This document shows positions 1 through 38,445 of a stretch of 38,445 nt of DNA, piece by piece (position 1 is the stretch's first letter; every line of letters starts with the position of its first letter). Under the pieces are notes generated by a model, which was not told the origin of the DNA, did no database searches, and saw only the letters and a list, made by a program, of their open reading frames with translations. The stretch lies in contig NZ_KK037166.1 of the NCBI RefSeq assembly GCF_000568255.1, positions 8,965,435 to 9,003,879 of the forward strand, in the 5' to 3' direction. Position numbers and translations under genes: made by a program. Source of the stretch: Kutzneria sp. 744 (lineage in GTDB: Bacteria > Actinomycetota > Actinomycetes > Mycobacteriales > Pseudonocardiaceae).

Positions 1-6
1 CATAGC

Positions 7-984
7 TCAGAATCCCATCAGGTACATGATCGCGATGTTGCAGACCAGCAGCGGCACCGCGGTCGGCAGCTGCGCCTTGATGGGGCCGTAGCGGTCCTTC
101 ATCTCCAGCAGCACCGCCGGCACGATGTTGAAGTTCGCCGCCATCGGCGTGCACAGCGTGCCACAGAAGCCGGCCAGCATGCCCACCGCGAACACGATCG
201 CCGGGTTGCCGTGGAAGACCTGCACCAGCACCGGCCACCCCACCGCCGCGGTCATCACCGGGAAGGCGGCGAAGGCGTTGCCCATGATGATCGTGAACAG
301 CGCCATGCCCACGCAGTACAGGATCACGGCGATCAGCAGCGAGCCCTTGGGCAGGATCGCGGACACGATGGTGCCCACGGCCGTGCCGACGCCGGCGTTG
401 GCGAACAGCAGACCCAACACGGCCAGCATCTGCGGCAGCACCGCCGCCCAGCCGATCGCTTGCAGCAGGCGGCTGCCCTCGGCCAGCGGCACGCCCAGCG
501 ACGCGTACCGCCGCAGGCCGCCGGCCGGGCGCAGCAGCACCAGACCCACCGCGGTGGCCAGCAGCGCGCCGACGCCGAGACCGGTCAGGGTCGCGGTTTC
601 CCGTGGCCAGCAAGGGCTTCCCGTTCACGGTGATCGAGGCGATCATCGTGGCGAAGATCAGCGCCCCAACGGAATCATCAGCGCGGGCACGAACAGCCTG
701 CCGCGCAACGTGTTCGCGGCGGTGATGCGCTCGGCCTGGCAGGTGGTGGCGATGGTCGTCCTGCCCAGTGCCCCGAATCCGGCCAGCCCGGCGATGATCA
801 GCACGGCCAGCCCGAGCGGCCACGCCGGGGCGGTCTTGTTGACGACGAAGGTGGAGTAGCAGAAGGACAATCCCAGCAACGCCCAGAACGCGGCACCGCC
901 GTACTGGGCCTGGCGGTAGCTGAAGCTCGCGCCGACCACGAAGAACAGGCCGCACACCCAGTACAGCCACTCGGCGTCGATCAT
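7..984 (-). pseudogene. DUF979 family membrane protein, reading frame broken twice
   Basis: Polytopic membrane protein of the DUF979 family, found beside DUF969 as a two-component putative permease; the substrate is not settled. The start ATG (982-984) overlaps the DUF969 stop as ATGA, so the pair is translationally coupled. The frame is open from 984 to a premature stop near 658 and open again, in the same frame, from about 600 to the stop at 7-9. Between them the DUF979-like residues (IFATMIASITVNGKPLLAT) lie in another frame. One missing G near 661-664 and a compensating indel near 602 would join everything into about 325 residues, the usual family length. The hydrophobic segments and the conserved-looking CGTLCTPMAANFNIVPA stretch near the C-terminus are intact. 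The mutation is therefore very recent, or the two indels are sequence errors. Confidence 0.75.
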
Positions 985-1667
985 GCCGGCACCTCCTGCT
1001 TGTCCGAGGTGCGGGCCAGGGTCCGGTCCAGCCACAGCAGGCGCGCGCCGTGGATCACGTACGCGCAGACGGCGGTGGGGATGGCCCAGACCGCGATCTG
1101 GAGCGCGTCCAGCTTCAGGTGGTACGTGCTGTCCACGAAGCTGGTGATCAGCAGGATCGAGCCGATGGCGAGGAAGATGTCCTCGCCGAAGAACAGGCCG
1201 ACCGTGTCGGAGCTGGCCGAGTAGGCCTTGACCCGCTCGATCTGGCGGTCCGACAGCTCGCCGTGCCGGCGGATGGCCGCGGCCAGGGCCATCGGGGCGA
1301 TCAGCGGCCGGACGGTCTGCGCCGGCCCGCACATGTCCTTGAGGCCCAGTGCCGCCGTGCCCTGGCGGATCAGCAGGTACGCGGCGAGCAGGCGGCCGGT
1401 GGTCAGCGCGCGGAGCCTGCCGATCAGCCGGGAGGCCTGCTGGAGCAGGCCGTACCGTTCGAGCAGGCCGATCACCGGGAGGGTGATCACGTAGATGGTG
1501 ACCGAGCGGTTGGTGGCGAAGCCAGTGCCGAAGGTGTCGAGGATAGCGAGCGGGTTGAGGCCGCCGAGCAGGGCCGTGACGATGCCGGAGACGGTGACGA
1601 CCAGCATCGGATTCAGGCGCAGCGCGAAGCCGATCACCACCAGGGCCACGCCGATGAGGACGACCAT
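981..1667 (-). CDS. DUF969 family membrane protein
   Basis: First gene of the DUF969-DUF979 pair, 228 residues, very hydrophobic, with about six membrane segments. The FFGEDIFLAIGSILLI region and the RLNPMLVVTVSGIVTALLGG N-terminus identify the DUF969 family. In other bacteria the pair often travels with pyroglutamyl-peptidase or 5-oxoproline genes, which suggests uptake of a small amide or amino acid derivative; that part is inference, because the genes beyond position 1 are not visible. The start ATG (1665-1667) is preceded by a near-perfect Shine-Dalgarno AAGGAGGT at 1671-1678, one of the strongest in the window. The stop overlaps the DUF979 start. An operator-like dyad lies about 35-58 nt upstream. 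Confidence 0.85.
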   Translation of the reverse strand: MVVLIGVALVVIGFALRLNPMLVVTVSGIVTALLGGLNPLAILDTFGTGFATNRSVTIYVITLPVIGLLERYGLLQQASRLIGRLRALTTGRLLAAYLLIRQGTAALGLKDMCGPAQTVRPLIAPMALAAAIRRHGELSDRQIERVKAYSASSDTVGLFFGEDIFLAIGSILLITSFVDSTYHLKLDALQIAVWAIPTAVCAYVIHGARLLWLDRTLARTSDKQEVPA

Positions 1668-1701
1668 GTGACCTCCTTCACGGGATGGGGGTCCCTGGAG
1701 G

Positions 1702-1725
1702 GTAGGTCTTGTTCAACAATCCTAC
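1702..1725. promoter_or_regulatory. Operator-like dyad before the DUF969-DUF979 operon
   Basis: An inner perfect 11-nt palindrome TTGTTCAACAA (1709-1719) sits inside outer arms GTAGG (1702-1706) and CCTAC (1721-1725). It lies 35-58 nt upstream of the DUF969 start, in relatively AT-rich sequence where the promoter should be. The shape resembles a GntR/FadR-type site; the cognate regulator is not identifiable here. Confidence 0.4.
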
Positions 1726-1882
1726 AAGATGGCGTGACGGTGGGTGATGGCCGACCCCGTGGCCCGGCTGGGTGAAACGTCCGACTTCCGGCGGGTACCG
1801 GGCGGTGCGCCTAGCCGGTCAACTGGTCCGACACTGCTACACCGTGTCACTTGCCCTGGAGTCACGGAAGGAAATCCCTGCC

Positions 1883-2698
1883 ATGCGTAAGCGCCTCTTC
1901 GGCACCCTGCTCGGTGCGCTGCTCGCCACCGCGGCAGTCACCGCCCCCGCAGTCACCGCCGCGGCCCCCGCGGCAATCGACTTCTCCGGCACGGTCGCCC
2001 TGAGCAACTGCTCGGGCTCCCTGGTCAAGCTGCCCGGCGCCGCCACCTCCGGCCCGGCCCTGGTCCTGACCAACGGCCACTGCTACGAGGGCGGCTTCCT
2101 CAGCCCGGGCCAGGTGCTGGTGAACAAGTCGTCCAGCCGCTCCTTCACCCTGCTGTCCTCGACCGGCGGCAACAAGGCGACCCTGCGCGCCACCAAGGTC
2201 GCCTACGCGACGATGACCGACACGGACATCACGCTGTACCAGCTCAACACCACGTACGACGCGATCAGGTCGAGCTACGGCATCAGCCCGCTGGAGATCT
2301 CCACCGCGCACCCCACGCAGGGCACCGCGATCAAGGTGGTCTCGGGCTACTGGAAGCGGATCTACACCTGCAACATCGACGGCTTCGTCTACCGCCTCAA
2401 GGAAGGCGACTGGACGTGGAAGGACTCGATCCGCTACACGCCCAGCTGCAACACCATCGGCGGCACCTCGGGCTCTCCGATCGAGGACCCCAGCGGCAAG
2501 CTGATCGGCATCAACAACACGGGCAACGAGGACGGCGAGCGCTGCACCGTCAACAACCCGTGTGAGGTCGACCAGAACGGAACCACCACGGTCCACCAGG
2601 GAACGAACTACGGCGAGGAGACCTACCTGCTCGCCGGCTGCATGACCGGCAGCACCGTCGACCTGAACAAGGCCGGCTGCGCCCTGCCCAAGCCGTAA
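1883..2698 (+). CDS. Secreted trypsin-like serine protease
   Basis: Chymotrypsin-fold (S1-like) endopeptidase, 271 residues, predicted to be secreted. Residues 1-30 form a signal peptide: MRKR, a hydrophobic core, then an Ala-rich region with likely cleavage after AAA or APA. The catalytic triad is visible as His66 (TNGHC), Asp115 (DTDITLYQL) and Ser196 (GGTSGSP). Cysteines pair plausibly (C43-C67; further Cys near 163, 189 and in the C-terminal half). The ATG at 1883 was chosen because GGAAGG lies just upstream and the signal peptide begins there; the in-frame extension back to 1772 has no signal-peptide character. It is a single gene, divergent from the DUF969 operon. Substrate specificity cannot be read from the sequence. 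Confidence 0.85.
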   Translation: MRKRLFGTLLGALLATAAVTAPAVTAAAPAAIDFSGTVALSNCSGSLVKLPGAATSGPALVLTNGHCYEGGFLSPGQVLVNKSSSRSFTLLSSTGGNKATLRATKVAYATMTDTDITLYQLNTTYDAIRSSYGISPLEISTAHPTQGTAIKVVSGYWKRIYTCNIDGFVYRLKEGDWTWKDSIRYTPSCNTIGGTSGSPIEDPSGKLIGINNTGNEDGERCTVNNPCEVDQNGTTTVHQGTNYGEETYLLAGCMTGSTVDLNKAGCALPKP

Positions 2699-2726
2699 GC
2701 ACCGGCCAAGCCGTAAGGACGTTGAG

Positions 2727-3713
2727 CTAGGCCGGCGGCGCCGTGGTCGCGCGCACGATGAGCTGGGTGTCCAGCTCGTCCTGCCGCACCTCGGCGTCCC
2801 GGTTGGCCAACCGGTCCAGCAGCAGGTCCACGGCCAGTCGCCCGGCCGGCACGACCGGCATCGCCACCGTGGTCAGCGGCGGCTGGCACAGCGCCCCGAA
2901 CATCAGGTCGTCGAAGCCGGTCAGCGACACGTCCTCCGGCACCCGCACGCCGCGGTCCCGTAGCCGTGCCAGCACACCCAGCGCCATGATGTCGTTGTAC
3001 GCCACGATCGCCGTCACCTTCTCGGCCATCGCGAGGTCCGCCGCCTGCAGGCCGCCCTCGTAGCGCGGCGGGAACGGCCCCATGTCGACCAGGTCGACGT
3101 CGTGGCGCTGCACGGCGATCCGCAGCCCCCGGCGGCGTTCCTTGTTGGACCACGAGGTGCGCGGGCCATTGAGGAAGGCGATCCGGTGGTGGCCCAGGGC
3201 CACCAGGTGGTCGACGACCTGCCGCATGCCGGAGCCGGAGTTCATCAGCGCCGCCGGCACGCCCCGCATGCGCCGGTTGAGCAGCACCAGCGTGGTGGCG
3301 TCGGCCAGCTCGCGCACCTGCTGCTCGTCGATGCCCGGCGAACACAGGATCACGCCGTCGACCTGCTTGGCCATGGCGCGCACCAGCTGCTCCTCGGCCG
3401 CCGGGTCCTCGTCGCTGTCGGCCACGAACACCGCGTGGCTCGCCATTCTCGCCTGGTTCTGCACGCCCTTGAGCACGCCCGTGAAGAACGGGTTGTTCAG
3501 GTCGGGCACCACGATGCCGATGTTGCCGGTCTTGCCGGTGATCAGGCCGCGCGCCGCCAGATTGGGCTGGTAGCCCAGGTCGGCCGCGACCGCGAGCACC
3601 CGTTCCCTGGTCGTGGCCCGCACCAGGTCCGGGGACGTCAGCGCGCGCGACACCGTGGCGACCGACACCTGGGCCTGCCGCGCGACATCGCGAATCGTCA
3701 CCGCCACCGACAT
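2727..3713 (-). CDS. LacI-family transcriptional regulator
   Basis: DNA-binding repressor of 328 residues. The N-terminal LacI helix-turn-helix is clear (TIRDVARQAQVSVATVSRAL, residues about 6-25), followed by the hinge helix (YQPNLAARGLITGKT) and a periplasmic-binding-protein-like effector domain (VVPDLNNPFFTGVLKGV to the C-terminus; VSLTGFDD near 275). The start at 3713 is preferred over an in-frame TTG at 3734 because AGGAAGG stands about 10 nt upstream. It lies 45 nt downstream of the dehydratase gene on the same strand, so the two probably form an operon. The best LacI-type operator (5501-5512) is in front of that operon, which predicts autoregulation by a sugar acid or a related metabolite. 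Confidence 0.9.
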   Translation of the reverse strand: MSVAVTIRDVARQAQVSVATVSRALTSPDLVRATTRERVLAVAADLGYQPNLAARGLITGKTGNIGIVVPDLNNPFFTGVLKGVQNQARMASHAVFVADSDEDPAAEEQLVRAMAKQVDGVILCSPGIDEQQVRELADATTLVLLNRRMRGVPAALMNSGSGMRQVVDHLVALGHHRIAFLNGPRTSWSNKERRRGLRIAVQRHDVDLVDMGPFPPRYEGGLQAADLAMAEKVTAIVAYNDIMALGVLARLRDRGVRVPEDVSLTGFDDLMFGALCQPPLTTVAMPVVPAGRLAVDLLLDRLANRDAEVRQDELDTQLIVRATTAPPA

Positions 3714-3758
3714 CCACCTGCCTTCCTGGAGCAACCGGAACTGTACGGGATCTTCGCG

Positions 3759-5465
<1,707 letters not shown>

Positions 5466-5500
5466 CTGCTACCCCCTCGCTCGCTCTGGACACCGTCATT

Positions 5501-5512
5501 GAAAACGTTTAC
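5501..5512. promoter_or_regulatory. LacI-type operator upstream of the dehydratase
   Basis: GAAAACGTTTAC contains the perfect octamer AAACGTTT with a central CG, the hallmark of LacI/CcpA-type operators; 10 of 12 positions are symmetric. It lies 36-47 nt upstream of the dehydratase ATG, in the expected promoter, and the LacI gene is in the same operon. Confidence 0.6.
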
Positions 5513-5558
5513 TGTGTGTTTCAGCAACCAGGGTACGCCCGAGGGAGCAGCACAGACC

Positions 5559-5603
5559 CCGGTGTGGGTTGACATGCGCGGCGGCTTCGTCAACCCACAC
5601 CGG
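5559..5603. repeat. 15-bp perfect inverted repeat with 15-nt spacer
   Basis: The left arm CCGGTGTGGGTTGAC (5559-5573) is exactly complementary to the right arm (5589-5603), with a 15-nt spacer. It lies between the divergent dehydratase and GGDEF genes, about 165 nt before the latter. There is no T-run on either side, so it does not look like an intrinsic terminator. A second perfect palindrome, CCAACGTTGG, follows at 5614-5623. The function is unknown. Confidence 0.6.
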
Positions 5604-5768
5604 CCCTCCCTTGCCAACGTTGGAAAAGTGCCCCGAAAAGCATTGTGTTCTTTCGACTCCGGTCTTTGGCCCGGCCGTCCCCGCGTTATCCCCTATCCTG
5701 AGCTTCACGTGATCGGGATGGGGACGGTGACTGATCCGTCGGCCAATTCCGGATGAGAGGGTGCTTGC

Positions 5769-7871
5769 ATGGGCGCGAGGGGTCCGCGTACCGACAACGA
5801 CCGGTTGTGGATCGGCTACCTGTCGGCGGGCGCTCTCGTCCTGCTCGCCTACTACCTGGTGCCGCCGGTCGGGGTGGGCGTCGGCGTGAGAATCACGCTG
5901 TACTGCCTGGACAGCGCCTCCGCCGCCGTGATGGTGATCCTCGGCATCGTCCGCCACCGCCCGCGGCCCCGGCTGCCGTGGCTGCTGCTGGGCCTGAGCC
6001 AGGTCGTCTACGCCGCCGCCGACACCAGCTTCTACGTCGCGCACTACGCCTTCGGCGTCCTCGACTACCCCGGCGTCGCCGACCCGCTCTACGTCGCCCA
6101 CTACCCGCTCGTGGTGGCCGGCCTGATGCTGCTGATCCGCCGCCGCACGCCCGGGCGCGACCTGCCCGGCGTGCTGGACGCCGCCGTGATCGGCGTCGGC
6201 GCGGCGATGCTGTCCTGGCTGTTCCTCATCGCCCCCAACGCCCGGCTCGACGCGCCGGTGGTGGTGAAGGCCTTCTCGCTGGCCTATCCGGTGCTCGACC
6301 TGCTGATGCTGACCGTCGCTCTGCGACTGATCCTCGGCGGCGGCCGCCGGCCCGCGGCGTTCTACCTGTTGACGTTCAACATGCTGGCGTTCGTCGCGGC
6401 CGACACGATGTACGTGTCACAGCAACTTGACGGCACCTACGTGACCGGCAACTTCCTCGACGCCATCTGGCTGGCCGGCAACCTGGCCCTGGGCGCGGCG
6501 GCGCTGCATCCGACGATGGCTCGGCTCACCGATCCGTCCCCGGTGCGGGACGCCAGCATCGGTCCGGCCCGTATCGCCGCGCTGTGCGGGGCGGCGCTGA
6601 TCGCCCCGGTCACGCTGTACATCCAGAGCGCGCGCGGCGACCTGCGGGACATCCCCGTGATCGCGCTGGCCTGCGCCCTGCTGTTCGGGCTGACCATCGC
6701 CCGGCTGGCCGGGCTGGTGTCCGACCAGCGGCGGCTGGCCATCACCGACGCGCTGACCGGGCTGCACACCCGGCGCTTCTTCGAGGCCCAGCTGCCCATC
6801 GAGGTGGCGCGGGCGCGGCGGGCCGGCGGCTCGCTGGCCGTGTTCATCGTGGACGTCGACCACTTCAAGTCGATCAACGACCACTACGGGCACCCGGCCG
6901 GCGACCAGGCCCTGATCGAGATCGCCGCCCGGCTGCGCGGCGCCGCCCGCGGCGGCGACGTGCTCTCGCGCTACGGCGGCGAGGAGTTCGCGCTGCTGGT
7001 TCCTGAGGCCTCGCTGAGCGAGCTGCACACCATCGCCGAGCGCCTGCGGTTGCGGGTCGCCAGCAGCCCCGTCGCGCTGTCCGAGGACACCTGGATCGCC
7101 GTCACGGTGTCCGTGGGCGCCGCCTGCTTCCCGTTGCACGGCGACAGTCCCAACGAGCTCGTCGCCACCGCCGACCGTGCCCTCTACGTCGCCAAGGCCC
7201 GCGGCCGGGACCGCGTTGTCGTCGGCGAGGCCGTCGCGACCAGCTCCGTCGTCGTCGCCGACCACACCGCGATGATCGACTACCTCAGTCACGTCGCCGA
7301 CGAGGTCGATGCCCAGCTGCACGCCCAGGATCACAGCCTGGCCATCAGCCGCTGGGCGCACACCCTGGTCACCGCGCTGGGCCAGGACGAGGCCACCGCC
7401 CGCAACGCCGAGCTGGCCGGGCGGCTGCACGACATCGGCAAGATCGTCATCCCCGAGGCCGTGCTCACCAAGCCCACCGCCCTGACCGAGGACGAGTGGC
7501 GCCTGGTCCGCCAGCACCCCGAGTACGGCTACCGCCTGGCCCGCATGGTCCCCGGCTTCGGCGTCGTGGCCGACATCATCCGCCAGCACCACGAGCGCTA
7601 CGACGGCAACGGCTACCCCTCGCGCCTCGTCGGCAACGGCATCCGCGTCGAGGCCCGGGTGCTGTCCATCTGCGACTCCTGGGCCGCCATGCTGGTCGAC
7701 CGCCCCTACCAGCCCGCGCTGTCCGTCGACGCCGCCGCCGAGCAGCTCCGCCAGGGCCGCGGCACCCAGTTCGACCCCGACGTCGTCGACCTGTTCCTCG
7801 ACCTGCTGCGCAAGGGCCAGATCGGGGACCTGAAGCGGCCCACCGAACTGACCCCCGAGCAGCAGGGCTGA
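5769..7871 (+). CDS. Membrane GGDEF and HD-GYP cyclic-di-GMP enzyme
   Basis: Protein of 700 residues predicted both to make and to degrade cyclic di-GMP. Residues 13-315 form about nine membrane helices, a possible sensory domain. The GGDEF domain (about 322-485) keeps the active site GGEEF (403-407) and an inhibitory-site RxxD (RGGD, 394-397) exactly five residues upstream. The HD-GYP domain (about 505-690) keeps HDIGK (554-558) and HHERYDGNGYP (607-617), the phosphodiesterase signature. Both catalytic halves therefore look intact, and the I-site implies product feedback. The start ATG 5769 follows GAGAGGG. It is monocistronic. In actinomycetes cyclic di-GMP controls developmental timing, which is the likely but unproven setting. 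Confidence 0.9.
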   Translation: MGARGPRTDNDRLWIGYLSAGALVLLAYYLVPPVGVGVGVRITLYCLDSASAAVMVILGIVRHRPRPRLPWLLLGLSQVVYAAADTSFYVAHYAFGVLDYPGVADPLYVAHYPLVVAGLMLLIRRRTPGRDLPGVLDAAVIGVGAAMLSWLFLIAPNARLDAPVVVKAFSLAYPVLDLLMLTVALRLILGGGRRPAAFYLLTFNMLAFVAADTMYVSQQLDGTYVTGNFLDAIWLAGNLALGAAALHPTMARLTDPSPVRDASIGPARIAALCGAALIAPVTLYIQSARGDLRDIPVIALACALLFGLTIARLAGLVSDQRRLAITDALTGLHTRRFFEAQLPIEVARARRAGGSLAVFIVDVDHFKSINDHYGHPAGDQALIEIAARLRGAARGGDVLSRYGGEEFALLVPEASLSELHTIAERLRLRVASSPVALSEDTWIAVTVSVGAACFPLHGDSPNELVATADRALYVAKARGRDRVVVGEAVATSSVVVADHTAMIDYLSHVADEVDAQLHAQDHSLAISRWAHTLVTALGQDEATARNAELAGRLHDIGKIVIPEAVLTKPTALTEDEWRLVRQHPEYGYRLARMVPGFGVVADIIRQHHERYDGNGYPSRLVGNGIRVEARVLSICDSWAAMLVDRPYQPALSVDAAAEQLRQGRGTQFDPDVVDLFLDLLRKGQIGDLKRPTELTPEQQG

Positions 7872-7874
7872 CGC

Positions 7875-7902
7875 TTATCCACAGGCTCCCCGTTTGTCCA
7901 CA
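7875..7902 (+). promoter_or_regulatory. Two DnaA-box-like sequences in tandem
   Basis: TTATCCACA (7875-7883, the classical DnaA box) and TTGTCCACA (7894-7902, the form usual in high-GC actinomycetes) lie in the same orientation 19 bp apart. They sit in the 116-nt gap between two convergent genes. No dnaA, dnaN or AT-rich unwinding region is nearby, so this is not an origin. The rest of the gap holds only a C-run and G-run near 7962-7981 that could pair weakly. Confidence 0.5.
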
Positions 7903-7987
7903 GGTCACCCGCTAACAAGATCGACCAGGGATCGCTGCGGGTAGGCTGGAGCCGGGGCTGCCCCCCTGGGAGTGGCGGGGGATGGAA

Positions 7988-8644
7988 TCAGGCCAGCTCG
8001 GCCAGGGTGTTCCAGAACATGAGCTCGTAGCTCTGGATCAGGCGGCCGTACTCGAAGGCGGCCTCGGTGCCGCGCCCGGCGTCCAGGCCGGCCTGCACGA
8101 TGGCGATGGCCGGCTCGTCGCCGTCCGGGGCGGGGGCGGCGAAGAAGTCGAAGAAGGAGCAGCCGTCGTCGTCGAAGCCGTAGTGCTGGCGCAGCCCGGC
8201 GGCGGCGGTGCGGCAGTAGTTGCCCCAGGCGGAGAAGTTGGCCACCACGGCCAGGGTGACGTCGGTGGGCTCGCCGTTCAGCGCGAGCCAGGCCAGGTAG
8301 GACGGATAGGCCTGGCAGCCGGCGAGGGGCTTGTACGAGCGAAGGTCCTCGTCGGACAGGCCGGCGGCGGTGGCGAACTTGCGCAGGTTGTCCAGGGCCA
8401 GGCCCTCGCCGGCGGCGAGGCCGGAGAAGAAGGCGCCGGCGGCCGGGTTCTCGCAGCGCGACGCCAGCACGAGGAAGCTGCGCCAGTCGCTGACGATGAT
8501 CCGGTGCTGCTCGGCGGCCAGCGCGGCGAGCGCTTTCCGGGAGGCCTTGCCCTCGGCGATCAGCGGCACCAGGCGGTTCTCGTGCTCGCCCGGGGCCAGG
8601 TCCTTGCGGGCGGTCTCCAGCAGTTCGCGGGCCGAAGCGGTCAT
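7988..8644 (-). CDS. TenA-like (thiaminase II / haem-oxygenase fold) protein
   Basis: All-helical TenA-family protein of 218 residues. Characterised TenA enzymes hydrolyse aminopyrimidines in thiamin salvage. The C-terminal SYELMFW motif (residues 205-211) supplies the usual catalytic Glu (E207). By eye alignment, the position of the active-site Cys of classical TenA (PCxW-type motif) is Ser138 here (NFSAW), so this looks like a Cys-less variant whose reaction may differ. The start overlaps the stop of the NCS1 permease gene as ATGA, so import and hydrolysis are coupled. I saw no TPP riboswitch (no CTGAGA or ACCTGAT-type core) upstream of the permease. Confidence 0.75.
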   Translation of the reverse strand: MTASARELLETARKDLAPGEHENRLVPLIAEGKASRKALAALAAEQHRIIVSDWRSFLVLASRCENPAAGAFFSGLAAGEGLALDNLRKFATAAGLSDEDLRSYKPLAGCQAYPSYLAWLALNGEPTDVTLAVVANFSAWGNYCRTAAAGLRQHYGFDDDGCSFFDFFAAPAPDGDEPAIAIVQAGLDAGRGTEAAFEYGRLIQSYELMFWNTLAELA

Positions 8645-10038
8645 CGCTGCGTGTTCCCCTCAGTGATCGACGGTCGTAGCCGCCGACTGAAGCCCAGCAC
8701 GGCCGCGGCGTTCGGTGTCCCGGCGACGACGGCGGCCAGTGCAGCGTAGATCAGTCCGGCCAGCAGCCAGGTCTCGACCGGCACGATGCCGACACCGGGC
8801 ACGGAATCCTGCCCCGGCAGCAGGCCGAGGCCCCACGCCCCGAACGCCACGGCGACGATCACGGCGATCAGCGCCGGCCAGTTGGCGAACGCGGCCTCCC
8901 CCCAGGTGGGCACTTCGTCAACTCGACGCCGCCGCAACCAGAACTGGTCCACGCACATCACCACGGTGGTGCTGGGCAGGGCGATCGACGACCAGCTCGC
9001 GACCGTGTAGAAGCCGTCCTGCACGTCCGGGAACTGCCAGGTGAACACGGCGGCGATCACGGCCATCAGCAGGCAGGTGTGCCAGCGCTTCCAGCCCGGG
9101 ATCGTGCCCAGCACGTTCTGGCCGCCGTTGACCATCTCGTAGTAGTTGCCGTCGTTGATCGCGACGATCAGCACCGCGGCCACGACACCGCCCAGCCACA
9201 GCGCCCCGAACAGCGAGTACTCGACGGTGTAGTGGAAGGCCGGCCCGAAGTCGTACTGGCTGGCCCCGGACAGCTCGGCCATCATCCAGCCGCCGGCCAC
9301 GAACAGCACCAGCCCCACCGCGAAGGCGATGCCGAACGCCGGCGCCGGCCAGAGGAACTTCGGCTTGCCGTAGCGCCAGGTGTCGGGCTCGTTGCCCCAC
9401 ATCACGGAGCCGATGGCCACGCCGACCCCGGTCAGGAACGGCAGCTCGGAGCTGGGCCGGGGCCGCGCCGACAGGGCGTCGTCGGGCATGGTGCCGATGC
9501 CCTTGACCACCAGGTACAGCACCCAGACGATCATCAGCGGCGCGGCGACCCAGCGGGCGAAGCCGGCGATTCCCTTGAAGCCGAACAGGTTGTTGGCGAT
9601 GCCGAGCACGGCCAGCACCACGCTGATCACGACCACGTGGCCCCAGCCGTAGAGGCCGTCGAACAGCGTGGCCAGCAGGTTGAAGGCGAACGCGGTCCAG
9701 CCGGCGGCCACGCCCACCAGCAGCAGGCTGACCAGGGCGGAGCCGAGCTTGCCGAGGATGGAGCGGGTGAGCAGGGCATGCGTCTGGCCGGTGGTGGAGC
9801 CCAGGTAGGCGGCCGGCAGCGCGTACAGGAAGTAGGCCACCGCGCCGATCGCGCCGGCGGCGATCGCCTGCAGCAGCGAGTAGCCGGCGTCGTGGTACTG
9901 GAAACCCAGGAACAGATAGGTGAATCCGGCGGCGAGCGTCACCCACAGGGCGACGAAGTGGTAGCGGGACCGGCGCTCGTCGGCCGGCACGATCCCGGCC
10001 GCGCCGGTCGAGTAGTCGTGATCTGTCGTGTCAGCCAC
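8641..10038 (-). CDS. NCS1-family nucleobase/thiamin-precursor permease
   Basis: Integral membrane transporter of 465 residues with about twelve helices, belonging to the nucleobase:cation symporter-1 family (purines, pyrimidines, hydantoins, thiamin or hydroxymethylpyrimidine). The family feel is given by FTYLFLGFQYHDAGYSLLQAI, the STTGQTHALLTRSILGKLGS segment after helix 2 and the GNEPDTWRYGKPKFLWP loop. The start is GTG at 10036-10038 preceded by GGGGAGAGGG. Coupling to a TenA-like gene favours an aminopyrimidine or thiamin-breakdown product as cargo (inference). The PucR-type regulator gene is 158 nt upstream on the same strand. Confidence 0.85.
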   Translation of the reverse strand: MADTTDHDYSTGAAGIVPADERRSRYHFVALWVTLAAGFTYLFLGFQYHDAGYSLLQAIAAGAIGAVAYFLYALPAAYLGSTTGQTHALLTRSILGKLGSALVSLLLVGVAAGWTAFAFNLLATLFDGLYGWGHVVVISVVLAVLGIANNLFGFKGIAGFARWVAAPLMIVWVLYLVVKGIGTMPDDALSARPRPSSELPFLTGVGVAIGSVMWGNEPDTWRYGKPKFLWPAPAFGIAFAVGLVLFVAGGWMMAELSGASQYDFGPAFHYTVEYSLFGALWLGGVVAAVLIVAINDGNYYEMVNGGQNVLGTIPGWKRWHTCLLMAVIAAVFTWQFPDVQDGFYTVASWSSIALPSTTVVMCVDQFWLRRRRVDEVPTWGEAAFANWPALIAVIVAVAFGAWGLGLLPGQDSVPGVGIVPVETWLLAGLIYAALAAVVAGTPNAAAVLGFSRRLRPSITEGNTQR

Positions 10039-10196
10039 CAGCGCGCCCTCTCCCCGTCGCCCATAGTGCTGGGAAAGCTACTACACGCAGCGTGAGGACC
10101 GACCCGTCGCCAGGCCCAAGCCTCTTAACCCGAAGAGACCAAAGTTGATCACGTTGGGAAGTCGGAGCGTCTCCTGTGTACCTCCGAACCGGTGAT

Positions 10197-11213
10197 TCAG
10201 CCGGCGGAGTCCCGAAAACGCCGCAGGGCCAGGGCAAGCGTCAGCCGGAACCGGCCGGCCGGTTCGTCGACGGCATAGCCCAGGCTCGTCTCGGCCCGGG
10301 CGAGGCGCGCGGCGACGGAGCTGTGGTGGCGGTGCACCAAGGTTGCCGCCTTGCGCACGGAGTCGGTGGCGACCACGGCGGTCAGCACGTCCAGGGTGTC
10401 CTGGCCGCCGGGCTCGGCGGCCAGCCGGTCCAGGGCCGCCACGTCCGGGATGGCGCCGACCTCGCCGACCCGGATCTGCTGGGCGATCGGGCCGAGGGCG
10501 CCGAGATCGTCCCAGTGCACGGCGTCGACCACGCCCGGGGCGGTGAACCGCGCGGCGACCGTGGCCGCCCGCCACGACTCCGGGGCCCGCATCGCCTGCA
10601 CCACAGGGCCTACGCCGATCGTCTGTCCGATGGGGACGATCGTTTCCGCCGGCCCGAGCACGGCGTGCTCGCTGCCGATCGCCGCCTGCGGGCCGGGCGG
10701 CTCGGGCAGCGGGCCGTTGCGCACGGCCAGCACCCGGATCGGTGTCAGCGGCGAGAAACCCAACAGGTGCAGGGCCCGTGACCGCTCGGCGTCGCCGGCC
10801 GAGGCCGAGACGACCAGTTCGACCAGAGCCGGATCGTCCAAACCGGACAGTCGGGCCCTGGTCTCGCCGAGCAGCACGCCGGCGGCGATGGCGAACCGCT
10901 CCAGCACGATCTCGTCCAGCGGCAGCGGCTCGCCGTCCCGCTCCAGCCAGACCCGGCCGCCGCCGTCCAGCTCGCGGCCGGCGGCCGGTGGCGGCGCGGT
11001 CACCAGCGACGTGCCGTCGGCGTCCATCCGCAGCCACACGCCCGTCTCGGGCACGTGCAGGCCGGCCGGGCACTCCGCCAGCTGCGCGGTGCTGGCCACC
11101 AGCCGCTCCAGCCCGGCGTGCTGGGCGACCAGGACGTCGAAGAAGCTGATCACCCGCACCGCGCTGGCCGCGTCGGAATCCAATGCGGACAGTCGAAGCA
11201 GCAGGCCCTTCAC
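10197..11213 (-). CDS. PucR/CdaR-type transcriptional regulator
   Basis: Regulator of 338 residues with a C-terminal PucR-type helix-turn-helix. In the last 65 residues the pattern TLDVLTAVVATDSVRKAATLVHRHHSSVAARLARAETSLGY matches the HTH_30 layout, with a helix of spaced histidines. The N-terminal 250 residues hold no domain I can name and may sense a ligand. The start is GTG at 11211-11213: a -10-like TAGCCT lies 7 nt before it and no Shine-Dalgarno is seen, so the transcript may be leaderless. It sits upstream of and co-oriented with the NCS1 permease and TenA genes, the likely targets. PucR relatives often control purine or nitrogen-compound use. Confidence 0.75.
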   Translation of the reverse strand: MKGLLLRLSALDSDAASAVRVISFFDVLVAQHAGLERLVASTAQLAECPAGLHVPETGVWLRMDADGTSLVTAPPPAAGRELDGGGRVWLERDGEPLPLDEIVLERFAIAAGVLLGETRARLSGLDDPALVELVVSASAGDAERSRALHLLGFSPLTPIRVLAVRNGPLPEPPGPQAAIGSEHAVLGPAETIVPIGQTIGVGPVVQAMRAPESWRAATVAARFTAPGVVDAVHWDDLGALGPIAQQIRVGEVGAIPDVAALDRLAAEPGGQDTLDVLTAVVATDSVRKAATLVHRHHSSVAARLARAETSLGYAVDEPAGRFRLTLALALRRFRDSAG

Positions 11214-11220
11214 GTGGTCG

Positions 11221-11226
11221 AGGCTA
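11221..11226 (-). promoter_or_regulatory. -10 element (TAGCCT) of a leaderless PucR gene
   Basis: TAGCCT on the minus strand ends 7 nt before the GTG start at 11213, the spacing expected if transcription starts at the start codon. No clear -35 was found. Confidence 0.4.
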
Positions 11227-11315
11227 CCCGGCGCCAGCCACGTGGCGGGGCTCGGCGACCCGATTCGCGCCAGCTGTCGGATGCCGCCGGCCGCGCCGCC
11301 GGGCAGTGTTGTGGC

Positions 11316-11396
11316 ATGAGCGAGCTTGCGAGCGAATCATTCAACGCAGAGCGTCCGCGAACGCGGACACCGAGCGACAGCGAGGTGCCGCAGTGA
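11316..11396 (+). CDS. Short upstream ORF overlapping the first hydrolase start
   Basis: A 26-codon ORF (ATG 11316) encodes a charged peptide beginning MSELASESF and ends in a TGA that overlaps the GTG start of the first hydrolase (GTGA). Its DNA repeats GAGCGA-like words and contains a hairpin with 7-bp arms GTCCGCG/CGCGGAC (11353-11368). It could be a translational coupling leader or only a fragment of a dispersed repeat. There is no homology I can name. Confidence 0.35.
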   Translation: MSELASESFNAERPRTRTPSDSEVPQ

Positions 11397-12337
11397 GCTA
11401 CGCGATCGATCCCGAACTCCAGCCGTGGCTGGCGATGCTGCCGGTGATCAGCCTTGAGGACATGTCGGTCATCCGGGCCGCGATGGCCGATCCGGAGGCG
11501 CGGGCCCAGGGCTTCCAGCTGCCGGTGTACGAGCCGGCGTCGCCGGTCGCCGTGGAGGAGAAGCTGATCCCCGGCCCCGCCGGCGCGCCGGACGTGCGCG
11601 TTCGCGTCTACACGCCGAGCGGGCACAACGGACCGCTGCCCGGCTACCTCAACATTCACGGCGGCGGGTTCGTCATCGGCGACCTCGACCAGGACGAGTC
11701 GCTGGCCACCCGGATCGCCGACCAGATCGGGGCGGTCGTGGTGTCCGTCGACTACCGGCTGGCTCCGGAGCACCCGTACCCGGCGGGCCTTGAGGACTGC
11801 TATGCGGCTTTGGAATGGACCACGGCCAAGGCATCCGAGTTGCGCATAGACCCGTCCCGGATCGGGATCGGCGGCATCAGCGCCGGCGGCGGTCTGTCCG
11901 CCGCCCTAGCGCTGCTAGCGCGTGACCGTGGCGGGCCGGCCATCTGCTTCCAGTACCTGGGCGTTCCCGAGCTGGACGATCGCCTGGAGACGCCGTCGAT
12001 GACGAAGTTCGTCGACACCCCCATGTGGAATCGGCCCAACGCCGTCTACAGCTGGCAGTACTACCTCGGCGGCCAGCCGGCCGACCAGTATGCCGCGCCG
12101 TCCCGCGCCGAGGACCTGTCCGGTCTGCCGCCGGCCTACGTCGACGTGTGCGAGTTCGATCCCCTCCGTGACGAGGGCATGATCTACGCACACCGCCTGA
12201 TCCAGGCCGGCGTGCCGACCGAGCTGCACCACTTCCCCGGCACGTTCCACGGCTCCGGCCTGGTCGAGGCGGCCGCCGTCAGCCGCCGCATGTCCGGCGA
12301 GATGATCGACGCCATCCGCCGCGGCCTGAAGGCGTGA
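11393..12337 (+). CDS. Alpha/beta-hydrolase, hormone-sensitive-lipase family, copy 1
   Basis: Esterase/lipase-type hydrolase of 314 residues. The oxyanion-hole HGGG (89-92) precedes GISAGGG with nucleophile Ser163; Asp256 (CEFDPLRDEG) and His286 (FHGS) complete the triad, all in HSL-family order. No signal peptide, so cytoplasmic. Start GTG 11393 with GAGG 8 nt upstream; it encodes (M)SYAIDPEL, matching the N-terminus of the neighbouring copy. The last codons overlap a possible GTG of copy 2. The two proteins are close relatives across their length, so this is a tandem duplication. Substrate unknown; small acyl esters are typical for the family. Confidence 0.85.
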   Translation: MSYAIDPELQPWLAMLPVISLEDMSVIRAAMADPEARAQGFQLPVYEPASPVAVEEKLIPGPAGAPDVRVRVYTPSGHNGPLPGYLNIHGGGFVIGDLDQDESLATRIADQIGAVVVSVDYRLAPEHPYPAGLEDCYAALEWTTAKASELRIDPSRIGIGGISAGGGLSAALALLARDRGGPAICFQYLGVPELDDRLETPSMTKFVDTPMWNRPNAVYSWQYYLGGQPADQYAAPSRAEDLSGLPPAYVDVCEFDPLRDEGMIYAHRLIQAGVPTELHHFPGTFHGSGLVEAAAVSRRMSGEMIDAIRRGLKA

Positions 12338-12342
12338 CGACC

Positions 12343-13272
12343 ATGGCCTACGCGATCGACCCCGAACTCCTGCCGTGGCTGGAGATGCTGCCCTCCGGCG
12401 ACTTCACCGACCCCGTCGAGGCCAGGGAGCAGTTCCGGCGCGTCGTCGCCGGCCGGGCGGCGTACGAGACGTCGACGCCGGTCTCCATCGAGGAGAAGCT
12501 GATCCCCGGCCCCGACGGCGCGCCCGACGTGCGGATCCGCGTCTACACGCCGACCGGCCGCCCGGCGCCGCGGCCCGGCTACCTCTCCATCCACGGCGGC
12601 GGCTTCGTCATCGGCGACCTGGACATGGATGAGGCCGGTTCGCTCGCCGTCGCCGACGAGATCGGCGCCGTCGTGGTGTCCGTGGACTACCGGCTCGCGC
12701 CCGAACATCCGTACCCGGCCGGCATCGAGGACTGCTACGCCGCGTTGGCCTGGACCGCCGCCAACGCCGCCGACCTCGGCATCGACCCCGACCGCCTCGC
12801 CATCGGCGGCGGCAGCGCCGGCGGCGGCCTGTCCGCCGGCCTAGCGCTGCTAGCGCGTGACCGTGGCGGGCCGGCCATCTGCTTCCAGTACCTCGGCATT
12901 CCCGAGCTGGACGACCGGCTCGACACGCCGTCCATGACCCAGTTCGTAGACACCCCCATGTGGAACCGCCCCCGCGCAGTGATCAGCTGGGACGCCTACC
13001 TCGGCGGCCGCCCCGCCGACCAGTACGCCTCGCCCGCCCGCGCCGAGGACCTCTCCGGCCTGCCGCCCGCCTACGTCTCCGTGTGCGAGTTCGACCCCCT
13101 CCGCGACGAGGGCCTCATCTACGCGCACCGCCTCATCCAGGCCGGCGTGCCGACCGAGGTGCACCACTACCCGGGCACCTTCCACGGCTCCGGCCTCGTC
13201 GAGTCGGCCACCGTCAGCCGGCGCATGGCGGCCGAGATGCTGGACGCCCTCCGCCGCGGTCTCAAGGCCTGA
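12343..13272 (+). CDS. Alpha/beta-hydrolase, hormone-sensitive-lipase family, copy 2
   Basis: Second tandem HSL-family hydrolase, 309 residues, with the same HGGG, GGSAGGG nucleophile motif, CEFDPLRDEG and FHGS blocks as copy 1. ATG 12343 was chosen over an overlapping GTG at 12334 because MAYAIDPEL lines up with the start of copy 1 and AAGG lies about 10 nt upstream. A 54-nt block (12840-12893) is identical to 11905-11958 in copy 1, including two CTA leucine codons that are rare in this genome, which suggests recent local gene conversion. It is followed by a 149-nt gap and the NCS1 operon. Confidence 0.85.
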   Translation: MAYAIDPELLPWLEMLPSGDFTDPVEAREQFRRVVAGRAAYETSTPVSIEEKLIPGPDGAPDVRIRVYTPTGRPAPRPGYLSIHGGGFVIGDLDMDEAGSLAVADEIGAVVVSVDYRLAPEHPYPAGIEDCYAALAWTAANAADLGIDPDRLAIGGGSAGGGLSAGLALLARDRGGPAICFQYLGIPELDDRLDTPSMTQFVDTPMWNRPRAVISWDAYLGGRPADQYASPARAEDLSGLPPAYVSVCEFDPLRDEGLIYAHRLIQAGVPTEVHHYPGTFHGSGLVESATVSRRMAAEMLDALRRGLKA

Positions 13273-13283
13273 CCCCGTCAAGA

Positions 13284-13319
13284 TTTCCCTGCAACCGGTT
13301 CCACGGGCCGAAAGGGAAA
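13284..13319. repeat. Inverted repeat TTTCCCT/AGGGAAA after the hydrolases
   Basis: Perfect 7-bp arms (13284-13290 and 13313-13319) with a 22-nt spacer containing AACCGGTT. It lies 12 nt past the copy 2 stop and 103 nt before the next start, so it could be a weak terminator or an upstream operator. No T-run follows. Confidence 0.35.
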
Positions 13320-13392
13320 GATCCTCGGGACAGGTGGACCGCGGGCGTGTTGCCGGGCAGGGTCGGCGGGCGTATGGTCCGCCCAACTGAAC

Positions 13393-13403
13393 AGGTCTGG
13401 ACA
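13393..13403. promoter_or_regulatory. GntR/HutC-type operator candidate
   Basis: AGGTCTGGACA resembles the HutC-subfamily half-palindrome TGGTCTAGACCA (about 9 of 12 positions). It lies 19-29 nt before the first gene of the six-gene operon, whose third gene encodes a HutC-type (UTRA) GntR regulator, so autoregulation is likely. Confidence 0.4.
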
Positions 13404-13421
13404 GGATCAGAGGAGCCCTCG

Positions 13422-14873
13422 ATGGCGCCCGGTGCGGACTCGGCCCCACTCCAGGTGGAGGCCAACGGCATCAATGTGATCGGCGACGACGAGCGCAAGG
13501 GCACGGCCAGACAGCTGTTCTGGCCCTGGTTCGGGGCCAACGTCTCGGTGCTGGGCCTGAGCTACGGCTCGTTCACGCTGGGCTTCGGCATCTCGTTCTG
13601 GCAGGCGGCGATCGCCGGCGTGGTGGGCATCGTCTTCTCGTTCCTGCTGTGCGGCTTCGTCGCGGTGGCGGGCAAGCGGGGATCGGCGCCGACAATGATC
13701 CTGAGCCGGGCGGCGTTCGGCGTGCGCGGCAACTGGCTGGCGACGGCGATCTCCTGGGTCCTGACGGTGGGCTGGGAAACCGTGCTGACGGTGCTGGCCA
13801 CGCTGGCCACGGCGACGGTGTTCACGCAGCTGGGCTGGGGTGGCGGCCCGGTGGTGAAGATCCTGGCGCTGGTGGTGGTCGCGGTGCTGACCATCGGCGG
13901 CGGCGTGATGGGCTTCGACCTGATCATGCGCATGCAGACCGTGATCACGATTGTCACGGCCGTGCTGACGCTGGTGTTCATCGCCTTCGTGATCCCGCAC
14001 ATCGACTGGGCCAAGGTGGCCGCCGTCCCGGCGGGGTCGGCGGGCAGCGTGGTCGGCGCGCTGGTGTTCCTCATGACGGGCTTCGGCCTGGGCTGGGTGA
14101 ACGCGGCGGCGGACTACTCCCGCTACCTGCCGCGGACCACCTCGGGCCGTGCGGTGATCGGCTGGACGACGTTCGGCTCGGCGCTGGCCCCGGTGGTGCT
14201 GCTGATCATGGGCCTGCTGCTGGCGGCCTCGTCACCGGACCTGAACAAGGCGATCGCGGCCGACCCGATCGGCGCGCTGGCCAGCGTGCTGCCCACCTGG
14301 TACCTGGTGCCGTTCGTGATCGTGGCGGTGCTCGGCCTGGTCGGCGGCGCGGTGCTGAACATCTACTCCTCGGGCCTGGCCCTGCTGGCTGCCGGCCTGA
14401 AGGCGCCGCGGTTCGTGGCCGCGCTGATCGACGGCACGATCATCATCCTCGGCACGATCTACGTGGCCTTCTTCGCCGACGACTTCCTGGGCCCGTTCCA
14501 GGGTTTCCTCATCACGCTGGGCACGCCGATCGCGGCCTGGTGCGGCGTGATGCTGGCCGACATCGCCTCCCGCCGAAACGGATACTCGGAGACCGACCTG
14601 TACGACCCGAAGGGCCGCTACGGCAGCGTGCGCTGGCTGGCTGTCGGCGTCGTGGTGGTGTCCACAGTGGTCGGTTGGGGGCTCGTCACCAACACGTACG
14701 CGGCATGGCTGTCCTGGCAGGGATATCTGCTCAGCCCGCTCGGGCTCGGCGGCCGTGACGGCGCTTGGGCGGCGGCGAACCTGGGCGTGCTCGCGGCCCT
14801 GGTGATCTCCTTCGTGGTCACGTGGGCGGCGCGGCGGTCGCAGGTGCGCAAACAGGAGCTGGTGGCGGCATGA
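13422..14873 (+). CDS. NCS1-family cytosine/purine-type permease
   Basis: Integral membrane symporter of 483 residues with about twelve helices, closer to the cytosine/purine permease branch than the other NCS1 gene in the window. Family signs are the N-terminal WFGANVSVLGLSYG, KRGSAPTMILSRAAFGVRGN after helix 2, and NAAADYSRYLPRTTSG in mid-protein. The start ATG 13422 follows AGAGGA. The stop TGA overlaps the ATG of the cysteine hydrolase. It is the first gene of a six-gene operon and presumably brings in its substrate: a nucleobase, nucleoside-like or hydantoin-like compound. Confidence 0.85.
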   Translation: MAPGADSAPLQVEANGINVIGDDERKGTARQLFWPWFGANVSVLGLSYGSFTLGFGISFWQAAIAGVVGIVFSFLLCGFVAVAGKRGSAPTMILSRAAFGVRGNWLATAISWVLTVGWETVLTVLATLATATVFTQLGWGGGPVVKILALVVVAVLTIGGGVMGFDLIMRMQTVITIVTAVLTLVFIAFVIPHIDWAKVAAVPAGSAGSVVGALVFLMTGFGLGWVNAAADYSRYLPRTTSGRAVIGWTTFGSALAPVVLLIMGLLLAASSPDLNKAIAADPIGALASVLPTWYLVPFVIVAVLGLVGGAVLNIYSSGLALLAAGLKAPRFVAALIDGTIIILGTIYVAFFADDFLGPFQGFLITLGTPIAAWCGVMLADIASRRNGYSETDLYDPKGRYGSVRWLAVGVVVVSTVVGWGLVTNTYAAWLSWQGYLLSPLGLGGRDGAWAAANLGVLAALVISFVVTWAARRSQVRKQELVAA

Positions 14874-15403
14874 AGGCCCACCTCGCGGTGATCGACATGC
14901 AGTACGTGTTCGCCGATCCGCAAAGTCCTTGGTTCACTCCGGGGTTCGAGGGCGTGATGGCCCCGATCCACAAGCTGGTGGCGGCGTTCAGGGACGTCAC
15001 GTTCACCCGCTTCGTCGCCCCGGAACGGCCGGTCGGCGCCTGGCGGCTGTACTACGAGCGCTGGCCGTTCGCGGTGCAGCCGCCGGATGCCGAGATCTAC
15101 CAGCTGGTCGACGGCCTGCAAGGGTCCACAGTGGACGAGACCACCTTCGGCAAGTGGGGCCCCGACCTGGCCGAGCGGGTCGGCGACGCCGATGTGCTGG
15201 TGCTGGCCGGGGTGGCGACGGACTGCTGCGTGCTGTCGACGGCGCTGGCGGCGGCCGACGCGGGCATGCTGACCTGGATCGTTGCCGATGCCTGCGCCGG
15301 CATGGACGACGCGGCGCACGAACGGGCCCTGGACATCGCCCGCGGCTACAGCCCGCACATCGAGGTCAAGACGCTGGACGAGGTGCTGACGTGCTGCGTC
15401 TGA
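14870..15403 (+). CDS. Isochorismatase-like cysteine hydrolase
   Basis: Cytoplasmic hydrolase of 177 residues in the isochorismatase/nicotinamidase superfamily, whose members cleave amide or carbamoyl bonds of small molecules. The Asp-Lys-Cys triad is readable: D9 (VIDMQ), K95 (TFGKWGPDL) and C120 (ATDCCV, just after the cis-peptide region). The start overlaps the permease stop as ATGA; the 3' end overlaps the GTG start of the GntR gene by 13 nt. In this operon it probably opens or deamidates the heterocyclic or amide part of the imported compound. Relatives include nicotinamidase, N-carbamoylsarcosine amidase and RutB; I cannot choose among them. Confidence 0.8.
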   Translation: MKAHLAVIDMQYVFADPQSPWFTPGFEGVMAPIHKLVAAFRDVTFTRFVAPERPVGAWRLYYERWPFAVQPPDAEIYQLVDGLQGSTVDETTFGKWGPDLAERVGDADVLVLAGVATDCCVLSTALAAADAGMLTWIVADACAGMDDAAHERALDIARGYSPHIEVKTLDEVLTCCV

Positions 15404-16095
15404 AGTACGAGCAGATCGCCGACCAGCTGGCGCGGGACATTCGCGGCGGCCGCTTACCGCGTGGCGCGCGACTGCCCGGCGAGCACGTGCTGGCCAGCCG
15501 GTTCGAGGTCAGCCGCAACACGATCCGCCAGGCCCTGGCCGAGCTGGGCAGCCGCGGCCTGATCGCCACCCACTCCGGCAAGGGCTCGTTCGTCACCTTC
15601 GACGACCGCCCGCTGGACGACCGCATCGGCTGGACGCGGGCGCTGGCCGAGCAGGGCGTGCACACCACGGTCGAGGTCATCCGGCTGGAGCTGGTCACCG
15701 ACCGGGCGATGGCCGACCGGTTCGGCGTCGACGACGACGAGTTCGTGGCACTCGACCGCGTCAGGTCCATTGTGGACGGGCCGCCGATCTCCTTCGAGTG
15801 CACCAGGGTCGCCGCCACCGACCCGATGCGCCAGCTGACCGAGTCCGGTCTGGACGGATCGCTGTACGACGTGCTGCGCGCGGAGGGCCTGGTGCCCGAA
15901 CAGGGGGAGGAGTGGGTCGAGTTGGGGCAGATCACCGAGGTGGAGGCGGCTGTGCTCGGCCGTTCGCCGGGGGAGCGCTTCCTGCGGGCCCGCCGGCTGT
16001 GTCGGGATCGCCACGGTGTTTTCGTGGAGCACACGGAGAGTCTGCTGGATCCGGACCGCTTCCGGCTGCACCTGAAGTTCGGTGGCGTGGAGTGA
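15391..16095 (+). CDS. GntR-family regulator, HutC (UTRA) subfamily
   Basis: Regulator of 234 residues. The N-terminal winged helix-turn-helix (residues about 3-70: YEQIADQLARDIRGGRLPRG and VSRNTIRQALAELGSRGL) is followed by a UTRA ligand-binding domain (about 85-232). GTG 15391 is the start because LRLKYEQIADQL is the normal beginning of the family and GAGG lies just upstream. The gene is embedded in the operon, overlapping both neighbours, so it very likely controls the operon itself through the site at 13393-13403. The effector should be the substrate or an intermediate of the pathway. Confidence 0.88.
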   Translation: MLRLKYEQIADQLARDIRGGRLPRGARLPGEHVLASRFEVSRNTIRQALAELGSRGLIATHSGKGSFVTFDDRPLDDRIGWTRALAEQGVHTTVEVIRLELVTDRAMADRFGVDDDEFVALDRVRSIVDGPPISFECTRVAATDPMRQLTESGLDGSLYDVLRAEGLVPEQGEEWVELGQITEVEAAVLGRSPGERFLRARRLCRDRHGVFVEHTESLLDPDRFRLHLKFGGVE

Positions 16096-17075
16096 GCCGC
16101 GCGCTGGCGGCGTTCACCGGACTGGCCATCGGCGACGCGCTGGGCATGCCGACGCAGTCGATGCCGCGGGAGGCGATCCAGGCCCGCTACGGCGTCCTCA
16201 CCGGATTCGAGCCGGGGCCGGCGGACCAGCCGATCGCGCCAGGCATGGCTGCCGGCTCGATCACCGACGACACCGAGCAGGCGGTTCTGGTGGCGCGGCT
16301 GCTGATCGCCGGCGACGGGCACGTCGACGCGCACCGGCTGGCGGCCGATCTGCTGGCGTGGGAAGAGGACATGCGTCGCCGCGGCTCGCTGGACCTGCTC
16401 GGGCCGTCGACCAAGGCCGCGGTGAGCGCGGTGGCGGCGGGCGAGAGCCTGGAGCGGGCCGGACGGTTCGGCACGACCAACGGCGCCGCGATGCGAATCA
16501 CCCCTGTCGGCATCGCGCACGGCGTCGACGACCTTCCATCCCTTGTGGACAAAGTCGTCGAGGCCAGCTGGGTCACGCACAACACGGGTGTCGCGCTGTC
16601 GGGCGCGGCGGCCGTGGCGGCCGCGGTGAGCGCCGGCATCGCCGGCGCCACCGTCGCCGAGGCCACGAAGATCGCGGCCGAGGCGGCGGGATTGGCTTCG
16701 GGGCGAGGAAACTGGATCGCCGCCGGCGATGTGGGCACGCGGCTGGCCTGGGCCAGCGAGGTCGTCGAGGACCTGCCGCCGGGCGAGGCCGCCGACACGA
16801 TCTACCGGTTGGTCGGCACGAGCGTCGCCACGCAGGAGTCAGTGCCGGCCGCTTTTGCCGTGCTGGCCGTGCATCCGGACGATCCGTGGCGGGCCTGCCT
16901 GCTCGCGGCCTCGCTCGGCGGCGACTGCGACACCATCGCCGCCATCGTCGGGGCGATCGCCGGTGCCTGCCACGGCGACGACGCCTTCCCGGACGAGGCG
17001 GTGCGCACCATCCACGCGGTCAACGACCTTCCGTTGGCCGGACTGACCGCGGAACTGCTGGCGCTGCGCGGATGA
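16092..17075 (+). CDS. ADP-ribosylglycohydrolase-family protein
   Basis: DraG/ARH-fold enzyme of 327 residues. The di-metal signature is present: GLAIGDALGMPTQ near the N-terminus, SITDDTEQ around residue 57, and GGDCDTIAAIVGAIAGA near the C-terminus. Family members hydrolyse N- or O-glycosidic bonds of ADP-ribose. In a catabolic operon with a PfkB kinase and an NCS1 permease, a role in cleaving a ribosyl-base (N-glycosidic) bond is more likely than removal of ADP-ribose from proteins; this is inference. GTG start 16092 overlaps the GntR stop, and the stop overlaps the kinase ATG. Confidence 0.82.
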   Translation: MSRALAAFTGLAIGDALGMPTQSMPREAIQARYGVLTGFEPGPADQPIAPGMAAGSITDDTEQAVLVARLLIAGDGHVDAHRLAADLLAWEEDMRRRGSLDLLGPSTKAAVSAVAAGESLERAGRFGTTNGAAMRITPVGIAHGVDDLPSLVDKVVEASWVTHNTGVALSGAAAVAAAVSAGIAGATVAEATKIAAEAAGLASGRGNWIAAGDVGTRLAWASEVVEDLPPGEAADTIYRLVGTSVATQESVPAAFAVLAVHPDDPWRACLLAASLGGDCDTIAAIVGAIAGACHGDDAFPDEAVRTIHAVNDLPLAGLTAELLALRG

Positions 17076-17998
17076 GCCGCCTGGTGCACGTGGGCCAGGT
17101 GATCGTCGACATCGTGATGTACGTGCCGAGGCTGCCCGAGCGGGGCGGCGACGTGCTGGCGACCGGCGGCGGAACCGAGGTCGGCGGCGGCTTCAACGTG
17201 CTCACCGCCGCCGTGCGCCAGGGCCTGACCGCCGCCTACGGTGGCATGCACGGCACCGGGCCGTGGGGCGATCTCGCCCGCAAACGCTTGGCGCAGGAGC
17301 ACATCGACGTGCTCCAGCCGAAGATGTCCGCGCTGGACACGGGTTTCACGGTGGCGCTGGTCGATGCGGAGGGGGAGCGGACGTTCGCCACCACCTTCGG
17401 CGCGGAGGGCCAGCTGCGAACGAACGACCTGCGGCGGATCCGGATCTTCACCGATGACATCGTGTACGTCTCGGGCTACGGCCTGGCTTTGCCGGTGAAC
17501 GGCCCCGCGGTGAACTCCTGGCTGTCCACTGTGGACTCTAATATCACCGTGGTGCTCGATCCCGGCCCGCTGGCGGCGGAGATTCCCGAAGCCGTGCTGA
17601 AACCGGTGATCGACCGGGCCGACTGGATCAGCTGCAACGAGCGCGAGGCCAAGCTGCTGACCGGCGAGGACGACCCGGTCAAGGCCGTCCAGGCCTTGCG
17701 GCGGCGCAACGCCATCGTCCGCATCGGGTCCGGCGGCTGCGTGCTGGCGACGGCCGACGACGTGATCACGGTGCCGGGCTTCCCGGTCGAGGTGGTGGAC
17801 ACCAACGGCGCCGGCGACGCGCACACCGGCGCGTTCATGGCTGGCCTGGCCGCCGGACTCCCGCCGAGACGGGCCGCGCGGCGGGCCAACGCCGCCGCAG
17901 CGATCGCCGTCACCCGACGAGGGCCGGCCTCTGCCCCTACGATCGAGGAGGTGCACAAGCTGCTGAGCGACGAGGAGCCTGGGGATGTCGCTGACTGA
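17072..17998 (+). CDS. PfkB-family (ribokinase-like) sugar or nucleoside kinase
   Basis: Kinase of 308 residues. The N-terminal substrate lid region GGGTEVGGGFNVLTAAVRQG and the C-terminal anion-hole and catalytic-base motif DTNGAGDAHTGAFMAGLAAG are clear. Members phosphorylate ribose, other sugars or nucleosides. ATG 17072 overlaps the previous stop, and the gene runs 14 nt into the CoA-transferase gene. Together with the glycohydrolase-like protein it suggests that a glycoside is phosphorylated before or after cleavage, as in pseudouridine use, although no PsuG homologue is present. Confidence 0.85.
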   Translation: MSRLVHVGQVIVDIVMYVPRLPERGGDVLATGGGTEVGGGFNVLTAAVRQGLTAAYGGMHGTGPWGDLARKRLAQEHIDVLQPKMSALDTGFTVALVDAEGERTFATTFGAEGQLRTNDLRRIRIFTDDIVYVSGYGLALPVNGPAVNSWLSTVDSNITVVLDPGPLAAEIPEAVLKPVIDRADWISCNEREAKLLTGEDDPVKAVQALRRRNAIVRIGSGGCVLATADDVITVPGFPVEVVDTNGAGDAHTGAFMAGLAAGLPPRRAARRANAAAAIAVTRRGPASAPTIEEVHKLLSDEEPGDVAD

Positions 17999-19448
17999 CA
18001 AGGTGGCGGCCGCGGTGGCGAACCCGCTGGCCACGGCCGAGTTCGACCCGCATGCCGAGCTGACGGAGGTGCTGGCCGGCATCGGCATGAGCCCGTCCGA
18101 CACCGGCGGCGAGATCACCTTCGTCGGCGCGGACCCCGTGGTGCCGAGCACGCTGCGCCTCGGCGGCGCGGCCGGCATCGCCCTGGTCGCCAAGTCGGCG
18201 GCGATGGCCAAGCTGTGGCGGCTGCGCGGCGGCGAGGGCCAGGACATCTCCGTCGACCTGCGGGTCACCCCGCACCGGCTGTGCCCGTTCTACGACCGCA
18301 AGTGGGAGAAGCTCAACGGCCACGTGCCGGTGTCGGCGGCCAATCCCACCAACGCCTTCGGCTTCGCCTTCTACCGCACCGCCGACGACCGCTGGGTGAT
18401 GCCGCTCAACCCGTACCCGAAGATCAAGGTCGCCGCCCAGAAGCTGCTGGACGTGCCGGACGACGCCGAGCGAGTGGCCCAGGCGGTGTCCAAATGGGAC
18501 GCCCGTGACCTGGAGGCCGCGGCCGTCGAGGCCGGTGTGGTGCTGCCGATGTTGCGCTCCACCGAGGAGTTCCTGGCCGAGCGGACCGGCATCGAGGACC
18601 TGCCGCTGATCGAGATCACCAAGATCGGGGACTCCGACCCCGAGCCGCTGCCGGGCGGCGTGGAGTTGCCGCTGTCCGGTGTCAAGGCACTCGGCATGGG
18701 GCACGTGATCGCCGGCGCCGGGGCCGGCCGGGCGCTCGCGCTGCACGGGGCCGATGTGCTGAACCTGTGGCGGGTCAACGAGTTGGAGCACGATGTCACG
18801 TACATCACGGCCAACGTCGGTGTGCGCTCGGCGACGGTCGACCCCGCCGCGGACCGGGAGTTGGTCACTGGCCTGCTGGCCGGCGCGGACGTGTTCTATG
18901 CCAACCGCCGCCCCGGCTACCTGGCTCAAATCGGTGTCTCGCCCGAGCAGGCGGCGCAGGTCCGGCCGGGGATCGTGCACGTCACGGCCTCGCTCAACGG
19001 CGAACGCGGGCCGTGGGCCGGCCGGGTCGGCTTCGACCAGACCGCCGGCAGCCTGGTCGGCATGATGAACCTGGAAGGCAGCGACGAAGGCCCCAAGCTG
19101 CCGCCGATCCTCGTGGTCAACGACTACATCGTGTCCTGGCTGATGGCCACCGGCGCGGCCGAGGCGCTGGCCCGCCGGGCCGTCGAGGGCGGCAGCTACC
19201 GCGTGCACGTGTCGCTGACCCGGGCCGCGCTGTGGATTCTCAGCATGGGCGTGTTCGACCGGGCCTACGCCGCCGAGACGGCGGGAGGCGTTGAGCAGCA
19301 TCGGTATCTGGACCCGGAGACGTTCACTGTGGACACTCCGCTCGGCGCGTACCAGGGCGTGACCGAGCAGGTCCGCATGTCGCGGACGCCCGGGCGCTAC
19401 GCGGTGCCGCTGGTGCCGCGCGGCGCGTCCCGGCCGGTGTGGCTCTGA
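17985..19448 (+). CDS. Family III CoA-transferase (CaiB/BaiF type)
   Basis: Cytoplasmic CoA-transferase of 487 residues, somewhat longer than the usual 400 or so. Family features are LRLGGAAGIALVAKSAAMAKLWRLRGGEGQDISVDL near the N-terminus, RRPGYLAQIGVSPEQ, and GERGPWAGRVGFDQTAGSLVGMM in the middle. Start ATG 17985 lies inside the end of the kinase gene, behind a GAGGAG Shine-Dalgarno. As the last gene of the operon it may activate an organic acid released by the preceding enzymes to its CoA ester. A perfect 9-bp hairpin follows 30 nt after the stop. Confidence 0.82.
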   Translation: MSLTDKVAAAVANPLATAEFDPHAELTEVLAGIGMSPSDTGGEITFVGADPVVPSTLRLGGAAGIALVAKSAAMAKLWRLRGGEGQDISVDLRVTPHRLCPFYDRKWEKLNGHVPVSAANPTNAFGFAFYRTADDRWVMPLNPYPKIKVAAQKLLDVPDDAERVAQAVSKWDARDLEAAAVEAGVVLPMLRSTEEFLAERTGIEDLPLIEITKIGDSDPEPLPGGVELPLSGVKALGMGHVIAGAGAGRALALHGADVLNLWRVNELEHDVTYITANVGVRSATVDPAADRELVTGLLAGADVFYANRRPGYLAQIGVSPEQAAQVRPGIVHVTASLNGERGPWAGRVGFDQTAGSLVGMMNLEGSDEGPKLPPILVVNDYIVSWLMATGAAEALARRAVEGGSYRVHVSLTRAALWILSMGVFDRAYAAETAGGVEQHRYLDPETFTVDTPLGAYQGVTEQVRMSRTPGRYAVPLVPRGASRPVWL

Positions 19449-19478
19449 CCGAACAGGTGAGTTCCGACATGTCGGGCG

Positions 19479-19499
19479 GGCATCGGCTCGGCCGATGCC
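19479..19499 (+). terminator. Hairpin after the six-gene operon
   Basis: Perfect 9-bp arms GGCATCGGC/GCCGATGCC with a TCG loop, 30 nt after the CoA-transferase stop. There is no U-run, as is usual for putative terminators in high-GC actinomycetes. It directly precedes the aldehyde dehydrogenase promoter. Confidence 0.5.
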
Positions 19500-19510
19500 G
19501 TCATCCGAGC

Positions 19511-19516
19511 TAGGCT
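19511..19516 (+). promoter_or_regulatory. -10 element (TAGGCT) of a leaderless gene
   Basis: TAGGCT ends 6 nt before the aldehyde dehydrogenase ATG at 19523 and no Shine-Dalgarno is present, so transcription probably begins at the start codon. Confidence 0.45.
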
Positions 19517-19522
19517 CGGCCC

Positions 19523-20839
19523 ATGACCGATGTCCTCCAGCAGATCCCGGCCGTCGTCGACCGACTGCGGGCCGCGTTCGGGTCCGGGCGCACCAAGCCG
19601 CTGTCGTGGCGGCGCGAGCAGCTGGCCGCGCTGCGGGCGATGCTGACCGAGCAGGAGGACGCGTTCGCCGAGGCGCTGTTCGCCGACCTGGCCAAGAACG
19701 CCGCCGAGGCCAAGCGCACCGAGATCCACTTCGTGGTCCGCGAGATCGACCACACGCTGGAGAACCTGGACGCCTGGCTGGCGCCGGAGGACGCCGAGCT
19801 GCCCGAGCGCCTGCTGCCCGGGCGCGGCACGGTCGTGCGCGAGCCGCTGGGTGTGGTGCTGGTCATCGGCCCGTGGAACTACCCGCTGCAACTCGTGCTG
19901 GCCCCGCTGGTCGGCGCGCTGGCCGCCGGCAACGCCGGCGTGCTCAAGCCGAGCGAGCTCGCGCCGGCCACCACCGCGGCCATTGCCCGGTTCGTGCCGC
20001 AGTACCTCGACCAGGAGGCCGTCGCCGTCGTCGAGGGCGCGATCCCGGAGACCACCGCGCTGCTGGAGCAGCAGTTCGACTACATCTTCTACACCGGCAA
20101 CGGTGTCGTCGGCCGCATCGTGATGACCGCCGCGGCCAAGCACCTCACGCCGGTCGCGCTGGAGCTCGGCGGCAAGAGCCCGGTCGTCGTGGACGCCGAG
20201 GTCGACCCGGTGGTCACCGCGCAGCGGCTGGTCGAGGCCAAGTTCCTCAACGCCGGCCAGACCTGCGTGGCCCCGGACTACGTGCTGGCCATCGGCGACG
20301 CCGGCGGCAAGCTGGAGGCCGCGCTGGCCGACGCCGTGCGGGCCAAGTTCGGCGACGACCCCTCGGACAGCCCGGTCTACGGCCGGATCGTCAACCACCG
20401 CCACTTCGACCGGCTCAGCACCCTGTTGGCCAGCGGCCGGGTGGTGGTCGGCGGTCAGACCGACCGCGAGCACAAGTACATCGCGCCGACCGTGCTGGCC
20501 GACGTGTCGCCGGAGTCGCCGGTGATGGGCGAGGAGATCTTCGGCCCCATCCTGCCGATCATCTCCGTGCCCTCGCTGGACGCCGCGATCGAGTTCATCA
20601 CCGCGCGGGACAAGCCCTTGGCCCTCTACGCCTTCACCGAGTCCGAGCCCACAAAGGACCGCATCCTCGCCGAAACCTCTTCCGGCGCGGTCGGTTTCGG
20701 GCTGCCGGTGGTGCACCTCGGCGTGCCGAGCCTGCCGTTCGGCGGGGTGGGGGAGAGCGGCATGGGCCGGTACCACGGCAAGTACTCCATCGACACCTTC
20801 AGCCACCTCAAGGCCGTGCTGGACAAACCGCTTGCGTGA
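19523..20839 (+). CDS. NAD(P)-dependent aldehyde dehydrogenase
   Basis: Cytoplasmic aldehyde dehydrogenase of 438 residues, similar in size and layout to the class 3 (ALDH3-like) group. Visible are the Rossmann approach VIGPWNYPLQLVLAPLVGALAAGN, the catalytic-base Glu in LELGGKSP (about residue 215), the nucleophile in NAGQTCVAPDY (about 250), and EEIFGPILPI plus FGGVGESGMGRYHGKYS near the C-terminus. It oxidises an aldehyde to the acid; long- or medium-chain and aromatic aldehydes are common substrates in this group. It is separated by a hairpin from the six-gene operon and has its own leaderless-type promoter. The methyltransferase gene follows after 17 nt. Confidence 0.88.
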   Translation: MTDVLQQIPAVVDRLRAAFGSGRTKPLSWRREQLAALRAMLTEQEDAFAEALFADLAKNAAEAKRTEIHFVVREIDHTLENLDAWLAPEDAELPERLLPGRGTVVREPLGVVLVIGPWNYPLQLVLAPLVGALAAGNAGVLKPSELAPATTAAIARFVPQYLDQEAVAVVEGAIPETTALLEQQFDYIFYTGNGVVGRIVMTAAAKHLTPVALELGGKSPVVVDAEVDPVVTAQRLVEAKFLNAGQTCVAPDYVLAIGDAGGKLEAALADAVRAKFGDDPSDSPVYGRIVNHRHFDRLSTLLASGRVVVGGQTDREHKYIAPTVLADVSPESPVMGEEIFGPILPIISVPSLDAAIEFITARDKPLALYAFTESEPTKDRILAETSSGAVGFGLPVVHLGVPSLPFGGVGESGMGRYHGKYSIDTFSHLKAVLDKPLA

Positions 20840-20844
20840 GCCGA

Positions 20845-20850
20845 TAGCTT
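20845..20850 (+). promoter_or_regulatory. -10 element (TAGCTT) of a leaderless gene
   Basis: TAGCTT ends 6 nt before the GTG start at 20857; there is no Shine-Dalgarno. The arrangement matches that of the aldehyde dehydrogenase gene just upstream. Confidence 0.4.
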
Positions 20851-20856
20851 CGGGAC

Positions 20857-21555
20857 GTGCCCGAGGCTGCCGAGCTCTACAACGCGATGAACCCGTGGTC
20901 CGGCCGTAGCGACGACCGGTTCTATCTCGACCTCGTGCTCGGCGCCGACGCCGTGCTCGATGTCGGCTGCGGGACGGGAACGTTGCTGTCCAAGGCCCGC
21001 GAGGCCGGGCACACCGGGCGGCTGGTCGGCTTCGATCCCGACGCCGACATGCTCGCGCAGGCCCCCGGTGGTCTCGACCTGTCACTGGGGGACATGTCGA
21101 CTCTGCGCTGGGACGGCGAGTTCGATCTCGCCGTGATGACCGGGCACGCTTTCCAGTGCCTGCTCACGGATTCCGACGTGCTGACCACCCTGCGCGGCGT
21201 GCGCGACGCCCTGAAACCCGGTGGCCGCTTCGTTTTCGAGACCCGCAACCCGGTGGCCCGGGAATGGGAGCAGTGGCCGAAGGGCGGCTTCGAGTTCCCG
21301 TGGGAGGGCGAGCAGGTCCGCGTGTTCTACGAGGTGCGGCCGATCGTCGGCGACGTCGTGGACGTGGTGGAGAACATCGTCGCCGACGGCTGGCGGCGGG
21401 CCGACGCGGGGCAACTGCGGTTCCTGTCGGCCGAACGCCTGGCCGAGTTGGTCGCCGAATCCGGGCTCTTACTGGAGGAGCAGTACGGCACCTGGGACCG
21501 TGATCCGTTCACACCCGACAGCGCCGAGATCATCTCCGTGCTGCGTCGCGCCTGA
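20857..21555 (+). CDS. Class I SAM-dependent methyltransferase
   Basis: Rossmann-fold methyltransferase of 232 residues. Motif I VLDVGCGTGTLL (about residues 33-44) binds SAM, the acidic residue ending the second strand is in VGFDPD, and FDLAVMTGHAFQCL and LKPGGRFVFETRNP are motifs II and III. The target molecule is unknown. Start GTG 20857 keeps EAAELYNAMNPW, a usual beginning for this group. It is transcribed from its own leaderless-type promoter or with the aldehyde dehydrogenase gene, and ends 1 nt before the convergent SDR gene. Confidence 0.85.
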   Translation: MPEAAELYNAMNPWSGRSDDRFYLDLVLGADAVLDVGCGTGTLLSKAREAGHTGRLVGFDPDADMLAQAPGGLDLSLGDMSTLRWDGEFDLAVMTGHAFQCLLTDSDVLTTLRGVRDALKPGGRFVFETRNPVAREWEQWPKGGFEFPWEGEQVRVFYEVRPIVGDVVDVVENIVADGWRRADAGQLRFLSAERLAELVAESGLLLEEQYGTWDRDPFTPDSAEIISVLRRA

Positions 21556-21556
21556 C

Positions 21557-22459
21557 TCAGCCGATCATGTCCGACGAAAGCTGCCACAGCCGGGCCGCGT
21601 GCTCCGGGTCGACGGCGTAGTCGGCCACGCCGCGTCGAATCCCGGCCTGGTGCGGGCCCGCCTCGTTGCAGTCCTCGAAATACCGGCCCGTGACCCCCTC
21701 GACCAGCGGCGATGCCGCCAACAGGACCGAGGTCGCGGCGCCCTGCTCGATCGTCTTCCAGGAGACGTCCTTGCTGGTGGCGTCGAAGGAGGTCGGGCTG
21801 TTGCCGATGTCCCCGATGTGGCGGCTCAGGTTCGTGCTGGTGATGCGGCCCGGGTTGAGGGCGTTGACCGCGATGCGGTCCGGGGCCCAGCGCCGGGCGG
21901 CTTCGACCGCGTAGAGGATGTTGGCCGTCTTGGACTGAGAGTAGGCGGCCCACGGGTCGTACGGGTGGCGCTCGAAGTTCACGTCGTCCCACTGCACATC
22001 GCCGTTGATGTGGCCCACCGAGCTCACCGAGACCACCCGCGCGCCGGGCGTCAGGTTGCCGTGCAGGCCCGTGGCCAGGGCGAAGTGGCCGAGGTGGTTC
22101 GTCGCGAACTGCATCTCCCAGCCCTGCTTCGTGCGTTGCAGCGGCGTCGCCATGACGCCCGCGTTCAGCACGAGGATGTCCAGCGGGCCTTCCCAGGCCT
22201 TCACGAAGCCCCGGGCCGACCCTTGATCGGCCAGGTCGAGGTACGCCGCCCGGGCCCCGATCTCCTGGGCCACCCGCGTGCCGGCGTCCAGGTCGCGGAC
22301 CCCGATCGTCACCTCCGCCCCCGCCTTCGCCAGCACCCGGGCCGTCTCCCGCCCGATACCCGACGCACCTCCCGTGACGACCGCTCGCCGCCCCGTCAGA
22401 TCCACCCCCACCAGCACTTCCTCAGCCGTGCTCTGCGCCCCGAACGTCGTGGTCACCAT
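21557..22459 (-). CDS. Short-chain dehydrogenase/reductase (retinol-dehydrogenase-like)
   Basis: NAD(P)-dependent oxidoreductase of 300 residues. Cofactor motif TGGASGIG (about 29-36), NAG (LVLNAGVM, about 99), catalytic Ser in VVSVSSVGH, and YSQSK as the YxxxK pair are all in order. Layout and length resemble the retinol-dehydrogenase/WW-domain-oxidoreductase-like group; the substrate is unknown. The ATG at 22459 follows an AGGGGT Shine-Dalgarno. A large operator-like dyad begins 12 nt upstream, so the gene is probably tightly repressed, perhaps by a TetR-type regulator not in this window. Confidence 0.88.
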   Translation of the reverse strand: MVTTTFGAQSTAEEVLVGVDLTGRRAVVTGGASGIGRETARVLAKAGAEVTIGVRDLDAGTRVAQEIGARAAYLDLADQGSARGFVKAWEGPLDILVLNAGVMATPLQRTKQGWEMQFATNHLGHFALATGLHGNLTPGARVVSVSSVGHINGDVQWDDVNFERHPYDPWAAYSQSKTANILYAVEAARRWAPDRIAVNALNPGRITSTNLSRHIGDIGNSPTSFDATSKDVSWKTIEQGAATSVLLAASPLVEGVTGRYFEDCNEAGPHQAGIRRGVADYAVDPEHAARLWQLSSDMIG

Positions 22460-22471
22460 GTCAACCCCTAA

Positions 22472-22520
22472 GCGGAATAGGTTCCGGTTACTCCTCCACG
22501 GTAACCGGAACTGGTTCCGC
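22472..22520. promoter_or_regulatory. Large operator-like dyad before the SDR gene
   Basis: Arms of 20 nt (22472-22491 and 22501-22520) match at 17 of 20 positions around a 9-nt spacer. Each arm is itself a smaller dyad of the form GGAAnnnnTTCC; the right one is GGAACTGGTTCC. Two tandem sites 12 nt before the ATG suit a repressor such as TetR that binds as a pair of dimers. The next 109 nt to 22629 show nothing else. Confidence 0.55.
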
Positions 22521-22629
22521 TATCAAGTCGGGGGTCAAGCGCTGAGGGCCCGCCACCTGCCCGAGAGCGGGACTCGTGGGTCTGCCCGAAACCGTGTTTC
22601 GGTGTGCCGGAGAGCGTGACTCGCGGGGG

Positions 22630-23600
22630 TTACTGGGACTCGCGGAAGGCGCGGAGGATCTGGTCGGCGGCGAGGGTGGCGGTGAGCTCGCCGTCGCGGA
22701 CCTGACGTTCGAGATCGGGCGTGATGGCCCGCACGGCGTCGCTGCCGTGCAGGGAGGCCAGGAGCTGGTCGTGGACCATGGACCAGGTCCAGTCGACCTG
22801 CTGCTGCCGCCGACGCAGGGCGAGCTGGCCGTCACTGTCCAAACGGGACCGGAGCTCGCGGACGGTGTCCCACACGACGTCGAGGCCGTCGCCGGTCAGA
22901 CCGCTACAGGTCAGGACCTTGGGGGCGGCGGGCCCGCGCAGCAGGCGCATGGCGCCGGTGAGCTCGCGGGCGGCCTTGCGGGCGTCGGGCTCGTGGGGGC
23001 CGTCGGCCTTGTTGACGGCGACGACGTCGGCCAGCTCCAGCACGCCCTTTTTGATGCCCTGCAACTGATCCCCGGTGCGGGCCAGGGCGAGCAGCAGGAA
23101 GCAGTCGACCATGTTGGCCACGGCGATCTCGGACTGCCCGACGCCGACGGTCTCCACCAGCACGACGTCGTAGCCGGCCGCCTCGACCAGGACGATGGAC
23201 TCCCGGGTGGCCCGGGCCACCCCGCCCAGCGTCCCCGAGGTGGGGGAGGGGCGGACGAAAGCGTTGTCGTCCACGGCAAGGCGGGCCATGCGGGTCTTGT
23301 CGCCGAGGATTGCCGCCGGTGCGGCTGGACGACGGGTCGACGGCCAGCACGGCGACGCGGTGGCCGGCGGCGGTGAGCGAAGTGCCCAGCGCCTCGATGA
23401 ACGTGGACTTGCCGGCCCCGGGCACGCCGGTGATGCCGACCCGGTGCGCGCCACCGGCATGGGGCAGCAGCTCCACGAGAAGCTGCTGCGCCAGCTCGCG
23501 GTGCGCGGGCTTGGTCGACTCCACCAGCGTGATGGCCCGGGCCAGCGTGGTCCGGGACCCGTCGAGCACGCCTTTCGCGTACTCGCGGACGTCGATGGGC

Positions 23601-23611
<11 letters not shown>
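22630..23611 (-). pseudogene. meaB: MeaB/ArgK-type GTPase of methylmalonyl-CoA mutase, frameshifted
   Basis: G3E-family GTPase that protects and reloads the B12 cofactor of methylmalonyl-CoA mutase. The N-terminal part is open from the ATG at 23611 ([16 protein letters not shown]; Walker [23 protein letters not shown]), then the frame changes near 23309-23313. The rest ([38 protein letters not shown], to RAFRESQ) continues in another frame to 22630. The total of 982 nt is one base over a multiple of three; two lost bases in the codon normally giving GGSILGDKT would explain it. The flanking protein sequence is otherwise well conserved, so this is either a very fresh mutation or a sequence error. 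The start overlaps the mutB end by 11 nt. Confidence 0.8.
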
Positions 23612-25783
<2,172 letters not shown>

Positions 25784-25787
<4 letters not shown>

Positions 25788-27761
25788 CGCTGAGCCTCCA
25801 ACTGGCTGCCAGAAAGAAATCGATACGTCGTGTGCAGCACGGAAAGCGCGTCACAGCCGGCGAAGACGAACGCGTCGGCCCCGGTGTCGGCCCACTTCTC
25901 GGGGCTGCCGGCCAGGAACACGTGCGTCGCGCCGGCGGCCTTCAACGCGGCGACCGTCGCGGCGGCCTGCTCCGCGTACAGCTTGTCGGACGAGCAGACG
26001 CAGGCGACGCCGCCGGGAAAGTCCTCGACCGTTCCGGCGGGAGTCTCGATGCCGCCGGCGTTGAACAGGTTGGCCGCGAAGCTCGACCGTCCGGTGTGGA
26101 CGGCCACGGGGCCGAGCGTGGCCAGGAAGACCCGGGGCCGGGCCCCGGTTTCCGCCAGCTGAGCGTCGGAGCGGTCCCGCAGCTCCTCGAACGCCTGCGC
26201 GTAGCGGACCCGAGGTAGCCCGCCGGCCTGGGCAGTCGGCAACGGCTTGCGCCGCACCGGCTTCTCGGCCAGGTTCGGGAACTCCGAGACGCCGGTCAGC
26301 GCGTCCTTGCGGTGCGCGATGTTCTCGCCCCGCTGCCGCCAGGTCGCCGCCAGTCGTTCCCGCACAAGGGGAAACGCCTCAACGGGCCCGCCGGCTCGCT
26401 CGATCTCCTGGAACCAGGCCCAGCCGGCCCGGGCCAGGTCGTCGGTCAGCCGCTCCACGTACCAGGAGCCGCCGGCCGGATCGATCACCTGCCCCAGGTG
26501 CGACTCCTCCAGCAGCAGCGCCTGCGTGTTCCGGGCGATACGCCGGGAGAACGGGTCCGGCAGGCCGATGGCGGCGTCGAACGTCTGCACGGTTACGGCA
26601 TCCGCGCCGCCGGTGCCGGCGGCGAAGCAGGCCAGGGTGGTGCGCAGCATGTTCACCCACGGATCCCGCTGGGTCAGCATCGCCGACGACGTCACCGCGT
26701 GCTGCAACTGGGCCGACGGAGCGCCGCTGACCTCTGTGACCCGGGTCCACAGCCGACGGGCGGCGCGCAGCTTCGCGATGGTCATGAAATTTCCGAAAAG
26801 TATGGCCGCTGGGGGGAGTCGGAAAGTCATTACCAATGTTATTTCTTGAAACCCCTCTCTCCTCCGAACTTACAAGGGCGTGTCTCCGCTTAACAAAAAC
26901 CGTGCCATGGGCGCACACGATCTTAATGGCCGCCCCGCACTAACCGGTCACTAGTCCCCTATATGTACCTAGTCGCACCCTGAGACAGCCGAAATCCAAT
27001 AGTCACTGCTCACGGGTGTACCAGGGAGTGTGCCCCTACACGGGGTGGAGTGGCGAGCGAACCTCAATGGCGTGATGTGGTCTCGACCAATCTAGGGCCT
27101 TTGTTAAATAGCGTTATCGTAGGCCCAGCCATTCGGATCCCGCCTGGTATAGAAAGTGCCCGCACGAGCGTTGTTTCGGCGTGCCCACAGAACGTGACGC
27201 TAAGCAATAGTAGAATACATCCAGGCAGCCCAGTCGTCTTAGTGAGGAATGGGGCTTGAATCGTTTGTCCACCATTGTCCATAGGTGGGTCTCGCTGATT
27301 TTGCCTGAGCACACTTATATCGCCAAAGCTACCGTAAAACAGCAAAGACCCAGCACGACTCGCACGATACTTCACTGATATTTAGTTGTTCAATACCGTA
27401 TGCCCAACCTCGCTCTATAGGGTGCCGATATCAACTTAAGCCACGCGCCGGTAGAACCCCTGTAAATAGGCTGTTCTTGCCAGAAGGTCCTGCCGGGTGC
27501 CGCCCCGCACGTACGGGCGAGGCCCGGGAAGCCGCTCAGCGGCGCCGCGTCCTCGGCCGTGTACAGGGGCTGATGGTGATGCCGTCATAGGTGGTGGTGG
27601 CGAGCAGATCCTCGGGGGAATCGTGCTTGCTGACCCTCGCCGAGAACCCCCGACCTGCGCAGCACCGACTCCACCGACCGTCGCCATACTGCGCGGTCGA
27701 CCTGCGGAAACTCGGCGGCGAGCGGAAGCTCCGCCGGTCCGGTCTTGGACGGCGTCGTCAT
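25784..27761 (-). pseudogene. mutA: Methylmalonyl-CoA mutase small (beta) subunit, disrupted
   Basis: The 5' part (27761 to about 27495) encodes a recognisable MutA N-terminus: MTTPSKTGPAELPLAAEFPQ, then HDSPEDLLATTTYDGITISP, LYTAEDAAPLSGFPGLA and PYVRGG, but each piece is in a different frame. Single-base losses lie near 27634, 27570 and 27516, all at G/C runs. The 3' part (about 26795 to 25784) is open and normal from TIAKLRAARRLW to the end, about 332 residues, including the cobalamin-like domain without the cobalt His, as usual for MutA. The intervening 0.7 kb bears no resemblance to the missing 190 or so codons of barrel. A functional MutA cannot be made from this sequence as written. 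Confidence 0.85.
26795..27490. other. About 0.7 kb of foreign or scrambled sequence inside mutA
   Basis: The GC content drops to about half (65 of 120 bases in 27061-27180 by my count, against about 70% around it), stops occur in all frames, and CTAG, TATA and A/T runs appear that are nearly absent elsewhere. I see no ORF of more than about 100 codons, no terminal inverted repeats, no target-site duplication and no RNA gene. Its length is close to that of the mutA segment it replaces. Confidence 0.7.
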
Positions 27762-27779
27762 GCGGACCGATGGTAGGGG

Positions 27780-27799
27780 AAGCTACTAGTGCGTAGCTT
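27780..27799. promoter_or_regulatory. Operator-like dyad before mutA
   Basis: Perfect 7-bp arms AAGCTAC/GTAGCTT around TAGTGC, 19 nt upstream of the mutA ATG. TACCAT on the minus strand (27770-27775) lies 8 nt before the ATG and could be a -10 of a leaderless mutA transcript. The remaining gap to the GH13 gene (27800-27877) shows nothing certain. Confidence 0.4.
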
Positions 27800-27877
27800 G
27801 TGAGCTGGCTCGCTAAGGGGTCTTGCTCGGTAAAGATAGGGGGCGACGCCGGCGCGCCGCCCCCTGGCGCCGAGCCG

Positions 27878-29464
27878 TCAGCGGGCCAGCCACACCGCCG
27901 TGTTCGCCGGCAGCCGGCCGTCGGCCAGCGGGTCGCTGGCCAGCAGGACCTCGCTGTGCTCGGGCAGGTCCACCGCCGCGTCGGACAGGTTGAGCACGCA
28001 CACGAAGTGCTCTTCACGGGCGAAGGTCAGCACCCCGTCCGGCGACGGCAGCCAGGTCAGCGTGCCGTCACCCAGCCCGGGCACCTCGTGCCGCAGCCGC
28101 AAGGCCTGCTGGTACAGCCGCAGCATCGAACCCTCGTCCGCCGCCTCGGCCGTCACCGTGTACTCCGCCCAGCCGTCCGGCTGCGGCAGCCACGTCTCGC
28201 CGCCGCCGAACCCGTACGGCTGCGCCTCCCCGTCCCACGGCAGCGGCACGCGGCAGCCGTCGCGGCCCGGGTCGGCGCCGTTGGTGCGGCTGAACACCGG
28301 GTCCTGCCGCACCTCGTCCGGCAGGTCCTCGACCTCGGGCAGCCCCAGCTCCTCGCCCTGGTAGACGTACACGCCGCCGGGCAGCGACATGCTCAGCAAC
28401 GCCGCCGCCCGGGCCCGCCGGGTGCCCAGCGCCAGGTCCGTCGGCGCGCCCTGCTGCCGGTCGGCGAAGCTGAACGACGTGTCCGCCCGCCCGTACCGCG
28501 TGACGTGACGGGTGGTGTCGTGGTTGGACAGCACCCACGTCGCCGGCGCGCCGACCAGGGCATGGGCCTGCAGCGTCGAGTCGATCACGGCGCGGAGCCG
28601 GGCGGCCTCCAGCGGGCAGGACAGGAAGTCGAAGTTGAACGCCGAATGCAGCTCGTCCGGCCGCAGGTAGCGGGCGAACCGCTCCTGGTCGGGCAGCCAC
28701 ATCTCGCCGACGAACACCCGCGGATCCGGGTAGGTGTCGGCGATCTGCCGCCATTCCCGGTAGATCTCGTGCACGCCGTCCATGTCGGAGAACGGCAGCT
28801 GCCCCTCGGAGCGGCCGTTCACGTCGGGCAGCGCGGAATCCTTCACGAGTCCATCGGCGACGTCGATGCGGAAGCCGTCCACCCCGCGGTCGAACCAGAA
28901 CCGCAGCACCTCGCGGAACTCCTGGTGCACCACCGGGTTCTCCCAGTTCAGGTCCGGCTGCTCCGGGGCGTACAGGTGCAGGTACCACTCGCCGTCGGGC
29001 ACCCGGCTCCAGGCCGAGCCGCCGAACCGGGACTGCCAGTCGTTGGGCGGCTCCGGGCTGGCCGGGCGGAACCAGAACATCTCCCGCTGCGGCGAGCCCG
29101 GGCCGGCCGCCACCGCCTCCTTGAACCACCGGTGTTGGTCCGAGCAGTGGTTGGGCACGATGTCGATGATCACCTTCAGGCCGAGGGAGTGTGCCTCCTC
29201 GATGAACTTCTCGGCCTCGGCCAGCGTGCCGAACGACGGCTCGATGTCCCGGTAGTCCGAGACGTCGTAGCCCGAGTCGGCCATCGGCGACGGATACCAG
29301 GGACACAGCCAGATCGCGTCGACCCCCAGGTTGGCGATGTGCGGCAGGTGCTGGCGCAGGCCGGTCAGGTCGCCGGTGCCGTCGCCGTTGCCGTCGGCGA
29401 AGCTGCGCACGTACACCTGGTAGATGGCCGCACCACGCCACCACGCCGATCCTGTGTCGGTCAC
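27878..29464 (-). CDS. GH13 alpha-glucosidase (oligo-1,6-glucosidase type)
   Basis: Glycoside hydrolase family 13 enzyme of 528 residues, cytoplasmic (no signal peptide). The (beta/alpha)8 barrel shows region I DIVPNHCSDQ, nucleophile D201 (GFRIDVADG), acid/base E254 (VFVGEMW) and the third acid D316 (LSNHDTTRH). Start WWRGAAIYQVYVRSFADGNGDGTGDL is typical of alpha-glucosidases and oligo-1,6-glucosidases that cut short alpha-glucosides from the non-reducing end. Start ATG 29464 follows GAGGAG. It is 9 nt after the second permease gene, so it is the last gene of the uptake operon and would hydrolyse the imported sugar inside the cell. Confidence 0.9.
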   Translation of the reverse strand: MTDTGSAWWRGAAIYQVYVRSFADGNGDGTGDLTGLRQHLPHIANLGVDAIWLCPWYPSPMADSGYDVSDYRDIEPSFGTLAEAEKFIEEAHSLGLKVIIDIVPNHCSDQHRWFKEAVAAGPGSPQREMFWFRPASPEPPNDWQSRFGGSAWSRVPDGEWYLHLYAPEQPDLNWENPVVHQEFREVLRFWFDRGVDGFRIDVADGLVKDSALPDVNGRSEGQLPFSDMDGVHEIYREWRQIADTYPDPRVFVGEMWLPDQERFARYLRPDELHSAFNFDFLSCPLEAARLRAVIDSTLQAHALVGAPATWVLSNHDTTRHVTRYGRADTSFSFADRQQGAPTDLALGTRRARAAALLSMSLPGGVYVYQGEELGLPEVEDLPDEVRQDPVFSRTNGADPGRDGCRVPLPWDGEAQPYGFGGGETWLPQPDGWAEYTVTAEAADEGSMLRLYQQALRLRHEVPGLGDGTLTWLPSPDGVLTFAREEHFVCVLNLSDAAVDLPEHSEVLLASDPLADGRLPANTAVWLAR

Positions 29465-29473
29465 ATTGACTCC

Positions 29474-30343
29474 TCAGCCCTTGACGCTGCCCGCGGTGAG
29501 GCCAGCAAGGATGTTCCGTTGGAAGATCAGGAAGACCACGATGGTCGGCACGCTGGCCAGCACCAGGCCGGCCAGCAGCAGGTTGACCGGTGTGTCCGGG
29601 GCGAACCGTTGCAGCGCCACGGAAATCGTCTGAGCCTGCGGGTCGGAGAACACCAGCAGCGGCCAGATGAAGTCCTTCCACGCCGTGACCACCGACAGGA
29701 TGGACACCACGCCCAGCACCGGCCGCGACAGCGGCAGCACCACCCGCCACATGGTCCGCACCGGGCCCGCACCGTCCAGTGTGGACGCCTCGATCAGCTC
29801 GCCCGGGATCTGGTCGAAGAACCGTTTGAGCAGATAGATGTTGAACGCGTTGGCCGCGCCCGGCAGCCAGATGGCCAGCGGCGAGTTGACCAGGTTCACG
29901 CCGAGCAGCGGCACGTCGGTGATGGTCAGATAGGTCGGCACCAGCAGCGCGGAGGCCGGCAGCATCAGCGTGCCCAGCATCATGCCCAGCACCACGTTGC
30001 CCAGCTTGGGTTTCAGCTTCGACAGCGCGTACGCCGCCGGCACGTCCACCGCCAGCTGCACCAGCCACGCCCCCAGCACCACGATGACCGTGTTGAGGAA
30101 GAAGTGCGCGAGGCTCATGAAGTTCCATGCCTCGACGTACGCGCCGACGTTCGCCTTCGCCGGCAGCAGGGTCGGTGGCACCCGCGCCAGTTCCGGCGCG
30201 GTCTTCATGGCCCCCAACACCATCCAGATCAGGGGGAACACGAACGCCACGGTGAACGCGACCGCGACCACGACAAAAACCGTCCAGTAGATGGCTTTGC
30301 CGCGCGGGCTGCGCAACTGCGACTCCGAGACCAAGGTCCGCAT
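29474..30343 (-). CDS. Sugar ABC transporter permease, MalG type
   Basis: Inner-membrane component of a carbohydrate importer, 289 residues and six predicted helices. The permease loop that contacts the ATPase is visible in EASTLDGAGPVRTMWRVVLPLSRPVLG (about residues 190-216), and the N-terminal YWTVFVVVAVAFTVAFVFPLIWMVLGAMK is the normal MalG start. The ATG shares one base with the stop of the first permease gene. No ATPase gene is present; actinomycetes usually serve such importers with a shared MsiK-type ATPase encoded elsewhere. Confidence 0.9.
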   Translation of the reverse strand: MRTLVSESQLRSPRGKAIYWTVFVVVAVAFTVAFVFPLIWMVLGAMKTAPELARVPPTLLPAKANVGAYVEAWNFMSLAHFFLNTVIVVLGAWLVQLAVDVPAAYALSKLKPKLGNVVLGMMLGTLMLPASALLVPTYLTITDVPLLGVNLVNSPLAIWLPGAANAFNIYLLKRFFDQIPGELIEASTLDGAGPVRTMWRVVLPLSRPVLGVVSILSVVTAWKDFIWPLLVFSDPQAQTISVALQRFAPDTPVNLLLAGLVLASVPTIVVFLIFQRNILAGLTAGSVKG

Positions 30344-31266
30344 CAGTCGGCCTTCCTGGTCAGGCGGACGTAGAACAGGCCGAACACGCCCAGCACCACG
30401 AACAGCAGCAGGCTCAGCGCGCTGGCCGTGCCGAAGTCGTTGTAGAAGAAGGCGTACTTGTACAGCAGCAGCAACACCGTCACGGTCGAGTCGCCGGGCC
30501 CGCCGCCGGTCATGATGTACGGCTCGGTGAACACCTGCATGGTGGCCACCAGTTGCAGCAGCAGCATGACCAGCAGCGCGAACCGGGTCTGTGGGATCGT
30601 GACGTGCCACAGTCGCCGCCACAGCCCGGCGCCGTCCAGCTCCGCCGCCTCGTACAGGTCGCCGGAGATGGTCTGCAACGCCGCCAGGTAGATCAGCGTC
30701 GCCGAGCCCATGTTGGCCCACGTGGACACCAGCACCAGCGACAGCATCGCCGTGGCCGGGGAGTCCAGCCAGCTCAGTCCGGGCAGGCCGACGGCGTGCA
30801 GCGCCGAGTTGAACAGGCCCGGGCCCGGGTCGTAGAACCACTTCCACAGCAGCGCCACCACCACCGGCGGCAGCATCACGGGAAGGTAGACCACGAGCCG
30901 GAAGTAAGCCTTGCCGTGCCGGAGTTCGTTGAGCAGCACGGCGATCGCGAACGGCACCGCGAAGCCGAAGACCAGGGCCAGCGCGGTGAACAGCAGCGTG
31001 TTCACCCACGCTTCCCAGAACTGCGGGTCCGCGAACAGCTTCTGGAAGTTCTCCAGTCCGACCCAGGTCGGCGCGGTGACGAAGTTGACCTGCTGGAAGC
31101 TCAGCAGCACACCGCGCACGATCGGGTACCAGGAGAACAGCGCGAACACCACCAGCGCCGCGCACAGCAGGCCGTAGGCGGTGACGTTCTCCCGGAGCCG
31201 GCGCCGCAGGCGCGCCGCCGGCCGCACCCCTAGCGCGGCCGACGGCAACCGGACGGCGGTGCTCAC
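30343..31266 (-). CDS. Sugar ABC transporter permease, MalF type
   Basis: Partner permease of 307 residues with six helices. The N-terminal NVTAYGLLCAALVVFALFSWYPIVRGVLLSFQ and the EAAELDGAGLWRRLWHVTIPQTRFAL ATPase-contact loop (about 205-230) are typical of MalF-like sugar permeases of the short actinobacterial kind. GTG start (31264-31266) overlaps the TGA of the binding-protein gene. It forms the membrane channel with the downstream MalG-type protein. Confidence 0.9.
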   Translation of the reverse strand: MSTAVRLPSAALGVRPAARLRRRLRENVTAYGLLCAALVVFALFSWYPIVRGVLLSFQQVNFVTAPTWVGLENFQKLFADPQFWEAWVNTLLFTALALVFGFAVPFAIAVLLNELRHGKAYFRLVVYLPVMLPPVVVALLWKWFYDPGPGLFNSALHAVGLPGLSWLDSPATAMLSLVLVSTWANMGSATLIYLAALQTISGDLYEAAELDGAGLWRRLWHVTIPQTRFALLVMLLLQLVATMQVFTEPYIMTGGGPGDSTVTVLLLLYKYAFFYNDFGTASALSLLLFVVLGVFGLFYVRLTRKAD

Positions 31267-32630
31267 TTCACCTGCGCGAGCACGGAGTTCGCCTTCTGGC
31301 TCGCGTCGGAGAGCAACTGGTCGATGTTGGCGTCCTGCTGCGTGAGCACGGTCGACATCAGCGTGTCGAGGATCGTGTAGAGCTGCTGGGCGCTCGGCGG
31401 CTCCAGGCTGCCCTTGAGCGACTGCCCGCCGTCCAGGTACGGCTTGTAGTTGGAGACCGGCACGGTGGCGTTCTTCTCCTTGGCCTGCTCCAGCTGGTCA
31501 CGCACCGAGCCGGTCCACAGGTCCGGCACCGGCGGCACCGGCAGGCCCACCGGCTGGCCCTGCGCCTTGTACGTGCTGAGCACCTCGGACTCGACCCGCT
31601 CCGGGTTGAGGTACTTCCACTGGATCCAGGTCAGGCCGGCCTTGATCTGGGCGGGCGTGGCCTTGGGGTTGATCATGTACCCCTCGCCGCCGATCAGCGT
31701 GCCCTTGCCGCCCGGCATCGCGCCGAGGCCGTAGTCGGCGTAATTGCCCTTGAACTGGTTGACCAGGGTCGGGATGTTGTCCGGCGCGGCCAGGTACATG
31801 CCCAGCTGGCCGGCGCCCATCATGCCCTGCACGTCGGCGATCTGGAGCAGCTGCTTGCTGCCCATCGAGTTGTCGGTCCAGCGCATGTCGTGCAGCGTCT
31901 GCAGGACCTTCTTGCCGGTGGCGTTGTCGAAGTCGGCCTTCCAGGTGCTGCCGTCCTTCTTGGCGATGTCGCCGCCTCCCGCGTACATCTCCGTGGTGAA
32001 GTGCCAGCCGCCCTGGCCGCTGGCCGAGTAGTCGGCGAAGCCCACGGTGTTGTTGCCCAGCGCGGTGATCTTCTTGGCGTCCGCGCGCACCTCGTCCCAG
32101 GTGGTGGGCGGCTTGTCCGGGTCGAGGCCGGCCTTGGTGAACAGGGCCCGGTTGTAGAGCAGGCCCATCGAGTAGTTGGCGGTGGGCAGGCCGTAGACCT
32201 TGCCGCCCGCGTCCTTGAAGACGTCCAGCAGCGCGGGTTGGATGTCGTTGACGTGCGGGACGTCCTTCACGTAGTCGGTGATGTCCGCGGCCTGGTGGCG
32301 CGCGATCAGGTTCGCCGGGTCGGTGAAGTAGACGTAGAAGACGTCCTCCAGCTGGCCGCCGGCCAGCTTGGCGGAGAACGTCTTGGGGTCCATGAAGCCC
32401 TCGTGCGCGGTGACCTTGATGTCCGGGTGCGCCTTCTCGAAGGCGGCCACGTCGGCGTCGAAGATCTTGCGGTCGAACGGCTGGGTCTGCGGCGGCTGGC
32501 CGTCGATGGTGATCGTCACCGGGCCGCCGGCCTGCTGGTCGGCGCCCCCGCTGCACGCGGCGGTCATGCCCAGCGTGAGGCCGGTGGCCAGCGCTAACGC
32601 GGCGGCGGTCCGAAGTCTGTCAGTAGTCAT
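31263..32630 (-). CDS. Sugar-binding lipoprotein of the ABC importer
   Basis: Extracellular solute-binding protein of family 1, 455 residues. The N-terminal signal peptide ends in the lipobox LGMTAAC with the lipid-modified Cys at position 26, so it is anchored outside the membrane. The mature part has the usual two-lobe sugar-binding layout (FDADVAAFEKAHPDIKVTAHEGF; PTTWDEVRADAKKITALG; GEGYMINPKATPAQIKAGLTWIQWKY). ATG 32630 was chosen for the AGGGGA upstream and the signal peptide; a longer frame reaching back to 32819 crosses the promoter. With a GH13 glucosidase in the operon, the ligand is probably a maltose-, isomaltose- or trehalose-like alpha-glucoside. Confidence 0.9.
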   Translation of the reverse strand: MTTDRLRTAAALALATGLTLGMTAACSGGADQQAGGPVTITIDGQPPQTQPFDRKIFDADVAAFEKAHPDIKVTAHEGFMDPKTFSAKLAGGQLEDVFYVYFTDPANLIARHQAADITDYVKDVPHVNDIQPALLDVFKDAGGKVYGLPTANYSMGLLYNRALFTKAGLDPDKPPTTWDEVRADAKKITALGNNTVGFADYSASGQGGWHFTTEMYAGGGDIAKKDGSTWKADFDNATGKKVLQTLHDMRWTDNSMGSKQLLQIADVQGMMGAGQLGMYLAAPDNIPTLVNQFKGNYADYGLGAMPGGKGTLIGGEGYMINPKATPAQIKAGLTWIQWKYLNPERVESEVLSTYKAQGQPVGLPVPPVPDLWTGSVRDQLEQAKEKNATVPVSNYKPYLDGGQSLKGSLEPPSAQQLYTILDTLMSTVLTQQDANIDQLLSDASQKANSVLAQVK

Positions 32631-32667
32631 CAGGCGATCTCCCCTGACGCGGTGGAGTGTGGCGCAC

Positions 32668-32721
32668 ACCATAGATCTTCTGGACACGAAGCCGCAAGAT
32701 GTTGACACCAATACGCAAGAT
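32668..32721 (-). promoter_or_regulatory. Promoter and paired operators of the sugar-uptake operon
   Basis: On the minus strand TTGCGG (32692-32697) and TATGGT (32668-32673), 18 nt apart, make a plausible -35/-10 pair 38 nt before the binding-protein ATG. CGCAAGAT occurs at 32693-32700 and again at 32714-32721, exactly 21 nt apart, and each is followed by a similar TGAC (12 of 14 bases match). The first copy overlaps the -35. A LacI repressor binding both on one DNA face would block transcription. Confidence 0.5.
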
Positions 32722-32800
32722 CGTGACTTGATTGGCCCTGTCGGCGCTGCGGGCCGTCGACGTGCCGCAAGTGACTGCAAGCTGTTTGCGCCACCTGTCG

Positions 32801-32806
32801 TATAGT
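32801..32806 (+). promoter_or_regulatory. -10 element (TATAGT) of the leaderless LacI gene
   Basis: TATAGT ends 6 nt before the ATG at 32813 and no Shine-Dalgarno precedes that ATG. A GCAA-N5-TTGC dyad at 32777-32789, similar in half-site to the CGCAAGAT repeats, lies just upstream and may give autoregulation. Confidence 0.5.
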
Positions 32807-32812
32807 TGCGGC

Positions 32813-33826
32813 ATGACAAGACGCCTTGCCGAGGTCGCGCAGAAGGTCGGAGTCAGCGAGGCGACCGTCAGCCGCGTGCTCAACGGCAAGCCCGGGGTCT
32901 CCGAGGCCACCCGGGCGGCCGTGCTGACCGCGCTGGACGTGCTCGGCTACGAGCGGCCCACCCAGCTGCGCGGGGAGCGGGCCCGGCTGGTCGGCCTCGT
33001 GCTGCCCGAGCTGCAGAACCCCATCTTCCCGGCCTTCGCCGACGTGGTAGGGAACGCCCTGGCCCAGCAGGGCTTCACGCCCGTGCTGTGCACCCGCACC
33101 GCGGGCGGCGTCTCCGAGGCCGAGTACGTGGAACTGCTGCTCCAGCAGCATGTTTCCGGGGTGGTGTTCGCCGGCGGCCTGTTCGCCCAGGCCGACGCGT
33201 CACATGAGCACTACTACCGGCTGACCAACCGCAAGCTGCCGGCCGTGCTGGTCAACGCGGCCGTCGAGGACCTGGCCTTCCCCAAGGTCGCCTGCGATGA
33301 CGCGGTGGCCGCCGAGCAGGCCCTCGGGCACCTGCTGTCCCTCGGCCACACCCGCGTCGGCATGGTGCTCGGGCCGCCCGATCATGTGCCCTCGCGCCGC
33401 AAGGAAGCCGCCTTCCGCGCGCATGCCACGCGCGCCGGCGTGGAAATCCCCGACGACGCCATCCAGCACACCATGTTCTCGCTGGAAGGCGGCCACGCCG
33501 CCACGTCCAAGCTGCTCAACCAGGACATCACCGGCATCGTCTGCGCCAGCGACCCCCAGGCCCTCGGCGCCATCCGCGCCGTGCGCCGCAAGGGTTTGAC
33601 CGTCCCCGGCGACGTCTCCGTGGTCGGCTACGACGACTCCGCCTTCATGAACTGCATCGACCCGCCCCTCACCACCGTCCGCCAGCCCATAGAGGCCATG
33701 GGCCGCGCCGCCGTAGAACTCCTCGTCAACCAGATCGAGGGCGCCGCCGTCTCCACCGAGGAACTCCTCTTCGAGCCGGAGCTGGTAGTCCGCGGCTCCA
33801 CCGCCCCCGCCCCCGCCCGCGTCTAA
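32813..33826 (+). CDS. LacI-family repressor of the alpha-glucoside operon
   Basis: Regulator of 337 residues. The N-terminal HTH (RLAEVAQKVGVSEATVSRVLNGKPGVSEATRAAV, residues 3-36) and hinge are classical; the effector domain runs from VGLVLPELQNPIFPAFADVVG to the C-terminus (VSVVGYDDSAFMNCIDPPLTTVRQPIEAMG near 270-300). It is divergent from the binding-protein/permease/glucosidase operon with CGCAAGAT-type operators between them, so it most likely represses that operon until an alpha-glucoside is present. The start was fixed at 32813 because the HTH begins there and a -10 hexamer lies 6 nt upstream. Confidence 0.92.
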   Translation: MTRRLAEVAQKVGVSEATVSRVLNGKPGVSEATRAAVLTALDVLGYERPTQLRGERARLVGLVLPELQNPIFPAFADVVGNALAQQGFTPVLCTRTAGGVSEAEYVELLLQQHVSGVVFAGGLFAQADASHEHYYRLTNRKLPAVLVNAAVEDLAFPKVACDDAVAAEQALGHLLSLGHTRVGMVLGPPDHVPSRRKEAAFRAHATRAGVEIPDDAIQHTMFSLEGGHAATSKLLNQDITGIVCASDPQALGAIRAVRRKGLTVPGDVSVVGYDDSAFMNCIDPPLTTVRQPIEAMGRAAVELLVNQIEGAAVSTEELLFEPELVVRGSTAPAPARV

Positions 33827-33842
33827 CCCGCCGTTCCGGGTG

Positions 33843-34289
33843 TCACAAAGGGGTGAGGCGGCGGATGTCCGGGGCGGCTGAGGGATACTCCGCCGCCAGC
33901 GTGGTGTCGGCGAAGGTGATGCAGGCGTCGGTGTAGGGCGGGGTCATGAAGGTGCCGAGGAGGGTCCAGGTGCCGGTGGTTTCCGTTGCCTGCCAGACGC
34001 CGGCGGGGACGGGGACCTGGGGGCGCTGGCCGGCGGCGAGGTCGATGCCGAGCACTGGTCGGGTCACGGAGCCGTCGGGGTGCAGGAGCAGCATCCGGGC
34101 CGGGGCGCCGGCGTGGAAGCTGAAGATCTCGGGGTGGGCCAGCCGGTGCAGGGCGGAGAACGCGGGCGCCCGCAGCAGGTAGTAGATGGCGGTGCCGTTG
34201 GCGTCCCGCCAGGTCTGGGCCCAGTGCCCGCCCTCGACCGGCAGCGGCTGGAGACCGAGCGTGCTCACGATCGTGTCCGGATCTACCAT
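33843..34289 (-). CDS. Cupin-5 (DUF985) family protein
   Basis: Small beta-barrel cupin of 148 residues. STLGLQPLPVEGGHWAQTWRD, SALHRLAHPEIFSFHAGAPARMLLLHPDGS and LLGTFMTPPYT follow the DUF985 pattern. The His residues in LHRLAHPEIFSFH may bind a metal, as in other cupins; no reaction is assigned. ATG 34289 overlaps the end of the SDR gene by 7 nt, so the two are co-translated; a longer in-frame extension has no family similarity. Convergent with the LacI gene across a 16-nt gap. Confidence 0.8.
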   Translation of the reverse strand: MVDPDTIVSTLGLQPLPVEGGHWAQTWRDANGTAIYYLLRAPAFSALHRLAHPEIFSFHAGAPARMLLLHPDGSVTRPVLGIDLAAGQRPQVPVPAGVWQATETTGTWTLLGTFMTPPYTDACITFADTTLAAEYPSAAPDIRRLTPL

Positions 34290-35002
34290 GCCGGCCGCAC
34301 CGACATGCCGCCGTCGACCACGAGGTTCTGACCGGTTATCCACCGCGCCAGGTCAGACGCGAGGAACGCACAGGCGTCGCCGACGTCCTCGGGGGTGCCG
34401 AGACGGCCCAGCGGGGCGTGCTCGACCCAGCTGGCGACACCGGAGGGCCACGCCTCCTCGATACCGGGCCGCGAGATGAGACCGGGGGAGACGGCGTTGA
34501 CGCGGATGCCCCGCGGGCCGTATTCCAGCGCGGCGGCCTTGGTGTGCATGAGCAAGGCGGCTTTGGCCGAGGCGTAGTGGGCGTGGCCGACGGCCGGCAG
34601 CGAGCCCTCGATGGAGCCGAGGTGGATGATCGAACCGCCGAGGCCCATGTGTTCCGCGGCCGCTTTCGTGACGAGAAACGCGCTGTCGACGTTGCCGGCG
34701 AACACCGCCCGCCAGTCGGCCAGGGTCAGCTCCGAAAGCGGCTGCACCGGTTGCACACCGGCGCTGTTGACGACGATGTCCAGGCCGCCGAGTTCGTTGA
34801 CGGCGGTCTCGACCAACCGCTCCACTTCGGCCGGTTCACGCAGATCAGCCTGGACGGCAAGGACTTCGGGGTCAGCCGGCGGCCGAGTACGGTAGTGGGC
34901 CAGCACCCGTGCGCCGTGGGCGGCCAGCCGCGCGGCGATGCCGGCCCCGATGCCGCCAGTGGCCCCGGTCACCAGGGCGGTCCTGCCGTGCAAGCTTGTC
35001 AC
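34283..35002 (-). CDS. Classical short-chain dehydrogenase/reductase (FabG-like)
   Basis: Oxidoreductase of 239 residues. TGATGGIG (about 12-19) binds NAD(P); NSAGVQP, IIHLGSIEGS with the catalytic Ser, YASAKAALLMHTKA (YxxxK) and VNAVSPGLISRPG complete the classical SDR set. Start GTG 35002: TAACCT (35010-35015, minus strand) lies 7 nt upstream and there is no Shine-Dalgarno, so the gene looks leaderless. It is co-transcribed with the cupin gene downstream and faces a second, unusual SDR gene only 24 bp away. The substrate is unknown. Confidence 0.88.
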   Translation of the reverse strand: MTSLHGRTALVTGATGGIGAGIAARLAAHGARVLAHYRTRPPADPEVLAVQADLREPAEVERLVETAVNELGGLDIVVNSAGVQPVQPLSELTLADWRAVFAGNVDSAFLVTKAAAEHMGLGGSIIHLGSIEGSLPAVGHAHYASAKAALLMHTKAAALEYGPRGIRVNAVSPGLISRPGIEEAWPSGVASWVEHAPLGRLGTPEDVGDACAFLASDLARWITGQNLVVDGGMSVRPAW

Positions 35003-35009
35003 CGGCTCA

Positions 35010-35019
35010 AGGTTAGAGT
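35010..35019. promoter_or_regulatory. Overlapping divergent -10 elements of two leaderless SDR genes
   Basis: TAACCT (minus strand, 35015 to 35010) and TAGAGT (plus strand, 35014-35019) share the central TA. Each ends 7 nt before its start codon (GTG 35002 and ATG 35027). The whole region between the two starts is 24 bp. Confidence 0.5.
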
Positions 35020-35026
35020 GCCGGTC

Positions 35027-36445
35027 ATGTCCGAGATCGACCCCGCCGACCTGGAGACGTGCCTGCAGGTGCTGGCCGCGGTGTCCACGCTGCCGCCCGA
35101 GCACCCGACCTTCGTCGCCGTCCGCCGGGCCTCCTCCAAGATGGCCAAAGAAGCCCGGCGCGAGCGGCGCAGCCAGGCCCGCGCCGCCGTGACCGCCGCC
35201 GACCGCGAGGTGACCGCGCAGACCGCGACCGGCTCGGCCGTCCGCATCGACGACGAGACCCAGGGCATTCCGCTGGTGTCCTCCGTCGTCGGCGCCACCG
35301 CCGGCACCCTGCTGCGGGCCCGCTCCTGCTACGTCTGCAAGCAGCGGTACGTCGAGGTCGACGCCTTCTACCACCAGCTCTGCCCGTCCTGCGCCGCGTT
35401 CAACCGGGCCAAGCGGGACGCCCGCACCGACCTGACCGGCCGGACCGCGCTGCTCACCGGCGGCCGGGCCAAGATCGGCATGTACATCGCCCTGCGGCTG
35501 CTGCGGGACGGCGCGCACACCACCATCACCACGCGTTTCCCCAGCGATGCCGTACGCCGGTTCGCCGCCATGCCCGACAGCGCCGACTGGCTGCACCGCC
35601 TTCGGGTCGTCGGCGTCGACCTCCGTGACCCGGCCCAGGTCATCGCGCTGGCCGACACCGTCGCCGCCGCGGGCCCGCTCGACATCCTGATCAACAACGC
35701 CGCCCAGACCGTGCGCCGCTCGCCCGGCTCCTACTCCCTGTTGGTGGAGGCCGAGGCCGACCCGCTGCCGGCCGGCCCCATGCCCGAGATGATCACGCTG
35801 GGCAGTCCCCACGACGCCCACCCGCTGGCCCTGGCCGGTGCCGAGCTCACGTCGCTGGCCGTCGACGTCACGTCGCTGGCCCTCACCGCCGGCTCCGCCT
35901 CGCCCGACCGGATCGCCGCCGGCACCGCCATCGACGCCGCCGGGCTCACCCCCGACCTCGCCTCCATCAACAGCTGGACCCAGACCGTCGACCAGGTCGA
36001 CCCCATCGAGCTGCTTGAGGTCCAGCTCTGCAACCAGACGGCCCCGTTCATCCTCATCAGCCGCCTGCGCCCGGCCATGGCCGCCGCGGCCGCCCGCCGC
36101 AAGTACGTCGTCAACGTCTCGGCCATGGAGGGCCAGTTCTCCCGCGCCTACAAGGGGGCCGGGCATCCGCACACCAACATGTCCAAGGCGGCGTTGAACA
36201 TGCTGACCCGCACCAGCGGCGCCGAGATGCTCTCCGACGGCATCCTGATGACCGCCGTCGACACCGGCTGGATCACCGACGAGCGGCCCCACCCGATGAA
36301 GATCCGCCTGGCCGACGAGGGCTTCCACGCCCCGCTCGACCTGGTGGACGGCGCCGCCCGCGTCTACGACCCGATCGTCCGCGGCGAGGCCGGCGAGGAC
36401 CTCCACAGCTGCTTCCTGAAGGACTACAGCCCCTCGCCGTGGTGA
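35027..36445 (+). CDS. SDR-fold protein with N-terminal zinc ribbon and no catalytic Tyr
   Basis: Protein of 472 residues, much longer than a classical SDR. Residues 1-135 form a helical start and a four-Cys zinc ribbon (C101, C104, C119, C122). The Rossmann motif TGGRAKIG (144-151) and INNAAQ (222-227) follow. About 100 extra residues (230-330) interrupt the core before the catalytic-like Ser365 (NVSAMEGQF). Where YxxxK should be, the sequence is TNMSK (T383, K387), so the catalytic Tyr is replaced by Thr. It may bind NAD(P) and RNA, DNA or protein rather than act as an ordinary dehydrogenase, or use another acid. ATG 35027 follows TAGAGT by 7 nt (leaderless type). Confidence 0.8.
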   Translation: MSEIDPADLETCLQVLAAVSTLPPEHPTFVAVRRASSKMAKEARRERRSQARAAVTAADREVTAQTATGSAVRIDDETQGIPLVSSVVGATAGTLLRARSCYVCKQRYVEVDAFYHQLCPSCAAFNRAKRDARTDLTGRTALLTGGRAKIGMYIALRLLRDGAHTTITTRFPSDAVRRFAAMPDSADWLHRLRVVGVDLRDPAQVIALADTVAAAGPLDILINNAAQTVRRSPGSYSLLVEAEADPLPAGPMPEMITLGSPHDAHPLALAGAELTSLAVDVTSLALTAGSASPDRIAAGTAIDAAGLTPDLASINSWTQTVDQVDPIELLEVQLCNQTAPFILISRLRPAMAAAAARRKYVVNVSAMEGQFSRAYKGAGHPHTNMSKAALNMLTRTSGAEMLSDGILMTAVDTGWITDERPHPMKIRLADEGFHAPLDLVDGAARVYDPIVRGEAGEDLHSCFLKDYSPSPW

Positions 36446-36475
36446 ACAGGACGGCGGCGTCAGTCAAGTGAACCT

Positions 36476-36673
36476 TCACATCGAGTGGCCTGGGTGATCG
36501 AAGGCGCCGTCGGCGATGATGTCGACCTGGACCCATTGGCCCCGGGTGTCCATCCAGAGGCTCCATCCGTTCGGCGCGATCGTGACGACGTCGACCTGTG
36601 CCAGCAGCCGGCGGTGAGGACCGCGCCCGGTGAATTTACGCGGCGTTTTCGCGGTGCTGGAAGCGCGTAACAC
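36476..36673 (-). CDS. Small hypothetical protein
   Basis: A 65-residue ORF (GTG 36673) with natural composition in its second half (QVDVVTIAPNGWSLW, GQWVQVDIIADGAF) and G/C-rich wobble positions there. No family is recognised. The N-terminal third is Lys/Arg-rich and less convincing, so a shorter start is possible. It ends 30 nt from the zinc-ribbon SDR stop (convergent) and its start abuts that of the glycosyltransferase gene (divergent). Confidence 0.35.
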   Translation of the reverse strand: MLRASSTAKTPRKFTGRGPHRRLLAQVDVVTIAPNGWSLWMDTRGQWVQVDIIADGAFDHPGHSM

Positions 36674-36676
36674 TTG

Positions 36677-37873
36677 GTGCCACACGATGTGCGGGTGGCC
36701 GGTGACATCGGAGTGTTGTCCCTCTACGAGGGGTTCTTCAGCGGTGGCGCGCGGATTCTGCACAGCGATGTGCTGGCCGGCCTGCACGGCCGCGGACAGC
36801 GGCATCGAGTCCTGAGCATTCACGGGCAGGCGCGCCGCGAAGCGACCGTGCAGCGGATGCAGGACGACGCCTGTTACCGCAGGCTGGTGGCGGCGGGCCT
36901 GTCGGTGTCGGCGCTGCGGACCGGCAGCAGTGGACCGGCCGGCTTCGACGAAGGCGAGCTGGCGGCGTTCGACCGGGAACTGTCCGGTGTGGACGTTGTC
37001 CTCACGCTCAAGGAACAGCCGCTGCGCCTGGTCAACCAGGCCGGGGCCGGCGGCCGGCCGGTGATCACCTGCCTGCACCGGTCCGATCCCGAGAACCAGG
37101 GTGCGGCCTTGACCGAGCTGCGCGCCGCCGTTCGCAGCGGGGTCATCGCGGCGTTGGTGTGCTGCGCCGAATCGACCCGTGACGCCTACCGAGCCGCCGG
37201 GATTCCGGCCGGCCTGCTCGAAGTGATCCCCAACGGGGTCGACGCGCGCAGGTTCCGCCCCGACCGCGCGGTCCGGGCCAGGCTGCGCCGTGCGCTGACC
37301 ATCGACCCCGACGACCCGGTGGTCGTCTTCGCCGCCCGGTACGACGAGATGAAGAACGTGCCGCTGTTCCTGGCCTCGGCGGCGGTTTTCCTGGCGGCCC
37401 GGCCCGATGCGCACGTCGTGATGTGCGGGGCCGGGATGACGGTCGCGAATCCGCTGCTCACCGCTGATCTGGCGGCGGCCGGCTTGGCGAGGTCCGCGCG
37501 GCTGCACCGGCTCGGGGTGCGCGACGACCCCCAGGCGCTGTTCGCCGCGGCCGACGTGGTGGCGTTGACCTCGGCGTTCGGCGAGGCGGCTCCGTTGTGC
37601 CTGATCGAGGGCATGATGTGCGGCGCCGTTCCGGTCACCACCGATGTCGGCGACTCCGCGTCGATCGTCGCCGGCCGCGGGCTGCTCACGCCGTCCGATC
37701 CGGCCTCCGTCGCCGCGGGGTGGGCCGAGGCCATTGCTCGCCGCCGCGAATTCGCCCCCGCTCTGCGGGCGGCCCGCGCCGAGTTCGGCCGCCGTCGCAT
37801 GATCGCCTCGTACGCCCGTCTCATCCGGCGGGTGAGCGCCGGCGGCCGCCTGCCGCTCGGCGCGGCGGCTTGA
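36677..37873 (+). CDS. Glycosyltransferase family 4
   Basis: GT-B-fold retaining glycosyltransferase of about 395 residues. The N-terminal domain starts at VLSLYEGFFSGGARILHSDV, with the Gly-rich loop that contacts the acceptor side. The linker VIPNGVDARRFRPD and the donor-binding C-terminal domain (VVVFAARYDEMKNVPLFLASAA; FAAADVVALTSAFGEAAPLCLIEGMMCGAVPVTTDVGD, with the E-x7-E-type motif) are typical of GT4. The start is uncertain: GTG codons at 36677, 36689, 36695 and 36713 are all possible and none has a clear Shine-Dalgarno. The acceptor is unknown and no cell-wall or polysaccharide genes are adjacent. Confidence 0.85.
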   Translation: MPHDVRVAGDIGVLSLYEGFFSGGARILHSDVLAGLHGRGQRHRVLSIHGQARREATVQRMQDDACYRRLVAAGLSVSALRTGSSGPAGFDEGELAAFDRELSGVDVVLTLKEQPLRLVNQAGAGGRPVITCLHRSDPENQGAALTELRAAVRSGVIAALVCCAESTRDAYRAAGIPAGLLEVIPNGVDARRFRPDRAVRARLRRALTIDPDDPVVVFAARYDEMKNVPLFLASAAVFLAARPDAHVVMCGAGMTVANPLLTADLAAAGLARSARLHRLGVRDDPQALFAAADVVALTSAFGEAAPLCLIEGMMCGAVPVTTDVGDSASIVAGRGLLTPSDPASVAAGWAEAIARRREFAPALRAARAEFGRRRMIASYARLIRRVSAGGRLPLGAAA

Positions 37874-37994
37874 GCCAGGGCTCGATGATCGCCGGGTGGT
37901 GGGGTCGTCCAACTTGACGACGACGTCGGCCGTGGCCGGTTCGATCTCGTCGCGGTAGCGGTCGAAGACCAGCCTTGCCCTATCTATCGACATT
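37821..37994 (-). pseudogene. Possible gene remnant opposite the glycosyltransferase end
   Basis: From ATG 37994 on the minus strand the frame MSIDRARLVFDRYRDEIEPATADVVVKLDD has almost only G/C wobble bases, as real genes here do. Near 37905-37912 one base must be removed to continue as HHPAIIEPWLKPPRR. It then runs antisense into the glycosyltransferase gene. No family is recognised. It may be a frameshifted small gene. Confidence 0.3.
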
Positions 37995-38002
37995 CGATAG
38001 AT
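37982..38002. promoter_or_regulatory. Perfect 9-bp dyad upstream of the DUF2975 gene
   Basis: ATCTATCGA and TCGATAGAT flank CAT, 30 nt before the ATG. It is a strong operator candidate in an AT-rich patch. DUF2975 genes usually have a small XRE-type regulator next door, which would lie beyond this window. Confidence 0.5.
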
Positions 38003-38003
38003 T

Positions 38004-38022
38004 CCCATCGTAAGTCGATGGG
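38004..38022 (+). promoter_or_regulatory. 5'-UTR hairpin touching the Shine-Dalgarno
   Basis: CCCATCG (38004-38010) pairs with CGATGGG (38016-38022); the last two G lie within the Shine-Dalgarno GGAGGAGGGG (38021-38030), so the stem may limit ribosome access. Confidence 0.35.
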
Positions 38023-38031
38023 AGGAGGGGT

Positions 38032-38445
38032 ATGGGCAAGCTGACCGTGCATGCGCTGCGCGCTGTGCTGGCGGTGGTCTTCGTCGGCACCGTGCTGGTG
38101 CAGGTGTTGATGGTGTGGACCTTGGTGAGCGGCAACGACCCGGAGGACGGGAAGCTGCCGCTGACCGCGTTCCGGGTGCTCACGATCGTCGGCCTGCTGG
38201 CGGTCGAGGTCGCGCTGTTCTGCGTGTGGCGGCTGGTGGCGATGGTGCGGCGCGGGACCGTGTTCTCCCACGCCGCTTTTCGTTACGTGGACGGCGTGAT
38301 CGGCTCGATCGTGGCGGTCGCCCTGGTGTGGTTCGCGGTCACCGCCGTCAACGCGCCGGGCCAGCGGGACGATCCGGGCGTCACCGGCATCATGGCCGGG
38401 ATCGGCCTCGCGCATTCTCGGCGTCGCGCTCGTCGTGCTCGTGCT
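38032..38445 (+). CDS. DUF2975 membrane protein, 3' end outside the window
   Basis: Small integral membrane protein, normally about 150-170 residues with four helices; about 138 codons are visible. Helices: LRAVLAVVFVGTVLVQVLMVWTLV, FRVLTIVGLLAVEVALFCVWRLVAMV, then GTVFSHAAFRYVDGVIGSIVAVALVW, the best family signature. Near 38413 an apparent extra C shifts the frame: the expected GIGLAILGVALVVLVL becomes GIGLAHSRRRARRARA, so the written frame is probably wrong from there on. The ATG has a very strong GGAGGAGGGG Shine-Dalgarno. The function is unknown; homologues are usually paired with a YozG-like XRE regulator. Confidence 0.75.
   Translation, partial: MGKLTVHALRAVLAVVFVGTVLVQVLMVWTLVSGNDPEDGKLPLTAFRVLTIVGLLAVEVALFCVWRLVAMVRRGTVFSHAAFRYVDGVIGSIVAVALVWFAVTAVNAPGQRDDPGVTGIMAGIGLAHSRRRARRARA

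Follow-up and report, generated by a model that had tools for sequence, protein, structure and literature searches.

Several described systems share parts with the locus reported here. The DraG fold is known for taking ADP-ribose off proteins. The psuTGK system of E. coli comprises a transporter, a PfkB kinase and a glycosidase annotated as acting on a nucleoside 5'-phosphate; there, phosphorylation comes before cleavage, but PsuG is not known to have the DraG fold. The opposite order is modeled on the UriH/RbsK1-type uridine operon. A Listeria beta-glucoside phosphotransferase (PTS) locus, presumably bvrABC-like, has a PRD regulator, a PTS importer and an ADP-ribosylglycohydrolase-fold protein (ADPRG) of the wider clade discussed below, but no PfkB or GntR gene was found in the stretch, and the phosphate would come from the PTS. 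In Salmonella, the STM4065-4067 operon encodes a PfkB-type kinase and an ADP-ribosylglycohydrolase, as the module below does, and the STM4066 kinase is reported as an aminoimidazole riboside kinase (PMC3161100). The E. coli yegTUV/yegW locus, which is known as a locus with no assigned function (PMC10819704), is the relative that resembles the present locus in importer, ADPRG (YegU), PfkB kinase (YegV) and GntR regulator.

The window, a stretch of 38,445 nucleotides from the soil bacterium Kutzneria sp. 744, carries an operon at 13422-19448 with six genes, all on the plus strand, that overlap successively by 4, 13, 4, 4, and 14 bp. The first-pass annotation had described six end-overlapping genes, and all are present with products above the Pfam cut-offs (PF02133, PF00857, PF00392 with PF07702, PF03747, PF00294, and PF02515). 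The operon consists of a conserved four-gene module, GntR/UTRA, ADPRG, NCS1, and PfkB, together with extras. Among 65 homologous loci of other genomes, the ADPRG gene is accompanied by PfkB in 52, by NCS1 in 45, and by GntR in 43, and the exact set of four occurs in 34; single genera contribute several loci each, which are therefore not independent. This linkage bears out the earlier view of permease, kinase, DraG-fold enzyme and dedicated regulator as one conserved unit. That view had extended to all six families, of which the isochorismatase-like gene follows only one NCS1 subtype and the CoA-transferase gene is linked in Kutzneria only.

The coupling of kinase and ADPRG was also surveyed in 397 genomes of the order, the Kutzneria genome included (kinase E <= 1e-45, ADPRG E <= 1e-50). 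The kinase was found in 34 of the 37 other genomes with ADPRG versus 7 of 359 without it, and the two genes lie at most 3 kb apart in 28 of the 34 genomes that have both. Four of these 34, genomes of genus g42 with a lone ADPRG, are not counted in support of coupling, as their kinase homolog is embedded in an apparent inositol cluster. Two genomes, both of one genus, encode ADPRG and PfkB as a fusion, in single ORFs of 675 and 676 amino acids. The operon probably salvages a sugar-bearing molecule. The reading preferred here, at a probability of roughly 0.5, is that the core module takes up and cleaves a small glycoside (N- or O-linked), with a non-standard riboside as the likeliest candidate and with the kinase acting before the hydrolase. 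Two observations from the surveys count against it: a neighboring PfkB gene is absent from 13 of the 65 loci, and at these E-value limits seven genomes carry the kinase homolog but no ADPRG. No clear ADPRG substitute was recognized by eye in the kinase-only genomes.

No recurrent aglycone-pathway gene was found among 598 neighboring proteins, which counts against the preferred reading; the families present in at least three genera looked generic by eye. An XDH-like protein lies near the module in four loci of three genera. In one genome (L066), and in favor of that reading, the ADPRG-PfkB pair is directly 3' of carA-carB-pyrK-pyrD-pyrF, in which carB, pyrK, pyrD, and pyrF were assigned by Pfam and carA by eye. 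A link to B12 or alpha-ribazole was considered and rejected: MetH adjoins the module in a single locus (L025), and its congener (L024) has a pirin at that place.

The PfkB-family kinase (17072-17998, plus strand; 308 amino acids; PF00294, E 5.9e-46) belongs to a clade of 35 module kinases that includes E. coli YegV in a tree of 53 sequences, with support of 91/91, below the star mark of the tree tool (95/80). RbsK, PsuK, FruK, PfkB, KdgK, and Gsk fall outside it. PsuK joins FruK/PfkB (84/91), and its place outside the module clade, which also separates psuTGK from the present system, argues against the pseudouridine kinase reading that had been raised. The structures 1tyy, 1tz3, and 1tz6 ('putative sugar kinase'), which we take to be those of STM4066, match the window kinase at only 37.5 bits; the Salmonella kinase is therefore probably of another PfkB subgroup.

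The kinase bears directly on the order of steps. If an ADPRG resembling a nucleoside hydrolase acted first on an unphosphorylated riboside, the PfkB protein would be a ribokinase devoted to the ribose so released. The predicted structure of the kinase (pLDDT 85.2) has ribokinases as its closest folds, a search with the kinase sequence places ribokinases on top (86.6 bits), and such a fold would also fit free ribose after cleavage, which counts against the preferred reading. However, the genome encodes a separate RbsK-like kinase (L127), which pairs with E. coli RbsK (100/98), and the module kinase lies outside this pair. In addition, no PfkB gene was found within the stretch of two PTS-linked ADPRG loci, in Listeria and Enterococcus. 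Since a PTS phosphorylates on import, the hydrolase at these loci would meet a phosphorylated glycoside. Cleavage before phosphorylation is rather unlikely.

The ADPRG (16092-17075, plus strand; 327 amino acids, GTG start; PF03747, E 1.6e-59, 202.4 bits) is a DraG/ARH-fold glycosidase-like protein. Its AlphaFold2 model (pLDDT 92.6) has 1t5j as top fold match. It shares the fold and metal motifs of DraG, ARH1, and ARH3, and the dimetal motifs TDDT and GGDxDT are retained. However, the window protein has GMPTQ where GMPTE is expected, and this position of the GDxxGxxxE motif is Gln in 60 of the 65 homologous loci and Glu in five. DraG (3g9d) and MJ1187 have Glu there, so the hydrolytic chemistry of the ADPRG is not assured. 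In a tree of 45 rows, 41 proteins, YegU among them, form one clade (99/99) versus four paralogs from the Kutzneria genome. The PTS-linked ADPRG branch is distant (branch length 1.84) and may have another substrate.

Family membership and the metal motifs would also suit an enzyme that removes ADP-ribose from proteins as DraG does, the linkage to the other genes then being regulatory. Such a role is extremely unlikely, given that a sugar kinase is often paired and once fused with the ADPRG, that importers are adjacent, a context that sets it apart from DraG, ARH1, and ARH3, and that the window protein scores 86.1 bits against the NCBIfam DraG equivalog model (TIGR02662), below its cut-off of 337.05.

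The NCS1 permease (13422-14873, plus strand; 483 amino acids; PF02133, E 1.6e-37) is of a subtype designated type A. The proposed uptake of a base or nucleoside agrees with the nucleobase- or nucleoside-type importers found in 45 of the 65 homologous loci (NCS1) and in six of the 12 plasmid-borne loci examined. These 12, taken from 53 such loci, contain NCS1 (four), a nucleoside permease (two), an ABC importer (three), or a beta-glucoside PTS (two), with no transporter recognized in one (L157). The Salmonella operon presumably has a permease as well.

The importers also weigh on a further alternative, in which the module would serve a sugar nucleotide or ADP-ribose-like compound in storage or signaling instead of a nucleoside nutrient. 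The ADPRG has the DraG/ARH fold, and E. coli YegW (GgaR) is reported to respond to ADP-glucose by leaving DNA and to affect glycogen (PMC10819704), which counts against the preferred reading. However, importers of nucleobase, nucleoside, or ABC type within the operon suggest a small solute taken up from outside, and a kinase only 34% identical to YegV leaves room for a different ligand. This alternative is distinctly unlikely.

The isochorismatase-fold hydrolase (14870-15403, plus strand; 177 amino acids; PF00857, E 1.9e-23) forms an optional sub-module. Its gene accompanies NCS1 of type A, 57-94% identical to that of the window, in 10 of 11 loci versus none of 34 with type B (35-40% identical). 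The Asp-Lys-Cys triad is intact in the DMQ/DLQ, TFGKW, and TDCC segments of the 14 aligned proteins, one of which (L096) is cut before the Asp. PncA carries a metal-binding Asp/His motif, and its His motif is absent from all 14. The top PDB matches are nicotinamidases, weak (E 8.9e-6 at best) and mainly around the Cys, and the score against NCBIfam PRK11609 is 22.1 bits, with a cut-off of 174. Amide hydrolysis of the base, as proposed earlier, has support from the intact triad, but a classical PncA-type nicotinamidase is not indicated.

The GntR/UTRA regulator of HutC type (15391-16095, plus strand; 234 amino acids, GTG start; PF00392 and PF07702) is accompanied by a conserved operator. In the window, two tandem 10-bp direct repeats, TGAACAGGTC and TGGACAGGAT, lie at 13388-13407 on the plus strand, 14 bp 5' of the NCS1 start codon. 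Two or three copies of the repeat consensus TGNACAKGNN precede 40 of 42 loci with GntR versus 1 of 22 without it. Because the operator accompanies GntR and is nearly absent without it, the Kutzneria regulator is the putative binder of these repeats. The perfect motif TGNACAKGNNTGNACAKG occurs once in the 11.65-Mb genome, at window position 13388-13405. Across 36 genomes, 31 of 34 perfect matches are located at modules, and the other three adjoin genes that look unrelated. An operator in front of the operon had been expected and is present, but as a direct repeat and not a classical GntR palindrome. The palindrome consensus tried, of classical HutC/GntR type, scored no better than shuffled sequences (mean best score 7.59 versus 7.48).

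Comparison with E. coli places the module as a divergent relative of yegTUV-yegW, since the kinases group with YegV. The ADPRGs of E. coli records are 33-34% identical to that of Kutzneria and carry GMPSE instead of GMPTQ. YegT is a predicted nucleoside symporter in contrast to NCS1, the regulator gene is convergent to the operon in E. coli, and the E. coli locus lacks the isochorismatase-like gene. The module recurs in several bacterial groups, this distant version included. The E. coli regulator has a single target by experiment (PMC10819704), and motif occurrence would predict the same for the Kutzneria regulator. The Kutzneria repeat was not seen by eye upstream of yegT. A generic tandem-repeat test of eight regions gave uncorrected p values of 0.009 for E. 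coli, 0.418 for Pantoea, 0.177 for Salmonella, and 0.59 for Plesiomonas, and has little power because the repeat in the window (p 0.666) also escaped it, as did the rhizobial repeats. No paper describing the actinobacterial module was found in the open-access literature searched, so the label 'undescribed' holds for the Kutzneria operon within that literature but not for its relative, already known as a locus (PMC10819704).

The last gene encodes a family III CoA-transferase-like protein (17985-19448, plus strand; 487 amino acids; PF02515 over residues 230-434). It is a neighbor and not a conserved member or step of the module. The gene adjoins the module in 4 of the 65 loci, all from Kutzneria; an ortholog is present in 11 of 59 other relatives searched and is linked in the four Kutzneria only. 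Three other genomes (G010, G024, and G030) have both on different contigs, so CoA activation is not supported as a pathway step. A complete six-step route, in which the CoA-transferase activates the product, would draw on the co-directional neighbors in the window and four congeners. It is very unlikely, given the missing linkage outside Kutzneria and a congener (G004) that has the CoA-transferase without the module. Behind the operon, the 9-bp perfect hairpin noted earlier, GGCATCGGC-TCG-GCCGATGCC, exists at 19479-19499 (plus strand). In the four congeners, the search that detects this hairpin gave no stem of at least 8 bp 3' of the CoA-transferase gene; one of them has a 7-bp stem elsewhere. 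Since the hairpin also lacks a T run, it is not a conserved terminator.

In the preferred reading, NCS1 would bring the glycoside into the cell and the PfkB kinase would place a phosphate on its sugar. The dimetal DraG-fold enzyme would then split the phosphorylated glycoside hydrolytically at its glycosidic bond into a sugar phosphate and an aglycone, and in loci with this NCS1 subtype the isochorismatase-fold enzyme may afterwards hydrolyze an amide-type C-N bond of the aglycone. GntR, bound to the tandem repeats, would repress this operon only and would be released by the substrate or its phosphate. More broadly, the module may tentatively be seen as a widespread route, not yet described, that salvages non-canonical ribosides, perhaps alpha anomers, and in which a DraG-fold phospho-riboside hydrolase with a Glu-to-Gln change in its catalytic motif is coupled to a YegV-type kinase, once by fusion, under a GntR protein that reads direct repeats.

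The actinobacterial version provides an operator sequence, a four-gene unit and a fusion protein, and so makes inducer and substrate directly screenable. The yegTUV/yegW locus is an orphan of the best-studied bacterium; if the salvage reading is true, E. coli yegTUV would represent a remote form of this route, and the DraG/ARH fold would have a small-molecule role.

Six genes on the + strand of the window, part of an 11.65-Mb actinomycete chromosome of the genus Kutzneria, are joined by end-to-start overlaps. They encode an NCS1 permease (13422-14873), an isochorismatase-fold protein (14870-15403), a GntR/UTRA regulator (15391-16095), an ADP-ribosylglycohydrolase-fold protein (ADPRG; 16092-17075), a PfkB kinase (17072-17998), and a family III CoA-transferase-like protein (17985-19448). 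Each protein passes its Pfam cut-off, which together with the coordinates bears out the overlapping gene set described in the first-pass annotation; against NCBIfam, none of the six reached a cut-off among the matches listed. Two tandem alpha/beta-hydrolase (PF07859) genes lie immediately 5' of the operon (11393-13272), and one or two such genes are found in three of four congeners.

Counting the Kutzneria genome itself, homologs of the ADPRG were found in 14 of 60 relatives, 11 of 394 genomes from the class, and 38 of 397 from the order; a named collection yielded 15 loci. All relative, class, and order matches outside the Kutzneria genome were retrieved with their flanks. Removing 5 duplicates from 70 loci left 65, which are not independent because several come from the same genus. 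PfkB is present at 52 of these loci, NCS1 at 45, and GntR at 43, most often in the order GntR-ADPRG-NCS1-PfkB (34/65), so the proposed linkage of six families holds for these four but not for the isochorismatase-like gene (13/65) or the CoA-transferase (4/65). In two genomes of one genus (L095, 6693-8669, and L096), ADPRG and PfkB form a single ORF of 675 and 676 aa, respectively. The 13 loci lacking a neighbouring PfkB comprise two interrupted by a contig end (L047 and L064, the latter with the first 61 kinase residues visible by eye), two whose genomes encode a kinase homolog at another site (G053 and G657), four from genus g42 with a kinase homolog in an apparent inositol cluster, and five from genus g26. 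Among the genomes sampled from the order, the kinase is found (E ≤ 1e-45; overlap taken from the two match lists) in 34 of 37 others with ADPRG versus 7 of 359 without it, and it lies less than 3 kb from ADPRG in 28 of the 34 genomes with both. The module is present in four of six other Kutzneria genomes searched and was not found in G003 and G004. No module-type PfkB, NCS1, or GntR homolog lies within about 7 kb of the four other ADPRGs of the window's genome. The module is real, conserved, and sparsely distributed, with a clear core. In G021, a GntR gene and a PfkB gene overlap without ADPRG or NCS1 (L205, 6898-8507), perhaps a remnant.

The CoA-transferase, formerly proposed as a pathway step, is a neighbour rather than a conserved part of the route. 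An ortholog occurs in 11 of 59 other relatives, and linkage to the module is confined to four Kutzneria. A fifth (G004) has the CoA-transferase without the module, and three genomes (G010, G024, and G030) carry both on different contigs. The isochorismatase-like gene follows the permease subtype. In all 10 loci with both genes, NCS1 is 57-94% identical to that of the window (type A), and in 34 loci without the isochorismatase-like gene it is 35-40% identical. One locus (L046) has a type-A NCS1 (71%) and no isochorismatase-like gene; three (L024, L025, and L096) have that gene and no NCS1 in the stretch, with L096 ending at a contig end. The protein retains its Asp-Lys-Cys segments. Its closest PDB matches are nicotinamidases, at a weak E of 8.9e-6; the metal motif characteristic of nicotinamidases is absent from the alignment. 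The isochorismatase-like protein probably acts on the compound that the type-A NCS1 imports or on its released aglycone.

Phylogeny links the module to the E. coli yegTUV-yegW locus. When 53 kinases were placed in a tree, a single clade (91/91, below the star mark) held the 35 ADPRG-linked ones included, which range from Kutzneria to E. coli YegV and Lactiplantibacillus. Outside it fall RbsK, PsuK, FruK, PfkB, KdgK, Gsk, YihV, and YdjH, along with nine other kinases of the Kutzneria genome. In the ADPRG tree (45 rows), YegU groups with the module proteins (99/99), to the exclusion of the four paralogs from the Kutzneria genome. Because both proteins share clades with their E. coli counterparts, the Kutzneria operon is a divergent relative of yegTUV-yegW, whose genes have no clear known function according to PMC10819704.

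The window ADPRG retains the TDDT and GGDxDT motifs, and its GDALGMPTQ motif has Gln at the position of Glu in DraG and MJ1187. Of the 65 loci, 60 have Gln here. Glu is restricted to the five g26 loci (L094 and L097-L100), which have no PfkB, NCS1, or GntR nearby and whose lone ADPRGs (two rows in the tree) fall within the Gln-bearing group despite their Glu. Among 13 plasmid and E. coli rows, six have Gln and seven have Glu: YegU of E. coli and Salmonella, the Pantoea, L. plantarum, and Plesiomonas proteins, and two PTS-linked proteins. This position corresponds to Glu41 of ARH3. Several ARH3 PDB entries have titles that describe an E41A mutant in complex with substrate or alpha-NAD+, which suggests that Glu41 matters for catalysis.

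A direct repeat, TGNACAKGNN, precedes the first gene of GntR-bearing loci in two to three copies with a period of 10 bp, sometimes 11 bp. Its degenerate form, composed after inspection of the same upstream regions, occurs at 40 of 42 loci with GntR versus 1 of 22 without (L027), and in 2 of 13,000 mononucleotide shuffles. For the strict 10-bp form, the counts are 28 of 42 versus 1 of 22. In the Kutzneria genome, the strict form has a single perfect match (window 13388-13405), and allowing one mismatch adds two versus five for a reversed control pattern; the perfect match alone stands out. Across 36 genomes selected for holding ADPRG, 34 perfect matches occur in 24 genomes versus 6 for the reversed control, with none in the other 12. 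Thirty-one are at the module (23 modules, some copies overlapping), and three adjoin apparently unrelated genes. The presence of the repeat at loci with GntR, and its near absence from those without, makes GntR the candidate repeat-binding protein. The putative operator before the operon is present and tracks GntR, as a direct repeat rather than a palindrome. Since the GntR/UTRA family usually binds palindromes, it would be uncommon for a member to read direct repeats spaced by one helical turn. Similar repeats precede GntR on Mesorhizobium and Rhizobium plasmids (by eye). Before E. coli yegT (L048, 2746-2778), a GGTATT-type repeat occurs in three tandem 11-bp copies (shuffle p 0.009, uncorrected, among 8 regions tested).

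The transporters of the module appear interchangeable. Plasmid records searched at the protein level yielded 53 matches, 12 of which were retrieved. ADPRG and PfkB accompany an NCS1 annotated as a cytosine permease in Paraburkholderia, L. plantarum, and Plesiomonas, an NCS1 recognised by homology in Caballeronia, a nucleoside permease in Pantoea and Salmonella, and a four-gene ABC importer in Mesorhizobium, Paracoccus, and Rhizobium. In Burkholderia, ADPRG occurs with GntR and PfkB, and no importer was recognised. In Listeria and Enterococcus (L158 and L160), ADPRG directly follows a beta-glucoside PTS, with no PfkB within the retrieved stretch; the Listeria locus resembles bvrABC. The PTS phosphorylates its cargo on import and could thus stand in for permease and kinase. 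This arrangement suggests that ADPRG may act on a phosphorylated glycoside; the PTS branch is distant in the ADPRG tree.

The kinase structure model is most similar to ribokinases, making free ribose a possible substrate, against which the separate RbsK-like kinase of the same genome weighs. ARH-type enzymes act on alpha-linked ribose, with which the titles of ARH structures in the PDB are consistent; an alpha-riboside is therefore a candidate substrate by analogy. In one actinomycete genome (L066, 6726-9420), ADPRG-PfkB lies within a pyrimidine operon, directly behind carA-carB-pyrK-pyrD-pyrF and ahead of an apparent mihF-gmk, a single case that hints at pyrimidines. In two genera (L065 and L067), a nitrilase-like gene is divergent to ADPRG-PfkB, with XDH-like or HyuA/HyuB-like genes nearby (by eye). 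The actinobacterial module, of which the open-access literature searched gave no description, is related to an orphan locus in E. coli, carries a new putative operator, and belongs to an uncharacterised kind of system that was already known.
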